A DNA stretch of 64,000 nt from the NCBI GenBank assembly GCA_947588355.1, contig CANPYI010000001.1, positions 141,771-205,770 on the forward strand. The letters run 5' to 3'. Shown piece by piece: positions 1 to 64,000 of this stretch; the stretch's first letter is position 1; the number at the start of each line of letters is the position of its first letter. The position numbers and the translations under genes are program-made. Source of the stretch: an uncultured Clostridia bacterium (lineage in GTDB: Bacteria; Bacillota; Clostridia; Christensenellales; UBA1242). The notes below the pieces were generated by a model, which ran no database searches, was not told the DNA's origin, and saw only the letters and a list, made by a program, of their open reading frames with translations.

Positions 1-388
1 AAAGGTCAACAAGATATCCCCATGCAACAGCCAAGACAAGTTTAACACCAGTCAAAACAAGCAAATCCACAATTTTGTCAGGATATGACAACATGATTGG
101 TATTGCTTCGTCACTTGTTGCAACAAAAACTGCAATCAAAGTGCCAAGAGTGACGTCATGATGAGCATATAAGTCAGAAATCACAGAGGAAAATCCACAT
201 TGTGGTACACACCCCAAAAATGCGCCATACAGCGGGCCTTTGTTTTTGTGTCTGGAAAGGAAATGTGAAAACTTGTGACTGTGGTCATGTGACAAAAAAG
301 ACACCAAAAGGTATGCCAAAAAAAGTATCGGCAGCACTTTCAGACTGTCATTGACCGCGTCAAACAATGCATCGGCAAAGATTTTCAC
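1..388 (-). CDS. Metal/arsenic-type permease, N-terminal part (3' end outside window)
   Basis: This partial gene is missing from the ORF track because it starts with GTG and runs off the window edge. The start at 388 is chosen because an AAAGGGG-type ribosome binding site lies just upstream. The visible ~129 residues begin VKIFADALFDAV, then a membrane segment (VLPILFLAYLLVSFL), a His-rich cytosolic patch (SHDHSHKFSH) and the motif LGCVPQCGFS, followed by two further hydrophobic stretches. The LGCVPQCGFS motif recalls the ArsP_2-like/putative manganese transporter family of multi-pass permeases. I infer membrane export or uptake of a metal or metalloid; the substrate cannot be told. It is divergent from the ABC transporter at 548. 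Confidence 0.6.
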   Translation of the reverse strand, partial: MKIFADALFDAVNDSLKVLPILFLAYLLVSFLSHDHSHKFSHFLSRHKNKGPLYGAFLGCVPQCGFSSVISDLYAHHDVTLGTLIAVFVATSDEAIPIMLSYPDKIVDLLVLTGVKLVLAVAWGYLVDL

Positions 389-466
389 ACCAACACCCCT
401 TTTCAAAAACTTTTATGATTATATCACAACAAGGGTCAAAAAACAACCAAAATGCCATTTTTTTAA

Positions 467-496
467 TTGACTTTTTTGGCAAAAATTTGTTATTAT
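467..496 (+). promoter_or_regulatory. Promoter of the ABC-HD-AlkD operon
   Basis: TTGACT (467-472) and TATTAT (491-496) are separated by 18 nt, followed about 50 nt later by TTTTGGAG and the ATG at 548. This is a sigma-A type promoter by sequence. Confidence 0.65.
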
Positions 497-547
497 GCAT
501 ATTGCATAAAGTATGTTTAAAAAAACAATTCATTTTGGAGATGGCAT

Positions 548-2887
548 ATGAAAAGCATGGACAAAACAAATCAAGAAAGCACACAAAAGCCAGAGATTGC
601 TCTCAAACTTGAAAATGTAAACAAAATTTACAAACTTTCAAACAAAGAGACCTTTCAAGCACTTTATGATGTCAATGCGCAGTTCTTTAAAGGAGAACTT
701 GTTTCTATCGTTGGCGAAAGCGGAAGCGGAAAGTCCACCCTCATGAATCTTATTGGCGGATTGGACAGTGATTTTTCCGGAGACATAATCTCCGGAGGGC
801 AAAACCTAGGTAAACTGACCGACAAGCAACTTGACTTGTATCGCAAAAATCATGTTGGATTTGTTTTTCAGTCGTTCAACCTCATATCACATCTTTCTAT
901 TTTGGATAATGTCACCTTGTCGCTCACTTTGTCAAATGTCAGCGAAAAAGAAAAGGTTGAACGTGCCACCGAAATGCTGGAACGTGTTGGACTTGCAAGC
1001 CACCTCAAAAAGAAGCCTACACAACTTTCTGGCGGACAAAAACAACGTGTGGCAATCGCCCGAGCACTTATCAATGACCCCGAGATAATTATTGCAGACG
1101 AGCCAACCGGTGCGCTGGACAGTCAAACCTCCATGCAAATTTTGCAAATCTTGAAAGAAATTGCCGACAGCGGAAAACTTGTCATCATGGTCACGCACAG
1201 CGAAAAAGTGGCTTCTATTTCATCACGTGTTGTAGAAATTTCTGACGGCAGAATTGTTGGCGATAAAAAGAATGAAAACTACAAAAAGGGCAGAAAAAAG
1301 AAAAAAGAAAAACAACAGCAGCCGCCAGAGGACGACAAAAAACACAAAAGTTTTCGAGCCTACAAAAACAAACAGACTTTGTCGTTACGCTCGGCAATAC
1401 GCCTGTCGTTTCACAACATGTGGGCAAGCAAAACAAAAAACTTTTTGATGGCATTTGGAGTGGCTATTGGAATTGGCAGTTTGATTTTGATGCTTTGCTT
1501 TTCGTCGGGCATCACTGACTTTATCAGCAACACAATGCTTTCTTATTCCGACCCAACAATCGTCACGATTTCAAAGTCGGCTCAAACAAAAACTTCAACC
1601 GGACCAAGTTTTGGCTCGTTTGGATACAGCGGTTTCACTGATGAGGACATCGACAATTTGCTGAACGGCTACACAGAAGAAATTGAAGATGAAGACGGCG
1701 AGCCTGTCATGTTTGAGCATCCTGGCTTAAACAATTATCTCAAGCAACTTCATCAAGAAAAGAAACTTGATGTTGAATTTCAAGTTTCAAAAGAAGACAT
1801 GAAACCAGGTTTGCAACTTCTCACGATGTTTGGCGCAATGCTAGGAACGACGGGCGCCCGCGTTGTGTATGACACACAAGCAGAAAATCACCAAACGTCA
1901 CTTGCGATAGAAGATTACACAAATGACAAAAAACTGAAAAAAGAAGGCTACACCTTTGCGGACATAATGTATGTGTACACAATTCCGCCATACTATACTG
2001 ACGCAAACGTTATGGAAGGAGAAATGTCCACAAACAAAGGCGGTGTGATGTTTTCAAAAGGAATCAGAGACTTGTTGCCTGACGAAAGTTTGAAGAACGA
2101 GGACGGCTCGCCACGTGAAGTCAGTCTTTACTTAAACACAACTTTGCTTGACAAAAACGCAAGTCCAATAGCGTTTGATAAGGAAGAATTTGACCTTGAA
2201 GTCACCGGCATTATGGACACATCTGTTATGTCAGACCTTTTGGTTATGTATGTTGATTACGACTTTTTCCAAGAAATTTATGGTCAAGTTGCCGAAAAGC
2301 AAGGCCTAAACAGCACACTCGCACCAAATGTTTATTATGTTAAAACAAAAACTGATGACATTTCAAAAAATCAAGCAGAAAAAATCACTGATGCCATAAA
2401 CGACTATCTTGCCACGTACGAAGTTGGAAAATTCACAGGTTCAGTTGAGGAACAACTTGCCGGCATGTTCAACAGTATGACGTCCGTCATTGGCACTTCG
2501 CTTGTTGTGATTTCCTGCATCTCACTTTTGGTTTCTGCAATGATGATTTTGGTGGTGCTTTACATGAGCGTGACCGAACGCACAAAGGAAATTGGAGTTC
2601 TCAAAAGCATTGGCGCAAGAAGAAAGGATATTCGCAGAATTTTCACCTCCGAAAGTTTCCTTATTGGTCTGCTTTCCGGAATTGTTGGAATACTGTTCAA
2701 CTTTATATTGACACTTGTGGTGTATGTGCTTTTGACAAGCACAATAGGCATGGCGCCAATCTCTTATCGTTGGTATTACTTTGTGATTGCAATAGGTGTT
2801 TCCGTGTTTATCGCAATGATGTCCGGCCTGTACCCTGCTTCCAAAGCCGCCAAACTTGACCCTGTGGAAAGTTTGCGAAGAGAATGA
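548..2887 (+). CDS. MacB-like ABC transporter, fused ATPase and permease
   Basis: 779 residues. The N-terminal ATPase (about 17-240) shows Walker [10 protein letters not shown], signature LSGGQKQR and Walker [14 protein letters not shown] Lys-rich linker ([13 protein letters not shown]) leads to a first membrane helix near 300, a large extracellular MacB-type core domain, and a C-terminal FtsX-type domain with three helices and the [20 protein letters not shown] motif. This layout fits the MacB/LolCDE mechanotransmission family, which couples ATP hydrolysis to export or extraction of peptides, toxins or lipoproteins. ATPase and permease are fused, as in MacB. Start chosen for TTTTGGAG seven bases upstream. 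It leads a three-gene operon with 18- and 6-nt gaps. Substrate unknown. Confidence 0.9.
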
Positions 2888-2905
2888 ATAAAAAAGGAAA
2901 ATCAA

Positions 2906-3547
2906 ATGAAAAAAAATGATAATAAATTTAAGAACATTTGTCAATTTTACAGCATAACACATAAACTTAAAATTTTATTAAGGTCAGGTTGGTTGCAATG
3001 GAATATATCTGCTGATAGATTTGAAAGTGTGGCAGAGCATGTGTATGGAACACAAATGTTGGCTTTTGCAGTGATTAGTGAATTTGAACTAGATTTAAAT
3101 CTTGCAAAAGTTTTGACAATGCTCGCTTTCCATGAACTTGGCGAAACAATTATTGGAGATATAACTATTTTAGATAAAATATCTCATAAAGAAAAACTAA
3201 AAAAAGAGGAAAATGCTGTATCAAACATATTAGCATCTCTCAAACTTGGTCCTCAAATCGAAAAATTAATTCTAGAATTTGACCAAAGAAAAACTCCAGA
3301 ATCTATCTTTGCATATCAAATAGACAAATTTGAATGTAATTTTCAAGTAAAATATCACGAGCAAATGGGTCACAATGATATCTCTCGTGCAGGGAAAGAG
3401 CCTAAAGAAATGTTGAAAAAACCAAAATATAAAAAAGATAATCTCGCAGAGTTATGGATTGATTTTCATAAGGAAAATTCAAATTTTGATGAATTATTTA
3501 AGGATTTTTCGGATTATCTTTTAAAGCACGATATTTTCAAAAATTAG
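2906..3547 (+). CDS. HD-domain hydrolase, YfbR/HDDC2-like
   Basis: 213 residues, related to the HDDC2/YfbR 5'-deoxynucleotidase branch of the HD superfamily, which removes phosphate from deoxynucleoside monophosphates using a metal. The pattern AEHVYGTQMLA, then FHELGETIIGDI, then a Lys/Glu-rich helix matches the family order (first His; HD doublet; GDI; KEEENA). The usual HD doublet reads HE here, an Asp-to-Glu change at the metal site. AAAGGAAAAT precedes the ATG. It sits between the ABC transporter and the AlkD-like gene, probably in one transcript. A nucleotide-pool or repair role is inferred from family and neighbour. Confidence 0.7.
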   Translation: MKKNDNKFKNICQFYSITHKLKILLRSGWLQWNISADRFESVAEHVYGTQMLAFAVISEFELDLNLAKVLTMLAFHELGETIIGDITILDKISHKEKLKKEENAVSNILASLKLGPQIEKLILEFDQRKTPESIFAYQIDKFECNFQVKYHEQMGHNDISRAGKEPKEMLKKPKYKKDNLAELWIDFHKENSNFDELFKDFSDYLLKHDIFKN

Positions 3548-3553
3548 GTAAAT

Positions 3554-4210
3554 ATGGTCAACATCACAAAATTTTTAAAAGAAAACTCTGATTTTGGTTA
3601 TGCAAACTTCAACCGAAAGTTTATTTTCACGCAATATCAAATTCTTGGAGTGCAAATTCCAACCTTACGCAAATTTGCCAAACAGTTGGAGCCGGAATAC
3701 ATCGATTTGCAAAAATCCAACCTCACACATGAGGAAATTTTGTTGTATGGTTTTGCGGCAAGCGAAATTGAAAGCGAGGCGGAACAACTTGAGTATCTGA
3801 GCAACTTACTCCCGTACTTTGACAATTGGTGCACATGTGACAGCGTTGTGTGTGCAATGAAAAAGTTGAACGGAGACAAATCATACAAATTTTTCACAAA
3901 ATTGCTTAACGACCCACGAGAATTTTATGTCAGAGTTGGCATAGTTGGACTTATGAGATACTTTATCAAAACAGAAAAACTTTTGGACTTGTTGCAAAAC
4001 GTAAGAAAAGTGTCAAATGATGCCTACTATGTCAAAATGGCAATTGCATGGCTTTATGCTGAAGTTTGTGCGACAAATTTTGAAGCAGGAAAAGCCGAAA
4101 TTGAAACTTGCAAAAACGAATTTATAAAAAATAAATCCATTTCAAAAGCAAATGAAAGTTATCGCGTTACGCAAGAGCAAAAAAAATTATTATTAAAATT
4201 AAAAAAATGA
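3554..4210 (+). CDS. AlkD-like DNA alkylation repair protein
   Basis: 218 residues matching the HEAT-like-repeat family of AlkD glycosylases (PF08713 type), which remove bulky or cationic alkylated purines without base flipping. Visible cues are GVQIPTLRKFAKQL near residue 30, DNWCTCDSVV near 92 (the conserved W-D region) and FYVRVGIVGLMRYF near 125. It begins 6 nt after the HD gene, so it is translated from the same message. The stop codon lies inside the terminator stem. Enzymatic activity is inferred from family only. Confidence 0.85.
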   Translation: MVNITKFLKENSDFGYANFNRKFIFTQYQILGVQIPTLRKFAKQLEPEYIDLQKSNLTHEEILLYGFAASEIESEAEQLEYLSNLLPYFDNWCTCDSVVCAMKKLNGDKSYKFFTKLLNDPREFYVRVGIVGLMRYFIKTEKLLDLLQNVRKVSNDAYYVKMAIAWLYAEVCATNFEAGKAEIETCKNEFIKNKSISKANESYRVTQEQKKLLLKLKK

Positions 4211-4229
4211 CCAATAATGGTCTTTTTTT
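4209..4229 (+). terminator. Rho-independent terminator of the 548-4210 operon
   Basis: GACCA / ATAA loop / TGGTC followed by seven T. The TGA stop of the AlkD-like gene provides the first bases of the stem. The following 150 bases (4230-4379) are very A/T rich and I see no other feature there. Confidence 0.8.
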
Positions 4230-4379
4230 GTTTTTTACGCACAATTTTTTGTCAGATTTTATCGAATGAATAGATTTTTTTATTTTTTATATTTTTTTAT
4301 TTTTAAAAAATCCAATAAAAATTCAAGAAAATGTTTTTTACAGGAATTTTTTATTTATTTTTTTATTTTTTAATTATTT

Positions 4380-5555
4380 TTATTTTATTTTTTCGCGCCT
4401 GCTGTGACGACTGACACTAAGGGCAACTCCAACACCCGCCATAAACACTGCGACAGATGTTCCACCGCTGGATATAAATGGCAAAGGGAGTCCTGTTGGC
4501 GGAATGCTGCCCGAAACAACTGCAATATTAAGAAGTGTTTGCACTGCGATGACAATTCCAACTCCACAAGCAAGCAAACAGCCAAAACGATCTTTTGCAT
4601 TAAGTCCAATTTTAAACAAACAAAACACAAGGGCAAAAAACAATCCCATGATCAAAAGGCAACCAAGAAAGCCAAGTTCTTCACCTATTATGGAAAAAAT
4701 AAAGTCACTTTCCGCAAATGGCAAAAACAAAAATTTTTGTCTGGAATTGAAAAGTCCAACACCAAACCAACCTCCATTGCCAAGACTGTACAAAGATTGA
4801 ATCAGTTGAAACCCCTCGCCCTGAGGTGTTGCCCAGGGGTCAAGAAAGGCAAACAAACGTTTCAGTCTATATGGCTCTGCCAAAATTAAGAGCGGAATTG
4901 CTGCCACTCCAACACAAGAAAACATAAGTGTGTGTTTTTTGCTCATGCCACCAATCACAAGCATCAAAAACGTCACACAGGCAAGACACATTGTCACACT
5001 CATTGACGGCTCAATTATCACCAAAAGACAAAGCATGCCTGCAACCGCAAGAGGTACCAAAAGCCCCTTAAAAGTTTTTATTTTGTCATGACTTTCTGAC
5101 AAATAGCATGCCAAAAACAAAATCAAAGCAAATTTTGCAAGTTCGGAAGGTTGCACAGAAACACCCAGCAAATTCACCCACCTATTTGCACCATAACTTT
5201 GCACTCCAAAGCCCGGAACAAATACCAAAACAAGCAAAAGCACGCTTGCGCCAAGCACCCACCACTTGAATCGTTTTAAGATATGATAGTCCACAAATGC
5301 CAGAAAAAACATGCCAAAAAGTCCAAGTGCCACACCAAAAAGTTGCTTAAATAGGAAAAAATACTCATTTCCGTATCTGTACGCAGCGGAATAACTGCTT
5401 GCGCTGTAGACCATAACGCAGCCAAAGCCAACCAAAAACAAGACGAGAAAAATCACAAGCCACTCTGTTTTGGAAAATGTATGGCATTTCTTTGAATTTG
5501 CAAACGGTTGCGTGATTTTGCTTGTCCAATTTTGTTTTGTTTTTGCTTTTTGCAT
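4380..5555 (-). CDS. ftsW: SEDS-family lipid II polymerase, FtsW/SpoVE
   Basis: 391 residues and about ten membrane helices. The C-terminal motif PPTGLPLPFISSGGTS is diagnostic of the SEDS family (FtsW/RodA/SpoVE), integral membrane peptidoglycan glycosyltransferases that polymerise lipid II with a class B PBP. Gene order murE-mraY-murD-this gene is the same as the spoVE position in Bacillus subtilis, so division (FtsW) or spore cortex (SpoVE) roles are both possible. The start follows GGAGGAAGT; the gap to murD is 14 nt. murG does not follow: the operon ends here and faces the convergent AlkD operon. Confidence 0.92.
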   Translation of the reverse strand: MQKAKTKQNWTSKITQPFANSKKCHTFSKTEWLVIFLVLFLVGFGCVMVYSASSYSAAYRYGNEYFFLFKQLFGVALGLFGMFFLAFVDYHILKRFKWWVLGASVLLLVLVFVPGFGVQSYGANRWVNLLGVSVQPSELAKFALILFLACYLSESHDKIKTFKGLLVPLAVAGMLCLLVIIEPSMSVTMCLACVTFLMLVIGGMSKKHTLMFSCVGVAAIPLLILAEPYRLKRLFAFLDPWATPQGEGFQLIQSLYSLGNGGWFGVGLFNSRQKFLFLPFAESDFIFSIIGEELGFLGCLLIMGLFFALVFCLFKIGLNAKDRFGCLLACGVGIVIAVQTLLNIAVVSGSIPPTGLPLPFISSGGTSVAVFMAGVGVALSVSRHSRREKIK

Positions 5556-5569
5556 ACTTCCTCCGGCAA

Positions 5570-6865
5570 TTAGCTATTTATTTTTCCTAAAACTATCTTC
5601 TTGAAAACCTCACCTCGTTCAGCATAACTTGAAAACTCGTCAAAACTTGCACAACCTGGCGACAAAATCACATAGTCATCTTCTTTTGCGTTTTTCATGC
5701 AATATTCCACAGCGCTTTGAAATTTTTCGAAACTTTGAGTTTTATATGCAAACTTTTGCGCACTTTTTGATATATTTTCGCGATCTTCTCCAAAGCAAAC
5801 AACCATTTTTATTTCAAAGCCTATCTTAAAAAGGTCGTCATAATCTATCTCTTTGCCTTGACCTCCCATAAGAAGCCAAACATTTTTGTCGTTGTATGCC
5901 TGCATACAAGCAATCACAGACGCCACATTTGTCGCCTTGCTGTCATCAACAAAATTGACGCCAAAAACCTTTCCGATATTTTCCATTCTGTGATTTGCCG
6001 GGACAAAATTTTTGATTGCCGTGTAATATGCATCATTGCTTATTTTAAACGGCATTGTCACTGCCACGCTGGCAAGCACATTTTCAAGATTTTTTTCACC
6101 TTTCAAGGAAATATCACTGACGCTGATTATTTTTCTTCGACCAGAGTATATCTGATTTTTCCAAACAGAAGTGCCTTTTTTTAAGGCATTTTTAGAAAAA
6201 TATCGTTGCTTTTTGTGAAGTTGCAATTTCTTTGTTACGTCATCGTCCAAGTTTAGCACCAAAATGTCGCCACGTCTCATGTTTTGCGCAATCTTGCACT
6301 TGGCATTTAAATATTCCTCAAAACTGCCATGTCTATCCAAATGGTCAGGCTTGACATTCAAGATTGTGGAAACATCTGCACGAAAAAACTTGCTTGTTTC
6401 AAGTTGAAAATTGGAGACTTCACAAACTGTCACACTGTTTTTTGTCGTTTTTTCGCACACAGCAGAAAAAGGCAAACCAATATTTCCACATAAAAAACTG
6501 TTTATTTTAGAGGCTTTCAGAATGTGATAAACAAGCATACTGACAGTTGTTTTTCCGTTTGTGCCAGTGATGGCAATAATTTTTCCTTTGCTGCAAAGAT
6601 ATGCGAGGTCAAGTTCGCTAATCACAGGCACTTTTTCGCTCAAAAACCATTCAAAGAGGGTGTTTCCAAGACACTTTATGCCCGGACTGATTACCACCAA
6701 ATCCCATTTTTTCTTTGGCTCTCGTTCAAAGCCTATATAATCAAAAAACTTGACATTGTCATCATAAAAACTGACATGTGCACCAAGATTTTTCAAAAGT
6801 TTTATTGCCGCGCGACCACTGTCGCCAAGACCATACACCAAAACATGCTTGTTTTTAAGTTTCAT
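5570..6865 (-). CDS. murD: UDP-N-acetylmuramoylalanine--D-glutamate ligase
   Basis: 431 residues. MurD adds D-glutamate to UDP-MurNAc-L-Ala in the cytoplasm. Visible features are the N-terminal Rossmann segment VLVYGLGDSGRAA, the Mur ligase ATP loop ITGTNGKTTV near residue 105, NVKPDHLDRH in the central domain and the C-terminal DDSKATN motif near 307. The ATG is preceded by GAAGGTGG. It lies between mraY (10-nt gap) and ftsW in the same operon. Confidence 0.96.
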   Translation of the reverse strand: MKLKNKHVLVYGLGDSGRAAIKLLKNLGAHVSFYDDNVKFFDYIGFEREPKKKWDLVVISPGIKCLGNTLFEWFLSEKVPVISELDLAYLCSKGKIIAITGTNGKTTVSMLVYHILKASKINSFLCGNIGLPFSAVCEKTTKNSVTVCEVSNFQLETSKFFRADVSTILNVKPDHLDRHGSFEEYLNAKCKIAQNMRRGDILVLNLDDDVTKKLQLHKKQRYFSKNALKKGTSVWKNQIYSGRRKIISVSDISLKGEKNLENVLASVAVTMPFKISNDAYYTAIKNFVPANHRMENIGKVFGVNFVDDSKATNVASVIACMQAYNDKNVWLLMGGQGKEIDYDDLFKIGFEIKMVVCFGEDRENISKSAQKFAYKTQSFEKFQSAVEYCMKNAKEDDYVILSPGCASFDEFSSYAERGEVFKKIVLGKINS

Positions 6866-6875
6866 TAAGCCACCT

Positions 6876-7850
6876 TCAAATGACAGCAGCCACGACCCCC
6901 GCCAAAACGCATAGGCATGCCACCACCGTCAGTACTATATATACGGTGACAATCCGGTTTTCATGCACTCCCTTTTGCTCAAAATGATGATGCAATGGCG
7001 CCATCAAAAACACACGCTTTTTTGTGCGTTTGTAATAAAAAACTTGTATTATGTCCGAAAGTGCGGACAAAACAAACATAATTCCCATGATTGGAATCAA
7101 AAGTTCCAGCCCACTAAGGCATGCGACCACTCCAATAAAGCCCCCAAGCCCCAACGAGCCTGTGTCGCCCATAAAAATTTTTGCTGGAAAGCAGTTGAAC
7201 ATCAAAAAACCAAGAATCCCTCCGCAAAGTCCAAAACAAAGCATTGCAAGATTGGAAATTTCCAAATGTTCAGCGCCGCCAATCAGTGCCAAAATCACCC
7301 CAAACACCAAAACGTAAACAAAACTTACCCCACCTGCCAAACCGTCGAGTCCGTCGGTGAGATTGACACTGTTTGCAGTTGCCACAAGCACCAGCACAAC
7401 AAGCGGAATAACTCCCCAACTTATGTCAAAAGTCAAGTTGAAAAGTGTCAGGCTTGTCCTCCCAGACAAATAAACAAAAACAGCCACAATAAGGGCTATG
7501 CCAACTTGTCCAACAATTTTTTGATAAGGTTTAAGCCCCTCGTTGTGATGAAAATGTACTTTCAAAAAATCGTCCAAAAAGCCAAGTAATGCATATGCAA
7601 AGGTCACTGCCACAGCAAAAACTGCAAGAAAAGTGTCCCTTTCAAACAAAAAGCAAGCGGAAAGGAGCAGCGCCAAAAGGAAGATGATGCCTCCCATTGT
7701 TGGAGTTCCTTCTTTTGATGCATGCTTGTCCACATAATGCAAAATGCTTTGCGAGGCTTTCAGTTTTTTGCACAAACAAAGCACAATTGGAGAAATCGCC
7801 GTTGCAAAGATCAAGCACAGCAGTGCGCAAACTATATATTTGACTATCAT
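6876..7850 (-). CDS. mraY: Phospho-N-acetylmuramoyl-pentapeptide transferase
   Basis: 324 residues, ten predicted membrane helices. MraY transfers phospho-MurNAc-pentapeptide to undecaprenyl phosphate, forming lipid I. Hallmarks are GTPTMGG near residue 50, the Asp-rich LGFLDDFLK, NLTDGLDGLAGG, FMGDTGSL and the His motif MAPLHHHFE. It overlaps murE by four bases (ATGA), implying coupled translation. murF, which often sits between murE and mraY, is absent. Confidence 0.97.
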   Translation of the reverse strand: MIVKYIVCALLCLIFATAISPIVLCLCKKLKASQSILHYVDKHASKEGTPTMGGIIFLLALLLSACFLFERDTFLAVFAVAVTFAYALLGFLDDFLKVHFHHNEGLKPYQKIVGQVGIALIVAVFVYLSGRTSLTLFNLTFDISWGVIPLVVLVLVATANSVNLTDGLDGLAGGVSFVYVLVFGVILALIGGAEHLEISNLAMLCFGLCGGILGFLMFNCFPAKIFMGDTGSLGLGGFIGVVACLSGLELLIPIMGIMFVLSALSDIIQVFYYKRTKKRVFLMAPLHHHFEQKGVHENRIVTVYIVLTVVACLCVLAGVVAAVI

Positions 7851-9301
7851 ATCTGTTTACCTCTGTTTTTTGTGGAGTTTTTGTCCTGAAAAAGTTGATA
7901 GACTGTCTCAAAATCATTGTATGGTATTTTTGTATCGCCGAATTCTTGATACTTTTCTGCTCCCTTTCCCGCAATAATAACAATATCACCCTCTTCCGCT
8001 TTTTCAACCATCATTTTTATTGCTTTTGTGCGGTCTGGCTGGACATAATGAGGCTTTTGCATGCCGCTTTCTATGTCGGCAATTATTTCTTCTGGGTTTT
8101 CTGTGCGAGGATTGTCATTGGTCAAGCACACACTATCCGCAATCTGCTCAGCAATTTGCCCCATCTTGTGCCTTTTGTCCTTGTCGCGATTTCCACCGCA
8201 TCCAAAAACAAGGTGCACCTTTTTGTCCGTCAGTGATTTTGCAGAAGTCAAAACATTTTCAAGCCCATCTGGAGTATGAGCATAATCAATCACTATATAT
8301 TTTCCATCAACGCAAGCCACAGTGAAACGGCCTTCAACCGGCTCTAAAAAATTTAGACCATTTGCAAGTTCCATATCATCAAGTCCAAGTTGTTTGCAAA
8401 CACACAGTCCTGCCAAGGCGTTGTAAACATTATACTTTCCAATAAGATTTGTTTTTATATCCAAAATGCTTTCGTCATTTAAATTCACCAAAAATTTACT
8501 TCCATTTATGCTGCAAAAAACATTCATAGCAAACACATCGCAAGGATTTTGAATGCCGTAAGTTTGCACAGGCATATCTATGCAATTTAAGACCTCTTTT
8601 GCAAATTCATCATCTCCACAAATAATTGCCTTTTTTATATGGTCCTTATCAAAAAAACTTAGTTTTGTGTTTTTGTAATTTTCGAATGTTTTAAAATAAT
8701 CCAAATGATCTTGAGTTATGTTGGTCAAAACTGCGGTGTCAAAAATTATGCCATCAATTCTTTTCTGCTCTATTGCATGAGCCGAAATCTCCATGACAAC
8801 ATATTCAATGCCATCACCAAGCATATCTTTGAATGTTTTATGCAAAAAATCAGCATCAGGAGTTGTGAGAGGGCTTTCAAAATGTTTGCCGTTATAAAAC
8901 ACTCCGCTTGTTCCTATCACACCTGCTTTTCTGCCACTTCGATTCAGCATTTCAGCAACAATTCGCACAGTGGTTGTTTTTCCGTTTGTGCCGGTGACAC
9001 CAATCATAGTCAAACGCTCGCATGCACGGTCATAAAAATTTTTACATGACAAAGCAAAATCGTGTCGCACGTCCTTGACTGTTATACTATTTGAAAATGG
9101 AAGTTTGACCTCAGTGACAACCGCTTTTGCTCCTTTTTCCAAAGCCTCTTGGCACCGCCTTTCACACTCAGTTTGCTCGGTGGTGAAACAAAAGTACAAA
9201 TCGCCTTTCTTGACAGTCCGACTGTCATGACTTATGCCAGAAATTTCAAGGTTTTCAAATCTTTCGTCATCAATATTTTGCAAAAGGTTTTTCAAAATCA
9301 T
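7847..9301 (-). CDS. murE: UDP-MurNAc-tripeptide synthetase, meso-DAP type
   Basis: 484 residues. MurE adds the third residue of the stem peptide. The ATP loop reads VTGTNGKTTT near residue 105, with ITQDHLDYF in the central domain. The specificity motif is DNPRTENP, the DNPR form associated with meso-diaminopimelate (lysine enzymes usually lack this Arg), so the organism probably has a DAP-type wall. The ATG at 9301 follows AAGGAG. Followed by mraY with a 4-nt overlap, and preceded by ddl with a 90-nt gap. Confidence 0.96.
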   Translation of the reverse strand: MILKNLLQNIDDERFENLEISGISHDSRTVKKGDLYFCFTTEQTECERRCQEALEKGAKAVVTEVKLPFSNSITVKDVRHDFALSCKNFYDRACERLTMIGVTGTNGKTTTVRIVAEMLNRSGRKAGVIGTSGVFYNGKHFESPLTTPDADFLHKTFKDMLGDGIEYVVMEISAHAIEQKRIDGIIFDTAVLTNITQDHLDYFKTFENYKNTKLSFFDKDHIKKAIICGDDEFAKEVLNCIDMPVQTYGIQNPCDVFAMNVFCSINGSKFLVNLNDESILDIKTNLIGKYNVYNALAGLCVCKQLGLDDMELANGLNFLEPVEGRFTVACVDGKYIVIDYAHTPDGLENVLTSAKSLTDKKVHLVFGCGGNRDKDKRHKMGQIAEQIADSVCLTNDNPRTENPEEIIADIESGMQKPHYVQPDRTKAIKMMVEKAEEGDIVIIAGKGAEKYQEFGDTKIPYNDFETVYQLFQDKNSTKNRGKQI

Positions 9302-9391
9302 AGAAAATCTCCTTACACCATTCTACTTCAACAGATTACAAGATTTTGTTACGCCGCCAAAATAAGTCCAAATTAGACAAAACATGCATCT

Positions 9392-10495
9392 CTATTTTTT
9401 TGTGTGGCAAGAAGCAGACTGAAAGATTTTGAGCGCTTGGCTAGGAAATGTTTTGACAAGTTTTTTTTCTTCCTGTTCTTTAAGCAATGTCTGGTCTATA
9501 ATTCCACAAACAAGTTCCTTGAAAGGCAAATCTTTAAAAAGATAAAATCCCAAAGAGCCCGGAATTGAGTTTATCTCATTTACATAAAGCACTTTTTCTT
9601 TTTCATCATACAAAAAGTCAACTCGCACAACACCCGAACAGTCAAACAGATTGTAAATCTTTTCGGTCAGCATTTTAATTTTTTTTGCAAGATTCTTTTC
9701 TGCCTCGTGAGAGTTTGTTTCACTTGCCAAATATTTGTCTTCAAAAGAATATATTTCCCCTTTGTTGGTCACTTCGTTGACGAATGAAGTGAAAAGATGT
9801 TCCTTAAGCATAAAGCAAGCACAGTTGAACTCGCGGAGATTTTCCACCAATTTTTCCACCAAAACTTTATGGTCAAACGAAAAGGCAAGGTCAAGCGCCT
9901 CGACAAATTGTTTTTTGTTTTTGCATACTGTTATGCCAATAGAACTTCCAAGTGTGCTTGGCTTGACAATAACGGGAAATTTTACTTTCTTTAAAACGTT
10001 TTCAATATCATATTGCTGATATTTTAAAACAAGATATGATGCAGATGAAATTTTGTTGGCCTTTAATATATCCTTCATCACTGCTTTGTCCATGCAAAGT
10101 GCAGACGAAACAACATCGCAAGATGTGTAAGGCACAAAACAGCAATTCAACAGCCCTGCAAGGCAGCCATCTTCACCTGTTGCACCATGACAACAGTTCA
10201 AAACAGCCTTAACTTTCACATATGGCAAAAATTTTTTGTGTCTTTTCAACAACAGCAAATTTTCTCCGACAGAGAATGTCACTTGAGTTGGCTTTTTGGC
10301 ATGTTTATGGAAATTATCATAAATGTTTATTTCGTTCAAATTTTCTGCTGTCCACCAAATTCCGTCACGGTCGATGTAAACAGGCAAAAAATCATATCCG
10401 TCCGGCAAATTTCTCATCACTTGAAGCGCTGTGATGACAGAAATGTCATGCTCCACACTTTTTCCGCCATAAATAATTAAAAATTTTTCTTTCAT
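9392..10495 (-). CDS. ddl: D-alanine--D-alanine ligase
   Basis: 367 residues, ATP-grasp enzyme that makes the D-Ala-D-Ala dipeptide for the wall precursor. Visible features: N-terminal GGKSVEHDISVITA, ATP-grasp stretch KFPVIVKPSTLGSSIGI near 170, and the metal/substrate motif YVNEINSIPGS near 312. The ATG follows AAGAGGAAGT. It lies upstream of murE on the same strand and may feed the same operon. Confidence 0.94.
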   Translation of the reverse strand: MKEKFLIIYGGKSVEHDISVITALQVMRNLPDGYDFLPVYIDRDGIWWTAENLNEINIYDNFHKHAKKPTQVTFSVGENLLLLKRHKKFLPYVKVKAVLNCCHGATGEDGCLAGLLNCCFVPYTSCDVVSSALCMDKAVMKDILKANKISSASYLVLKYQQYDIENVLKKVKFPVIVKPSTLGSSIGITVCKNKKQFVEALDLAFSFDHKVLVEKLVENLREFNCACFMLKEHLFTSFVNEVTNKGEIYSFEDKYLASETNSHEAEKNLAKKIKMLTEKIYNLFDCSGVVRVDFLYDEKEKVLYVNEINSIPGSLGFYLFKDLPFKELVCGIIDQTLLKEQEEKKLVKTFPSQALKIFQSASCHTKK

Positions 10496-10549
10496 ACTTC
10501 CTCTTAAATCTTTTAATATATATGACTTAAAGGCTGCAAGTGTGAAAAA

Positions 10550-10575
10550 GAAAAAAGCCGCACAAGGCGGATTTT
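10550..10575 (-). terminator. Terminator of RNase P RNA
   Basis: On the minus strand the RNA ends in CCGCC / TTGT / GCGGC followed by six T. It directly follows the 3' arm of rnpB. Confidence 0.75.
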
Positions 10576-10925
10576 ATGTCACTTGGTCTGTAAGCCGAGT
10601 TCTGTTTTAGATGGTCATCTATCCAGACTTGTTGTTGCCAACAAGTTCCAGCGGTGCTTTTGTTGAACGTGAAAGAACGCACATTTGTCCAAACTTAACC
10701 TTGCATCGAGTGGGGTTTACAGAGCGATGAAAGTCACCTTTCACCCGGTGAGCTCTTGCCTCACCTTTCCACCATCACCTTTTGTTGAAAAAGGCAGTCT
10801 ATTTCTGTTGCACTGTCCTTGAAGTCGCCTCCACTGGCCGTTAACCAGCACTCTGTTCTTTTGATGCTCGGACTTTCCTCTCTGCGGCCATCACAACCGC
10901 ACAGCGACCATCTGGCCAACTGACA
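10576..10925 (-). ncRNA. rnpB: RNase P RNA
   Basis: The minus strand carries the conserved landmarks of bacterial RNase P RNA in order: GAGAGGAAAGTCCGAGC near the 5' end, GACAGTGCAACAGAAA, a GGTGAGGCAAGAGCTCACC-type element and the 3' segment ACAGAACTCGGCTTACAG. The 5' end (GTCAGTTGG) pairs with the 3' end (CCAAGTGAC) to form P1 with one mismatch. Length about 350 nt. The RNA removes 5' leaders from pre-tRNAs. The ends are estimated from the promoter and terminator positions. Confidence 0.95.
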
Positions 10926-10931
10926 AGGTGT

Positions 10932-10960
10932 ATTATATCACAACAATAAAAAAAAGTCAA
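10932..10960 (-). promoter_or_regulatory. Promoter of rnpB
   Basis: TTGACT (10960-10955) and TATAAT (10937-10932) with a 17-nt spacer; predicted start near 10925, which agrees with the RNA's 5' landmark. Confidence 0.85.
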
Positions 10961-10978
10961 CCCATTGTTGATTGACTT

Positions 10979-12334
10979 TTATATATCGAATATTTGCTTA
11001 ACTTCCCCGCGTTTGTCTGCCGAAAATCCCGTCATTATCCCGTCTTGCGACACTTTTATGGCTGTGCCATATTTTGCCATAGTGGTGGCTGCCGCCAAAC
11101 GACCTCCACCCATGCTGCCAGCCTCAATTTTGATAATTGCACCAACAGCAACCACAGTGCCGTCATAGTCGATGATTGTTGCGCCATCAACAGACGTCAT
11201 TTCTTCGATAAGTTTTCTGTCAATCTCTTGCAACTTTTTGCCGGCAAGCACTTTTCTTATTGCCATGGTTTTTGTATAGCCATTGTCATTCAAAAACGGT
11301 TCGTATTCCAAACTGAAACGTTCAATAATTTCTTTTGCGTTCCCAAGATTGTAAAGTTTTTCCGCTTCGTCAAGTTCAAGTTGTTTTTTCATTTCAAAAT
11401 GCTCTTTTGAAACAATATCCCCGGCATCGATGTGATTCAATGCGTCAAGCGTTTTGTCCTTGTTTATATACACAATGCAAGCACCCTTGTAAGCAAAAGA
11501 GCAATCCAAAGCAGTGTTGTAAAGTGCTCGACGAATTTCTTTTGCTGTGTAGGAAACATTGTTTTGCAAAAGTCGAATAATTTCTTCGTGCGAATAAACT
11601 CCCCAGCGGCCATTTCTTTTTGCAAAAATAAGTTGATGAGCAAAAAACACCAAAATATCACCTTTTATGGTCAAAACTATTCCAACGCGCTTGTCACCGC
11701 AAACTCTTGCAACATGGTCGTATATTCTTGGAGAAATTGTTGGAACATATTTTACTTTTCGAATGTTGACATGTCCAAGCAAATTTCCATTAAAATCAAA
11801 TTCTATAAATGAATTATTTCCATCAGAAAAGAGTGCAAAAAAGTTTTCTGTCAAGATATCTTTGTAAGAAACTTGATTTTTTGTGTCGCCCGAAACACCA
11901 AGATTGACAAGAATGCCAAGTTGAACGGTGTTGCCTTCATAAGTCCTTGAAGACCACGACTCCAAGCCATTTATTATTCCCAAAATTGTTTCTGTGCCTG
12001 TGTCGGTGATGCTGGCAATAAGGGCTTTTTCAATTGCGATGCTGTTGAGTTGTTGCAAATACATGCTGTCTGAAATATCCATGTGAGATATTTCATTAAG
12101 TTCTTTTATTATGGCACGCATAAGGCTCAGTTCAAACGACTTAAATGCCTGCCCACGTTTTAAGATCAAACGATAATTGTCAGATTTTGTAGGTTTCAAA
12201 AGGACAGAATTTCCGCCACCAAGTGCCACCTCCAAGTCACGAGGAGTTGACTCGGTTTCGCCATCAAGATAAGAACCTGTAAACAGCGGAACAATCAATT
12301 CTTCAACAATGTCGTAAAAAGCAGACTTTTCCAT
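10979..12334 (-). CDS. DAC-domain (diadenylate cyclase-like) protein with altered motif
   Basis: 451 residues. The last ~70 residues (TSVDGATIIDYDGTVVAVGAI... GGGRLAAATTMAKYGTAIKV...) follow the layout of the DisA_N/DAC domain, which condenses two ATP into cyclic di-AMP: the DGA motif is present, but the position of the usual RHRAA motif reads GGRLAAA. The remaining ~370 residues have no motif I can name; they may be a sensor region like those described N-terminal to some DAC domains. No membrane helices are evident, so it is probably cytosolic. The start follows GGGGTGACAA. It stands alone between rnpB and sigK. Possibly an active cyclase of a divergent type or a c-di-AMP/ATP binding sensor. 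Confidence 0.55.
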   Translation of the reverse strand: MEKSAFYDIVEELIVPLFTGSYLDGETESTPRDLEVALGGGNSVLLKPTKSDNYRLILKRGQAFKSFELSLMRAIIKELNEISHMDISDSMYLQQLNSIAIEKALIASITDTGTETILGIINGLESWSSRTYEGNTVQLGILVNLGVSGDTKNQVSYKDILTENFFALFSDGNNSFIEFDFNGNLLGHVNIRKVKYVPTISPRIYDHVARVCGDKRVGIVLTIKGDILVFFAHQLIFAKRNGRWGVYSHEEIIRLLQNNVSYTAKEIRRALYNTALDCSFAYKGACIVYINKDKTLDALNHIDAGDIVSKEHFEMKKQLELDEAEKLYNLGNAKEIIERFSLEYEPFLNDNGYTKTMAIRKVLAGKKLQEIDRKLIEEMTSVDGATIIDYDGTVVAVGAIIKIEAGSMGGGRLAAATTMAKYGTAIKVSQDGIMTGFSADKRGEVKQIFDI

Positions 12335-12524
12335 TTGTCACCCCAAACAAACAATTTAGTTCACAAGTTCACCAAAAAAACGACTTTCAACAAAAAAGTG
12401 CCGAAAATATGGTGAAATTTATGAAATTACAAGAAACTTTTATCTTTCAATTTCATTTTAAATTTTTATAAATAATACTGTCAAGTGTTTTGCATTAAAA
12501 TTTAAAAATTTTTAATTAAAACCA

Positions 12525-13211
12525 TCAGTTATCGATTTCATTTCGGATTGTATCCAAAATCTTGTTCTCAATCCTTGAAATATACGAACGAGAAATGCCA
12601 AGTTTTTGTGAAACTTCCTTTTGCGTCAAAGCCTTTGGACAGTCAATGCCATAGCGAAGTTTTATCACAGTTTGTTCGCGGTCATTAAGTTTTTCTGAAA
12701 TTATTCGCTTAACTTTTTGCATAGTCAAATTCTGTTCAACCTGAACAAAAACTTCCTCATCATCACTTGCCAAAACATCTTTAAGTTCCAAATCTTTGTC
12801 GTCATCATTGCCACTTGTAAGAGTGTTGATTGACACAACATTTTTGTGCTTTTTGTTGGCACGAATAAGCATCAAAATTTCGTTGTTTATGCAACGCGCC
12901 GCATAGGTTGAAAGTTGAACTTTTTTTCCATAATCAAAAGTGTCAATTGCCTTTATAAGTCCAATTGTTCCAACAGAAAGCAAATCATCTGCTTCCAAAG
13001 AATTTGTATATTTTTTGACGATGTGTGCCACAAGACGCAGATTGTGACTGATAAGTTTTTCTCGTGCCTTTTTGTCGCCCATTTTCATCTTTTCAAATTC
13101 TGCCTTTTCTTCCTCCAAAGTCAAAGGTTTAGGAAAACCTTGAGCCGTGTTGACATAGTTTGTAAACAAACAAATTCGACTAAAAAAATATGCAAAACTT
13201 TCAAAAACCAT
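12525..13211 (-). CDS. sigK: Sporulation sigma factor SigK
   Basis: 228 residues, sigma-70 family. The N-terminus (FPKPLTLEEEK) resembles the processed start region of SigK, followed by region 2 (HNLRLVAHIVKKY, DDLLSVGTIGLIKAIDTFD, LSTYAARCINNEIL) and region 4 (LTQKEVSQKLGISRSYISRIENKI). SigK drives late mother-cell genes for cortex and coat. The ~20-residue hydrophobic stretch before FPKP is consistent with a pro-sequence removed by SpoIVFB. The reading frame is intact, with no skin-type insertion. The start follows AGGAGTTTGT. Standing alone; 12335-12524 upstream of rnpB side is A/T rich with no gene. Confidence 0.93.
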   Translation of the reverse strand: MVFESFAYFFSRICLFTNYVNTAQGFPKPLTLEEEKAEFEKMKMGDKKAREKLISHNLRLVAHIVKKYTNSLEADDLLSVGTIGLIKAIDTFDYGKKVQLSTYAARCINNEILMLIRANKKHKNVVSINTLTSGNDDDKDLELKDVLASDDEEVFVQVEQNLTMQKVKRIISEKLNDREQTVIKLRYGIDCPKALTQKEVSQKLGISRSYISRIENKILDTIRNEIDN

Positions 13212-13290
13212 ACAAACTCCTACTTTGCATTTATATGTCGGTTTTTGTCAGATTTTGACTGTGATCTTGTCCAATTTTAAAAGCAGCAAA

Positions 13291-13330
13291 CAAAAAAATA
13301 AAAAAGATTTTACAAAAAGATTGTAAAATC
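13291..13330 (-). terminator. Terminator downstream of ftsY
   Basis: Minus strand: GATTTTAC / 9-nt loop / GTAAAATC followed by TTTTTTATTTTTTT. It separates the plsX-rnc-smc-ftsY operon from sigK. Confidence 0.7.
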
Positions 13331-13357
13331 AAAAAGTTAAATTATTTTTACGTAAAC

Positions 13358-13398
13358 AAAATATGGTGTATTATGCATCACATACTACACCATATTTT
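13358..13398. repeat. 13-bp perfect inverted repeat after ftsY
   Basis: AAAATATGGTGTA and TACACCATATTTT flank a 15-nt loop, just beyond the ftsY stop. It may act as an mRNA 3'-end hairpin or first terminator; the T-run is only the A/T end of the stem. Confidence 0.6.
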
Positions 13399-13402
13399 GT
13401 GT

Positions 13403-14299
13403 TTAAAACAATTCATCAACAAATTCTTTCACATTAAATTTGTCAAGGTCTTCCACCTTTTCGCCTGTGCCAACAAACACAACCGGCAATTTATACTCTT
13501 TTTCAATGGCAATAATGACACCACCTTTGGCAGTGCCATCAAGTTTTGTAAGCACAATTCCATCAATGGCGCAATATTCTGCAAATGCATTGATTTGCGA
13601 AAGTGCATTTTGACCGGTTGTAGCGTCCAAAACTATAAAATTATATTTGTGAGCGTTTTCATACTCTTTTTGTATAATTTTCTCAATTTTTTTCAATTCT
13701 GCCATAAGGTTTGTTTTGGTGTGAAGTCGCCCCGCAGTGTCCACCAAAAGCACATCTGTGTTGTTTGCTTTTGCACTTGAAATTCCATCAAACACAACTG
13801 CGCCAGCATCAGCGCCTTCTGTGTGCTTCACTATGCGAGTTTTTGTCCTGTCCGCCCATTCAGAAAGTTGAGAAGATGCAGCAGCACGAAAGGTGTCGCC
13901 TGCAACCAATGTCACGCTCTTTTTTTGATTTTTAAAAAACTGTGCAAGTTTTCCTATTGTTGTGGTTTTGCCAACACCATTGACGCCAATAATGGTTATC
14001 ACGGCAGGATACTCAATATCTATTGCCGGTGCCTCACTCAAAAGTTTCTCAATTGTTTCTTTGAGAACAAAGCGAACTTCTTCCGCTTTACGAATTTTTC
14101 GTTTGTGACATTCGTCCCTTAATTCTTCCACAATTTCAATGGATGTTTTCACACCAATATCGCAAGAAATAAGTATGTCCGTAAGGTCATCATAAAGTTC
14201 ATCATCAACTTCTCCATGACTCAGCAGGGCATCAATTTTGCGATTGAAAGCATCTTTAGTTTTTTTAAGAGCATTGCCAATTTTTTTAAAAAGACCCAT
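13403..14299 (-). CDS. ftsY: Signal recognition particle receptor FtsY
   Basis: 298 residues. FtsY is the membrane-associated GTPase that receives SRP-ribosome complexes. The short N-terminal helix region (LFKKIGNALKKTKDAFNRKI) is followed by the NG domain: G1 GVNGVGKTTTIGKLA near residue 110, the insertion box with AAASSQL, G3 LLVDTAGRLHT, and TKLDGTAKGG near 250. The long acidic A domain of proteobacterial FtsY is absent, as usual in Firmicutes. 15 nt downstream of smc; start follows AAGGTG. Confidence 0.97.
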   Translation of the reverse strand: MGLFKKIGNALKKTKDAFNRKIDALLSHGEVDDELYDDLTDILISCDIGVKTSIEIVEELRDECHKRKIRKAEEVRFVLKETIEKLLSEAPAIDIEYPAVITIIGVNGVGKTTTIGKLAQFFKNQKKSVTLVAGDTFRAAASSQLSEWADRTKTRIVKHTEGADAGAVVFDGISSAKANNTDVLLVDTAGRLHTKTNLMAELKKIEKIIQKEYENAHKYNFIVLDATTGQNALSQINAFAEYCAIDGIVLTKLDGTAKGGVIIAIEKEYKLPVVFVGTGEKVEDLDKFNVKEFVDELF

Positions 14300-14314
14300 T
14301 GTTCACCTTCCTTA

Positions 14315-17300
14315 TCAAACTTCCACAGATTCGTTTGATTCAACATTACTTTCATCAGATTGTTTTATCGCATCAGAAAGTTTTACAGAAACAATCTTAG
14401 ATACACCTTTTTCCTCCATTGTCACCCCGTACAAGCTGTCCGAAAGTTCCATGGTTGGCTTTCGGTGTGTAATAACAATAAACTGAGTCGTTTCTGACAA
14501 TCTTTTCAGATACAACGCAAATCTTTCGATGTTTGCATCATCAAGAGCCGCTTCAATTTCGTCCAAAAGCGAAAATGGCAGAGGCTTCAATCGAAGAATA
14601 GCAAACAAAAGTGCGATGGCGGTCAAGGTTTTTTCTCCACCAGACAAAAGTGAAAGTTTGTTTGCTGCCTTGCCAGGAAGTTGAACCATAATCTCCACGC
14701 CCGCTTCAAGTGGATCTTCTGCTTCTGTAAGTTCCAAACGCGCGTTTCCGCCACCAAACAATTCTCGGAACACAACCTTAAAACTGTCGTTAATACGCTG
14801 AAATTCAGTGTTGAACTTGTCAAGCATTTCAGTGGAAAGGTCTTTGATAATTTTCACCAAATCACTTTCCGCCTTGCGCAAATCTTCGGCCTGAGTTGTC
14901 ATGTCCTCATATCTGTCAAGAAGTGTTTTTACGTCTTCTATTGCATGAACATTGACATATCCAAGAGCAGAAATATCTTTTTTGAGTTTTGAAATGGCAA
15001 TAGAAGCCTCTTTGATATCAAAATCTGGTCTTCTAAACTCCAAGCAACCTTGATATGTCAAACTATATTCCTCATAAATACGTTCCTGCATTGATTCAAG
15101 TTCAGTGTCCACACGTTGCAAGTTTGCTTCCTCTCGGAATTTGCGATCATTGATTTTTGAAAGTTCTTCCATCGTTGCGGTTTTGTCTTCGTCAAGTTTT
15201 TTAATTGCGGAAGATACAGAAATTTTGCTGTTTTCAAGATTTTCTCTTTCTTTTCTTATTTTTGTCAAGTTGTCTTTTGCAAGCGAAGGTGCAGCCTTTT
15301 CTATTTGAATTTTTATCATTTCTTCAGCATTTGCAATAAACTTTTCATTTTCTGCCAAATGAACTTTCAGAGTTTCTATGTTTGAAATTTGTTTGTCTTT
15401 TTCCAAAATCATTCTGTCAAGTTCATCTTGAAGTGCATGCAATTTTTCTTCACAGGAAGCAATTTCCACCTTGACAGATGTCATGTTTGAAACAATTTGA
15501 TCACGTTCTGTGCGGACTTTGTTGTATCGTTCCTGTCGCTGTTTCACCAATATGTCCGCATCTTCCTTGTTTCCAGAAAGAGCGTTCTGCATCAAGTTTA
15601 CTTGTGCAAGTTCTCCATCAATCAATCTCAACTTATTTTCGACCGAAGTTTTTTCCATTTCAAAGGCTTTCTTTTCGTCAGAAAGTTCGGCAATATCCTT
15701 CAGTATCGCATCAAGTTTTTCTTGCTCCTTGGCAAGTTTCACATCAAGGTCATTTTTCTGTCCTTGCAAAATGTTTTCGTTTTTCTTCGAGCCTTCCAAA
15801 TCGGCTTTAAGATAATCAACTTTTCTGCGCAATTCAACTTCCTTAAGCTGCATTTCTTCAAGTTGATTTGACAGCGTTTCAATCTCTCTTTGACGAGAAA
15901 TCAGATTGACCGCTTCGGCTTTTTTGCTGCCGCCCGTCAATGAACCTTGAGTGCTGACAACATCACCCTCAAGTGTGACAATTTTGAAAGAAAACTTGTT
16001 GTCACGTGCCAAACTTACAGCAGTGTTCATGTTGTCAACAACCACCGTTCCGCCCAGAAGATTGCTGATAACATTGTCAATTTTGCGGTCGTATTCAATA
16101 AGTTTGCTTGCAACACCAAACACACCCTTTCTGCCACTGACAAGACGCTCGTCAAGGTCTCGCCTTTTCATACTTGAGATTGGCAAAAATGTTGCACGGC
16201 CAAATTGGTTTTGTTTAAGATAGGAAATAAGTTCTTTTGCACCGTCTTCGTTGAAAGTTACAATATTTTGCACAGCGGCTCCAAGAGCAACATCTATGGC
16301 TGTTTCAAACTGAGTTGGCACTTTTATAAGAGACGCCAAAACGCCCACCATTTTTTCTCTGAAAGCAGAATTTTTCTCACTTTCTTTCAATATTTTGCGA
16401 ACAGCCGGTGCATATCCTTCAAACTCTGCTTGCATTTCGCTAAGCAATTTTTTTCTATTTTCAAACACCTTGATTTGAGTTGTCAAATTGGCACGTTCAA
16501 CTTCAAGTTCTGCAACTTCGTTTGTGCTGACAAAAAGACGACCGGAAAGTTCTTCAAATTCGGTTTTTATTTTGTCAAACTCCGATTTTGCCAAAGCAAT
16601 CTGACTTTCGCTTGTTTTTTTCAAATTTTCAACATTTTCAAGTTTGTAGTCCACTTCTGCAATGTTTTTTTCAAGATTCTTTTTGCTTTCCAAAAGCAAA
16701 TTTTTCTCAGTTTCCAATCTTGAAACGTTGCTTTTCACATCAGACAAAGATCCAAGAGTTTCAATGATTTTTTGTTGAGATTGCCCGGCCTCCGTTTCAC
16801 TTAGGCTCATTTCATCAACAAGTGCCAAATGTCTGTCCGAAAGTTCTTTATATGAAGCATTCAAAGAAGAAAGTTTGGCTTGCAACTGCTCTTTTTCTGC
16901 TGATTTGTTTTTTTCTTGTTCTTCACAAGTGTCAATTATTGTTTGTGCGTTGGAAATATCCAAGTTTAAGCGATCGTTTTCTCGCTGAGAAAAATTGATT
17001 CGCTCACGCATAACCTTGGTTTCGCCTTCTTGTTTTTCAAGTTCAACAGTCAATTGAAGTTCTTTGTCGTGAAGCGAAGCAATCTGTTTGTCAAAATCAC
17101 TGAGTTTGTCCATCTGCTCGCTGTACTGCTGATTTTGTCTGTCAAGGTCGGTTTGGCGTGCAAACATTTCCTCTTCTATCGCCTGCATTTTGGACTTTAT
17201 TTGGTCTTTTTGCACACTTGAGTTTTCATATTGGAAAATATACGCATTGACCTCCAAATCCTTCAGTTCGCCTTTGTATTGCAGATATTTTTTGGCATCT

Positions 17301-17929
17301 TCTGCTTGTTTTTTAAGCGGCCCCATTTGACGTTCAATTTCTGATGTTATGTCATCTATTCTCACAAGATTGTCACGTGTGTTTTGCAATTTTCGTTCGG
17401 CTTCGTCTTTACGCGATTTAAATTTTGAAATTCCTGCGGCTTCTTCAAACATCACACGGCGTTCTTCAGGTTTTTCATCAACGATTTCACTAACTTTGCC
17501 CTGACCAATAACAGAATATCCATTTTTGCCGACACCACTGTCGAAAAGCAAATTGGTGATATCTTTCAATCTGCAAGTGTTTTTGTTTATCAAATATTCA
17601 CTTTCACCAGAACGATAAAGTTTTCTTGTTATGGAAAGTTCGTCATAAGCAATATTAAAAAATCTGTCGGTATTGTCAAATGTAAGTGTAACTTCACAAT
17701 AAGACAAACTTTTTCTTTTTTCAGTGCCTTTAAAAATGACGTCTTGCATATTGTCGCCACGCAAACTCTTTGCGCTTTGCTCACCCAAAACCCAACGAAT
17801 AGCCTCTGCAATATTACTTTTTCCACAACCGTTAGGCCCTACAATTGCGGTGAAACCTCCATTAAATTCCACGACAGTTCTGTCCGCAAAAGATTTGAAG
17901 CCTATCATTTCGATTTTCTTAAAATACAT
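14315..17929 (-). CDS. smc: Chromosome condensation protein SMC
   Basis: 1204 residues, the ATPase core of bacterial condensin. Walker A GPNGCGKSNIAEAIRWVLGEQ at residue ~32, long coiled coil (~170-500), hinge (~510-670, starting GYAPAVRKIL), second coiled coil, and the C-terminal head with signature LSGGEKTLTA and Walker B SLLDEIEAALDD. Family length is about 1190, so it is full length. Start after AAGGAAATTG; order plsX-rnc-smc-ftsY is the common Firmicutes arrangement. Confidence 0.98.
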   Translation of the reverse strand: MYFKKIEMIGFKSFADRTVVEFNGGFTAIVGPNGCGKSNIAEAIRWVLGEQSAKSLRGDNMQDVIFKGTEKRKSLSYCEVTLTFDNTDRFFNIAYDELSITRKLYRSGESEYLINKNTCRLKDITNLLFDSGVGKNGYSVIGQGKVSEIVDEKPEERRVMFEEAAGISKFKSRKDEAERKLQNTRDNLVRIDDITSEIERQMGPLKKQAEDAKKYLQYKGELKDLEVNAYIFQYENSSVQKDQIKSKMQAIEEEMFARQTDLDRQNQQYSEQMDKLSDFDKQIASLHDKELQLTVELEKQEGETKVMRERINFSQRENDRLNLDISNAQTIIDTCEEQEKNKSAEKEQLQAKLSSLNASYKELSDRHLALVDEMSLSETEAGQSQQKIIETLGSLSDVKSNVSRLETEKNLLLESKKNLEKNIAEVDYKLENVENLKKTSESQIALAKSEFDKIKTEFEELSGRLFVSTNEVAELEVERANLTTQIKVFENRKKLLSEMQAEFEGYAPAVRKILKESEKNSAFREKMVGVLASLIKVPTQFETAIDVALGAAVQNIVTFNEDGAKELISYLKQNQFGRATFLPISSMKRRDLDERLVSGRKGVFGVASKLIEYDRKIDNVISNLLGGTVVVDNMNTAVSLARDNKFSFKIVTLEGDVVSTQGSLTGGSKKAEAVNLISRQREIETLSNQLEEMQLKEVELRRKVDYLKADLEGSKKNENILQGQKNDLDVKLAKEQEKLDAILKDIAELSDEKKAFEMEKTSVENKLRLIDGELAQVNLMQNALSGNKEDADILVKQRQERYNKVRTERDQIVSNMTSVKVEIASCEEKLHALQDELDRMILEKDKQISNIETLKVHLAENEKFIANAEEMIKIQIEKAAPSLAKDNLTKIRKERENLENSKISVSSAIKKLDEDKTATMEELSKINDRKFREEANLQRVDTELESMQERIYEEYSLTYQGCLEFRRPDFDIKEASIAISKLKKDISALGYVNVHAIEDVKTLLDRYEDMTTQAEDLRKAESDLVKIIKDLSTEMLDKFNTEFQRINDSFKVVFRELFGGGNARLELTEAEDPLEAGVEIMVQLPGKAANKLSLLSGGEKTLTAIALLFAILRLKPLPFSLLDEIEAALDDANIERFALYLKRLSETTQFIVITHRKPTMELSDSLYGVTMEEKGVSKIVSVKLSDAIKQSDESNVESNESVEV

Positions 17930-17964
17930 GTCAATTTCCTTTTTTTTGTTATACTTTCATAACT

Positions 17965-18621
17965 TTATTCAAATAATTTTTTTATAGCAACAAAGGCACA
18001 ATTTTGTTCCGCCTTGGTTTTGTCTTTGCCATATCCCGTGGCAATAAGATCCTCGTCCAAAAAGAATTTTGACTCAAAGCCAACTTCTGCCTTGGTGGTC
18101 TCATATTTCATCGTGCACTTAAAGTTTGCTTGCACAAGTTCCTGCAACTGCGACTTAAAATTGTCGTCTTGTGCAGTAGCAAATTCCTCAAGACCAAGTT
18201 TTGCAATAATAAACTGCCTTGCCTCCTCCAAACCTTTGTCAAGATAAATGGCTGCGATTATGCTTTCCATTATATCGCCTTTGATTGCAGTCGTTATCTC
18301 ACCCTTAAGACTGTTGCCCGTGATGACAAACTTTGAAAGATTCAGTTGGTCAAAACATTCTGACAGATGATCTTCCGAAACATAATGTGCGCGCAAAACG
18401 GTCAATTCGCCCTCATTTTTGGTACAATTTTTAAACAAATATTCACCGACCACAAAATTGAGAATACTGTCGCCCAAAAATTCCAAACGTTGATAATTCT
18501 CTTTTGATTTTGACGGATGAGTCAACGCACGTGTCAAAAGTTTTTTGTCACTTATTTTGATGCCAAGTGCATTAAAAATCTCGTTGGAAAAATCATTTGA
18601 TTTATTTTTTTGTACAGCCAT
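17965..18621 (-). CDS. rnc: Ribonuclease III
   Basis: 218 residues. Cleaves double-stranded RNA in rRNA maturation and mRNA decay. The catalytic signature RLEFLGDSILNFVV starts near residue 41, with the second metal-site segment KGDIMESIIAAIYLD near 112, and a C-terminal double-stranded RNA binding domain (~145-218). Starts one base after the plsX stop with GAGGCG as ribosome binding site. Confidence 0.97.
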   Translation of the reverse strand: MAVQKNKSNDFSNEIFNALGIKISDKKLLTRALTHPSKSKENYQRLEFLGDSILNFVVGEYLFKNCTKNEGELTVLRAHYVSEDHLSECFDQLNLSKFVITGNSLKGEITTAIKGDIMESIIAAIYLDKGLEEARQFIIAKLGLEEFATAQDDNFKSQLQELVQANFKCTMKYETTKAEVGFESKFFLDEDLIATGYGKDKTKAEQNCAFVAIKKLFE

Positions 18622-18622
18622 T

Positions 18623-19630
18623 TTACGCCTCGCTTTTCTCTGTCATAGCAAGCACAAGTTCTTCAATTTTTTCATTCAAATGATTTTCGTGCAACTTTGC
18701 AACCTGCAAAATAGTGTTTTTTATCACTTCACGTTTGGCACTGCCATGAGTTTTTACAACAAGTTTCTTGCAGCCCAAGAAAGGTGCCCCGCCATATTTG
18801 TTTATGTCCATTTTTTCCTTTAAGCCCTTAAATTTTTTCATCATAACGGCGCCAATCATGGAAAAAACATTCTTTTTTGCTTCAGCCTTCAACATTTTTG
18901 ACATTCCACTTGCCACACCCTCAACACTCTTCAAAAGCACATTGCCAGCAAAACCATCTGTCACAATAACATCAACGTCGCCTGACATAACTTCGCGTGC
19001 TTCTATATTTCCGACAAAATTGATTGGCAGTTTTTTGAGAAGCGGATAAGTCTCCTTGCAAAGTTCGTTGCCTTTGTGTTCTTCAACACCGTTGTTCAAA
19101 AGGGCAACCTTTGGATTTTCATTTCCTGTCATTGCAGAAGCATAAGCACTTGCCATAATTGCAAAATGTAAAAGATGCTCGCTTTTGCAATCCACATTTG
19201 CGCCACTGTCACAAATCATAACGGTTTTGTTTGGCTTTATAGTTGGCAAAATTGGACAAAGCGCAGGGCGAGAAATTCCTTTAATTCGTCCTATTTTCAA
19301 AATTGCACCCGTAAGCACCGCACCCGTGCTGCCAGCAGAAACCAAACCAACAATATCATCATTTTCTTTCAAAAGGTCAAATGCCTTGACCAAAGAACTG
19401 TCTTTTTTTTGTCTTATTGCAAGCGTTGGAGCATCATCGTTGGAAATAACATCATTTGCCTGAACAATCTCCAATCTTTCTGTGCGACCATTAAGGATTT
19501 CTTTAATTTTATCTTCTCGCCCGGTCAAAACAACCTGCAAATCTTTCTTTTCTTCAACGGCAAGTACAGCACCTTCCACAATCTCAACAGGTGCATTGTC
19601 CCCACCAAAAGCATCAACCACAATTTTCAT
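18623..19630 (-). CDS. plsX: Phosphate acyltransferase PlsX
   Basis: 335 residues from the preferred start at 19630 (MKIVVDAFGGDNAP), which has GGGAG 7 bases upstream; the ORF-track start at 19645 would add five residues and overlap this site. PlsX makes acyl-phosphate from acyl-ACP at the membrane as first step of phospholipid synthesis. Typical elements: DAFGGDNAP, GSTGAVLTGA near 105, ICDSGANVDCKSEHL near 150 and TDGFAGNVLLKS near 215. First gene of the rnc-smc-ftsY run; fapR/fabD/acpP are not adjacent. Confidence 0.96.
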   Translation of the reverse strand: MKIVVDAFGGDNAPVEIVEGAVLAVEEKKDLQVVLTGREDKIKEILNGRTERLEIVQANDVISNDDAPTLAIRQKKDSSLVKAFDLLKENDDIVGLVSAGSTGAVLTGAILKIGRIKGISRPALCPILPTIKPNKTVMICDSGANVDCKSEHLLHFAIMASAYASAMTGNENPKVALLNNGVEEHKGNELCKETYPLLKKLPINFVGNIEAREVMSGDVDVIVTDGFAGNVLLKSVEGVASGMSKMLKAEAKKNVFSMIGAVMMKKFKGLKEKMDINKYGGAPFLGCKKLVVKTHGSAKREVIKNTILQVAKLHENHLNEKIEELVLAMTEKSEA

Positions 19631-19782
19631 ATTTTTCTCCCACAATATTTGTTATATAGGCAAAATTATAATACAAAGATACTATAACAAAAAAGCCACC
19701 TTAAAGTCAAAAAAATATGTGAAATTTCAGAAGAAAAATAACCAAAAACAAAAAAATAACTTAAAAAATTTTTGAAAACCTA

Positions 19783-19810
19783 TTGACAAACACCCCCCCC
19801 GTGTTAAAAT
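19783..19810 (+). promoter_or_regulatory. Promoter with C8 tract in its spacer
   Basis: TTGACA (19783-19788) and TAAAAT (19805-19810) are separated by 16 nt that contain eight consecutive C. Length changes in the tract would change the spacer, so this looks like a slippage-type phase-variable promoter. At 16 nt it is expected to be active. Confidence 0.7.
19793..19800. repeat. Homopolymer C8
   Basis: Eight C in a row in otherwise A/T-rich intergenic DNA, inside the promoter spacer described above. Confidence 0.95.
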
Positions 19811-19841
19811 GTGCTTGAATGAAAAAAAGGAGATAAAAAAT

Positions 19842-20555
19842 ATGGCAACAATAGAAAATTATGTAAATTTGCCAAGCGAAGCAGATTGGGAAGAAATTAT
19901 GACAAAATTCCCTGCTTTTGCAAGTGCGTCACTTTCAGCAAAAGCCAAGAAAGACTTGGCATTTGAAAACAGTGATTACAAAGCAGGATACTACTTCACC
20001 CGCACTGCGTTGCCGGGCTCGTCCGACGGAGTGAAGTATGTAGGCACTGACGGCGACCTGCGCTGGACCCGCAGTTACAACTATGACACCGGGTTGCGCG
20101 TCGCTTTGCAAATAATCTACAATCCAGAATGCAACCTTGTCAAAGGTTGCAAAAAAGTTTCCAGAACTGCTGAAATTTGGGACAAGAAAAAAGGTGACAC
20201 AGTCAAAACAACAAGCAAAGCACCAGTTGTGACATTCGGAAAGAAAGACTATATTTGGCTGAACAAAGATGAATGTGAAAATGGCAAAGAAAAGTCAATG
20301 AGGCTTGTAAGTCTTGAACTTATTGCAAGAGCAAAACAATTTGACAAAGATGGAAATACAAATGACTACGGCAGTGAAGAGGCAAAAGAATTGAGACAGC
20401 AATGCCAATATAAAGCATTTGAATTTGCCACTGAGGAAGAAAAGGCAATGCTTGTTAAAGTGCGACTTTCCGAAGAAGACAAATATGAAAAAGCAGAGCC
20501 AATCTTGAAGACAAAACAAGAAAAAACTCATTCAGAAAAACCTAGAAATCGATAA
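19842..20555 (+). CDS. DUF6273-like protein with putative DGR-type variable segment
   Basis: 237 residues from ATG 19842 (AAGGAG nine bases upstream). The ORF-track start at 19809 lies inside the -10 box and cannot be used. Residues ~48-90 (GYYFTRTALPGSSDG... DGDLRWTRSYNYDTGLRVAL) resemble the C-terminal part of DUF6273/C-type-lectin-fold domains, usually of the form YWLRS...NxDGxL...GVRPAL. Residues ~120-215 (TFGKKDYIWLN... KSMRLVSLELIA... DYGSEEAKELR) resemble the beginning of such a domain, so the order looks permuted or the protein carries two modules. No signal peptide is evident. The DNA for residues ~52-90 is 62% G+C, unlike the flanks. Single-gene unit behind the C8 promoter and before a strong terminator. 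Function unknown; ligand-binding display is an inference. Confidence 0.6.
   Translation: MATIENYVNLPSEADWEEIMTKFPAFASASLSAKAKKDLAFENSDYKAGYYFTRTALPGSSDGVKYVGTDGDLRWTRSYNYDTGLRVALQIIYNPECNLVKGCKKVSRTAEIWDKKKGDTVKTTSKAPVVTFGKKDYIWLNKDECENGKEKSMRLVSLELIARAKQFDKDGNTNDYGSEEAKELRQQCQYKAFEFATEEEKAMLVKVRLSEEDKYEKAEPILKTKQEKTHSEKPRNR
19995..20110 (+). other. GC-rich cassette resembling a DGR variable repeat
   Basis: By hand count 72 of 116 bases are G or C, against about 16 of the next 50. Codons in the core are mostly NNC/NNT (TCC, GAC, GGC, CGC, ACC, AGT, TAC, AAC, TAT), which is what adenine-specific mutagenesis of AAC/AAT template codons gives. No reverse transcriptase or template repeat is seen in this window. 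Confidence 0.45.
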
Positions 20556-20585
20556 AAAACAGAGAGAAACCTCTGTTTTTTTTTT
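20556..20585 (+). terminator. Terminator of the VR-like gene
   Basis: AAAACAGAG / AGAAAC / CTCTGTTTT followed by a run of ten T, starting right after the stop codon. Confidence 0.9.
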
Positions 20586-20637
20586 AACATCGTAGCACCA
20601 ATTTCAAAAAAAACGATTGCATCAACCCAGCGCAAAA

Positions 20638-20857
20638 ACAAAAAAATAAGCGTAAAGGCGATACTTTTCGCTTAAAAGCGAAAATGAGCAAACAGCGCAA
20701 TTTTTTTCTAAATTAAATTTATTATCTTCGAAGTTCTTCTTTCAAAGTCACCGCAAAACCGCCAACGTAGTGCGGTTTTCGTTTGGCGGTGAAACAAAAA
20801 AATAAGCGTCACCCGAGCGCTTGCGACAGCAAGCCGAGTTTAAGCGCAATTTTTTTT
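20638..20857. repeat. Two hairpin modules with shared ends, plus a central hairpin
   Basis: Units 20638-20707 and 20794-20857 both start ACAAAAAAATAAGCGT and end AGCGCAATTTTTTT, so each has near-inverted ends, but their centres differ (one has CGCTTAAAAGCG, the other GCTTGCGACAGCAAGC). Between them AAAACCGC / GCGGTTTT (about 20755-20780), flanked by CACCGC / GCGGTG, forms another hairpin. No ORF of note. Could be miniature mobile repeats or small structured RNAs; nothing identifies which. Confidence 0.5.
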
Positions 20858-20860
20858 GTT

Positions 20861-20935
20861 TGGTCGGGGCGATAAGATTTGAACTTACGGCCTCACGGTC
20901 CCGAACCGTGCGCGCTACCCCTGCGCTACGCCCCG
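20861..20935 (-). tRNA. tRNA-Pro(CGG)
   Basis: Minus strand, 75 nt with encoded CCA. Acceptor CGGGGCG/CGCCCCG, D-arm GCGC...GCGC, anticodon stem ACGG/CCGT with loop TTCGGGA (anticodon CGG), T-loop TTCAAAT. A GCCGACA/TGTCGGC hairpin (20939-20954) lies between cmk and this tRNA. It is not in the main tRNA cluster. Confidence 0.9.
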
Positions 20936-20968
20936 AAAGCCGACAAATGTCGGCAAAATATAAAAATT

Positions 20969-22324
20969 TTATGCTTTAAAATCAAATCCCCGCTTTTTCA
21001 TTTCAGCCAAACAAAATTTGACACTTTGTTCAAGGCTTTGATTTGTGGTGTCAATAACGATGCTTTCCGGCAACTTTTTTATTGCACCATGTTCACGATG
21101 TATGTCCGCATAGTCTCTTTCACGCAATTCCTGCAAAACATCAGCAAACTCGACGTCATTTCCAAGATTTTTCTGTTGCTCGTAGCGTCTTTTTGCCCTC
21201 ACGTTCTCGTCGGCCGTGCAGAAAAACTTGAAATCAGCATTCGGCAAAACGTGACTTCCAATATCCCGCCCTTCCATAACAAGATTATTTTCGGCTGCAA
21301 AGTCACGTTGCAATTTCAGTACTTTTTCGCGTATGCATTCAAATGGAGAAACTTTTGCAGACAAACTGCTGGTATGTTCTGTTCGCAAGTTTTGAGTGTG
21401 GTCAATTCCATTCACAATCACGTGTTGGACATTGTCCACAAAATTTATGCTGACGTTTATTTGTTTTGCAAACTGTTTCATGCTTTTTTCGTTGATTTTT
21501 TTCTCATCAAGCCCCATATAATCATATGCACACGCAATGGCGCGATAAACAGCACCCGTGTCAAAAACTTTAAAATTCAAACGTTTTGCAAGTGTTTTTG
21601 CAATAGTACTTTTTCCGCTGCAAACAAAGCCATCAATAGTGATATTTGTCACTTTTTTGTGATTTAATTTTTCTTTAATAATTTGCAAACAAAAATCTGC
21701 TGTTTCTTGCAAATTCATATCGGAATTGTCAACAATAACGCTGTCATCACAAGGTTTAAGCGGTGCAACCGCACGAGTTGTGTCTCGAAGGTCGCGCTGT
21801 TGCAAATCTGCCAAAACATCAGACAATTTTGCACTTTTATCCTTAATTTTAACATCAGCAAATCGCCTTTTTGCTCGCACTTTTTCGTCTGCAGTAAGAA
21901 AAATCTTTACATCGGCATTTGGAATGACAACCGTTCCAATGTCGCGTCCTTCCATAACACAATCATATTCCGAAGCAAATTTTTTTGCAATTTCAAGATA
22001 TTTTTCACGCACCTTTGGAAAGACGGAAATTTTTGAAGCATTTTGGCTGACCTCTTCCGAGCGAATGAAAGGTGTTGCATCTTTGCCATTTACAAAAGTG
22101 TGCTGACCATCTTGCTGAAAATTGACTTCTATTTTGGCTTTTTTAATAAATTTTTCAGCATTCTTTTCTGTCAATTCGCCATATTTTGAATTCATAAACC
22201 CGTAAGCCATTGCTCTGAAAATTGCACCAGTGTCAAGAATTTTAAAGTTCAACTTTTCCGCAAGAATTTTTGCCAAAGTAGATTTCCCACTGCCTGTAAA
22301 TCCATCTATAGCGACTGCTTTCAT
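20969..22324 (-). CDS. cmk: Tandem cytidylate kinase (two Cmk domains in one chain)
   Basis: 451 residues, twice the usual ~220. Each half is a complete CMP/dCMP kinase: first copy has P-loop GFTGSGKST (8-16), DTGAIFRAMA, MEGRDIGTVVIPNAD and KRRF; second copy (from ~222) has GFVCSGKST, DTGAVYRAIA, MEGRDIGSHVLPNAD and KRRY. Cmk phosphorylates CMP and dCMP with ATP. The halves are clearly diverged, so this is an old duplication-fusion, not an assembly repeat. Both retain the nucleotide-binding and GRDIG motifs. The second P-loop has Cys where Gly/Thr is usual. Start after GGAGG. Upstream of tRNA-Pro on the same strand. Confidence 0.9.
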   Translation of the reverse strand: MKAVAIDGFTGSGKSTLAKILAEKLNFKILDTGAIFRAMAYGFMNSKYGELTEKNAEKFIKKAKIEVNFQQDGQHTFVNGKDATPFIRSEEVSQNASKISVFPKVREKYLEIAKKFASEYDCVMEGRDIGTVVIPNADVKIFLTADEKVRAKRRFADVKIKDKSAKLSDVLADLQQRDLRDTTRAVAPLKPCDDSVIVDNSDMNLQETADFCLQIIKEKLNHKKVTNITIDGFVCSGKSTIAKTLAKRLNFKVFDTGAVYRAIACAYDYMGLDEKKINEKSMKQFAKQINVSINFVDNVQHVIVNGIDHTQNLRTEHTSSLSAKVSPFECIREKVLKLQRDFAAENNLVMEGRDIGSHVLPNADFKFFCTADENVRAKRRYEQQKNLGNDVEFADVLQELRERDYADIHREHGAIKKLPESIVIDTTNQSLEQSVKFCLAEMKKRGFDFKA

Positions 22325-22476
22325 AAATTTTCCTCCAATTTTTATTTATTGTACATCAAATCAAATTTAGTAGCAAACAAAATCACCAAAAAACTATTTT
22401 AATCAAAGCCAAAAAAGTTTTATATTGCATAAATTGTATTGTTTCGCCAATTTTTTGAAAAAGTTTGCAAAAATTC

Positions 22477-22505
22477 TTGACTTTTGATATGCCATGCAGT
22501 AAAAT
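22477..22505 (+). promoter_or_regulatory. Promoter of the tRNA cluster
   Basis: TTGACT (22477-22482) and TAAAAT (22500-22505), 17-nt spacer, 20 nt before tRNA-Pro. 22325-22476 holds nothing else that I recognise. Confidence 0.8.
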
Positions 22506-22524
22506 AGTTGAGCAAGTGTTGTTT

Positions 22525-22600
22525 CGGGGTGTGGCTCAGTTGGTAGAGCGCGCGGTTTGGGACCGTGAGGTCGGGGGTTCGAGACCCTCCACCCCGACCA
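22525..22600 (+). tRNA. tRNA-Pro(TGG)
   Basis: 76 nt with encoded CCA; acceptor CGGGGTG/CACCCCG, anticodon loop TTTGGGA (TGG), T-loop TTCGAGA. Confidence 0.95.
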
Positions 22601-22626
22601 GCAAACCATTGCAAAGGCAAGTTTTT

Positions 22627-22703
22627 GGGCCTTTAGCTCAGTTGGTTAGAGCGACCGGCTCATAACCGGTTGGTCCGCGGTTCGAGTCCGTGAAGGCCCA
22701 CCA
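22627..22703 (+). tRNA. tRNA with CAT anticodon (Met or Ile2)
   Basis: 77 nt with encoded CCA; acceptor GGGCCTT/AAGGCCC, anticodon loop CTCATAA. CAT can be elongator Met or lysidine-modified Ile. It is not an initiator type (normal 1:72 pair). Overall similarity to other CAT tRNAs does not settle the charge; a TilS check would. Confidence 0.9.
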
Positions 22704-22727
22704 AAAATAATTTTTTGGCGAAAATGC

Positions 22728-22756
22728 TTGCAAAAAATGTGTTTTGCGGTTATACT
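22728..22756 (+). promoter_or_regulatory. Second promoter within the tRNA cluster
   Basis: TTGCAA (22728-22733) and TATACT (22751-22756), 17-nt spacer, 17 nt before tRNA-Asp. Confidence 0.65.
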
Positions 22757-22773
22757 TACAAATATGACGACTT

Positions 22774-22850
22774 GGCTCGGTAGTTCAGTTGGTTAGAACG
22801 CCAGCCTGTCACGCTGGAGGTCATGGGTTCGAGCCCCATTCGAGTCGCCA
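22774..22850 (+). tRNA. tRNA-Asp(GTC)
   Basis: 77 nt, encoded CCA, anticodon stem CCAGC/GCTGG with loop CTGTCAC (GTC), T-loop TTCGAGC. Acceptor GGCTCGG pairs with TCGAGTC using two G-T pairs. Confidence 0.9.
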
Positions 22851-22858
22851 ATTTTTAC

Positions 22859-23024
22859 GCCCAGATAGCTCAGTCGGTAGAGCAAGAGACACTTAGGGCT
22901 CCCGAAAAATGTTCATCATTTTTTGGGAAGAGCGAGTAAAAACTCAATAGCGGATGTGATTTGCAAAAGCAAAGCACGAAGCGGTAAGAGTTTTGTGCGA
23001 GCGAGTGTCGGTGGTTCGATTCCA
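22859..23024 (+). pseudogene. Broken tRNA-Phe copy split by a ~114-nt structured insert
   Basis: 22859-22886 is identical to the first 28 bases of the intact tRNA-Phe at 23063 (acceptor through D-arm). 23005-23024 matches its extra-loop/T-arm (GTGTCGGTGGTTCGATTCCA). The part between contains hairpin CCCGAAAAATG/CATTTTTTGGG (22901-22927), AAAAACTC/GAGTTTT and TTGC-AAAA-GCAA. The 3' acceptor strand is missing. Just downstream, GGTGGAATCGAA (23041-23052) is an inverted copy of the T-arm. It cannot fold as a normal tRNA. Confidence 0.75.
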
Positions 23025-23062
23025 AACCACTCCAAACAAAGGTGGAATCGAAAATAATCTAC

Positions 23063-23138
23063 GCCCAGATAGCTCAGTCGGTAGAGCAAGGGACTGAAAA
23101 TCCCTGTGTCGGTGGTTCGATTCCACCTTTGGGCACCA
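23063..23138 (+). tRNA. tRNA-Phe(GAA)
   Basis: 76 nt, encoded CCA; acceptor GCCCAGA/TTTGGGC, anticodon stem GGGA/TCCC with loop CTGAAAA (GAA), T-arm GGTGG-TTCGATT-CCACC. Confidence 0.95.
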
Positions 23139-23140
23139 GT

Positions 23141-23215
23141 GCTGGCGTGGCTCAATGGTAGAGCAGCTGACTTGTAATCAGCAGGTTGAAGGTTCGATTC
23201 CTTTCGCCAGCTCCA
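23141..23215 (+). tRNA. tRNA-Thr(TGT)
   Basis: 75 nt; starts two bases after tRNA-Phe. Acceptor GCTGGCG/CGCCAGC, anticodon loop CTTGTAA (TGT), encoded CCA. Confidence 0.95.
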
Positions 23216-23242
23216 TTTTTTTTAAGTGGAGCAATCCCCTAT

Positions 23243-23327
23243 GGGTAGGTTGCAGAGCGGCCAAATGCAACGGACTGTAAATCCGTCGACTATGTCTTCG
23301 ATGGTTCGAATCCATCCCTGCCCACCA
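23243..23327 (+). tRNA. tRNA-Tyr(GTA)
   Basis: 85-nt class II tRNA with a long variable arm (CGACTATGTCTTCG), anticodon loop CTGTAAA (GTA), acceptor GGGTAGG/CCTGCCC, encoded CCA. Its 3' 21 nt plus terminator are duplicated downstream. Confidence 0.95.
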
Positions 23328-23504
23328 TGTGAAAAAACTGCGCTTTTGCGCGTTTTTTTGTTATCTCTATTTGCGAACCATCGAAGTTTCGATGTCGGCC
23401 CCGTCATGCCTGTCCTTTTGTGCAGGCCTTAATCAGCAAACTCCACGTTTGCTGATTGCGAATCCATCCCTGCCCACCATGTGAAAAAACTGCGCTTTTG
23501 CGCG
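23307..23504. repeat. 46-bp direct repeat of the tRNA-Tyr 3' end and terminator
   Basis: 23307-23352 and 23459-23504 are identical (CGAATCCATCCC... GCGCTTTTGCGCG), 152 bases apart. The segment between holds an inverted copy of the Tyr T-arm (CGAACCATCGAA at 23374-23385 versus TTCGATGGTTCG at 23297-23308) and a perfect 11-bp hairpin AATCAGCAAAC/GTTTGCTGATT (23431-23457). Such 3'-tRNA duplications are typical of integration (att) scars; here no element remains. Confidence 0.8.
23334..23359 (+). terminator. Terminator after tRNA-Tyr, first copy
   Basis: CTGCGC-TTTT-GCGCG followed by seven T. Confidence 0.75.
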
Positions 23505-23514
23505 GTTTTATTTT
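23486..23514 (+). terminator. Terminator, second copy
   Basis: AAAACTGCGC-TTTT-GCGCGGTTTT (10-bp stem with one T-G pair) followed by ATTTTA. It belongs to the duplicated 46-bp block. Confidence 0.65.
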
Positions 23515-23565
23515 AGAAAAATCCACGAGTAAACCCATGTTTCTTTCTTAATTCATTTTCCTTAT

Positions 23566-24984
23566 TCAATTAAAAACATCTTTGTCAGCATATAGTTTGA
23601 TAAATTGCAAATACCTTTTCACACTTTCTGCTGAAATTGGTGCGAAATAATGATATGCACAGCAAACGTTAAAACCATATTTCGTCAGCAATTTCAAACT
23701 ATGTACATGACCAAACAAAGTTAAGCAATCTTTTGCGTGTTTTGTTGGCTTATGCGTTAGATAAACCCGTTCACCGAGCACGTTATTGTCAAGATACATG
23801 CCGTCTTTTACAACTTCAGCAAATCCCAAATTTAAAAGTTTTTCGCGAAACTTCTCGAAATTTTTAAAATCATATTTCTCATAGTTGCCACAGATAAGAA
23901 TGATTTTGCCGTTAAGTCTTTTAATTATCTTATAATCACCAAAATCACCCAGATGATAAACCACATCATTTGGCCCCACTTTACTATTCCAGCGTCGAAT
24001 AATCTCCTCATTCATCTCCTTTACACTCTTAAACGGCACTTCTTTTATTCTTATTTTTCTCTCTTGACCAAAATGAGTGTCGGATATAAAGAATATTTCA
24101 GGAACATAACCTTTGCATTTTACAGAATTTACAGCATCCAAAAAATCAAGCCAAACAAAAGAGTATTTTGGCAAATCGACAACAATGTTTATTTTTCTGT
24201 TCGCCGGCAAATTTAAAACATTTTCCTTGTCTAAAAGTTTTGCGTCAATTTCACGCAATGTAAACTTTTTTTTGTGCAATATTAACGCAATTGGCACGAT
24301 ATCATAGATGGATTTGATTTCTTTTTCTTTCTTAATGTAAGCAAAGCGGTCAAATAAAGACTTTAAAAAATCTGTAATGTTGTTTTTTGTTGTATTTTCA
24401 ACAAACTCATACTTTGAGGTAACAACTCCCCTCGCCAAATTTGATGGAACGATAGTGAGTTTTGCTTTACTTGAAAGTACTTCATAGAAAGCTTGCTTGT
24501 CGTTGACAAAATTTCTATCTGAAAAACTTTCAAGTAGAATATTTCCAGTACCGAGCCAAACAATGTTCAGATTTTTTGCTATACTTGGTTCCAGTTTGAT
24601 CGCCATAGCGATGTTTGTAAGAGTTCCCAAACAACAAATAACAAACTCACTTTTCGATTTTGCTAAAGAAATAATTTTTTCAACAGCAGGATTGCTTGAA
24701 TTATAGCCATCTGAAATAAACCCCTCACATCCCAAAAATACAAGAGGTTTTTCCTGTGAATAAGGCATTCCAAACATTCTTAAAATGTGGCTCGCTTCAT
24801 TTTTACTGTCAATGAGTCCATCGCGAAACGTTTGATTTGGCTTTGCAGAATTTTTAAATGGTGCAATAGTAAATCCCAAAATATTGAGTTTACTCCTGCG
24901 TGCTAATGCGTAACAAATAGCAAACTGGTCATCAATTTCATTGCATACGTCTGTGTCTATCAACAAATTTATTTCTTCACTCAT
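23566..24984 (-). CDS. Fusion of nucleoside hydrolase and calcineurin-like phosphoesterase
   Basis: 472 residues from ATG 24984 (MSEEINLLIDTD); the ORF-track start at 25011 adds an unlikely Cys-rich stretch. Residues 1-~290 resemble IUNH nucleoside hydrolases: the calcium motif reads DTDVCNEIDDQFA in place of DTDPGIDDA, and CCLGTLTNIAMAI matches the GPLTNxA segment. Residues ~295-450 form a metallophosphoesterase: ISDTHFGQ, VYHLGDFG, LICGNYEKYD (GNH-like, His replaced), YLTHKPT and FGHVHS. Both are metal-dependent hydrolases; the combination suggests sequential removal of base and phosphate from a nucleotide, or salvage/decay of a modified nucleotide, but that is inference. No Shine-Dalgarno is seen; TACAAT sits 6 bases before the ATG, so a leaderless message is possible. 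Downstream of sigF. Confidence 0.75.
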   Translation of the reverse strand: MSEEINLLIDTDVCNEIDDQFAICYALARRSKLNILGFTIAPFKNSAKPNQTFRDGLIDSKNEASHILRMFGMPYSQEKPLVFLGCEGFISDGYNSSNPAVEKIISLAKSKSEFVICCLGTLTNIAMAIKLEPSIAKNLNIVWLGTGNILLESFSDRNFVNDKQAFYEVLSSKAKLTIVPSNLARGVVTSKYEFVENTTKNNITDFLKSLFDRFAYIKKEKEIKSIYDIVPIALILHKKKFTLREIDAKLLDKENVLNLPANRKINIVVDLPKYSFVWLDFLDAVNSVKCKGYVPEIFFISDTHFGQERKIRIKEVPFKSVKEMNEEIIRRWNSKVGPNDVVYHLGDFGDYKIIKRLNGKIILICGNYEKYDFKNFEKFREKLLNLGFAEVVKDGMYLDNNVLGERVYLTHKPTKHAKDCLTLFGHVHSLKLLTKYGFNVCCAYHYFAPISAESVKRYLQFIKLYADKDVFN

Positions 24985-25026
24985 GTTGTTATTGTAACAC
25001 AAAAAACACAAAAAACAAAGAAATTT

Positions 25027-25749
25027 TTATCCTTCCAATTTTTTGCGCAGGTTGTCCAAAATTTTGTTTTCAAGGCGAGAAACTTGCACCTGCGAAACAC
25101 CAAGCCTTTCGGCTATCTCACTTTGTGTCTTATCATAAAAATATCTCATCAAAATGATTTTTTTGTCGCGCTCATCAAGTTTTTCAATCAAGTCTCTGAG
25201 TGCAAATTTGTCAACAAAATCTTCGTTTTGTTCACCATCAAAACGGTCAATGATTGTCAAGCCGTCTTCCTCGCCATCGTCAAAAGGCGTGTAAAGAGAA
25301 ACCGGCATTTTGGCGCTATCCATTGCCATCACAACATCCTGTTCGGATATTTTGAAATGTTTTGAAATCTCCGAGATGCTGGCTTTTCTGCCATTTTGCA
25401 TGAAAAAATTGTCAACAAATTTGTTGATTTTAAGATTTAGCCCTTTTATCGCTCTGGAAACTTTCACAGCACCGTCATCACGCATAAAACGTTTGATTTC
25501 GCCGATAACCATTGGCACAACATAGGTCGAAAATTTGACATTATAAGAAACATCAAAGTTGTTTATCGCTTTCAAAAAACCCATGCAGCCAAGTTGATAA
25601 AGGTCATCGTTTTCCACGCCTTTATCCCTAAACCAACGTATCACGCTTTTTATGAGTGGAGAATTTTCACTTACAAGTCTTTCTTTGGCTTGTTCGTCAC
25701 CATTTTGTGCTTTTTTTATAAGTTCCAGAGTCTCATCTTGCCCCAGCAT
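25027..25749 (-). CDS. sigF: Forespore sigma factor SigF
   Basis: 240 residues. Regions: SPLIKSVIRWFRDKGVENDDLYQLGCMGFLKAI (2.1-2.2), FSTYVVPMVIGEIKRFMRDDGAVKVSRAIK (2.3-2.4/3.0), and region 4 KTQSEIAERLGVSQVQVSRLENKIL. SigF is the first forespore-specific sigma factor, held inactive by SpoIIAB. Position as third gene after spoIIAA and spoIIAB supports SigF over SigG. The start overlaps the spoIIAB stop by one base (TGATG). Confidence 0.94.
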   Translation of the reverse strand: MLGQDETLELIKKAQNGDEQAKERLVSENSPLIKSVIRWFRDKGVENDDLYQLGCMGFLKAINNFDVSYNVKFSTYVVPMVIGEIKRFMRDDGAVKVSRAIKGLNLKINKFVDNFFMQNGRKASISEISKHFKISEQDVVMAMDSAKMPVSLYTPFDDGEEDGLTIIDRFDGEQNEDFVDKFALRDLIEKLDERDKKIILMRYFYDKTQSEIAERLGVSQVQVSRLENKILDNLRKKLEG

Positions 25750-26195
25750 CAGCCCACCTTTTCATTTTCATTGGCTTGAATACGTTTTGTCATCTTTACA
25801 CATGTTCCGAAAGAATTTGACAACACCTGAACATCGTCCATAAAACTTTCCATAACTGTAAATCCCATTCCAGAACGCTCCGCAGATGGTTTTGAGGTGT
25901 AAAATGGCTCGCGAGCCTTTTCGATATCTTTAATACCCACACCCTTGTCCGTCACAGTGATTGTCACAAGGTCGCCTTCAAGTTCGCAGCGCAAAATCAC
26001 ATCACCTTTCACAGATGTTGGATAAGCATGAACAACACAGTTTGTCACTGCTTCGCTGACAGCAGTTTTGATGTCCGTGATTTCGTCTACAGAAGGATTA
26101 AGTTGCACGCAAAAAGATGCCACACACACTCTGGCAAAGCCCTCGTTGACGGATAACGCCTTGAAAGTAACTTCCATAAAATTTGAATATTTCAT
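25749..26195 (-). CDS. spoIIAB: Anti-sigma F factor and serine kinase SpoIIAB
   Basis: 148 residues, GHKL-type ATPase. N-box AVSEAVTNCVVHAYP near residue 43, G1-box VTDKGVGIKDIEKAREPFYTSKP near 87, and GMGFTVMESFMD near 116. It binds SigF and phosphorylates SpoIIAA. Second gene of the spoIIA operon. Confidence 0.96.
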   Translation of the reverse strand: MKYSNFMEVTFKALSVNEGFARVCVASFCVQLNPSVDEITDIKTAVSEAVTNCVVHAYPTSVKGDVILRCELEGDLVTITVTDKGVGIKDIEKAREPFYTSKPSAERSGMGFTVMESFMDDVQVLSNSFGTCVKMTKRIQANENEKVG

Positions 26196-26213
26196 AAAAA
26201 ACTCCTTTTTAAA

Positions 26214-26522
26214 CTAAACAATCTTTGGCATGATGTCATAAAGTCCGGTCATCTTGAATATTTTTTCGGCATGAGTTGATGGATTGGTGATAAAAATAGG
26301 AATGTCTTTATCCTTCATACGTTTGTATCTGCCAATCAAAACACCAATCCCCGTACTGTCCATAAAGGAAAGTTCGGAAAGGTCAAAAATAATTTTTTTG
26401 AAATTTGGCTTGTCAAAGATTTCGTCCAAAGTGATTCTGGTGTAAGTTGCTGAATGCTCGTCCAACTCCCCGCAAAGAAGTACATAAAGCACTCCACCTG
26501 CCACACGGCTTTTTACTTGCAT
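26214..26522 (-). CDS. spoIIAA: Anti-anti-sigma factor SpoIIAA
   Basis: 102-residue STAS-domain protein. The phosphorylation motif SFMDSTGIGVLIGRYK places the target Ser at 56. Unphosphorylated SpoIIAA frees SigF from SpoIIAB. Start follows AAAGGAG. The upstream 26523-26646 is a divergent intergenic region with the M16 gene; I could not assign a SigH-type promoter with confidence. Confidence 0.95.
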   Translation of the reverse strand: MQVKSRVAGGVLYVLLCGELDEHSATYTRITLDEIFDKPNFKKIIFDLSELSFMDSTGIGVLIGRYKRMKDKDIPIFITNPSTHAEKIFKMTGLYDIMPKIV

Positions 26523-26646
26523 AGGCTTTTTCTCCTTTCTGAAAGGATAGCAAATACAACTAAAAAACCGGTCGAAGAAAAAAGTCGCAAAACGACTAAT
26601 TTTGCCGATCCCTAAGGAAAAAAGAAAATGTTATAATTTGAAATAA

Positions 26647-26675
26647 TTGATTTTTATAAAAAATAGTGATATTCT
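26647..26675 (+). promoter_or_regulatory. Probable promoter of the M16 peptidase gene
   Basis: TTGATT (26647-26652) and TATTCT (26670-26675), 17-nt spacer; AAAGGAG follows at 26686. Confidence 0.5.
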
Positions 26676-26698
26676 TAGATAAAATAAAGGAGTTAATA

Positions 26699-27994
26699 AT
26701 GTCTAATAAAAAAGTGATAAAATTAAAAAATGGAGCAATAATGTTATATCAAAAGAAAAAGACAGGATGCACAAGTGTTGCAGCAGGTTTTTTGTTTGGG
26801 AAAAATCGCGACAAATATAACGAACCCACTGCTCACTTTTGTGAACATATGCTCTTTAATGAAACTGAAAAACACAACAAAGAAGAACTTTCAGAAATGC
26901 AAGCCAAAATTTTTTCAAATCAAAATGCATATACAAGTCTGACATCACTTTTTTTCACATTTACACGTGCAAACAAAATGTTTTTGCCAGCACTTAGATT
27001 ATGCAGTGAAATGCTTTTAAACACAAAATTCGAAAAAAAATATATTGAAAGTGAAAAAGGTGTCATAAAACAAGAACTTATACGTCGTAACAATGACCAA
27101 AACCGCCAAAACATATCCGCTTTCATAAGATGTAAGCGTGATAATCACAACCTTTCTACAATGGTATTAGGCAGTGAAGAAGAAATTGATAAGATAACAG
27201 CCAAAGACCTCAAAAAGTTTCGGGATGAAACTTTTATATCTCAAAATTTCTACATATCTTTTGTCGGAGATATTTCTTTGTACAAAGCAAAACGACTTGC
27301 AAACAAAATGTTTGTTGAAAATTTGACATCAAATCCAAAATATACAGTCGACAAAACATATGATTTTCCTTGTAACCGCACAGGAAACATGAACATAGAG
27401 TTTTTTCCTTTTAAAAAAGTGTTGGGACGCGTTGCTTTTAGTCTTGGAAAAATTGATGAGAAAGCCGAACAAATCTTGGAAATGCTGCATTATTTATTTA
27501 ACGCGCTGAAAGGTGGAGATTATTTTGAAACCTTACGAAATAAAGGATATGTATATAGTGCAAAGATAACAAATTTTTTATATCCTGAGCCATTTATGTG
27601 TTTTGATTTTGAGTCTTCTTCCGAAAATGTCAACAAAATTATTGAGGAAATCGGAAAACTCTTAAAAATGCGTAGAAGCAAACTTTATGAACAAGACCGT
27701 TTGGAATTTATTAAAAAAGATGTTGAATATCGAAAAAAAGAACGTTCTTATCAAAAGAATGAAGCAGGTTATCGTATGTTGATGGAATATCTCAGATATG
27801 AGGACAAATATTTTAATAAGGAAAAACGGTTAAAAAGAGTTTTCAACTCTATAACCCCGACAGATATTAGAAACTTTTTTCAAAGATATTTTTCAAATCC
27901 TGACAGAATTTATGTGTCAATCTTGACCGGCGAAAAAAATCCTAAATACTATACCTATAAAAAAATTCAACAAATTCTGACCGACAAAAAATAA
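26699..27994 (+). CDS. M16-family zinc peptidase (single-domain, YmfH/PqqL-like)
   Basis: 431 residues from ATG 26699 (AAAGGAG 6 bases upstream; the track start at 26666 is inside the promoter). The inverted zinc motif HxxEH is HFCEH at 46-50, and the third ligand is Glu126 in EKGVIKQE, at the canonical spacing of 76 residues. The N-terminal M16 domain is followed by a C-terminal inactive-type half (~200-431). No signal peptide, so probably cytosolic. Members degrade peptides or process small substrates such as RiPP precursors; no RiPP precursor is seen next to it. Monocistronic between spoIIA and the rplL terminator. Confidence 0.85.
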   Translation: MSNKKVIKLKNGAIMLYQKKKTGCTSVAAGFLFGKNRDKYNEPTAHFCEHMLFNETEKHNKEELSEMQAKIFSNQNAYTSLTSLFFTFTRANKMFLPALRLCSEMLLNTKFEKKYIESEKGVIKQELIRRNNDQNRQNISAFIRCKRDNHNLSTMVLGSEEEIDKITAKDLKKFRDETFISQNFYISFVGDISLYKAKRLANKMFVENLTSNPKYTVDKTYDFPCNRTGNMNIEFFPFKKVLGRVAFSLGKIDEKAEQILEMLHYLFNALKGGDYFETLRNKGYVYSAKITNFLYPEPFMCFDFESSSENVNKIIEEIGKLLKMRRSKLYEQDRLEFIKKDVEYRKKERSYQKNEAGYRMLMEYLRYEDKYFNKEKRLKRVFNSITPTDIRNFFQRYFSNPDRIYVSILTGEKNPKYYTYKKIQQILTDKK

Positions 27995-28030
27995 AAAGTG
28001 TATTTTTATTGTACAAAAAACATGCAAAAT

Positions 28031-28064
28031 AAAAAAATACACTCATTTTTGAGTGTATTTTTTT
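28031..28064. terminator. Bidirectional terminator between M16 gene and rplL
   Basis: Perfect 15-bp stem AAAAAAATACACTCA/TGAGTGTATTTTTTT with a TTTT loop. It serves both converging genes. Confidence 0.9.
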
Positions 28065-28092
28065 ACGCAAATCTTATTATTTTTAAAATTAC

Positions 28093-28476
28093 TTATTTAA
28101 GTTCAACAACAGCGCCAGCTTCTTTGAATTTAGCTTCAAATTCTTTTGCTTGAGCAGCAGCAACATTTTCTTTAACCATCTTTGGTGCGCCATCAACGAT
28201 AGCCTTTGCCTCAGAAAGTCCAAGTCCTGTGATTTCTCTTACAACTTTGATAACAGCAATTTTGTTTGCACCAACGTCTTTAAGGAAGATGTTGAATTCG
28301 CTCTTTTCTTCAGCAGCAGGAGCACCTGCAGCGGCACCAGCAACTGGAGCAGCAGCAACTGCAACTGGAGCAGCAGCAGAAACGCCAAATTCTTCTTCAA
28401 GAGCTTTAACAAGTTCTGAAACTTCAACGATAGTCAATTTTTTGATTTCTTCTACAAGATTTTTAATATCAGCCAT
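28093..28476 (-). CDS. rplL: Ribosomal protein bL12 (L7/L12)
   Basis: 127 residues from ATG 28476 ([21 protein letters not shown] upstream), not the longer ORF start. N-terminal dimerisation helix pair, Ala/Pro-rich hinge ([17 protein letters not shown]), and C-terminal domain ([38 protein letters not shown]). It forms the ribosomal stalk that recruits translation GTPases. Follows rplJ. Confidence 0.98.
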
Positions 28477-28570
28477 TTTAATTTTCTCCTTTAAAAATAA
28501 TTTTAATTGAAAGTTTTGCACAGCAAGGCACTTTCAAGCCTTAAATGTCAGTTTTAAGCAACTTTCAAAC

Positions 28571-29086
28571 TCACTTTGTTGCAATAGCATTCAAAGCAAC
28601 AGCCAAGCCCCTTGTTGGAGCAGACAAAACTCTGCACAAACTTGTTGCAGTGTTGTTGAGTGTCCCCAAAAGTTTGGCAATAAGTTGTTCCTTGGAAGGA
28701 AGTTTTGCAAGTTCTTCAATTTCGTGTGCGTCAACGCAAACACCATTTAAAATACCAAATTTGATTGTCATTTTATTGGTTTCTTTGACTGCATCAGCCA
28801 CAATTTTGGCTGGAGCAACTTCGTCTTCAAAGCCAACGGCAACGGCAGTGGTCCCTTCAAAGTAATTTTCTGGGCATTTGATACCAAGTTCAGAAAGTGC
28901 TTTCAACATCAGACGGTTTTTGTAAACTTTGTAGTCGCAACCTGCGGCACGGAATTTTTTACGCAAAGCAGTATCTTCTGCAACAGTAAGTCCGCGATAG
29001 TCCACAAATGCGATAGTTTTTGCCTTGGAAAATTTTTCTTTAATTTCTTCGACAACCTGTTTTTTAGCCTCAAAATTTGCACTCAT
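28571..29086 (-). CDS. rplJ: Ribosomal protein uL10
   Basis: 171 residues from ATG 29086 (MSANFEAKKQVVEEIK), preceded by AAAAGGAGG; the track start at 29143 is upstream in the leader. Conserved FVDYRGLTVAEDTALRKKFR and YKVYKNRL motifs. L10 is the base of the L7/L12 stalk. Expressed with rplL from a leader-controlled promoter. Confidence 0.98.
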   Translation of the reverse strand: MSANFEAKKQVVEEIKEKFSKAKTIAFVDYRGLTVAEDTALRKKFRAAGCDYKVYKNRLMLKALSELGIKCPENYFEGTTAVAVGFEDEVAPAKIVADAVKETNKMTIKFGILNGVCVDAHEIEELAKLPSKEQLIAKLLGTLNNTATSLCRVLSAPTRGLAVALNAIATK

Positions 29087-29250
29087 CTTTCTTTGCCTCC
29101 TTTTAATAAGATTATGCGTGTAATCAAAAAATCTCTGTGACAAGGAAAAGCCACAGAGAAAGAAAATTCAATCGCTACACTTTTCCTCGGCAAGCACACT
29201 TTTGTGTTTACGCTTTCGCACTTGCGGTCTTCGGAAGATATTTTTGACTG
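29087..29250 (-). promoter_or_regulatory. L10 leader with attenuator hairpin
   Basis: About 160 nt of leader between the predicted start and rplJ. Near its end CTCTGTG/CACAGAG (29158-29133) followed by ATTTTTT is a terminator-like hairpin, 40 nt before the ribosome binding site. This fits the autoregulatory L10 leaders of Firmicutes, where L10-L12 binding favours termination. I did not match the full consensus. Confidence 0.6.
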
Positions 29251-29254
29251 TGAT

Positions 29255-29283
29255 ATAATAGCAAAAAAAATTGTGAAAGTCAA
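29255..29283 (-). promoter_or_regulatory. Promoter of rplJ-rplL
   Basis: TTGACT (29283-29278) and TATTAT (29260-29255), 17-nt spacer. Confidence 0.8.
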
Positions 29284-29300
29284 CAGTTTTTCACAATTTT
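29267..29300 (-). terminator. Terminator of the ftsH operon, overlapping the rplJ promoter
   Basis: 12-bp stem AAAATTGTGAAA/TTTCACAATTTT followed by T on the minus strand. The rplJ -35 box starts in its loop. Confidence 0.8.
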
Positions 29301-29311
29301 TTCAAAAAAGT

Positions 29312-30067
29312 TTAATTTTGTTCGCCAATTTCATTCCACGCTTCATACAAAACGTTTGTATCTGCTTTGACAGTCACTGTGACAAGACGATTTATTGTGC
29401 CAGATTGCTGACCATTGACAAATCTTGGATATGTTGCAATGACAAAAATTTTTGTATCTTGCATTCCAGACTTTTGTTGCACTTGGATATAAACTTCTTC
29501 AAAAGTCAGCCCCGAGCCATTCCAATATCTGCCTTGAAACTTTTGCGAAACATAATCCCTGCCATTTTGCTCTACAAGATGCAACTTGTTGTTTTCAGTG
29601 GTGTTGAAACGCAATTTCACCAAATAATCGCCACTGTTTATATACTTTCTTGCAGTGGTCAAGGCATTGTTGCCGGTGATTTCAGTGCCATTTTCTTCAA
29701 CATCAAAACTGAACAAAGAGCCACTAAATATGGCGGACAAATAGGGTTGACTGAATGATTTGTTGAGATATTTTTTGAAAGTTTGATATCTACTGTCCTG
29801 CTTGTCAAAACTTGCAAAAGTGGAGTCTGAAGTGTACATATTGACAATGCTTATATCATTTTGCAAAAATCTTGGCTTCAAACTTGCCGGAACTGCCGCC
29901 AAAACAATCACAACTATTGCAAGTGCCATTGCAACGCAAAGGCTGGCAAATGTGGCTGTTTGCTTCGCTTTTTTCTTTTTTAACAATTTTTCAGTCTGAA
30001 TTTTTGAATAAAGTTCATCTTCTGACAATTGTGTTTCGTCAACTTGTAGATTTTGAGTCTTTTTCAT
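29312..30067 (-). CDS. Single-pass membrane protein downstream of ftsH, unknown
   Basis: 251 residues that I cannot assign. A charged cytosolic N-terminus (~40 residues, ending KKKKAKQTAT) precedes one membrane helix (FASLCVAMALAIVVIVLAAVPASL), then ~185 extracytoplasmic residues with no Cys and no recognised motif. The ATG overlaps the ftsH stop (TGATGA), so translation is coupled. An accessory or substrate of FtsH is possible from position alone. Confidence 0.7.
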   Translation of the reverse strand: MKKTQNLQVDETQLSEDELYSKIQTEKLLKKKKAKQTATFASLCVAMALAIVVIVLAAVPASLKPRFLQNDISIVNMYTSDSTFASFDKQDSRYQTFKKYLNKSFSQPYLSAIFSGSLFSFDVEENGTEITGNNALTTARKYINSGDYLVKLRFNTTENNKLHLVEQNGRDYVSQKFQGRYWNGSGLTFEEVYIQVQQKSGMQDTKIFVIATYPRFVNGQQSGTINRLVTVTVKADTNVLYEAWNEIGEQN

Positions 30068-32289
30068 CAGTTTTCCTCGTCATTTTTGTTTTCTTTTTTT
30101 GCTGTCTTTGGCTTTTGAGTGCTTGTTGTCTTTTTTGTTGTTGGCTTTTCTTGTGGTGATTTTTTTGCAGTTTCTGGCTTTTCTTTTGATTGCTTTGGCT
30201 TTTCTTCCAATTCATCATTCAAAGTCTTTTCAAACTCAGCATAATCCTTTTTCAAATTGTCAAGTTCAGCTTGTGTGATTATGCCCATTTTGACAAAATT
30301 TTCACCATCTTCAATCTTCTTGCGGAAGTTTTCAAGTTTTTCACGTGATTCTTTTTGAGCACGCAATTTTTCTTCCTTAATTTTTTGCTGTTTTTGACGT
30401 TCGTCCATGATTTTGACAATCTCTTCCGTCTTCTTGCCGGCAAGAATCATGTCAACTTCTTCTTTGTAAATGGTCTCACGTGCCAACAAAAGTTTTGCCA
30501 TTTCATGCAAAATTTCTATGTTGTCGGTCAAAATTTGCTTTCCGCGTTTGTAATTTGTTGCCAAAATATTTTGAATTTCCTCGTCAGCCATTGCAGCAAG
30601 TTTTTCGGAAAAATCATTTTTTGCTTGATAGTCACGGCCGATGAAAACCATATCGCTTGCACCGAGCGACATAAATCCAATCTTTTTGCTCATGCCCCAA
30701 TCATACACCATATCATGAGCAACTTTTGTTGCCTGCTTGATATCGGAAACGGCACCGCTTGAAATATCCTTAAAGATAATTTCTTCGGCCAAACGCCCAC
30801 CCATGCACATTGCGATATAGTCGTTTGCTTTGCCAAAAGTCATCATTCTGTCATCTGTTTCTGGTCTTTGCAAAGTATAGCCACCCGCATGCCCACGAGG
30901 AATAATGGAAACCTCTTGCACATCATCGCAGTTTTTCAGGAGTTTTCCAAGAATTGCGTGGCCGGATTCATGATATGCTGTAAGTTTTCTTTCTTTTTCT
31001 GTCAGCACACGGCTTTTCTTTTGAGGACCCATTATAACCTTGTTTATGCCTTCTGTAATATCTTCCATTATTATTTTTGGTCTGTTTGCACGTGCTGCCA
31101 AAATAGCGGCTTCGTTGAGCATATTTTCAATGTCCGCACCTGTAAAACCGGTGGTGATTCTTGCCAAAACTGTAAAGTCAACACTTTCATCAAGAGGTTT
31201 GTTTCGGGCATGAATACGCAAAATTCCCTCTCTGCCTTTCACATCAGGAACATGAACATAGATTTGTCTGTCAAATCTGCCCGGCCTCATAAGAGCAGGA
31301 TCCAAAACGTCACTGCGGTTTGTTGCCGCCAAAACAATAATCCCCTCATTTGGTTCAAAGCCGTCCATTTCAACAAGAAGTTGGTTTAAGGTTTGCTCTC
31401 TTTCATCATTTCCGCCACCAAGTCCGGCACCACGTTGACGACCAACGGCATCAATTTCATCAATAAACACGATGCAAGGTTTATTCTTTTTTGCTTGGTC
31501 AAAAAGGTCTCTGACACGTGAAGCACCAACTCCAACAAACATTTCAACAAAGTCCGAGCCGCTTATGGAAATAAATGGCACACGGCTTTCTCCTGCCACC
31601 GCACGAGCAAGCAGAGTTTTTCCAGTGCCAGGCTCTCCGACAAGCAAAACTCCTTTTGGAATCCTTGCCCCAAGGTCAGTAAATTTTTTTGGATTTTTCA
31701 AAAATTCAACAATTTCTTGAAGTTCTGCTTTTTCTTCGTCCATTCCAGCAATGTCAGTGAATCTTACTTTTGACATCTGATAGGTTTTCACTTTTGTTTT
31801 GCCAAAACTCATTGCACCTTTGTTTGCACCTGCAATCATGCGATAGAACAAAAAGATGACAAAAATTGCAAATGCCACATAAAGAATTGGCACAATAATA
31901 TCCCATGCATTGATGCCCGCTGGAGCATATTTCAAAACAACCGGCAAATTGTTTTGTTTTATCATTTCTCGTAAATCATTGATAAATCCATCAGCACCTG
32001 TTGGATCGTACTTAAAGTAATAGTCAGAATATGAAGGCACTTGATTTGGTTGGATATCTTTTCCGACCAAAATATAACCTGTTCCGTTGCGATAAAAGAT
32101 GTATGTTGCTTGCAAATTTGTTTCTTCGCCATCGTTAAATTCACCCTGCACCACTTCATAAACTTCGGTTTGAGTCAACTCGCGGCCATTTTCACCGAAG
32201 TCAACAAAAAGAAATGCAATCAAAAGCACAGCCACCAAAAGAATGATGACGTAGCCGATTTTAAATCCCCCGTTTTTTTTCTCGTTCAT
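30067..32289 (-). CDS. ftsH: ATP-dependent membrane zinc protease FtsH
   Basis: 740 residues. Two N-terminal membrane helices (~11-27, ~128-150) with an extracytoplasmic loop, AAA domain with Walker [18 protein letters not shown], Walker [13 protein letters not shown] and the SRH region [14 protein letters not shown], then the protease domain with HESGHA and the distal Asp segment. It degrades misfolded membrane and short-lived regulatory proteins. The C-terminal ~100 residues form a coiled coil followed by an unusual Lys/Pro/Thr-rich tail ([15 protein letters not shown] end), longer than in typical FtsH. Start after AAAGGAG. Confidence 0.97.
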
Positions 32290-32436
32290 AAAAACTCCTT
32301 TAAAGCCAAAGGCATTTCTCGCATAATATATGATATTGTATCACAAAAGAAAAATAAAAACAACAAAACAATAGTCAAAATAAAAAAATCTTAACCTCAT
32401 CTTGTTGATTTTAATTGAAAAATGTCGCTGTCAACA

Positions 32437-33759
32437 TTATTTGGCATAAATTCTTACTGAAAGTTTAAACACAATTCTGTCCAAGTAGTCGTCTGGATTT
32501 TCCAAACTATCCAAAAAATTGTGAAAAGCAATTCTGTTGTCGTTGTGAAGTATTGTATAAAAATCTGCAATGTCTGACTGATTCTCACGCATAATATTCA
32601 AGCCCTCAGCCATAGAGGTTTTCACTTTCTTTTCAACTGCCTTTATTGCTTGTGGAGTGATCACAAAAAGTTCGACATTTTCTTGCAAAATGCCGGTGTT
32701 TTGTTCAACTTCACTCAAACGCAGTGTCAAACTTGTGTCAATGTTGACAACAGGAATCCCGTTTTGATAGACAATCTTGTATCCAATGGATTTATCAAAA
32801 ATCTCAAATGTCAAATTTGCATCTTGAAAATGGTCATCAGAAAAATTTTCAACAACCAAAGAGCCGTTGTTGTAGTCACCAATAACGAAATTGACTCTTT
32901 TCATGTCGCGCTCGCCAAGTTTTGTCACAAGATTTTCTTCTTTAAAAACATACACGTGGCATTGCGTAATCATCTCATCTGGCGAAGATTGTGCTTGTCC
33001 GCCTCCGTCTGAAGAACCACCGTCGCCACTTGATGCTGTCGGTGTTGTTTGCTCTTCTTTGCCTTTTGCCGACAGACAAGCCATGAGACCGACATGCGTT
33101 GGCCCAAAAGTGCCCTTAAAAAAGGTTTCCAAACTACTTTCAGTGGAGTATATATAGTCACTGTTAAACATTATATGCTCCGCCACCTTTATAGAACTTT
33201 CGTTGTCCAATTTTTGAGCCGCTTCCAAAAATTCTTTGGCTGGTTCGTCAGTTGCAACAACCTTTGTGCTTGAAGAGATTTGAATATTTCTCAACAAGTA
33301 ATCCAAAAATTTAAAAAGCCCTGTTTCAACAAGTTCATGGCTCAAAACTATTATTTTGAGATGTGAAAGTCCAATTTCACGACCAATATTCAGTGCGGCA
33401 AGGTCAATGGCTTCGCTCACACTTCTGCCTTTGCCATTTACAACCTTATATTTTTCAGTAAAATTTTGCTGTGCAACAGGAATAAAGGTCAAAAGTGTCA
33501 CCTCATAAAGTTGCTCATCTTGTGCACTTTCAACGTCTGACAAAATGTTCCCTCCGAATGCCACACTATCTGCACCGCCGGTGGAAGTGCCTTCGCCATT
33601 GTCAGAATTTTCCGCCTTGTCAATTCCAAGCGCCGTCACAACTGCGTACTGGTTTATTTCTGCGGGCTTGGCAAGAGCAGAAAATCCATACAGCACAATC
33701 ATAACAGCAAACACCAAAAACATCGGCGTTTTAAAAAATTGTTTGCAGAAAAATCTCAT
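32437..33759 (-). CDS. gerAC: Germinant receptor C subunit, GerAC-like
   Basis: 440 residues. The Ger(x)C order is visible: EINQYAVVTALGIDKA near the N-terminus, GRSVSEAIDLAALNIGREIGLSHLKIIVLS (~130-160) and a C-terminal domain ending IVFKLSVRIYAK. GerC proteins are normally lipoproteins of the spore inner membrane; here the N-terminal hydrophobic segment ends FSALAKPAEINQ with no lipobox Cys, so it may be a signal-anchor protein. A Gly/Ser-rich insert (SSGDGGSSDGGG) lies mid-protein. Overlaps gerAB by four bases. Confidence 0.85.
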   Translation of the reverse strand: MRFFCKQFFKTPMFLVFAVMIVLYGFSALAKPAEINQYAVVTALGIDKAENSDNGEGTSTGGADSVAFGGNILSDVESAQDEQLYEVTLLTFIPVAQQNFTEKYKVVNGKGRSVSEAIDLAALNIGREIGLSHLKIIVLSHELVETGLFKFLDYLLRNIQISSSTKVVATDEPAKEFLEAAQKLDNESSIKVAEHIMFNSDYIYSTESSLETFFKGTFGPTHVGLMACLSAKGKEEQTTPTASSGDGGSSDGGGQAQSSPDEMITQCHVYVFKEENLVTKLGERDMKRVNFVIGDYNNGSLVVENFSDDHFQDANLTFEIFDKSIGYKIVYQNGIPVVNIDTSLTLRLSEVEQNTGILQENVELFVITPQAIKAVEKKVKTSMAEGLNIMRENQSDIADFYTILHNDNRIAFHNFLDSLENPDDYLDRIVFKLSVRIYAK

Positions 33760-34868
33760 TCAGCCGCCTCCAAAGAAAATTTTGTTTTTTTCTTTCTTCT
33801 GCCACTTAAAAGCGCCACAAAAACAAAAACAGGCAAAATCAAAAAAGAAAATATTGCAATCCAAGGTAGTATCTGCTCGCCGTAAACGACTGCGGTTTCA
33901 AGGTTGACGATAAAAAATGTCACAATAACAACAAAAACAAAATCAAAAGTCAAAATAGAATATATATTATCTATTTTTGGAAAAATCTGATGAAAGGAAA
34001 GCATAAAAGTTTTCAGATAAATTGCAAGATGAAAGTATGCAAACACAATTATAAGCACCATTGAGATAATATCAATACGTCCTAATCCTCCAAATTCTTT
34101 TACAAAACTCATAATCTCAAATATGGCATAAGGGTGCATGAAAGACGTGTAAGTGTAAGAAAGCATGAAAATAAGGTTGACAGCAACAATCAAAATCGTG
34201 GCAGCACCCGCAAAAGAGAAAATCACTTTCCATTGTCCTTTTTTGACCTCAATCTTGTCCATAAAAGCAAACAGGAAAATCATATCGCCAAACGGTGCGA
34301 TATGTCTTAATCCTGTCAAAACAACACTTTCAAAGGAGTTTGAAAACAAAAGCGGCCTACTGTCAATGCCAAATATTCCAACAACAAGACAAAAAATCAA
34401 AATGCCAGCAATTACAGGAAAAAACATTTGAGCGGTGCGACCAAGTGCTCTTAGGCCTGAAATAGCCAAATGATTTATTATCGGCAAAAAACAAAACAAA
34501 ATCAAAAAATTGCTTGTGTCTTTGTAAATAAGATTTCTGAAAAAAATGTAAGTAACATTGTACAACAAAACTGCTTTTGAAAGGAAAAATATGCAAAAAG
34601 CAGCGAAAAACAAAACTTTCACACCTTCGCCGAAATGTTTTTGCAACACGGAAGCAAAACTTTTGTTTGGATATCGTTTTTTCAATATATAAAACAGCCA
34701 AATCAAACCTATTTCAAACATAAACACAAAAACAAGCATAAAAATAGATTCCAAACCCGCGCCCTCAAAAAGTAAAGACGGAAGAACGATAATTTTGTTG
34801 GCAAACAAAAGGATAAAAATCAAAATGCCGGTTTGCCAAGCATTCAAGTTTCTGTCAATCACTCTCAT
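33756..34868 (-). CDS. gerAB: Germinant receptor B subunit, GerAB-like permease
   Basis: 370 residues, ten hydrophobic helices. N-terminal LNAWQTGILIFILLFANKIIVLPSLL and mid-region motifs fit the spore germination branch of the APC transporter superfamily, which holds the amino-acid germinant site. Overlaps gerAA by 14 bases and gerAC by four; GAGG lies upstream of the ATG. Confidence 0.9.
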   Translation of the reverse strand: MRVIDRNLNAWQTGILIFILLFANKIIVLPSLLFEGAGLESIFMLVFVFMFEIGLIWLFYILKKRYPNKSFASVLQKHFGEGVKVLFFAAFCIFFLSKAVLLYNVTYIFFRNLIYKDTSNFLILFCFLPIINHLAISGLRALGRTAQMFFPVIAGILIFCLVVGIFGIDSRPLLFSNSFESVVLTGLRHIAPFGDMIFLFAFMDKIEVKKGQWKVIFSFAGAATILIVAVNLIFMLSYTYTSFMHPYAIFEIMSFVKEFGGLGRIDIISMVLIIVFAYFHLAIYLKTFMLSFHQIFPKIDNIYSILTFDFVFVVIVTFFIVNLETAVVYGEQILPWIAIFSFLILPVFVFVALLSGRRKKKTKFSLEAAE

Positions 34869-36315
34869 TTGATTTTTCCTCGTTTTTTAAAAGTCTTTTC
34901 TCGTCAATACGCTCTGTCGGAATGTTTTTGAAAGATTTTGGCATTTTTTTCATCTTGTCCAACGGAACTTTAAACACTCCATCTTTATTGTCGGACAAAA
35001 TAAATGGAGACAAAGGTGCAAGATATGGTGCACCAAAATTTTCCACCGTGTTGGCATATGCCACAAAATAAATCATTCCGCCTATCAATCCCAAAAGCCC
35101 AAGAGATGCTCCGATAATCATAAAAATATACTGAAGCAAAGTGATTTGTGAAGCCTGCTCAGGAATTGTGTAAAGGGCAATTTTGGCAATAGCCACAACA
35201 ATAACCGCAGGCGGAGAAATCAAGCCTGCTTTGACGCCTGTGTCCCCCAAAATAAGTGCCCCGACAACGGAAGTTGCAAGCCCCAAATAACTTGGCAAAC
35301 GTAAACTTACTTCGTACAACACCTGAAACAGCAGTGAAATAAACAGCAACTCAATAAATGGTGTAAACGGCACTTGTTGAGTGGCATCTGCTATGGTTAT
35401 CAGATACTTAAATGGCAGGATATTGTAATGGAATAGTTGCAAAGCAATGTAAGTCCCGGGTCCAAGCACCGCCAAAATTATTGCAGCAACTCTGACAAAT
35501 CGTATCAGAGTTGAATATGTAAAATTTGTATAATAATCGTTAGAGTTTTGCAAATCTTCCAAAAAAACAAACGGCACTGTAAGCACAATAGGAGAATTGT
35601 CAACAATGATTGCCACGCGACCTTCCAACATTTTTGCAGCAACAATGTCTGGTTTTTCCGATTGTCCAACTTGTTTCAAAAACGAATTTGGTCGGCTTGT
35701 GATCAAAGAAAGCAGATAATAACTATCCACAATGCCATCAATTTCGATGTTTTTTAGGCGTTTTTTCAGTTCAGCAATCACTTTTTTGTCAGCAACACCA
35801 TGCAAATATGCCACAATAATCTGCGTTTTTGTTTGTTTTCCGACAAATGCACTTTCAAGCACAAGATTTTCATCATGAAAGCGACGTCTAAGCAACGTTA
35901 TATTGGTTTTGTAGTCTTCCGTAAATCCCTCACGTGGTCCCATAATCACCGGAGATGTTGGTGGCTCCGAAGGTGCGCGAGTGTTGTATTTCAAGATATC
36001 AATCGCGAGAATTTTTTCGGAATTTGAAATAAAAATCACAACGCCGCCTTTCAAAATGTTCTTAAGCACTTCCGATTGTTCAATTTCCGAAACATCGTTT
36101 GGCCTTACAAAACTTTTAAGCATCTCAAAAGAAATTTCTCCTTGAAAACTTGCAACCGGCTCAAAGATATTTTCCGAAAAAATAGCATTATCCGTGATAC
36201 TTTTCAAGTATATAAAGCCAATCTTGACACCATTTTTGTCAAGAGTGCGGTCGGCAACATCGACTGAATTATGAAGTTTTTTCTTAAAATCTTTGATAGT
36301 TTTGTCAACGTCCAC
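34855..36315 (-). CDS. gerAA: Germinant receptor A subunit, GerAA-like
   Basis: 486 residues from GTG 36315 (VDVDKTIKDFKKKL), which has AAGGAG nine bases upstream; the ORF-track start at 36360 lacks one. N-terminal cytosolic domain, then the GerA core: YLHGVADKKVI, EGRVAIIVDNSPIVLTVPFVF, and four to six membrane helices including RLPSYLGLATSVVGALILGDTGVKAGLISPP. GerA forms the oligomeric germinant-gated channel. First gene of gerAA-gerAB-gerAC. Confidence 0.94.
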   Translation of the reverse strand: MDVDKTIKDFKKKLHNSVDVADRTLDKNGVKIGFIYLKSITDNAIFSENIFEPVASFQGEISFEMLKSFVRPNDVSEIEQSEVLKNILKGGVVIFISNSEKILAIDILKYNTRAPSEPPTSPVIMGPREGFTEDYKTNITLLRRRFHDENLVLESAFVGKQTKTQIIVAYLHGVADKKVIAELKKRLKNIEIDGIVDSYYLLSLITSRPNSFLKQVGQSEKPDIVAAKMLEGRVAIIVDNSPIVLTVPFVFLEDLQNSNDYYTNFTYSTLIRFVRVAAIILAVLGPGTYIALQLFHYNILPFKYLITIADATQQVPFTPFIELLFISLLFQVLYEVSLRLPSYLGLATSVVGALILGDTGVKAGLISPPAVIVVAIAKIALYTIPEQASQITLLQYIFMIIGASLGLLGLIGGMIYFVAYANTVENFGAPYLAPLSPFILSDNKDGVFKVPLDKMKKMPKSFKNIPTERIDEKRLLKNEEKSNESD

Positions 36316-36343
36316 TTTTTCGCACTCCTTTTTTTGTATTATG

Positions 36344-36376
36344 AAAAAAAGCGCAAACAATTATGCAATGCGCTTT
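36344..36376 (-). terminator. Terminator between the fibronectin-like gene and gerAA
   Basis: AAAGCGCA/TGCGCTTT with a 13-nt loop followed by seven T on the minus strand. It leaves only ~30 nt before gerAA, so the gerAA promoter must overlap this region. Confidence 0.75.
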
Positions 36377-36409
36377 CAATTTGTATATTATTTATAATAA
36401 CAAAACAAC

Positions 36410-37327
36410 TTACAAAATCTGGAACAACTCACTTTCAAGAATACAATCTGTTGCACAAGATTTTATATAAACAAGGCCGTTTCTGACTTCATCGTCACCA
36501 AAAAAAACATTTGCACCCGAAAGTTTGACAACAAACTTGTCTTGCACAACCTGACAACTTTCAAAACCCAAATATCCTTTCAGTTTGCCGTCAACCCAAA
36601 TCTCAAAAACAGTAGCATTTTGTGAGCATGTTGCGTAAAGTGTGTCAGCATCTCTTTGAACCGCCGTAATCTCGTTTTTGCGAATTACTTTCAACTTTTT
36701 TGACCAGCCGTCACCGATGTCACCGTCAAGATATCTTTCATTTGTGCTTTTTGCAGAGATATACACTTTAAATTCGCCGGCTTTTAGTATTGCTGTGGAA
36801 AACATTGGTGAATTTGAAGCAAAATTGCTTATTTTTCCATTTATGTCAACAAAAGTCAAAGCATAAGAGTCGGCATTTCTGACACTTTTCCAAGATAATG
36901 TTTGTTTTTGCTCGTCAAAAACAACACTACTATAGTCAACTTTGTCAAGAATCACCTCCGGCGACCATTCAATTGTATCGGAAAAGTCACCCGCAACATT
37001 TTCTTTTGTGTAACAAGCCGAAAATCTGAACTCTGTGCCAAAAAGGTCGATATTTTTTTCGGAAAGATTGATTGTGTTTGTTTTGCTGTCAACTTTTTCA
37101 ATTTCAACAAACTGGCCATTCATTTTTTGCTCCAACTTAAAGCGATATTCAAAGCCAGAGCGATATTCTGTGGTCAAAATCCAATCTTTTGACATTCGTT
37201 CAACTTTGACAAAATTTGGAACATCCGAAATGCCTTTATTTGCAAAAAAGAAGCACAACAATCCGGTTATGATTGCAAAAACAGCCATAAAACCTGCACA
37301 AAAAAGGAATATTTTTGTTTTTTTCAT
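36410..37327 (-). CDS. Membrane-anchored extracytoplasmic protein with Fn3-like region, unknown
   Basis: 305 residues. One N-terminal membrane helix (FLFCAGFMAVFAIITGLLCFFFA) followed by an all-beta looking extracytoplasmic part; residues ~125-200 (QKQTLSWKSVRNADSYALTFVDINGK) have the W...ADSY.L..... pattern of fibronectin type III-like repeats. No catalytic motif. No clear Shine-Dalgarno. Its terminator separates it from the gerA operon, so it is probably independent. Confidence 0.7.
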   Translation of the reverse strand: MKKTKIFLFCAGFMAVFAIITGLLCFFFANKGISDVPNFVKVERMSKDWILTTEYRSGFEYRFKLEQKMNGQFVEIEKVDSKTNTINLSEKNIDLFGTEFRFSACYTKENVAGDFSDTIEWSPEVILDKVDYSSVVFDEQKQTLSWKSVRNADSYALTFVDINGKISNFASNSPMFSTAILKAGEFKVYISAKSTNERYLDGDIGDGWSKKLKVIRKNEITAVQRDADTLYATCSQNATVFEIWVDGKLKGYLGFESCQVVQDKFVVKLSGANVFFGDDEVRNGLVYIKSCATDCILESELFQIL

Positions 37328-37422
37328 AATTAAATTTCAACAATAGTATATATTAAAATAGTGATTTTTGCAATTTTTTTGTCAAAATTTCAAAAAAAAT
37401 GAAAATATTTTTGAATTGACTA

Positions 37423-37451
37423 TTGACAAACAAAAATTAGTGTGTTAGAAT
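37423..37451 (+). promoter_or_regulatory. Promoter of the 37477 gene
   Basis: TTGACA (37423-37428) and TAGAAT (37446-37451), 17-nt spacer. The sequence TATTGACAAACA is shared with the C8 promoter at 19781. Confidence 0.8.
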
Positions 37452-37476
37452 ATGGATAATTTTGGAGGTAAAAAAT

Positions 37477-38511
37477 ATGTTGTTAAGTCCTAATTTCAAC
37501 AATTTGACAAGTGAAGGATATGCCGCATTCATTTTGGCAATCGTGTTCACAATTGTCATGCTCGCATCGTTTTTCTTCTTCGCAAAGCACAAACAACTCA
37601 ACAAAATCATGCTTATTGTTGTCACATTTGTGTTGCCATTTTTGACAACTTTCTGCTGGATATACTTGATCTTAAACGTTTTGCAGTACAACACACTCGT
37701 AAATCTTGGCATCTCTGTTGCTGCTGCAATTGGATACGTTTTGATCGCACTTCTCATCACCTTGACGTTCAACTACACTGACAAAGAAAAAGACGAAAAC
37801 GTTGAAGTGAAAGAAGAAAGTGAATCCGCACCAATGCTCATCGAACACAACCCACAAAGCGAAGAAGAAGTTGTGGAAGACGAGAAAGAAGTTTCTGAAG
37901 AATCAGAAGAAAAAGTTGAAGGTGTGGTATTCTCAACAGAAGAAAAGAAAACTTTTGCAGAACAACTTGAAGCACTTTCATATGAAACACACAAAGCCTA
38001 CGAAGAAATTTTGGCATACGCCCAAGAACAAGCAGGCACAAAAACAAAAGATGCCAAATATCACGTCACAGTAAGTGTTGGCAGAATGAGACTTGTTCAA
38101 TTCAAGTTCAATCGTGGCGCTTTGGTAAGCAGTTTCATGGCAGGAAGTTCAGAATTGAAAAACTACTCTGCATCTGAAAAGAATGTAAAAATCAAAGAAA
38201 AGCCAGTAATCGTTGAAATTGAAAATGAAGACAGTGTTCCTGTTGCCAAAAACATGGTTGACATTGTTTACAAAAACATCACTGATGCAAAAGAAGACTT
38301 GAAAGAAAGCAAAAAGGCTGCAAGAAAAGCAAAGAAACAAGCAGAAGCTGAGGCCGAAGCAGTTGAAGTTGTTGAAGCGCCTGAAGAAGCACCAAAAAAA
38401 CGCGGACGCAGAAAAAAATCTGAAGAAGTTGCAGAGCAGCCAGCCGAAACAGAAGAAAAGCCAAAAAGACGTGGACGCAGAAAAAAATCTGAAGAAACTG
38501 AGGTCGAATAA
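37477..38511 (+). CDS. Three-helix membrane protein with repeated basic KRGRRKK tail, unknown
   Basis: 344 residues from ATG 37477 (GGAGG upstream; track start 37462 overlaps it). Three N-terminal helices (~10-95), then a Glu-rich linker (SEEEVVEDEKEVSEESEEK), a folded-looking segment ~150-270 (HVTVSVGRMRLVQFKFNRGALVSSFMAG) and an Ala/Lys coiled region. The C-terminus has two copies of KKRGRRKKSEE / KRRGRRKKSEE, similar to nucleic-acid binding AT-hook-like tails. A link between membrane and nucleoid is an inference. Monocistronic with strong promoter and terminator. Confidence 0.75.
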   Translation: MLLSPNFNNLTSEGYAAFILAIVFTIVMLASFFFFAKHKQLNKIMLIVVTFVLPFLTTFCWIYLILNVLQYNTLVNLGISVAAAIGYVLIALLITLTFNYTDKEKDENVEVKEESESAPMLIEHNPQSEEEVVEDEKEVSEESEEKVEGVVFSTEEKKTFAEQLEALSYETHKAYEEILAYAQEQAGTKTKDAKYHVTVSVGRMRLVQFKFNRGALVSSFMAGSSELKNYSASEKNVKIKEKPVIVEIENEDSVPVAKNMVDIVYKNITDAKEDLKESKKAARKAKKQAEAEAEAVEVVEAPEEAPKKRGRRKKSEEVAEQPAETEEKPKRRGRRKKSEETEVE

Positions 38512-38521
38512 TTAAACAAAA

Positions 38522-38555
38522 AAATAAAACTGCAGAATTGCAGTTTTATTTTTTA
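38522..38555. terminator. Bidirectional terminator between 37477 gene and leuS
   Basis: AAATAAAACTGCA/TGCAGTTTTATTT, GAAT loop, T-rich tails on both sides. Confidence 0.85.
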
Positions 38556-38589
38556 TTCTTCACTAAAACATGACAAAAGGTCAAACTTT

Positions 38590-41007
38590 CTATTTAATTA
38601 AATTTATTATTTTGTTTGGAACGTAAACAACTTTTTTCAAGGTTTCATCGGCGGAACAAATCTCACTGTAGTTTGTGAAAATCTCTTTCAAAAGTTCTTG
38701 TTCCGTTATGTCTCGCTTCACGCTTATCACTTTGCGTACTTTTCCGTTCACTTGCACAGGAATGTTTATTTTTGTGTCCATCAAAAATCTTTCATCATAT
38801 TTTGGCCACTTTTCATCAAGTATTTGACTTGCAAAAACTCTTTCAAAAATCTCGCTTGTGATGTGCGGTGCAAGTGGATTCAAGAGTATCAAAAAGTCAT
38901 GCAATTCTGCCCTTGTAATAAAACCATCTTCTCTTATTTTTTTGATAAAAATCATAAAAGCAGAAATGCAGGTGTTGAGTTTCAAATCTTCCAAATCTTC
39001 GCCAATTTTTTTGATAAGTTTGTTGAGTTCTATTTTATGCTGCTCGGACACATCGTCACCTTTGACCATGTCCTGCAAAGTCCACACTCTGTCCAAGAAG
39101 GAAGTTATCCCCGTGATGCCGTCATATGTCCAAGGTGTGTTGTCTTCGTAGCCTCCCAAAAAGTGCACGTGAAGTCTGGCAGCATCTGTGCCATACTTTT
39201 CAATAACTTCGGCAGGCGAAACACCATTTGCTGAACTTTTGCTCATTTTTTTGCCGGTGTCGTCCAAAATCAATCCACTGCCCATCTTCCTTACAAACGG
39301 ATCGCGGGTCGGAACTGCACCAATTTCATACAAAAAGTTTTGCCAGAAAAATGCATAAAGCACATGGCGAGTGATATGCTCTGTCCCGCCGGTGTAAACG
39401 TCAACACTGCCCCAATATTTCAATTTTTCAAAATCCGCAAGTGCTTTGTCGTTGTGAGGGTCGCAATATCTAAGCCAATACCAACTGCTCCCTGCCCAGT
39501 TTGGCATTGTGTCCGTTTCGCGATGGGCATCTCTGCCACATTTTGGACATTTGCAGTTCACCCATTCGGTCACTTTTGAAAGCGGGCTGTCGCCGTTGGC
39601 GTTTGGCAAATAGTCCTTTGTTTCCGGAAGAATCAAAGGCAAATCTTTTTCATTTAAAGGCACAGTGCCGCAGTGGTCACAGAAAACAACCGGAAATGGC
39701 TCTCCCCAATATCTTTGACGATTGAAAGACCAATCTTGCATTTTGTAATTGACAACTTTTTTGCCTACACCCATTTGCACAATTTTTTCAGCAATCTTAT
39801 TTTTTGCTTCCTTGACATTCAAGCCCGTAAATTCGGCAGAATTGAGCATTTTGCTGTTTTTTTCAAGATATTCTTTCTTTTCCACAGCACAGGCAGAGCA
39901 ATCACCTTCAATAACTTGAATCATATCAATGCCAAATTCTTTTGCAAATTCAAAGTCACGTTGGTCATGACAAGGAACTGCCATAACTGCGCCTGTTCCA
40001 TATCCCCCAAGCACAAAATCAGCGATGTAGAGTGGAACTTTTTTGTTGTTGACCGGATTGACACCATAAAGCCCGTCAAGCCTTACACCCGTTTTTTGTT
40101 TTTGGTCAGAAAGACGTTCAAATTCGCTTCTGTGCGTGGTTTTTTCGCAATACTCTTTTACTTGCCCGATATTTTTTATATCTTTTTCGTATTTTTTGAT
40201 CAAATCATGCTCTGGAGCAACAACCAAAAATGTTATGCCATAGATTGTTTCAACACAAGTTGTAAAAATTTCGATTTGACCCAATTTTTCGTCTTTTGAA
40301 TTGTAAAGGTCAAATGAAACTTGCATTCCTTCACTTTTTCCAATCCAATTTCTTTGTGCGTCTTTCAAATTTTCCGACATTTTGATACGGTCCACATTTT
40401 CAAGCAACTTTTCGGAATATTCCTTCATTTTCAAAAACCAAACCCAACGTTCTTCTTGCACAACGTCGCCACCACAACGGTCGCATTTTCCACCTTGACT
40501 GTCTTCGTTTGAAAGCACCGTTTCGCAGTTTGGACAAAAGTTTACATATCCCTTTTTCTTGTAAGCCTTGCCATGTTTCAACAGTTGCAAAAATATCCAT
40601 TGTGTCCAATGATAGTACTGTGGATCGCTTGTGCATATTGTTCTGTCGTAATCAAAAGAAAGTCCAAGTGCCTTGGATTGCTGTATCACTCTTTTCATGC
40701 CGTCACGGACAAAGTCGTGCGGATTTATGCCCTTTTTTATCGCAGCATTTTCAGCCGGAAGTCCAAACGCATCTCCCCCAATCGGAAAAAGAACATTGTA
40801 GCCTTGAAATCTTTTGTACCTTGCCAAAGCATCAGCCGGAATAGTGCCCTTGAGGTGCCCCATATGCAAATTGCCGCTTATGTTGTAAAACTCATAAAGG
40901 ACATAAAATTTTGGCTTTGTTGGATGAAAGTCAATTGCCTTGAAAGGTTTTTCTTTTTCCCAAATATCTTGCCATTTTTTTTCTACTGCCTTAAAATCGT
41001 AATTCAT
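38590..41007 (-). CDS. leuS: Leucyl-tRNA synthetase
   Basis: 805 residues from ATG 41007 (MNYDFKAVEKKWQ), with GGTGGAG six bases upstream; the track start at 41019 is a GTG inside that site. Class I signatures: HMGH near 47 and KMSKS (GKKMSKSSANG) near 575; zinc-ribbon CPNC...CDRCGG (~160-185); CP1 editing domain (~220-410). Charges tRNA-Leu. No T-box leader found upstream. Divergent from the nucleoside hydrolase. Confidence 0.98.
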   Translation of the reverse strand: MNYDFKAVEKKWQDIWEKEKPFKAIDFHPTKPKFYVLYEFYNISGNLHMGHLKGTIPADALARYKRFQGYNVLFPIGGDAFGLPAENAAIKKGINPHDFVRDGMKRVIQQSKALGLSFDYDRTICTSDPQYYHWTQWIFLQLLKHGKAYKKKGYVNFCPNCETVLSNEDSQGGKCDRCGGDVVQEERWVWFLKMKEYSEKLLENVDRIKMSENLKDAQRNWIGKSEGMQVSFDLYNSKDEKLGQIEIFTTCVETIYGITFLVVAPEHDLIKKYEKDIKNIGQVKEYCEKTTHRSEFERLSDQKQKTGVRLDGLYGVNPVNNKKVPLYIADFVLGGYGTGAVMAVPCHDQRDFEFAKEFGIDMIQVIEGDCSACAVEKKEYLEKNSKMLNSAEFTGLNVKEAKNKIAEKIVQMGVGKKVVNYKMQDWSFNRQRYWGEPFPVVFCDHCGTVPLNEKDLPLILPETKDYLPNANGDSPLSKVTEWVNCKCPKCGRDAHRETDTMPNWAGSSWYWLRYCDPHNDKALADFEKLKYWGSVDVYTGGTEHITRHVLYAFFWQNFLYEIGAVPTRDPFVRKMGSGLILDDTGKKMSKSSANGVSPAEVIEKYGTDAARLHVHFLGGYEDNTPWTYDGITGITSFLDRVWTLQDMVKGDDVSEQHKIELNKLIKKIGEDLEDLKLNTCISAFMIFIKKIREDGFITRAELHDFLILLNPLAPHITSEIFERVFASQILDEKWPKYDERFLMDTKINIPVQVNGKVRKVISVKRDITEQELLKEIFTNYSEICSADETLKKVVYVPNKIINLIK

Positions 41008-41117
41008 TTTCTTCTCCACCTAAAATTTTTGCCAAATTTGTGCATTCAATAAAGATATATTATCACACACAACAAAATTTTGCAAAATGATTTTATGCAA
41101 AACTTGTTTTGAATTGC

Positions 41118-41147
41118 TTTACAAAGTACCTCAAAAAAATATATAAT
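41118..41147 (+). promoter_or_regulatory. Promoter of the nucleoside hydrolase gene
   Basis: TTTACA (41118-41123) and TATAAT (41142-41147), 18-nt spacer, 35 nt before the ATG. Confidence 0.6.
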
Positions 41148-41182
41148 GATAAAGCAAAACCAACAACCCCAAAGGAGAACGC

Positions 41183-42205
41183 ATGAAAAAGATAAAACTT
41201 ATTGTAGATGTTGACCCAGGTTGCGATGATGCAACAGCACTTTGCTTTTTGCTCAACGACCCAAAATACGATATAAAACTTATCAGTGTGTCGCGCGGAA
41301 ACATTATGTTGAAAAATGCAGTCAGAAATGCGTGCCACATAGTTGATTTGATGCACAAAGATGTGCCCGTGGTTGCTGGATACGAGCAACGTTTTTCCGA
41401 TTCAACCGAAGATGCCACTTTTTTGCACACAAAAGACGGGCTTGGTGGTTACAAACCTCCAAAAACAACAAAAACTCAGCCAATACAAAAAGATTGTGCC
41501 GATGCAATGTATGAGATTTTGAAGAAGTATCCAAAACAAGTGACAATCCTTATGATCACCCCTCATACAAATCTTGCACATCTTTTGACAAAACACCCTG
41601 ATGCCAAAAAACTTATAAAACGTGTTGTCATGGAAAGTGGCGCTCCAAACGGCATAAAAGCAAATCCAAATTATTGCTCTTTCAATATTCGAGTTGATGC
41701 ACCTGCGTTCAAAAAGACGATTGACAGCGGCTTGCCAACAGTGATGATTCCCTCAAATATTGGCAGAGATGAGGCATATCTTACAGAAAAACATGTTGAG
41801 CGAATAAAAAACACCAACGACATTGGCCTTTTTATGGCAAAAACATACGAAACTTACTGGGAGCCAAATTATGAAGACCCACGTATCGCCTGCAATGATT
41901 TGGCTGCGGCTTTTTATCTTGAAAGTCCACGACTGTTCAAATTTAAGCGCGCAAAAATATCGGTTGATACAAAAACCGGAAAAGTGACAGCAGACTACAC
42001 GCGCAAAGGAAATTTCCGCGTGGCACAAGTTTTAAATCGCAGAAAATTTTTGAATATGATTTTCAAAAAACTTGAACAATTGAACGATATTTCCATTCCA
42101 GAAATTCACAAACAAATAAATTCAAAACCAGTAAAACACGAAACGTACAAATCACTTGCCATGAAGGGAAAAGAAACAACAAGAAGAAAGACAACAAAAA
42201 AATGA
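41183..42205 (+). CDS. Nucleoside hydrolase (IUNH family)
   Basis: 340 residues. Calcium-dependent cleavage of ribonucleosides to base and ribose in salvage. The N-terminal motif DVDPGCDDATALCFLL is canonical, with VVAGYEQ near 62, ITPHTNLAHLL (GPLTNxA equivalent) near 125 and DAPAFKKTI/ PSNIGRDE near 172-195. The C-terminal ~45 residues are Lys/Thr rich (GKETTRRKTTKK). AAAGGAG precedes the ATG. Monocistronic. The window has a second IUNH domain, in the fusion at 23566. Confidence 0.9.
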   Translation: MKKIKLIVDVDPGCDDATALCFLLNDPKYDIKLISVSRGNIMLKNAVRNACHIVDLMHKDVPVVAGYEQRFSDSTEDATFLHTKDGLGGYKPPKTTKTQPIQKDCADAMYEILKKYPKQVTILMITPHTNLAHLLTKHPDAKKLIKRVVMESGAPNGIKANPNYCSFNIRVDAPAFKKTIDSGLPTVMIPSNIGRDEAYLTEKHVERIKNTNDIGLFMAKTYETYWEPNYEDPRIACNDLAAAFYLESPRLFKFKRAKISVDTKTGKVTADYTRKGNFRVAQVLNRRKFLNMIFKKLEQLNDISIPEIHKQINSKPVKHETYKSLAMKGKETTRRKTTKK

Positions 42206-42226
42206 CCAGATTTGGTCATTTTTTAT
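42201..42226 (+). terminator. Terminator of the nucleoside hydrolase gene
   Basis: AATGACCA/GATT/TGGTCATT followed by TTTT; the TGA stop is inside the stem, like the terminator at 4209. 42227-42330 downstream is A/T rich with no feature seen. Confidence 0.85.
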
Positions 42227-42330
42227 AGTAGTAAATAGAAAGAGTTGTCAACATTCCTTAAACAACAAAGAAATTACAACCAAATATATATTTCAAGCAA
42301 TAAAAATTCAATAATTTTATGAAAATAGCA

Positions 42331-42355
42331 ACAAAAAAACAGCAAAAATGCCGTT
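42331..42355 (-). terminator. Terminator of the 45-residue gene
   Basis: Minus strand AACGGCA-TTTT-TGCTGTT (one G-T pair) followed by six T, overlapping the stop codon. Confidence 0.7.
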
Positions 42356-42491
42356 ATTTTGTTTTTTCTTTGTTTTGTTTGGCTTTCTTCTGTTCGATTT
42401 CCTTTTGTTGTTGTTTCAAACTTGCTTCTTTTGATTTTTCAACGTAAATTTTGTACATTTCTCCGCGTGATGGCATTCTTTTTTCTTCCAT
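42354..42491 (-). CDS. Small charged protein, 45 residues, unknown
   Basis: Not in the ORF track. MEEKRMPSRGEMYKIYVEKS... rich in Lys, Gln and Glu, one probable amphipathic helix, no membrane segment, no Cys. It has everything a gene needs: TTGACA-17-TAAAAT promoter, AGAGGTG ribosome binding site five bases before the ATG, an open frame of 46 codons and a terminator at the stop. It lies after the M1 peptidase gene but has its own promoter, placed directly behind that gene's stop. Function unknown; a regulator or sporulation-type small protein cannot be distinguished. Confidence 0.75.
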   Translation of the reverse strand: MEEKRMPSRGEMYKIYVEKSKEASLKQQQKEIEQKKAKQNKEKTK

Positions 42492-42508
42492 TTTTCACCT
42501 CTTTTGTT

Positions 42509-42537
42509 ATTTTATCACATTTCAAAAGATTTGTCAA
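42509..42537 (-). promoter_or_regulatory. Promoter of the 45-residue gene
   Basis: TTGACA (42537-42532) and TAAAAT (42514-42509), 17-nt spacer, starting 5 bases after the M1 peptidase stop. Confidence 0.8.
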
Positions 42538-42541
42538 GTTT

Positions 42542-44002
42542 TTAGTTTGCCAGAACAACCCTGCCTTCGAGCCACGCGTCAACAAATTTTTCCAAATTTA
42601 TGTGTGCCGTTTTTGAAAAACTTTCCACAAGTTTTTCTGCAGAGGAGTTTTTGAAGGCATAATCTTCAAAATATTGCTTCAAACATTGGAAAAACTTTCG
42701 GTCGCTCATGCTTTTTCTTATGCTGTCAAACATAAGCATACCTTTTGTGTAAGTGCAATTGACATATTCTGGCTCGGTGCGGAACTGTGAAAGTTTTCTG
42801 TTCATACTCTCATCAAGTTCGCCATAGATATCCTTGTAAATCTTCACAAAGTTATTGTAAGACTCTGCAGCGTTTTGCATAATAGTTTCATAATTCAAGC
42901 CATACTGTTCATTCTTTTCGAAAAACAAGGCCGTTGAAAACTCCGTCAGCCCCTCATCAACCCACGCGTTTTCAAACTCATTGTTTCCAACAACTCCATA
43001 CCACCACTGATGAGCAATCTCATGAACAATCACGTAATCTTCCGTTTCACTGTCAGCAAGGTCATCAGCAATAAGCACAAGATTTGGATATTCCATCCCC
43101 CCAAAACAAAAATCTGACTTGACGACATTCAAAACTTTGTACGGATACTGTCCAAACATTTCGCAAAAGGTTTCAACTGCTTTCAAAGATGTTTCAAGCC
43201 TTGCTTGTGGCTGAGAATCGTCATAGTAAAAATAATTGACCTGTATGCCACAAACTTCTTGTGTCAAAACTTCAAATTTATCAGACAAGACAAAGCAAAA
43301 ATCACGCACCTTTTGTGCTTTGCAAATTGCCACACATTGCTCGTTTTGTTTTTGCAAATTACTCTCCCCCGTTGAAGTAAAAATATATTTGTCTGGATAG
43401 GCAATTTTCACTTCAAAGTTTGAAACGTCACTATAAAACGGGTCCCCGCTCATAGAAAAATCGTTTTTCACAAAGCCGTTGTCATACACGCACGCAATCG
43501 GAAAAAAATTGCCAAAATTTATGGTGTTATTGCCTACGCCAAGACGGTGACGAATGTTTGCCAAACTTACAACATATTCCAAGTCAATCGTCACACACTC
43601 ATTTGGAAAGATCTCCTTGTCAAGCGTAATAGTCAAAATATTGCCACCTTCCGAAAGATAAAATTCTGTCTCATTGCCGTTCACGTCTGCAGAAAGTATA
43701 TCAATTCCGCCAAAACTTGCCTCACCGCTTGGATATGCACGGTCAAAATAGGAATTTGACACTGCTTTTTTGCCTTCATTAAAGGAATTTGCATACAAAA
43801 AGAAACACACTTCACTCAGTGCGTTGTCGCTTGTGTTGACATATTCCACAGTTTGAGAGCAAGCAAGTATGTTTTGCTGGTCATCAAATGTGGCGTCAAT
43901 CTTGTAAGAGTTGAGTTTCTGTTCTGCTTGTCCGCACCCAACAAGCACAAATGGCAAACAAAGGCAAATGATCCCCAGAATAACAAAACTTATTTTTTTC
44001 AT
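42542..44002 (-). CDS. M1-family metallopeptidase lipoprotein
   Basis: 486 residues. Signal peptide with lipobox LVGCG (Cys23), so it is probably anchored on the outer face of the membrane. The gluzincin motif HEIAHQWWYG with downstream Glu in NAWVDEGLTEF gives the HExxH-18-E zinc site; the substrate motif reads GGMEYP, as in M1 members related to leukotriene A4 hydrolase/aminopeptidase N. It should trim N-termini of extracellular peptides. Shorter than typical aminopeptidase N (no large C-terminal HEAT domain). No clear Shine-Dalgarno. Confidence 0.88.
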   Translation of the reverse strand: MKKISFVILGIICLCLPFVLVGCGQAEQKLNSYKIDATFDDQQNILACSQTVEYVNTSDNALSEVCFFLYANSFNEGKKAVSNSYFDRAYPSGEASFGGIDILSADVNGNETEFYLSEGGNILTITLDKEIFPNECVTIDLEYVVSLANIRHRLGVGNNTINFGNFFPIACVYDNGFVKNDFSMSGDPFYSDVSNFEVKIAYPDKYIFTSTGESNLQKQNEQCVAICKAQKVRDFCFVLSDKFEVLTQEVCGIQVNYFYYDDSQPQARLETSLKAVETFCEMFGQYPYKVLNVVKSDFCFGGMEYPNLVLIADDLADSETEDYVIVHEIAHQWWYGVVGNNEFENAWVDEGLTEFSTALFFEKNEQYGLNYETIMQNAAESYNNFVKIYKDIYGELDESMNRKLSQFRTEPEYVNCTYTKGMLMFDSIRKSMSDRKFFQCLKQYFEDYAFKNSSAEKLVESFSKTAHINLEKFVDAWLEGRVVLAN

Positions 44003-44048
44003 AACATAACATATTCATCTGCGTGTCCAAACATTCACACAAAAAAAC

Positions 44049-44077
44049 TTGTAAAATCCAAAAATTTGTGATATTAT
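44049..44077 (+). promoter_or_regulatory. Promoter of the DnaD-like/DnaI operon
   Basis: TTGTAA (44049-44054) and TATTAT (44072-44077), 17-nt spacer; GGAGG follows. Confidence 0.6.
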
Positions 44078-44099
44078 AACTTAAACTTTGGAGGCAATC

Positions 44100-45560
44100 A
44101 TGGCATTTTGCAAATATTCCATTGACATGTTGGCAAACAACGTCACACAAGTTGACAATATTTTTTTGACAAACTATTTGCCGTTTGCTGACCCGCAAGC
44201 TGTGAGGGTTTATTTATATGGGCTTTACAAGTGTCAAGACAGCAGTGCAAAAGACAACACTTTGGAGCGCTTTGCCACCGAATTGCACCTTTCACAAGAC
44301 GAAGTTGAAAAATATTTCACATATTGGCAAGAGCAAGGCCTTGTGCAAATCATAAACGTCATTCCGTTTGAGGTGAGATATTTGCCCCTGACTGATGTGC
44401 TTTCAAACAACAAAAAATACAATGCCAAAAAATATGAAAACTTTAATGTTCAAGCACAAGAAATTTTGCGTGGACGCATGATAACGCCCAACGAATATCG
44501 CGAATATTATGACATTATTGAGCGTTTACATATGGAAAAAGACGCCCTTTTGAACATAATAGACTACTGCGTAAAATATAAAAACAGTGACAAAATTGGT
44601 TATGCTTACATAACTACAGTTGCAAAAGAGTGGGCAAGTCAAAAAATCACAACAGCAGAAGCAGTGAAGCAAAAGATTTTTGAAATGGACAGTTTGAAGA
44701 TTGGTTTGGACAGCCTTTTGAAAGCATTGTCAATCAAACGTTCCTTAAGTATGGACGAGTTTGAACTATACAAAAAATGGATAGTTTCGTATGGTTTTGA
44801 CGAAAATGTTGTGCTTTTTGTGGCAAAAGAAGTGAAAAAGCGAAAAGACTTCCGCGAATATTTTGTTTTTCAAGCAATAGACAAAAAACTTGAAAAATAT
44901 TATTCAAACAAGTTGTTTGAAGTGCAAGACATTCAAAATTTTGAAGAAGAATGTGCAAAATCACAAGAAATTGCCAAAAAAGTGGTAAAAAGTTTGGGAC
45001 TTTACTATGAAAATCTTGAGCCAGTGGTCGAAAACTACATTTTACCTTGGCTGGCACTTGGATTTTCGGAAGGAATGCTCACCGAAATTTCCACTTACTG
45101 CTTCAAAACCGGCGTACGTACGCTTGAGGGCATGAACAAAGTGCTAACAAAACTGCAAAAACTTGGCATATTGAGTGAAAAAGCGCTTGGCGAGTATTTT
45201 AATGGCGTGCTTTCAACCGACAAAAAAATAAAGGAAATTTTGGAAAATTTGGGGCTTTCTCGCAATGTCAATCAGTTTGACCGCGACAAATTTCGCATCT
45301 GGACAGAAGTCTGGCAGATGCCTGAAGACGTCATTGACTACGCCTGCACTTTGGCGTTTGGAAAGGATCAACCTGTCCAATATCTTTCCACAATTTTGAC
45401 CTCTTTTCACGACAAAAATATCCGCACTTTGAATGACGCAAAAAATTCCTCAGAAATAGTTGCTCCAAAAGCACAAAAATCCAATTTTTCAGGCGGAAGA
45501 AGTTACACAAAAGAGGAAATGAATGCGCTTTTCCAATCAATAGACGAGATTGAGGTGTGA
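44100..45560 (+). CDS. DnaD/DnaB-like helicase-loading protein
   Basis: 486 residues from ATG 44100 (GGAGG five bases upstream). The N-terminal ~90 residues look like the winged-helix DDBH1 domain (DNTLERFATELHLSQDEVEKYFTYWQEQGLVQI). It is followed by DnaB_2-type (DDBH2) modules: ~120-185 (ITPNEYREYYDIIERLHM... GYAYITTVAKEWA), ~215-275 (LSMDEFELYKKWIVSYGF... YFVFQAIDKKL) and a third, more diverged one near 400-455 (FDRDKFRIWTEVWQMPEDVIDYACTLAF). DnaD and DnaB of Bacillus remodel DNA and help load the replicative helicase. Two or three modules suggest a combined DnaB/DnaD protein. Overlap-spaced with the DnaI-like gene. Confidence 0.8.
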   Translation: MAFCKYSIDMLANNVTQVDNIFLTNYLPFADPQAVRVYLYGLYKCQDSSAKDNTLERFATELHLSQDEVEKYFTYWQEQGLVQIINVIPFEVRYLPLTDVLSNNKKYNAKKYENFNVQAQEILRGRMITPNEYREYYDIIERLHMEKDALLNIIDYCVKYKNSDKIGYAYITTVAKEWASQKITTAEAVKQKIFEMDSLKIGLDSLLKALSIKRSLSMDEFELYKKWIVSYGFDENVVLFVAKEVKKRKDFREYFVFQAIDKKLEKYYSNKLFEVQDIQNFEEECAKSQEIAKKVVKSLGLYYENLEPVVENYILPWLALGFSEGMLTEISTYCFKTGVRTLEGMNKVLTKLQKLGILSEKALGEYFNGVLSTDKKIKEILENLGLSRNVNQFDRDKFRIWTEVWQMPEDVIDYACTLAFGKDQPVQYLSTILTSFHDKNIRTLNDAKNSSEIVAPKAQKSNFSGGRSYTKEEMNALFQSIDEIEV

Positions 45561-45561
45561 C

Positions 45562-46458
45562 ATGAAACAAGAATTGATAAACTTCGCCCTTTCAATTTTG
45601 CAAACAAAACGCCGTAATGCTGTTTCGCAGTACGAAGAGAAAATGCAGTCGCTGTACAACGACCCAGATTATCAAAAACTCAATTCCGCTTACAACAAGA
45701 TTATGATAGAAAATGCCCGCAAACAAGCATATGGCCACAAGCAATTCAGTGAAACGGAAGAAAAACTGAAAAAAGAATTGGATTTATTGAAAACAAAATA
45801 CAACGTGCAAAATCTTTCACCAAATTTTGCATGCAAAAAATGCGAGGACAAAGGCTATGTTGATGGACAAATGTGCAGTTGCTTGAAAACAGAGATTTCA
45901 AAACTTTTGCTTGCAGGCAGCGGCTTTGAAAAATTGGAAGATTTTTCCGACTCCAAAAAAACGAGCGATCAACTTGCCCCCGTGTATGACTTGATGGAAA
46001 AGTGGTGTGCAAGCGATTTCAAAAAAAATTTGGTTTTGCTTTCCGGTCAAACAGGCATCGGCAAAACACATCTGATGCGCTGCATGGCAAATGATTTGAT
46101 AAAGCGCGGCAAAGTCGTAAAAATTGTCACATCTTTTCACCTGAACAATGATTTTCGCGAGTTTTCCAAAACACAAAACGAGCAAATTATTCAAAATTAT
46201 ATCGATTGCGAAATATTGTTTGTTGATGATTTAGGCAGTGAGCCTCTTTACAAAAATGTGACTGTGGAATATTTTTATCTTGTGATAAACGAACGCAAAA
46301 TGCGAGGTCTTGCCACTGTGATAACGACAAATCTTGATATGGCTGACATTCGCGAGCATTATGACGAACGAATTTGGTCACGAATAGCCGATCGCGAAAC
46401 ATCAATAACAATTCAAATGCTTGGCACAGACAGACGACTTAAATCGGACAAAAAATAA
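45562..46458 (+). CDS. dnaI: Helicase loader, DnaI/DnaC-type AAA+ ATPase
   Basis: 298 residues from ATG 45562 (one base after the previous stop; GAGGTG upstream). An N-terminal helical region and Cys cluster CKKCEDKGYVDGQMCSC (~95-112) form a zinc-binding site, followed by an AAA+ domain: Walker A SGQTGIGKTHL near 170, Walker B LFVDDLGSEPL, sensor VITTNLD and the arginine-finger region DERIWSRIADR. It loads the replicative helicase DnaC/DnaB onto DNA and pairs logically with the DnaD-like protein upstream. Confidence 0.9.
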   Translation: MKQELINFALSILQTKRRNAVSQYEEKMQSLYNDPDYQKLNSAYNKIMIENARKQAYGHKQFSETEEKLKKELDLLKTKYNVQNLSPNFACKKCEDKGYVDGQMCSCLKTEISKLLLAGSGFEKLEDFSDSKKTSDQLAPVYDLMEKWCASDFKKNLVLLSGQTGIGKTHLMRCMANDLIKRGKVVKIVTSFHLNNDFREFSKTQNEQIIQNYIDCEILFVDDLGSEPLYKNVTVEYFYLVINERKMRGLATVITTNLDMADIREHYDERIWSRIADRETSITIQMLGTDRRLKSDKK

Positions 46459-46488
46459 AAAAAACGAGGCAAAATCCCCGTTTTTTTG
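46459..46488. terminator. Bidirectional terminator between dnaI and the Nudix gene
   Basis: AAAAAACGAGG/CCCCGTTTTTTT, six-base loop, one mismatch in the stem; tails of T on both strands. Confidence 0.75.
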
Positions 46489-46947
46489 TTATTTTTTGAA
46501 ACTGCCTTTGATTTTTTTTGCCCGAATTCTTAAAGCAGGTCCGTTTTTGTTGTAATCTTCAATCAATGCAGCTGCAACTTCTGGTGGCATAAGCGGAAAA
46601 TTTGGAATTTTGGCAATTTCGACAGTCGTTTGCTTGTAAATACCCTTGTTGCGATCCGGCTGGAACTCCTCGCCACGCCCATCGCCGACTTTTCCGCTAA
46701 TCCAGTCGCAAAGGAAGAAGTGCTCAATGCTTCGTTCGGATTCGTAGATATAAACTTTTTTAACAGGCTTTACAACAAGTCCAAACTCCTCAAAAACCTC
46801 CCGCCTAACACAATCCTCTTCTGTTTCACCTGCCTCCAAGCCTCCGCCCGGAAAAGTGTAAAATTTTCTGTCCTCCTTTTCCCGATACATAGACACCATT
46901 TTTTTGCCTTTAAAAATAATCGCCCTGCAACTAACTCTTTTTTCCAT
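46489..46947 (-). CDS. Nudix hydrolase
   Basis: 152 residues from ATG 46947 (GGAGG upstream; the track start is a TTG inside the ribosome binding site). The Nudix box GGGLEAGETEEDCVRREVFEEFGL (34-57) is complete, so hydrolysis of a nucleoside diphosphate derivative is expected. A family with RGEEFQPDRNKGIYKQ after the box is typical of small ADP-ribose/NTP-acting members, but the substrate cannot be named. C-terminal basic tail (RIRAKKIKGSFKK). Confidence 0.92.
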   Translation of the reverse strand: MEKRVSCRAIIFKGKKMVSMYREKEDRKFYTFPGGGLEAGETEEDCVRREVFEEFGLVVKPVKKVYIYESERSIEHFFLCDWISGKVGDGRGEEFQPDRNKGIYKQTTVEIAKIPNFPLMPPEVAAALIEDYNKNGPALRIRAKKIKGSFKK

Positions 46948-47028
46948 AAAATCCTCCAAATTTTATAATTTGTGTATTTTGATTATAACACAAACTCATA
47001 TAAAAGGAAACGAAAAGATTAGTTTTTT

Positions 47029-50000
47029 TTATTCTGATGGCACCCATGAAACATCTTGCATCGTCTTTTTAAGATTTGTGATGTGGTCTTCGGTGACTCC
47101 TTTAAGTTTTATGTCACGATATGCTCGTTGCATATGCCACAGTATATGTTCAAAATTTTTCACTCCTTCGTCTTTGTATTCACATTGTAAACGAATATAT
47201 CGTTTTTCCGTAAACAACTGACTTAAATCTGCCGAAACAGTCAAACCAAATAATGAATCGGATACTTTTGCGTTATCCAAGCGTTGACCATTTTCATCCA
47301 ACATTTCATAAGTCCATGCATAGCACCTGTTCCACGCAAGATCTTTATTTACTAATTTTGCACCATTACTCAATGTTGCTTGTTCTGCTTTTGCATAGTC
47401 TCCATCTTTCCATACAAAAACATTTCCGCTTATATTGCCCATTACAAATATCAACACATTTACATACAACCTATCGATACTTTTATCAGCATATGAACTT
47501 TTGCTAGCGGTGAAAGACTCGCTACCTTGCCATTCAAAATAATCTTTAACATTTCCTGCAATTTCGGGATATAACAGACCTATCAATCCATTTAAATTTT
47601 CGAGTCCTGTTTTGTTGGCAAAATTAAGAATCTCCACATTGCCCTTAAAATAAATTTTCGAATCATGTTTTGATTCACTGTCAAGAAGGATAGCCACACC
47701 ACTTTCAACAATGGTAATATTTTCGGCATATAACGGTTCGTTGTAAGGTAATTGTATAGCAGCCTTTGGTATGTATGCAAAAACTGTATTTTTGGTGTAG
47801 AACGCACCGCCTATTGGATTAAATTTGTAATAGTATGACAAATCGCAATAGTAAGCATAATTCATTTTAAGAACCATTTTTTGATTGCTAGCACTGATTG
47901 TTTCGTTTGGATTGGAGCATTTTATAACAGTATTATATGCCTTATTGACCGTAATGCCGTCGCTTTCGCTACTACCGCTCATTGATGCATTTTTTGCTTG
48001 AAAATTGACCTGATAACCATTGCCATATATCATTGTTTTGGCAAGGCCGTCAACCTTAGTCAAGAACAATCCATTTTGTGTAGCGTAATCAAATTTTTCG
48101 CCACTTTCATCGAGTTCGCCCTCGCCATAAAGATCGGAATGCAGAACAATATTGCTGCTACAATAATATCCGTTCGAATCAAAAACATTCACAAGTGTTT
48201 CATCTTGTAAAACATTGAAATTAAAGTGACAATTCTTTCCGCCTTCAACACCATCTCCAGCCACTACTTTTAAGAAAGCATAGGCATTTTTCGATGGTTC
48301 AATATCAATCCCACCGCCTTTGTTATCGACAGATTTGTGTTCCGACCAATTCTGTTGCTCATCAAAATTTCCAAAATAATCGTTGTAAACATCGGACTCA
48401 GACAATCCGCCAAAATTTCCAAAATAAATTCTTGCGTAGCCCTCTTCTTGTTCGGTGTAAACGTCAACCCAGATATAACCTTGGTCATTTTTTCCGCCTT
48501 GTCCAGATACTATAACATCGCCATCTTTCAAAACATATTCACTGCCTTCTTTGACAATTTTGTATCTTTTTTCATTGATCGTGACAGTGTCGCCAAGTTG
48601 AGAGGTCAAAATGCCCATGTCATCGTTTCCAACATAGCGAGAAAGTGTCCAACTGATTGTGTCCAGAGATGCTTGTGTTTCGTCGGCAATACTGCTGAGT
48701 GCTTTGAGTGGAACTTTGAAATAGTCAACGTCTTTTCCATAGTAACTATGTTTTGCAAACACTCTAACCTGTTGGTAGCCTTTGTGAATGTCCTCATCTT
48801 TTGCGCTGTCAAAACTTAAAGTATCATTCACAAATGTGATTTCCTGGAGGTTTACTTTGACAATTTGAATGGCAATCTGATGTTTGCCATAACTCATGCT
48901 TATTGTTTTAGTAAACTCCGCTTCCTTGTTGAAAGAAATCACAATCTGTTTTGCACTTGATGTATATTTTGCCTGTAAACCTTCTACATCTTCAAGATTT
49001 ATGCTGAAAAGTTTTTCAAAGTCGGCATCATTGCCAAAGCCACCTAAAAAGTTTTCAGTTTCAAAAACAATCTTCATTGTCAGATTGTTTTGAATATCAC
49101 TTGGCAAGATGTATGAAATATCCGCCCTGTCTTTCACAGTTTCCACCGTTTTGAGTGGTTTTGTTTCGGCATTTGCGTTTGTGAAAGATGAATCTATTCC
49201 AAAATCCTCAATGTCCACCTTTTCCAAGTGAAAAGACAGCAAAACATCATCACTTTTGAAAGTGATGGATTCAACTGATGCTGTGTCCAAAGTAACTTTG
49301 CCATATTCAGTGTCTTTCCACTCACCCATATCATTTATTTGATAGGTGATGTGCTCGTTTGAAACCTCTTTTCCATCATCTCGGTTTGGAGTGATTGTAA
49401 AGGAAAGTTTGTCGATCAACGTTTGATATGTTTCGTTTGCCTCAATCTGCGTGTCTCCACACAAAACTTCAAGTTTTTCGGCTTTTGCTTTTATACTTAC
49501 TTTCAAAATATATGTTTTTGTGCCGATGCTCAAATAAACACTCTGATTTTCACAAGTGTCTTTGCTTGTCAAAATTATGGTATTGTTTTGTCTTTCAATT
49601 ATAACATATGGACTCGTGTCATATCTTACAACAAGATTATCTGGATTTTCAAAAGAAAGAATAATTTTTTCGCCTATGTTGCTGAACTTAATTTCATTTT
49701 CATTTCCAACACCGGCAGTAAGTTCTTGATCTTCATTAAAAACCTTTACGTTGTCTTGCGTTGGCTTTTTGGTGATACGAAAAGTGTCTTCGTAAGTTGT
49801 TTTCAACGCGTCAGTTTCAAAGTCGTAAACTGTGGCATGCACAACAACGTCAATAAAACTGTTAAATTCTGGAAAACTTCCAATAAGTTTAAATTTTTGT
49901 TCCTTTTGGTCGAAAGAAATCAATTTTTGTGCGTTGAGGTTGCTTATACTTTCACTGTCAACATAGCAATCAATTTCGCCTATTTGACGGTCAGCACCCT

Positions 50001-50979
50001 CAAGATTGGTGAAATTTAAAGGCAAAAATTCTTTTTCAAGGCAGTCGTTGTAATTTATCTCTTTGTTCACAAAAAGCGGGCCAACGTAGTATCCATATGT
50101 AGAAACAAATTCTTTGCTTGCTTGCAAAGTGTTTTGTTTGAAATCGGTTGCTCTGACCGTAATTGTTACGCGACCCTCTTTTTTAAACGAAATTTTTCCG
50201 TTTTGATCAACGGTTGCGATGTCGTCGTTGCTTGAGGTGTATTCAAACGAAACATCGCAACTTTCTGGATTTGTTTTGATAGCAGGGAATTGAGCCTCCT
50301 TAAACGAGGTTGTAAACAAAGTTTTGTCAAAAACAAGCCCTCTCAGTTTGGCATGACAAGTTATTTCCGCCTTTACACTGATATCTTGATTGTCAACAGA
50401 TGTTGCAGTTACAATCGCCTTTCCATTTCCGACCGCAGTGACAAGTCCGTTTGAACTAACTTGCAAAATGCTGTCATCGGAACTTTTCCATTCTATAAAC
50501 TTGTTTTCCGCCTCTTTTGGAAAAATGCTGACAGAAAGTTGTGTTGATTCACCTTCGTACAAATCTCTCGGATACTCACTCATAACAAGTTTGTGAACTG
50601 ATTTGTCGGTTATGATAATCTTTCTTGTTGCTGTTGCGGTTTTGTTTTCTGTACTGCGCACTGTAACATAAGTTTCACCATAAAAAATCGGAGTAAGAAT
50701 GCCATCTTCGCTGACTTGCAACAAATTTTCATCATAATTTGTGTATTCAAGGCCGCGATTTGTGGCTTTAAGTGGCAAAATAGTGATTTGCTCGCCCAAA
50801 TTGTATGTTGGAGGATTTTGTTCGTCGTTCATGACAAGCACTATGGTGTCATTGGCGGAAAATTCCACCGCTTCAACATAAATGTGCGTGATAAGACTCA
50901 TGATCGCCCCGCTGACCAGAAGTATTGCCAGCAACAATAATGGCAGAATGATAATTGTGGAAATCATCAATTTTTTCAT
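47029..50979 (-). CDS. Large membrane-anchored BIG2-domain surface protein
   Basis: 1316 residues. An N-terminal membrane anchor (ISTIIILPLLLLAILLVSGAIMSLI) is followed by at least three bacterial Ig-like (BIG2) repeats: ~38-125, ~128-212 (EYPRDLYEGESTQLSVSIFPKEAENKFIEWKSSDDSILQVSSNGLVTAVGNG) and ~213-290. A further beta-rich middle and a C-terminal third (~950-1200) with YAENITIVESGVAILLDSE-type strands resembling a beta-helix. No LPxTG or C-terminal anchor. The start lies three bases after the ABC permease stop with GAGGTG, so translation is coupled to the permease. Probably displayed outside the cell and functionally tied to the ABC transporter; role unknown. Confidence 0.85.
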   Translation of the reverse strand: MKKLMISTIIILPLLLLAILLVSGAIMSLITHIYVEAVEFSANDTIVLVMNDEQNPPTYNLGEQITILPLKATNRGLEYTNYDENLLQVSEDGILTPIFYGETYVTVRSTENKTATATRKIIITDKSVHKLVMSEYPRDLYEGESTQLSVSIFPKEAENKFIEWKSSDDSILQVSSNGLVTAVGNGKAIVTATSVDNQDISVKAEITCHAKLRGLVFDKTLFTTSFKEAQFPAIKTNPESCDVSFEYTSSNDDIATVDQNGKISFKKEGRVTITVRATDFKQNTLQASKEFVSTYGYYVGPLFVNKEINYNDCLEKEFLPLNFTNLEGADRQIGEIDCYVDSESISNLNAQKLISFDQKEQKFKLIGSFPEFNSFIDVVVHATVYDFETDALKTTYEDTFRITKKPTQDNVKVFNEDQELTAGVGNENEIKFSNIGEKIILSFENPDNLVVRYDTSPYVIIERQNNTIILTSKDTCENQSVYLSIGTKTYILKVSIKAKAEKLEVLCGDTQIEANETYQTLIDKLSFTITPNRDDGKEVSNEHITYQINDMGEWKDTEYGKVTLDTASVESITFKSDDVLLSFHLEKVDIEDFGIDSSFTNANAETKPLKTVETVKDRADISYILPSDIQNNLTMKIVFETENFLGGFGNDADFEKLFSINLEDVEGLQAKYTSSAKQIVISFNKEAEFTKTISMSYGKHQIAIQIVKVNLQEITFVNDTLSFDSAKDEDIHKGYQQVRVFAKHSYYGKDVDYFKVPLKALSSIADETQASLDTISWTLSRYVGNDDMGILTSQLGDTVTINEKRYKIVKEGSEYVLKDGDVIVSGQGGKNDQGYIWVDVYTEQEEGYARIYFGNFGGLSESDVYNDYFGNFDEQQNWSEHKSVDNKGGGIDIEPSKNAYAFLKVVAGDGVEGGKNCHFNFNVLQDETLVNVFDSNGYYCSSNIVLHSDLYGEGELDESGEKFDYATQNGLFLTKVDGLAKTMIYGNGYQVNFQAKNASMSGSSESDGITVNKAYNTVIKCSNPNETISASNQKMVLKMNYAYYCDLSYYYKFNPIGGAFYTKNTVFAYIPKAAIQLPYNEPLYAENITIVESGVAILLDSESKHDSKIYFKGNVEILNFANKTGLENLNGLIGLLYPEIAGNVKDYFEWQGSESFTASKSSYADKSIDRLYVNVLIFVMGNISGNVFVWKDGDYAKAEQATLSNGAKLVNKDLAWNRCYAWTYEMLDENGQRLDNAKVSDSLFGLTVSADLSQLFTEKRYIRLQCEYKDEGVKNFEHILWHMQRAYRDIKLKGVTEDHITNLKKTMQDVSWVPSE

Positions 50980-50982
50980 ACA

Positions 50983-51840
50983 TTACACCTCGATTTTTCT
51001 GTATTTTTTGTCCACTGTAAACCAAAAAACAAGAAAGTTTGTCAGTGCGTAAACAAGCCCTATTGCCACAACAATAATATAGGCATAAGTACTTCCGTTT
51101 TCCATAATTTTTGGCAACAACAAACTGAAAACACCAAAAACACCTGCAATCAAAAGACCGATCATCAACATATATGTCACATTGATTTCTTCGGCATCGC
51201 CATTTGCCTTTGGCTTAAGGTTTGGATTGACAAGGTTGAGATTTATGCCATTGAAAACAAGCCCAAACACAAACAAAATTTGCGAAATTGCAAGCACAAC
51301 CATTTCAACAGCACTGACAAACTTCAACGCAATCAAAACAATCGAACTGACAAGCAAAGCACCAAGGCTGACAGCAACATTAAGAAAGCCCTTTATCAAA
51401 AGTTGTTTGCGATAGGAAACCGGCACCAATTTTGTTATGTAAAAATTTTTGCCTTCAATACTCAAAATTGTGGCAGCAAAAGAACCTATCATTGCCATAA
51501 ATACGGCAACAACAAGCATAGATGCCCCAAAATTGATTCCTTTGCCAATTTGAGCCTCGCCAACCATAGTGACCAGACGATTACAGAAAAACACCATTAC
51601 AGGTGTTGAAAGTGCAACGCCCAAATAAAAGTAAGAATAGGATTTTGTATGTAAAATTTCAAGAAAAGTGTGTCTGAAGATCGCTTTTCCGCTTGAATTG
51701 TCATCAATCTTTGAATTTCGCTTGCTGACTGTTCCGCCACCATCAAGTTCTTTAGTACGTATTTTTTGATAGACAAATTTTGCGACAAGCACGCCAAGTG
51801 CAATCAGAATTGCGCTTGCGCCAATTCCCCCCCCCCGCAC
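50983..51840 (-). CDS. ABC permease, C-terminal part (out of frame with N-terminal part)
   Basis: Second part of the permease described at 51752. From the G tract onward it reads GGGIGASAILIALGVLVAKFVYQKI, then six or so membrane helices ending KKYRKIEV. The ATG used by the ORF caller (MRGGGIGAS) lacks a ribosome binding site, so this is not likely an independent gene. With G9 in the tract it would be continuous with the upstream half as one 533-residue protein. Confidence 0.8.
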   Translation of the reverse strand: MRGGGIGASAILIALGVLVAKFVYQKIRTKELDGGGTVSKRNSKIDDNSSGKAIFRHTFLEILHTKSYSYFYLGVALSTPVMVFFCNRLVTMVGEAQIGKGINFGASMLVVAVFMAMIGSFAATILSIEGKNFYITKLVPVSYRKQLLIKGFLNVAVSLGALLVSSIVLIALKFVSAVEMVVLAISQILFVFGLVFNGINLNLVNPNLKPKANGDAEEINVTYMLMIGLLIAGVFGVFSLLLPKIMENGSTYAYIIVVAIGLVYALTNFLVFWFTVDKKYRKIEV

Positions 51841-52585
51841 CTATCCAAAAGTTTTCAAAGAAAATTATGTTTGCCAAATAATAGGCTGGATTGTACCATT
51901 TGTCGAGCCCGGTGAGCAATGACTGCCAAATTTCAAGTGTGCCTTGTTCCCAATTTCTGTGAATGAAAAACTGTGCAAGAACTGTGAGGATATAGTAGTA
52001 AAGTGCAAACAATCCTGCCAAAAGCAAGATGAAAACAATCAACTTTATTATGTTGTGTTTTTTAAGAAGCGAATTTATGTACATTATTGGAATTGCCAAA
52101 AAAACAGAAAGTCCAAACGGAATAAGCGGCATAAACAAAATTCCAAGGATAATGCCCAAAAAATATGTGAAAGTTATGCAATTCATCGCCCAGCCAAACA
52201 CCAACATGATTGGCAAAAGTAAGACTGCTGAATAAATCATAAGATCAATATAATTGAGGATCAAACAACTTACAAAAATCTTGAAAGTACTGAGCGGAAA
52301 CCTTGCAGTAATGTGCATATCACCAGGCCTGTACAGTCTGTTGATTTGCATTCCCGTTGCGGCAACTGTAAGTCCAATCACCAAAATAGTAAGAAAAAGC
52401 ACCGACAATCTTTTTGCGGAAACAACAATACTTGACTTTAAAACATAAGAAAGTCCCCAAACAAGTCCAAGCGCAATGACAACTGCCAAAAGTGCTGCCA
52501 CTGCAGTCATAATGGCATTTTTCTTGCTGTTGTTTCGGTTTAGACCCCACTTAAGTTTAAGTTGCAAACGGATGAAATCAAGCAT
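51752..52585 (-). CDS. ABC-2 type permease, N-terminal part, truncated by frameshift at G10
   Basis: 277 residues as sequenced; the last ~24 (GNWRKRNSDCTWRACRK...) are off-frame. The start (MLDFIRLQLKLKWGLN) follows GAGGTG and overlaps the ATPase stop by eight bases. Helices: ~25-50, 55-75, 95-125, 130-170, 180-210, as expected for the first half of a large integral permease of an ABC-2 type exporter, and partner of the ATPase at 52578. As sequenced the protein would be non-functional; a one-base contraction in the tract restores it. An assembly or sequencing error in the homopolymer is the main alternative. Confidence 0.85.
   Translation of the reverse strand: MLDFIRLQLKLKWGLNRNNSKKNAIMTAVAALLAVVIALGLVWGLSYVLKSSIVVSAKRLSVLFLTILVIGLTVAATGMQINRLYRPGDMHITARFPLSTFKIFVSCLILNYIDLMIYSAVLLLPIMLVFGWAMNCITFTYFLGIILGILFMPLIPFGLSVFLAIPIMYINSLLKKHNIIKLIVFILLLAGLFALYYYILTVLAQFFIHRNWEQGTLEIWQSLLTGLDKWYNPAYYLANIIFFENFWIGAGGGNWRKRNSDCTWRACRKICLSKNTY
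51827..51836. repeat. Homopolymer C10 (G10 on coding strand) inside the permease gene
   Basis: Ten consecutive C on the plus strand. Coding strand GC-G10-AATTGG. Ten G puts the downstream half out of frame; nine (or twelve) G reads AGGGIGAS and restores it. Contingency-locus type tract. Confidence 0.95.
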
Positions 52586-53297
52586 TGCTCACCTCGTTTA
52601 TTTCCATAAATTCTTTTTCAAGGTCAAAGTCTTTGTTTGTGCGTAAGTCAATCTTTCTGACAATTTGACCTTTTCGAATAAAAATAACAACATCGCATGC
52701 TTTTTTGACAGTTTCCAAACTGTGTGACGAAAACAAAACTGCATGTTTTTCATCAGCATATTCTCTGATAAATCTCACCAAAAGTGCCATAGTTTGAGGG
52801 TCAAGACCAACCATAGGTTCGTCAAGAACCCAAAGTGCTGGTTTGTGAACAAGTGCACCCAAGATACAAATTTTTTGTTTCATACCGTGTGAATAATTTG
52901 CAATTTGAGTGTCAAGAGCATATGCAATATTAAATTTTTCTGCAAGTTCGCCTACGGCATATTCTTTTTGCTCTTTGGTTGCGCCATACAAACTGCCCAT
53001 ATAGTTTATGTATTCTCTGCCGGTCAATTTGTCGTAAACGGAGTGGTCGTCAGGAACGTATCCAATAGATTTTTTTGCTTGCTCGCTTTGTGTATTAATG
53101 TCAAAACCATTCACTTTTATTTGCCCTTGCTGAAAAGGAAGGACTCCAATAATGCTTTTTATTATCGTGGACTTTCCTGCACCATTGCTTCCAACAAGAC
53201 CGACAACCTCGCCTGCTTTGACAGAAAAACTTACATTCGATGCGGAATACTTTTCGCTGGCAGGATACTTTTTAGATAAATTTTGGACTTTAAGCAT
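52578..53297 (-). CDS. ABC transporter ATP-binding protein
   Basis: 239 residues. Walker A GSNGAGKST near 37-45, Q-loop GYVPDDHSVY, signature NYSHGMKQK (near-canonical, S-H-G-M-K-Q), Walker B LWVLDEPMVGLD and H-loop SSHSLE. This is the CcmA/DrrA type ATPase of ABC-2 exporters (drug, bacteriocin or surface polymer export). First gene of the operon ATPase-permease-BIG2 protein; start after AAGGAG. Expressed from the C8-spacer promoter. Confidence 0.95.
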   Translation of the reverse strand: MLKVQNLSKKYPASEKYSASNVSFSVKAGEVVGLVGSNGAGKSTIIKSIIGVLPFQQGQIKVNGFDINTQSEQAKKSIGYVPDDHSVYDKLTGREYINYMGSLYGATKEQKEYAVGELAEKFNIAYALDTQIANYSHGMKQKICILGALVHKPALWVLDEPMVGLDPQTMALLVRFIREYADEKHAVLFSSHSLETVKKACDVVIFIRKGQIVRKIDLRTNKDFDLEKEFMEINEVSNA

Positions 53298-53320
53298 AAT
53301 TTACTCCTTCACATTTGTTT

Positions 53321-53345
53321 ATTATAGTGCGGGGGGGGTTGTCAA
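53321..53345 (-). promoter_or_regulatory. Promoter of the ABC/BIG2 operon with C8 in a 13-nt spacer
   Basis: Minus strand TTGACA (53345-53340), then 13 nt with eight C (53338-53331), then TATAAT (53326-53321). Both boxes are consensus but the spacing is 4 short of 17; adding 3-5 C would give a strong promoter. 53346-53488 upstream holds only A/T-rich DNA. Confidence 0.65.
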
Positions 53346-53488
53346 CTAATTAAAAAAAACTGTCAATAACTCTTTTTTAGTATATCACAATTTAATAAAA
53401 AAGCAAAAAGAAAGAATCTTTTTTTATAAATATTTAAATTGAGTTTTACAAATAAAAACAAGTTGATTTTCTCTTTAAAATTGTTTAA

Positions 53489-54079
53489 TTATTTATTCAA
53501 AAATTTTTCAATTTCTTTGAAATTCGATATACGTATAACGTTTTTTGGAACACTCAAATCTTTATTAAAATTTGTAACAGACAAAAATGCTTGTTTTTTG
53601 TTTCCAAATTGACCAAAATAATTGGCAACTTTTTCAACAATTGCCAAATCGTCATCTACAAAAAAATCGGCATTCACTTCCTCGCAGATTTTCTCCTTGT
53701 CTTTTCGTCCAATAAAAATATGGTCATATGAAATTTTGTTTTTTGCAAGCCATCTCAATGTCACTTCTTTTGGATTTGTATGCCAATCGTTGGCTCTTGC
53801 TGTGGCAATCACAATCTTGTTTCCGGCATCATGAATCTTTTGCAAAAATTCAACAGTGCCCTTTTTGCATGGAAATTCTTCCATCATTTTATCGCCATAC
53901 TTTCTGTACCACGCAAGTGCAGTATCCATATCCCAGTCAAATTTTGCCTCTGCAAAACGTACATCAGTGGCAACTTGTTTGTAAGGCCACTTATGAGACA
54001 CCAAAAAATCACGAATATATTTTTCGCTGTATGCATCAGTTTCACAAATTGTATCGTCCAAATCAAAAACAAATATCAT
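53489..54079 (-). CDS. HAD-superfamily hydrolase, 5'(3')-deoxynucleotidase-like
   Basis: 196 residues from ATG 54079 (the track start 54085 is TTG). Motif I FVFDLDDTICETD with both Asp, motif II VIATARANDW, and motif III/IV FIGRKDKEKICEE...DFFVDDDL. HAD phosphatases use the first Asp as nucleophile; the overall layout resembles the C-type 5' nucleotidase/polynucleotide phosphatase branches. No Shine-Dalgarno seen. 21 nt downstream of the 2H protein, so possibly cotranscribed. Confidence 0.75.
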   Translation of the reverse strand: MIFVFDLDDTICETDAYSEKYIRDFLVSHKWPYKQVATDVRFAEAKFDWDMDTALAWYRKYGDKMMEEFPCKKGTVEFLQKIHDAGNKIVIATARANDWHTNPKEVTLRWLAKNKISYDHIFIGRKDKEKICEEVNADFFVDDDLAIVEKVANYFGQFGNKKQAFLSVTNFNKDLSVPKNVIRISNFKEIEKFLNK

Positions 54080-54100
54080 AATCAAGCCAACTTTTGTATA

Positions 54101-54628
54101 TTAAATTAAAACTGTTCCGTGCTTGCCCGCTTTTGAGCATTCAACACAACAAACTCTGGTTTCGTTTATTTTTGGCAAGCTTTCCAAAAAGTTTTCAGGC
54201 AAATCTTTTTCATTGCAAAATCCAAGAGTGATATGAGGTGTTGTAGTTCCATTTGCAATCTGAAATTTGTGTGGTTTTATCAAAAAATTGTCAAGTTTTT
54301 CAATCATCATAACGCAATCTTTCACAAAAGGTTCAGGATTTTCAACATCACACATTATATAATTGTTTTTAAAATAAATTTTTGAGAATTTAATCACATC
54401 ATTCGACGCACAGAAATGCAAGTTTCGCACAGTTTGTTTTATTTTTTCATATTGTTCATCAAACACATCATCATTTATGTCACCCATAAAAAGTGTTATG
54501 TGCGGCCTACAAATTTTTTGTGCAAAATCTATTTCACAATTTGGAATTTGTTTGCAGATCATTTGATTTATATTAAAGCACTCTTTTTCAGTTTCTTCTG
54601 AAAGATGATAATTTATATTTATTCTCAC
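54101..54628 (-). CDS. 2H phosphoesterase-like protein
   Basis: 175 residues with two HxT-type motifs, RPHITLF (~42) and TPHITLGF (~130), at the spacing of the 2H superfamily (LigT, 2'-5' RNA ligase/cyclic phosphodiesterases). Catalytic His pair seems intact. It would act on 2',3'-cyclic phosphates or 2'-5' bonds of RNA or small cyclic nucleotides. The neighbouring HAD enzyme could finish an RNA-end or nucleotide salvage reaction; inference. Confidence 0.75.
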   Translation of the reverse strand: MRININYHLSEETEKECFNINQMICKQIPNCEIDFAQKICRPHITLFMGDINDDVFDEQYEKIKQTVRNLHFCASNDVIKFSKIYFKNNYIMCDVENPEPFVKDCVMMIEKLDNFLIKPHKFQIANGTTTPHITLGFCNEKDLPENFLESLPKINETRVCCVECSKAGKHGTVLI

Positions 54629-54749
54629 TATTCAAATGTCCTTTAACTGATATTTTAAACAAAATAGGTTTAATTTCAAAACTGTTTTTCCGCTTTTTGC
54701 ACAAAAAAAACAAAAACTTTGAAAAAGTCAAAACAAACATAAAGGGCTT

Positions 54750-55241
54750 TTATTTTTTTTCAAGTTTCAAATATTCAAGATATGCACCTTGATAGTGTGG
54801 CATAAAAAATTGCCCATCTTTCACCAATTGTTGTATTTGCTCTTTTGTAAACCAGCCAATATCTTGCACTTCGCTTTCTTGCAATTTGGTGTCCTTAAGG
54901 TCAATATCTTTGTGTAAATAATACAAATCTACAAAAGTTTTTGGAGTTTTTTGTGTTTTAAACAAAACAAGTTCACTTTCATCAACAACAACACCAATTT
55001 CCTCTTTCAACTCTTGACGCATTCCCTCAAGGCTGCTTTGGCCAGATGTTGGATGTCCGCCAGTTGTCGCCCATTTTCCGCCCTTTGCTTCTGACCGTTT
55101 TTGAAGCAACATCTGTCCTTTGCTGTTTTCAATAAACACCATCACAACAACGATGTATTTTCCTTTATCAAATTTTTCGCCCTTTGCAACCTTTTCGCCC
55201 GTAGGCTTTCTGTTTTTATCATACAAATCTCTATATTCCAT
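54750..55241 (-). CDS. Nudix hydrolase, IPP isomerase-like subfamily
   Basis: 163 residues from the second ATG (55241), which has GGGAG seven bases upstream. The N-terminus EYRDLYDKNRKPTGEK is typical of the Nudix subfamily near isopentenyl-diphosphate isomerase and YfcD. The Nudix region reads TTGGHPTSGQSSLEGMRQELKEEIGV: GGH...E..RQELKEEIG retains REUxEExG-type residues. A pyrophosphohydrolase of unknown substrate; true isomerase activity is less likely. Confidence 0.8.
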   Translation of the reverse strand: MEYRDLYDKNRKPTGEKVAKGEKFDKGKYIVVVMVFIENSKGQMLLQKRSEAKGGKWATTGGHPTSGQSSLEGMRQELKEEIGVVVDESELVLFKTQKTPKTFVDLYYLHKDIDLKDTKLQESEVQDIGWFTKEQIQQLVKDGQFFMPHYQGAYLEYLKLEKK

Positions 55242-55281
55242 CATTTAACTCCCGAATTTTAGATGAAATTCTTTTATTTCA

Positions 55282-56763
55282 TTATTCTGCCAGGTCAAAT
55301 GAAAATCCCGACCATTCTGAGAAGTCCGAAATGCTTAAATTCAGTTTCACGAGCCCATTTTCATCGGCAGGAGAAATTGTTACAGTCAGCCCGTCATCGC
55401 AACTTATTTGTGTCGCCGAAACAACATCATCGGTTTTTGTGTACTTTATGACAGCACTTCTTCCGCACAAAGTGAAGACATAACTTTTTTCGGTTTCCCC
55501 TTCAAAAAACGGGTCAATCTTCACATCAACGCCAAATTCACCTGCTGGAAAGTAGTAAACGTCTCCTTCTGTCGAATGTTCTTGTGTGCTAGCATTAATA
55601 GATGTGTTAGGTGTTGTGGCATTAAAGATGTGTTTATCCAAAGCTTCGTTCCATGCAACGCTATCAAATCTACCGCCTTCGGTATAAACACGCACCCATT
55701 TATCTTGGTTTAAACTGAAGTAATAATCAAGTCCTTCAATTGAAACTGTGTAAGCAAAAGGCGAACTACCTGTGCCAGCATTGGAATATTTCCAGACAGG
55801 CAAAACTTCTGAAATTATTATTTTCCCGCCTTCTGCTTTAACTTTGTCAAAATTGATTTTATTTCCGTTTATGGTGAAATAAATCTTTGGCTGAACTTCG
55901 GCATTATCCGTCAAATATGCGTACACCTCGTTTCCAAGTCCTGAGCCATCTGTGACGGTCAATGTCATGTTTTCGGTCATATCAGCAAATTTTACAACCT
56001 CAACTGCACCCTCCTGACCTGGTTTGGTCAATAATGTACCACGACGAAACCCAAGAAATCCGGATTGATCATTCAGATATTCCTCTAAAGTTTGTCCATC
56101 GCCTAAATAAATTTGATACTGTTTTGTGACATCAACATCAAATGTTGTTGAAGAGATATATTTGTCGCCCTCTTTTCTATATTTATTCGGAAAATCACAA
56201 AAATCCATTAAAAAGCCATTTTGCGAAACTGCTTCAAAAACAACTTGCTCTTGATGATAAAGTGGCACGGCGTCACTTAAAAATTCTTTAAGTTGATCAA
56301 AGTTCATATTTTTTCTGTCGGCAAAATTAAATGTCAAATCTTCATTCACGTTTTCGCCAGACAAGTTGAATTCCACACCGATTTTCATTTTTTCGGCAGC
56401 CCCTGAAAAGGTCAAAACAACATCTTCTTTAACTTTTGGAACTGTGTAATTCCAACATTGTCTATGTTCCGTTTCGGATTTAAGTGTTTTTTGTGTAACC
56501 TCAACCCCATTGGCAAAAACTTTCAAAGTGCCCACGCCATAACCAACGCCAAATTCAACATCAAAATTCAGATCCTTCCCCTGCTCAGCGCCATCCACTT
56601 CGTTTTTAGACGTTTCAAAATAGACATGTTCAACACCGGTTGGCAAGGATCCGCTGACTGTGGCAGCAATCCAAGTTTTTGAGCCACCGCAAGCGGAAAG
56701 ACCCAAAGAAAAGCAAACAACGGCAAAAACTACAAAAAATGAGTTGAAAATGTTCCGTTTCAT
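55282..56763 (-). CDS. Secreted lipoprotein, unknown
   Basis: 493 residues. Signal peptide ending in lipobox LSACGG (Cys25), so membrane-anchored outside. The rest is beta-rich, Asp/Glu/Gly/Thr-rich with no catalytic motif; repeated phrasing such as DGQTLEEYLN, TENMTLTVTDGSGLG and DGLTVTISPADENG suggests Ig-like or bacterial repeat-type modules. GGAGGGG precedes the ATG. Second gene in a run of surface/extracellular proteins (53489-61179). Confidence 0.75.
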   Translation of the reverse strand: MKRNIFNSFFVVFAVVCFSLGLSACGGSKTWIAATVSGSLPTGVEHVYFETSKNEVDGAEQGKDLNFDVEFGVGYGVGTLKVFANGVEVTQKTLKSETEHRQCWNYTVPKVKEDVVLTFSGAAEKMKIGVEFNLSGENVNEDLTFNFADRKNMNFDQLKEFLSDAVPLYHQEQVVFEAVSQNGFLMDFCDFPNKYRKEGDKYISSTTFDVDVTKQYQIYLGDGQTLEEYLNDQSGFLGFRRGTLLTKPGQEGAVEVVKFADMTENMTLTVTDGSGLGNEVYAYLTDNAEVQPKIYFTINGNKINFDKVKAEGGKIIISEVLPVWKYSNAGTGSSPFAYTVSIEGLDYYFSLNQDKWVRVYTEGGRFDSVAWNEALDKHIFNATTPNTSINASTQEHSTEGDVYYFPAGEFGVDVKIDPFFEGETEKSYVFTLCGRSAVIKYTKTDDVVSATQISCDDGLTVTISPADENGLVKLNLSISDFSEWSGFSFDLAE

Positions 56764-56851
56764 ATCCCAAACCCCTCCTATAACTTATATTGTAATATAA
56801 AAAACAAAAAAATCAAAATATTTGAAATAAAAAGAAAAAACATATCTTGTC

Positions 56852-57832
56852 TTAGAGTCTGATGAAAAACTCGATGATTTTGTCATAAAAATGCGCAAAA
56901 TCTGAATATTTTCCATTTTCATATTGTTTATAAAGATCGATAATGTTTGGCAAATACAAAAATCCGTCGTCAATATAGTTTGCAATAAATGAAGTGTAAG
57001 TGCTTTCAAAATTTGCTTTAACATACATGCACTCTATGGCACGAATAACATGTTCATTGACAACAGTTTCGATGTCATCACCATAACTGTTTCGCTCAAA
57101 ACAAAGCGCAAATTTCTCTTTATTGATTTTTTCTATTTTTGTGCGATATTTGGCAGTCAGAGGGTTGATAATAGTGTGCGCAAACTCGTGCAAAAGCAAA
57201 GTTGTAATATAAGGCATATCAAAAGAAAAATCAATTTGTCCCTTTCTCCCTTTTTTGTATGGCCTAACACAACAGTAAGGCTTGCCAGCAACCTCAATGC
57301 CATAATTTGATGTTGACACACCAAACATCAGAAGAACATTCAGTTTTTTCGCTTTCATTTTGAGGAAATGCAGCAAATAATCCACCGGCGAAAAAACGCT
57401 TAGATTTTTAATAAATCTCTCCATTTGCAGAACATATTCGTCGTGATTACTCTCAAAAAAGGCATCAAAATTTGACTGGTCCATAAAATCTTGTAAGTTA
57501 AGCAGAAACGCATCAATATCATCTTTTTCAAGTCCAAACTTCTGACAAAATTCATGGTCAAGTGATTCGTTATAAAAAATCTTCAAAAACATCTCAACTG
57601 GACCGTTATAACGAAAATACGGGTTTTGTAAAAGCCTGTTCAAAAGTTTCAGTGCTCTATGATTTTTTTGGTCTTCAAAATATTTGTAAATTTTTTCCCG
57701 ATAGAGTCGATTGCTACGTTCTTTGTTTAACACAAAATTATTCAACACAAGCATAACACCCAAACATTCCACAGCCGGATTGACGCAAAGATCATATTTA
57801 TCATCTCGCACCTTGATTTCTTTTGCAACCAT
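56852..57832 (-). CDS. Zinc peptidase-like DUF4932 protein
   Basis: 326 residues resembling DUF4932: LLHEFAHTIINPLT near residue 210 supplies HExxH, and a downstream VNEHVIRAIECMY supplies a likely Glu ligand. No signal peptide, so cytoplasmic or released. N-terminal ~60 residues: VKDDKYDLCVNPAVECLGVML. GGAGG precedes the ATG. Substrate unknown; the similarity is to proteins common in gut Bacteroidetes and Firmicutes. Confidence 0.7.
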   Translation of the reverse strand: MVAKEIKVRDDKYDLCVNPAVECLGVMLVLNNFVLNKERSNRLYREKIYKYFEDQKNHRALKLLNRLLQNPYFRYNGPVEMFLKIFYNESLDHEFCQKFGLEKDDIDAFLLNLQDFMDQSNFDAFFESNHDEYVLQMERFIKNLSVFSPVDYLLHFLKMKAKKLNVLLMFGVSTSNYGIEVAGKPYCCVRPYKKGRKGQIDFSFDMPYITTLLLHEFAHTIINPLTAKYRTKIEKINKEKFALCFERNSYGDDIETVVNEHVIRAIECMYVKANFESTYTSFIANYIDDGFLYLPNIIDLYKQYENGKYSDFAHFYDKIIEFFIRL

Positions 57833-57964
57833 AACAAATTCCTCCTATACAAGCGTTATCAAACCTATATTATTTTGTACTTATATTTATACACCTACTC
57901 TACGCCTACATTCCAAATTTTCCAAATGTTTGATGCTTTTAGTTCTAACAAAAGTTCTATAGTT

Positions 57965-60484
57965 TTATTTATTTTTCCACTTATTACGCTTATTTTTTAC
58001 AATCACAAACCCAACAACCCCAGCAATCATCAAAACTGAAACCGGAACCACTATCGCCAGCCAAATCAAATTTTCTTGCTTTGAATCAGCAGGCGGTTTT
58101 GGCTGTTCTTGTTCTTCAAAAACAATTTCAAAAACAAGTTCTGTTGTTTCATAACTGCTTGCATCATCGCCTTTGTAAATTGCTTTTGCTGTTATTCTAT
58201 CTCCCGTAAATTCTATATTTTCATTTTCCCAAACAAAATTGTTTGGTAATTGTATGTCAGACAATTTCACTGATTTTTGATTTGTGCATATTTTTGTGTC
58301 AACATTTGGCTTTTCTGCCTTTGAAATTGTAAAAGTTTTGCATATCTGACCAAAATAACGCCCGCCTCCTTTGGCAATAACTGTTGCGGTCCCTGCATAT
58401 TTGTTGTCTTGAAATATCAGTGTATAGTCAATGCCATAGTGCAATTCGGTGTCTTTATACATAACTTTCACACTCGGAACGATAGGCTCGCCCGTATAAA
58501 CATAACTACCAGCAATTTCAACTTCTGCTGTTGAAATATCAATGTCAGCAGGTGGATTTTCAACAATTTTGTTAACGTCAACGGTGCAAGTTATGTTTTG
58601 ATAAAACTCCTTATCTTCCCCAACATAAATCATTGAAACTGAATTAGTTCCATTTTCAAGTTTTTTGTTTTCATCAACCCACTGCCAATCGCTAGGAGTT
58701 GGAACATCACGCAAGAAAGTTTTGTCATTGTAAACAACAATACCGTCAGTTGTTTTATTTGGTGGATTTTTGGCTTTTGCAACTTCAAAATAAGTTGTTC
58801 TGGTGCCCGTATAGTTCTCTATACCCAAAATATCTATCTCGGTCTTGCCAGGTGATGTAATTTTTTGAATTTTTACATTAAAATCCTGTTCATTTTTAAG
58901 CAATTTCCCATCTAAAAAGACATTGATTTCTTCCGGCTTTAATTCTTTGCCTTTTTCATAATATACAAGCCTATTTGGAATTTCAACTCTGGCATATTTT
59001 AAGTCATTGACTGAATCGGTTGTTCTATCCACGGTATTGGTTATTGCCCTTATTTTGGCTGTCTTATTGCCAGTCGAACTGTCGGCATAATAATTACTGC
59101 TTTTAAAACTAATCCATTGTCCATTCTCAAGATAATAAGTCATATCATTGATTGAATTGTTGTAATCAACCGCACATTTGACCGAAACCGATGCACCATT
59201 ACTCCCCTTGCACCTTATTACTATCGAAAAATATTCGCCTTGTTCAAGATTTATTGGCTCTTGTAGGTCTATGGTGTGCATTCCATTTCGCATTATTTTT
59301 GTATTCATGCTTAGGGCCGGATCGCCTTGCTCTGGATTGTTGATTTTGTCATTAACATTGCCAGGATTTACCGTTAAGTTTTTGTATATCTTAACATTTA
59401 CGTCTAAATTATCCTCTGGCACATATATCATAACGGCCTTTAATTGTTCCTGCTTTGTAGGGCTTGAGAGTTTTGCCTCATAAATGGCCGCTTGAGCATC
59501 GCCTGCTTTTTTTGCCATATTTACTGTTACATTCCCGTCATAGTGATAGATATTTTGATAGTCTTTTTGCATTGCCACTTCAATAGAATATAAACCGCCT
59601 ATTGGTTGCTCGTAGGAAATGTAAAAGTAACCATTCTCTCCCGTGTTGCTTCCCCAACTATTTTTGATTATCCAAGCACCACCACTAGATGGTTTCTTTG
59701 GCTTGAACTCCGAAATTTCTATTGTGTCATCCCAGCCCACAATGATTGAGGTGTGATTTGACTCGGCATTCGGATTATAAAATTTTATTTCAGATGGCCC
59801 AGCATAATTAAATGCGACCGCTCCATATTGTAAAATGGCACGCTTGATTGAATTTTTATCACTGTAAATACTTTGATAACTTTTAACATAATATTTGGAT
59901 TGTTGAAGTGCACTTTTAATTTTATTTACATCTTCGCTAGTGCTAAAATGGTGTTCATCCAAAAGAGTGTAACCTTGTGTCATAATAGAAAAAGCACTTG
60001 CAGCGCCAGAATCCCCCTGATTCCATCTTCCATAATCATATTTGTCATTTGTTGTTAAAAGCAGTGGATCTTGGCTTCCATCACGGACATGACGATTATA
60101 TGCTGTTATTGTTTCATCAAGATCAAGAGTTTGATTTGTTTCGTCTTGGTCTATTCCGTTACGCAAAATGCTTGCCTCGGCCGCCCCTACCGCTGCATAT
60201 GCCCAACAAATATTTCTTTTATATTGATCTCTTATAGGCGTTATGTAATTATATGTTCTTCCGTCAAAACTCGAAAGCGTTGTTGCCCAATGGTCAAGTT
60301 GTCCACCACTTGCCTTTTGAAGCTCTGTAAGGTTTTCCGGAGCAGCGTCTTTGAAAACCTCAATTTCCTGTGCAGTTGCATTTGCAAATGAATTTGCTTG
60401 ATAATCAATAGAAAAAATACCCACGCCTAGCGAGAGAAAAGCCACCGTACAAAAAATCATAATAGGTAAAAAGTATTTTTTCAT
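57965..60484 (-). CDS. Cell-surface papain-like (C1) cysteine peptidase
   Basis: 839 residues from ATG 60484 (MKKYFLPIMIFCTVAFLSLG). Signal/anchor helix, then the C1 catalytic domain: Gln87 and Cys93 (DQYKRNICWAYAA), His244 (SNHTSIIVGWDD) and Asn275 (IKNSWGSNTGENGYFYISY). Residues ~310-460 look like the lectin-like domain often fused to bacterial C1 peptidases; ~500-780 contain repeated beta modules (VYTGEPIVPSVKVMYKDTEL...). C-terminal helix (IWLAIVVPVSVLMIAGVVGFVIV) plus KNKRNKWKNK tail anchors it; no LPxTG. Extracellular proteolysis or adhesion is expected. Confidence 0.9.
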   Translation of the reverse strand: MKKYFLPIMIFCTVAFLSLGVGIFSIDYQANSFANATAQEIEVFKDAAPENLTELQKASGGQLDHWATTLSSFDGRTYNYITPIRDQYKRNICWAYAAVGAAEASILRNGIDQDETNQTLDLDETITAYNRHVRDGSQDPLLLTTNDKYDYGRWNQGDSGAASAFSIMTQGYTLLDEHHFSTSEDVNKIKSALQQSKYYVKSYQSIYSDKNSIKRAILQYGAVAFNYAGPSEIKFYNPNAESNHTSIIVGWDDTIEISEFKPKKPSSGGAWIIKNSWGSNTGENGYFYISYEQPIGGLYSIEVAMQKDYQNIYHYDGNVTVNMAKKAGDAQAAIYEAKLSSPTKQEQLKAVMIYVPEDNLDVNVKIYKNLTVNPGNVNDKINNPEQGDPALSMNTKIMRNGMHTIDLQEPINLEQGEYFSIVIRCKGSNGASVSVKCAVDYNNSINDMTYYLENGQWISFKSSNYYADSSTGNKTAKIRAITNTVDRTTDSVNDLKYARVEIPNRLVYYEKGKELKPEEINVFLDGKLLKNEQDFNVKIQKITSPGKTEIDILGIENYTGTRTTYFEVAKAKNPPNKTTDGIVVYNDKTFLRDVPTPSDWQWVDENKKLENGTNSVSMIYVGEDKEFYQNITCTVDVNKIVENPPADIDISTAEVEIAGSYVYTGEPIVPSVKVMYKDTELHYGIDYTLIFQDNKYAGTATVIAKGGGRYFGQICKTFTISKAEKPNVDTKICTNQKSVKLSDIQLPNNFVWENENIEFTGDRITAKAIYKGDDASSYETTELVFEIVFEEQEQPKPPADSKQENLIWLAIVVPVSVLMIAGVVGFVIVKNKRNKWKNK

Positions 60485-60631
60485 CTTTCCCACTAATATT
60501 TTACAAAAAATTCTAGTCAAAAGTCAAACACATGTGCTTATATTAAAGATACATCAAAACTTATTTAATAAAACACGTAATTTTGATTTATTTGATTATT
60601 GTACATTGTGATTTTTTTGTGTTTTCTATAA

Positions 60632-60663
60632 AAAAATGTCTTCTTAAAAAAGAAGACATTTTT
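60632..60663. terminator. Terminator below the deaminase gene
   Basis: Perfect 14-bp stem AAAAATGTCTTCTT/AAGAAGACATTTTT with AAAA loop; T-rich on both strands. Faces the deaminase end at 60715. Confidence 0.85.
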
Positions 60664-60680
60664 GCCAACTTTATAAGTAT

Positions 60681-61242
60681 CGCCAAAAAGTCGATTTTTG
60701 ATTTATAAAAAGCCCTAGTATAAAACTTTGTCTTTGATTTTTATATATTTTTGGAATAGTTTAAAGCATTCATCATGGTCAATTTGAATTAGCCTTTCTT
60801 TCACTTTCTTTGTTGAAATTGAAAGTTTTTTATAAAAAACTTCATCTTTAAAACCTATCATTTCATTCTCGGCAACTGTGCAACCAAAATATATATTATT
60901 GATGTTTGCCCAAAGACAAGCCACTAAACACATAGGACATGGCTCGCCGGTTGTGTAAATATCCGCCCCAGACAAATCAAAAGACGAGATGTTTTTGCAA
61001 GCATCTCTTATCGCCGATATTTCACCATGACATGTAGGATCACTGTTTGCGACAACTTGATTGTGACCAACGCCAATAACTTTTCCATCTTTAACAATCA
61101 CCGCTCCAAAAGGCCCACCATGACCTAATTTTATTCCTTTTTCTGCCTCTTTAATAGCCAATTTCATAAACTTGTTCATAATCACTCCTAAAAATAGACT
61201 GCTTCTATATGGGATTACCGCCAAAAAGTCGACTTTCGATTT
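60681..61242. repeat. 24-bp near-direct repeats flanking the deaminase gene
   Basis: CGCCAAAAAGTCGATTTTTGAT (60681-60704) and CGCCAAAAAGTCGACTTTCGAT (61219-61242) differ at two positions. Further A/T repeats TTTTGATTTTGCGA follow at 61308 and 61328. Confidence 0.6.
60715..61179 (-). CDS. Nucleoside/guanine deaminase, CDA-fold
   Basis: 154 residues from ATG 61179 (AGGAG upstream; the track start 61224 is further up without one). Zinc motifs HGE (TCHGEISAIRDA, His/Glu near 54-56) and PCPMC (near 83-87). The N-terminus HGGPFGAVIVKDGKVIG and the ISAIRDA segment resemble bacterial guanine deaminase GuaD. It would convert guanine to xanthine, or a nucleoside equivalent, in purine salvage. Flanked by repeats and its own terminator. 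Confidence 0.85.
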   Translation of the reverse strand: MNKFMKLAIKEAEKGIKLGHGGPFGAVIVKDGKVIGVGHNQVVANSDPTCHGEISAIRDACKNISSFDLSGADIYTTGEPCPMCLVACLWANINNIYFGCTVAENEMIGFKDEVFYKKLSISTKKVKERLIQIDHDECFKLFQKYIKIKDKVLY

Positions 61243-61344
61243 TCCGTTTTGATATTGCGATTATACCACATTTTGATTAAAAATCAAAAAAAATCAAAAA
61301 TAATCAAATTTTGATTTTGCGACAGCGTTTTGATTTTGCGAAAA

Positions 61345-61749
61345 TCAAAATTTTTTGTCTTCATCAATATATTTTTTATAAATAAAAAGTCTACTCTTGC
61401 ACTCTGGACAATAAACATCCTTACACCCATATTGATCCCAATTCGGATGCCCTTGCAATTGAATTAAGTTATTTTCTTTATCCCAACATCTAGCACAATA
61501 AAGACGTTCAATTTTATCACTTTTCCTAGTATAAAAAGCTTGTATATGAGGAATTAAATCTTTTTCAATATTTTTTAATTTTTTGTCATCTAATAATTTT
61601 GTTTGGAGCTTTCTATTTTCCTCTTTTAAATTTTGATTCTCTTCTCTCATATTAAATAAGTCAGCCTGTATTTCATTTGCCAAATCCACCAATTCTTGTT
61701 TACCACTTTCTTTGGCCAAATTTAATAAATCTTTTAAAATATCGTACAT
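61345..61749 (-). CDS. Coiled-coil zinc-ribbon protein, unknown
   Basis: 134 residues. N-terminal coiled coil (~1-60, EENQNLKEENRKLQTKL), then two CxxC pairs YCARCWDKEN and VYCPECKSRL spaced about 30 residues, a likely zinc ribbon. Resembles accessory or phage-type single-stranded nucleic-acid or protein interaction modules, but I cannot name a family. It opens the accessory end of the window. 61750-61852 upstream is A/T rich. Confidence 0.65.
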   Translation of the reverse strand: MYDILKDLLNLAKESGKQELVDLANEIQADLFNMREENQNLKEENRKLQTKLLDDKKLKNIEKDLIPHIQAFYTRKSDKIERLYCARCWDKENNLIQLQGHPNWDQYGCKDVYCPECKSRLFIYKKYIDEDKKF

Positions 61750-61852
61750 ATCTTTAAAAGTCCCAATTTTTTACTCCTTTAATTTTAAATTTCTAATAAT
61801 TATATTATAATACAAGAATTGTAGCATAATTAAATGACAAAAGGAAGCAAAA

Positions 61853-62890
61853 ATGGAAAATTACACAAAAGAATTTAAGATGCAAGTTGTTTCGGAATAT
61901 AATCAATGCAAGGATATTGGTGATTACATACGCCTCCAAAACAAATACGACAAGAAACTTCGCGAATTTGAAATCATTGAAAAGGCACATTGTTTCAAAG
62001 ACTCCCCTAGGCAACAAAAACTTGAAGCTATTGAATCTCTTTTTGGTCAATATCCAACAAAAGAAATGTGTCGTGTTTTAGCATTGCCAACCGGCACTTT
62101 CTATAATTATCGTAAAAGCAGATTAGTCGAAACTCAATATTAAAAACGCGATAATTTTCTAAAAGAACAAATAAAGCGAGTTTTCGATGAAAGCGAAGGA
62201 AGATTCAGTGGAAATAAAATTTGCAAAAAATTGAAGGCGGAAGGCATAAAAGTTTCCGAACTCAAAGTCTATGAATTAATGAAAGTTTTGAACATAAAGC
62301 CAAAACTTCGCAAAAAGCGGACTTTCATACAACAGGAAGGAAAGTTCAAATATTTAAAGAATAAACTAAATCGAGATTTCAATCCTCACACGCCAAATGT
62401 TTCATGGGTTAGCGACACAACAAAGTTGTATGTCGGCAAAGCATTATTCACCCTGTGCGTAATTTTAGATCTATTTTCTAGAAAGGTAATTGCGTATAGG
62501 TTGTCAAGTCAAGAAAACACTCAACTCATTATCAACACCTTCAAAGATGCTTTTGAAAGCCGAAACAATCCTAAAAATCTTTTATTTCATAGCGACCGAG
62601 GTTACATCTACACCTCGCAAGAATTTCGCATGTTTTTGCATTCGCTGAAAGTTGACCAATCTTTCTCAAAGAAAGGCAACCCTTATGATAATGCAGTTAT
62701 AGAATCCTTTTTTGCTTGCATGAAAAAAGAAGAATTAAATTCCCATGATTTTGAATACTATGATGAATTGAAAGAATGCGTTGATAAGTATATTGGATTT
62801 TATAACAATTACCGCCCACATGGAACATTGAACAATAAAACCCCTAACCAGTTTGAAGATGAATATTGGTTAGGGGCAAATATTAAATAA
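61853..62890 (+). pseudogene. IS3/IS150-type transposase with in-frame stop
   Basis: One reading frame of ~345 codons interrupted by TAA at 62141. Before it: helix-turn-helix part (MENYTKEFKMQVVSEY... MCRVLALPTGTFYNYRKSR); after it the frame continues KRDNFLKEQIKRVFDESEGRFSGNKICKKLKAEGIKV and the rve-type catalytic core with VSWVSDTTKLYV, LLFHSDRGYIYTSQEF and YDNAVIESFFACMKKEEL, so DDE residues are intact. IS3 elements usually use two overlapping frames; here no frameshift is needed, so the stop looks like a nonsense mutation. No terminal inverted repeats found; the 3' end overlaps the next gene's end. Confidence 0.8.
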
Positions 62891-63503
62891 AAATTTTTGC
62901 AACAAATTTATAATATAAATCATTCTCTCCGTACGGAACTGATGGGATGCTTACAACCAATGTTGCTGACGGCACTCTTATTTGGTCAAAATCTTCTTGC
63001 CTATATTGCGGATCAGTCAGAGCAAGTTTATATTCATGTCCATTATACTGAAAATTAACTTTATAGTGATGTCTTCCATCACCTTTCATTGATGTGTCAA
63101 AAACAAGATCTTTAACATTTATAATTTCCAAAGAGTGATTTACATTCTTTATTTCAGATTTTTCCAAATAGTCGCCAAAACTGTTGAATATTGATTCTGA
63201 CTTTTGTATAGGGTGAACACTTAAAACATCTCTTAATGTTAACTCCCCTATTCTTTTTATCTCCTTATTCAAATCAATAAGCCAATTTTCAACTTGTGTT
63301 TTGTAAGGGACTGCTTGCAAAAGTTCAACTTCAACAAGGTCTAATTCTTTAAATTTTTTATCATCAAGCATTTCTTTCGGAAAAGCCCCTCCGTCTTTTG
63401 ATGTTACAAGTCTAATCCATCTGCCACTAGGAAATTCAACGCCTGCAACACAATAATCATGATCTTTTAATGATTTTGTTAAAATACAAATATTCGTTTT
63501 CAT
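62883..63503 (-). CDS. Dual-OB-like protein paired with DUF488, unknown function
   Basis: 206 residues. The N-terminus KTNICILTKSLKDHDYCVAGVEFPSGRWIRLV and a second similar beta unit (FQYNGHEYKLALTDPQYR... SATLVVSIPSVPY) fit a two-OB-fold protein like the putative 'dual OB' partners of DUF488. Such pairs have been suggested as conflict/defence components. AAGGAG precedes the ATG. Downstream of DUF488 on the same strand but separated by a terminator-like hairpin. The last codons overlap the transposase end (tail-to-tail). Confidence 0.45.
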   Translation of the reverse strand: MKTNICILTKSLKDHDYCVAGVEFPSGRWIRLVTSKDGGAFPKEMLDDKKFKELDLVEVELLQAVPYKTQVENWLIDLNKEIKRIGELTLRDVLSVHPIQKSESIFNSFGDYLEKSEIKNVNHSLEIINVKDLVFDTSMKGDGRHHYKVNFQYNGHEYKLALTDPQYRQEDFDQIRVPSATLVVSIPSVPYGENDLYYKFVAKIFI

Positions 63504-63524
63504 AAATTTCTCCTTTTTTGGTTA

Positions 63525-63560
63525 TTAAAAAAGTTAATCACACTGCTTTGTGATTAACTT
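63525..63560 (-). terminator. Terminator between the DUF488 gene and the dual-OB-like gene
   Basis: 12-bp stem AAGTTAATCACA/TGTGATTAACTT, six-base loop; minus strand followed by six T. It may attenuate rather than fully separate the two genes. Confidence 0.75.
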
Positions 63561-63582
63561 TAAGTGGCTGACAAACCAAAAT

Positions 63583-64000
63583 TTATTTTTGCAGAAGTTT
63601 ATAGCCTATTTTTTTACTTTGTTTACGGTAAGCCTCATCGAGGTTGTTTACCTTTGTTTCTTGCAGAAGTCTATTTTCAAAATTTGCATGTGATTCCATC
63701 AATGTTTCACCGTTTCTTTTTGCAATTATATGTTCAACATCCAATCCCTTTTTTACTAACTCTCTTGCACAAAGCACCGCCCTATGACAGTTTATGGGAT
63801 CTATCTCTGCACATAACAAACAAATAATTTCTTCATTAGCTGAAAGTTCTGAGACTTTTGCAAGCCCGTTTTGGAACTGATCACTTTCGGCAAATTTTTC
63901 ATAATCAAGTACACCGTCTGTATAGAACTCGGCATTGTCTTGTCGGGCCCCAAATTCGTGTTTGTAATTTTCATACTTGATTCCAACTTCTTTTAATGAT
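63583..64000 (-). CDS. DUF488 protein, C-terminal part (5' end outside window)
   Basis: The reading frame is open from the window edge to 63583; the ORF track shows only its end. Visible residues include KYENYKHEFGARQDNAEFYTDG, FAESDQFQNGLAKV, EEIICLLCAEIDPINCHRAVLCAREL and GLDVEHIIAK. The LLCAE...NCHR motif is the hallmark of DUF488, with Cys/His and Arg suggesting a phosphatase-like or nucleotide-handling active site. Paired with the dual-OB-like gene downstream. Confidence 0.85.
   Translation of the reverse strand, partial: SLKEVGIKYENYKHEFGARQDNAEFYTDGVLDYEKFAESDQFQNGLAKVSELSANEEIICLLCAEIDPINCHRAVLCARELVKKGLDVEHIIAKRNGETLMESHANFENRLLQETKVNNLDEAYRKQSKKIGYKLLQK

Follow-up and report, generated by a model that had tools for sequence, protein, structure and literature searches.

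Diversification by DGRs and phase variation by slippage are both well-known processes. The variable region (VR) of a DGR usually lies at the C-terminus of its target (PMC8144416), and in Thiohalocapsa PB-PSB1 DGR targets were described with no reverse transcriptase (RT) or template repeat (TR) at their locus, for which the explanations offered were action in trans, past activity, or strain variants that coexist and have the parts intact (PMC10907252). With regard to phase variation, the promoter of Neisseria meningitidis opc carries a poly-C tract, of which the C11 and C12 states differ in Opc expression (PMC3447861), and homopolymeric-tract contingency loci are described for Bordetella pertussis (PMC1891110). 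Our literature survey, which was incomplete and at the level of titles and abstracts, met no description of both processes on one gene. Here we report a gene that bears the signatures of both, and we regard it as probable that it belongs to a multicopy family of small proteins in which expression (by polyC slippage) as well as sequence (by a DGR) is variable.

The gene, which encodes the protein P0001, lies in a stretch of 64,000 nucleotides (referred to here as the window) from a gut bacterium with a tiny genome (928 kb in 15 contigs, in an assembly that is 95% complete). Its neighbours are both on the minus strand, a gene on the upstream side and tRNA-Pro on the other, and it forms a one-gene transcription unit with its own promoter at the front and, as judged by eye, a terminator-like hairpin that closes it (Table 1). 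The ATG at 19842, downstream of AAGGAG, is the likely start codon; another listed ATG, at 19809, was rejected as it falls within the -10 box. The original prediction placed a C8 homopolymer in a 16-nt promoter spacer, and this was confirmed, with the tract located between TTGACA and TAAAAT. The promoter shows 11/12 consensus matches, which is the top score of the region. Farther downstream, a minus-strand ORF of 451 amino acids (20969-22324) resembles two similar kinase-like halves in tandem.

Table 1. Features of the P0001 locus, with positions numbered along the window
Feature	Position	Strand	Basis or remark
-35 hexamer TTGACA	19783..19788	+	promoter scan
Promoter spacer, 16 nt	19789..19804	+	
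C8 homopolymer within the spacer, candidate slippage switch	19793..19800	+	
Extended -10 TGTTAAAAT, with upstream TG and hexamer TAAAAT (19805-19810)	19802..19810	+	
Shine-Dalgarno AAGGAG	19827..19832	+	direct reading; kept in paralogs
CDS of the variable protein P0001, 237 aa	19842..20555	+	family of at least 5 intact paralogs
Constant GC-rich segment at the 5' side of the cassette, TACTTCACCCGC...TCGTCC	19992..20024	+	conserved between paralogs
DGR-type VR, codons 62-83	20025..20090	+	paralog comparison, TR alignment
Constant GGGTTGCGCGTCGCTTTGCA, candidate IMH-like 3' anchor	20091..20110	+	identical in all five paralogs
Terminator-like hairpin CAGAG...CTCTG, then T run	20560..20585	+	by eye; absent from scan listing

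Inside the gene, the predicted G+C-rich cassette proved to be real (0.64 in 20000-20099 vs about 0.3-0.4 in the flanks), and so did its NNC/NNT codon bias, as 16 of the 22 VR codons of the window copy end in C or T. The P0001 family counts five intact copies in the genome and two pieces at contig ends. When the paralogs were compared, codon positions 1 and 2 of the VR were hypervariable, and the third positions were mostly a fixed C or T. Among four paralogs, positions 1 and 2 were variable at 33/44 sites in the VR vs 30/178 in the flank (p=4e-13); position 3 showed no excess in the VR (8/22 vs 28/89), and its share of all variable sites was 8/41 in the VR vs 28/58 in the flank (p=0.003). Not one of the 25 invariant VR columns of these four copies holds an A, compared to 54/123 in the 5' flank. 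Three single-copy relatives, L209 (genome G109), L208 (G125) and L206 (G135, with a C8 promoter), carry the same NNY-type VR. Across these three species, VR positions 1 and 2 were more variable than those of the flank (p=0.0025), and third positions were more conserved in the VR (9/22 variable vs 59/89, p=0.027). Immediately downstream of the VR, the 20-mer GGGTTGCGCGTCGCTTTGCA is GC-rich, lies inside the coding sequence and is identical in the five paralogs at third positions too. Its sub-motif GTCGCTTTGCA was also present in G001 and G022, and its position fits that of an IMH-like element, for which we consider it a candidate.

Complete DGRs were found elsewhere in the genus, for which 112 genomes were searched. 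A DGR-type RT motif was detected in 13 of the best 20 RT loci, and an A-directed repeat scan identified TR/VR pairs at eight of these 13. The complete systems have an RT with IGNQTSQ/YMDD, an adjoining TR and a VR-bearing target downstream, with mismatches nearly all at A of the TR; close DGR-RT records came from an uncultured Eubacteriales (CATKYT010000009.1), uncultured Clostridia, uncultured Christensenella and Candidatus Caccovivens. The TR codons of these congeners (NNVNNVNNDGDRNNNNANKTN...) align one to one and gapless with the window VR, with valines and a G at the same places. Since these TRs come from other species, and are not the family's own, matching their adenines to the variable sites of the P0001 paralogs is an independent test. 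With three paralogs, 26/32 of the majority-A TR sites varied, compared to 6/52 of the other sites (Fisher p=1.2e-10); with four and five paralogs, p was 1.5e-8 and 2.4e-7. Shifted registers mostly gave p of 0.01-0.6, the strongest being +9 (2.5e-4 to 5e-3), and the codon-preserving shifts of +3 and -3 were weak. The pair of copies in G001 replicated the match (p=0.0012). As far as the sequence tells, the VR of the P0001 family is thus very probably of DGR origin. In this model, codons 62-83 would be the product of mutagenic retrohoming, for which a TR with many AAC/AAT codons would have served as the source and GGGTTGCGCGTCGCTTTGCA as the 3' anchor.

The part of the prediction that placed the VR in a DUF6273-type lectin-like domain finds support through homology, and not through a direct match. 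P0001 had no match in Pfam, DUF6273 included. On the other hand, a profile comparison related its residues 7-92 to DGR targets of the genus (E=4.7e-9), some of which match DUF6273 at 1e-9, and the VR would thereby fall in the VR-bearing half of a DUF6273/C-lectin-like domain. AlphaFold models of the single P0001 sequence (pLDDT 43) and of six DGR targets (pLDDT 55) were too poor to show a lectin fold, and Foldseek returned nothing usable for either. A circularly permuted DUF6273, suggested by a likeness of the C-terminal half to the other half of the domain, found no support, as the re-permuted sequence gave no DUF6273 match. In P0001, as in the complete DGRs of the genus, the VR is in the N-terminal half and the anchor is coding. 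Targets of the complete DGRs (L122 and L124, and similarly L121, L127 and L130) have an N-terminal VR and, by eye, no evident signal peptide. Two genus targets scanned in full carry AAA ATPase or BspA-type LRR domains after the N-terminal VR domain; such L122/L124-type proteins are reminiscent of intracellular sensors.

The fingerprint of adenine-directed retro-mutagenesis was recovered through the congeners' TRs, but a working DGR was not found in the genome itself. Neither an RVT_1 profile search nor tblastn with a congener DGR RT (E<=10) detected an RT in the 95%-complete assembly, and a BLAST search of the whole assembly for a TR matched only other VR copies. Similarly, only VR copies were recovered when the window and about 210 kb of other sequence, made up of flanks and small contigs, were scanned with an A-aware ungapped method, and when BLAST was run across the genus for a TR of this family. 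No fitting TR was present within about 10 kb of the orthologs in G001, G022, G109, G125 and G135; the last has a DGR RT, and no TR fitting its VR was found around that RT. A short match on contig C8 (L017) was taken as chance, as it lies inside a long coding frame. A TR with the constant arms of 33 nt and 20 nt should be visible to a DNA search, and the RVT_1 search, as used here, does find RTs elsewhere in the genus. The absence of RT and TR is strong, and not final, because the assembly, at 95% completeness, has breaks within the gene family. Most likely, both are missing from the MAG, sit on an element that this strain lacks, or have been lost. That DGR rewriting of the family is still active in the species is conceivable, at somewhat less than an even chance.

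Two explanations of this orphan state survive about equally, each of them tentative. According to the first, which keeps the original prediction whole, an active DGR resides in the species next to the polyC switch, and its RT and TR are absent only from the MAG, falling in the missing 5%, on an unbinned contig or on a prophage or plasmid. The incomplete, 15-contig assembly leaves room for this, and contigs C12 and C14 of the host genome (G000) start inside the gene family with a copy broken in or near the VR (L006 and L007), as two contigs of G001, C31 and C35, end in L030 and L027; such ends are as expected of repeats or strain-variable sequence. Also in its favour, VR third positions that stay conserved between species need a maintained template. 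Against it, the RVT_1 search found no RT in any of G000, G001, G017, G022 and G125, all of them 94% or more complete. Neither the P0001 protein nor its anchor had relatives in IMG/VR or in phage and plasmid collections, and no DGR RT of the genus type was confirmed in IMG/VR.

The second explanation, to which we give the same limited credence, is that a DGR once diversified the family and was then lost, so that the copies now vary by recombination and mutation and only the polyC switch is live. Besides the missing RT and TR, it agrees with the patchy distribution of RTs across the genus in the RVT_1 search and with the mosaic structure of the paralogs, in which L003 matches L005 in a downstream block and L002 in its 5' part. 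L005 and partly L004 also differ at non-A positions, because of which some family copies appear to be aged. However, the anchor is identical down to its third positions in five paralogs that otherwise differ, and VR third positions remain conserved across species; together these suggest that rewriting took place later than the divergence of the paralogs or species. A further scenario seems rather unlikely to us, namely a dispersed family of phase-switched, receptor-like genes on a chromosome that encodes neither RT nor TR, with VRs that continue to be renewed from outside, either through a mobile or shared DGR acting in trans or as ready-made cassettes passed between strains, and with slippage picking the expressed variant.

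Whichever way the VRs arose, the preferred reading also includes a switch at the promoter, and here the evidence extends beyond the window. PolyC spacers were found in three promoters of the family, namely those of the window copy L001 (C8, spacer of 16 nt), of L003 on contig C12 (C9, 17 nt) and of the piece on contig C14 (C8, 16 nt). The remaining paralogs, L002, L004 and L005, use ordinary 17-nt spacers, and the polyC promoters thus sit at the spacer length of the fixed promoters or one below it. The three polyC promoters have near-identical flanks, and their tract lengths are those of paralogs within one assembly. Family copies in relatives have polyC promoters too, with C9 and C9 in G001 and the C8 of G135. 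Because tract lengths differ among the paralogs, we infer that the tract is quite probably a slippage switch. In living cells, slippage would shift the distance between -35 and -10 around an optimum of 17 nt, as in Neisseria opc. On this view L003 with its C9 would have the optimal spacing, and the window copy with its C8 would lack one base relative to the fixed-promoter paralogs.

Promoters with polyC spacers form a recurrent class that includes this one, in support of the original prediction. The pattern TTGAC-polyC-TANNNT occurs at eight sites in the genome, vs none for the reversed pattern. PolyC promoters were present in 66/112 genomes of the genus (control, at most one match per genome; per-genome counts may include overlapping matches), and outside the genus they were rare, in 17/190 sampled genomes of the order with mostly one site each. 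The host genome has 14 C/G runs of at least 8, where a first-order Markov model of the window leads one to expect about 2.3; seven of the 14 are within polyC promoters and several others are in coding regions. The genes behind the other polyC promoters of the genome encode an ABC transporter ATPase, a lipoprotein-like protein carrying an Ig-like domain of bacterial type, an ankyrin-repeat protein and two unknowns. From their sequences, polyC promoters may be considered a genus-wide set of candidate contingency promoters.

Another such promoter is present in the window on the minus strand (53321-53345), where TTGACA and TATAAT are separated by 13 nt with a C8 and precede an ABC ATPase; with so short a spacer it is predicted to be weak or off. 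The operon that begins there includes an ABC-transporter permease-like gene split into two overlapping frames (50983-52585) at a C10 tract (51827-51836; G10 on the coding strand), which is a candidate translational contingency locus. Additional candidates are further C/G runs of 8-10 that lie within or next to coding frames (L092, L096, L098, L100, L108, L110 and L112).

It could be argued that the C tract is a fixed promoter element or a regulator site of this genus promoter class, and not a switch, as the 86 polyC promoters of the genus are mostly C9 (66/86) with spacers of 15-16 nt dominant. We consider this unlikely, since near-identical paralog promoters differ in their number of Cs, the genus tracts span C7 to C10 with varied flanks, and long C/G runs also occur in coding regions, one of them at the split permease gene. 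Least probable of all, and in our opinion very unlikely, is that no DGR was ever involved and that diversifying selection on a binding surface, with gene conversion among paralogs, made the codons hypervariable: the genome without a detected RT or TR and the mosaic paralogs would suit it, and agreement at the codon level with DGR targets, in which the same codons vary, could reflect selection on the same surface, but selection does not spare third positions as is seen in the VR, the TR-adenine match peaks in the exact register and is weak at +3/-3, VR third positions exceed those of the flank in conservation across three species, and the 20-mer is constant in five copies down to its third positions.

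The proposal that expression and sequence vary jointly was largely right about the nature of the two signatures, both of which are present; it went further than the data in having both act today. Measured against the refuting conditions that came with the proposal, its DGR part is half refuted, as RT and TR were not found, and half upheld, as the paralogs differ at template-A positions when judged by the TRs of congeners. If both act, cells could keep several scrambled proteins, with a presumed role in binding, and expose them stochastically. The orphan state allows one to ask whether VRs persist and renew without a resident reverse transcriptase, and the polyC promoters found across the genus can be taken directly as candidate contingency loci of these uncultured Clostridia with small genomes.

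Compared to known DGR targets, P0001 shares the NNY codons that are hypervariable at TR-adenine positions, the gapless cassette, a conserved GC-rich candidate 3' anchor and, by homology, a putative location of the VR in a DUF6273/C-lectin-type domain. It differs in its multicopy dispersed family with no RT or TR found in the genome, and in a VR that is in the N-terminal half with a coding anchor, where the usual VR is C-terminal (PMC8144416). Variable targets without a local RT/TR are shared with Thiohalocapsa PB-PSB1; however, that genome has other complete DGRs, whereas no DGR RT was found in the genome of P0001. With the Bordetella pertussis loci our locus has in common homopolymer tracts as candidate phase-variation sites, in another phylum. 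A close parallel for the promoter is Neisseria opc, where a poly-C is likewise inside the promoter and its length is proposed to set expression. Here, as read from genome sequences, polyC promoters are numerous within single genomes throughout a genus of Clostridia with small genomes, and some of them stand before VR genes.
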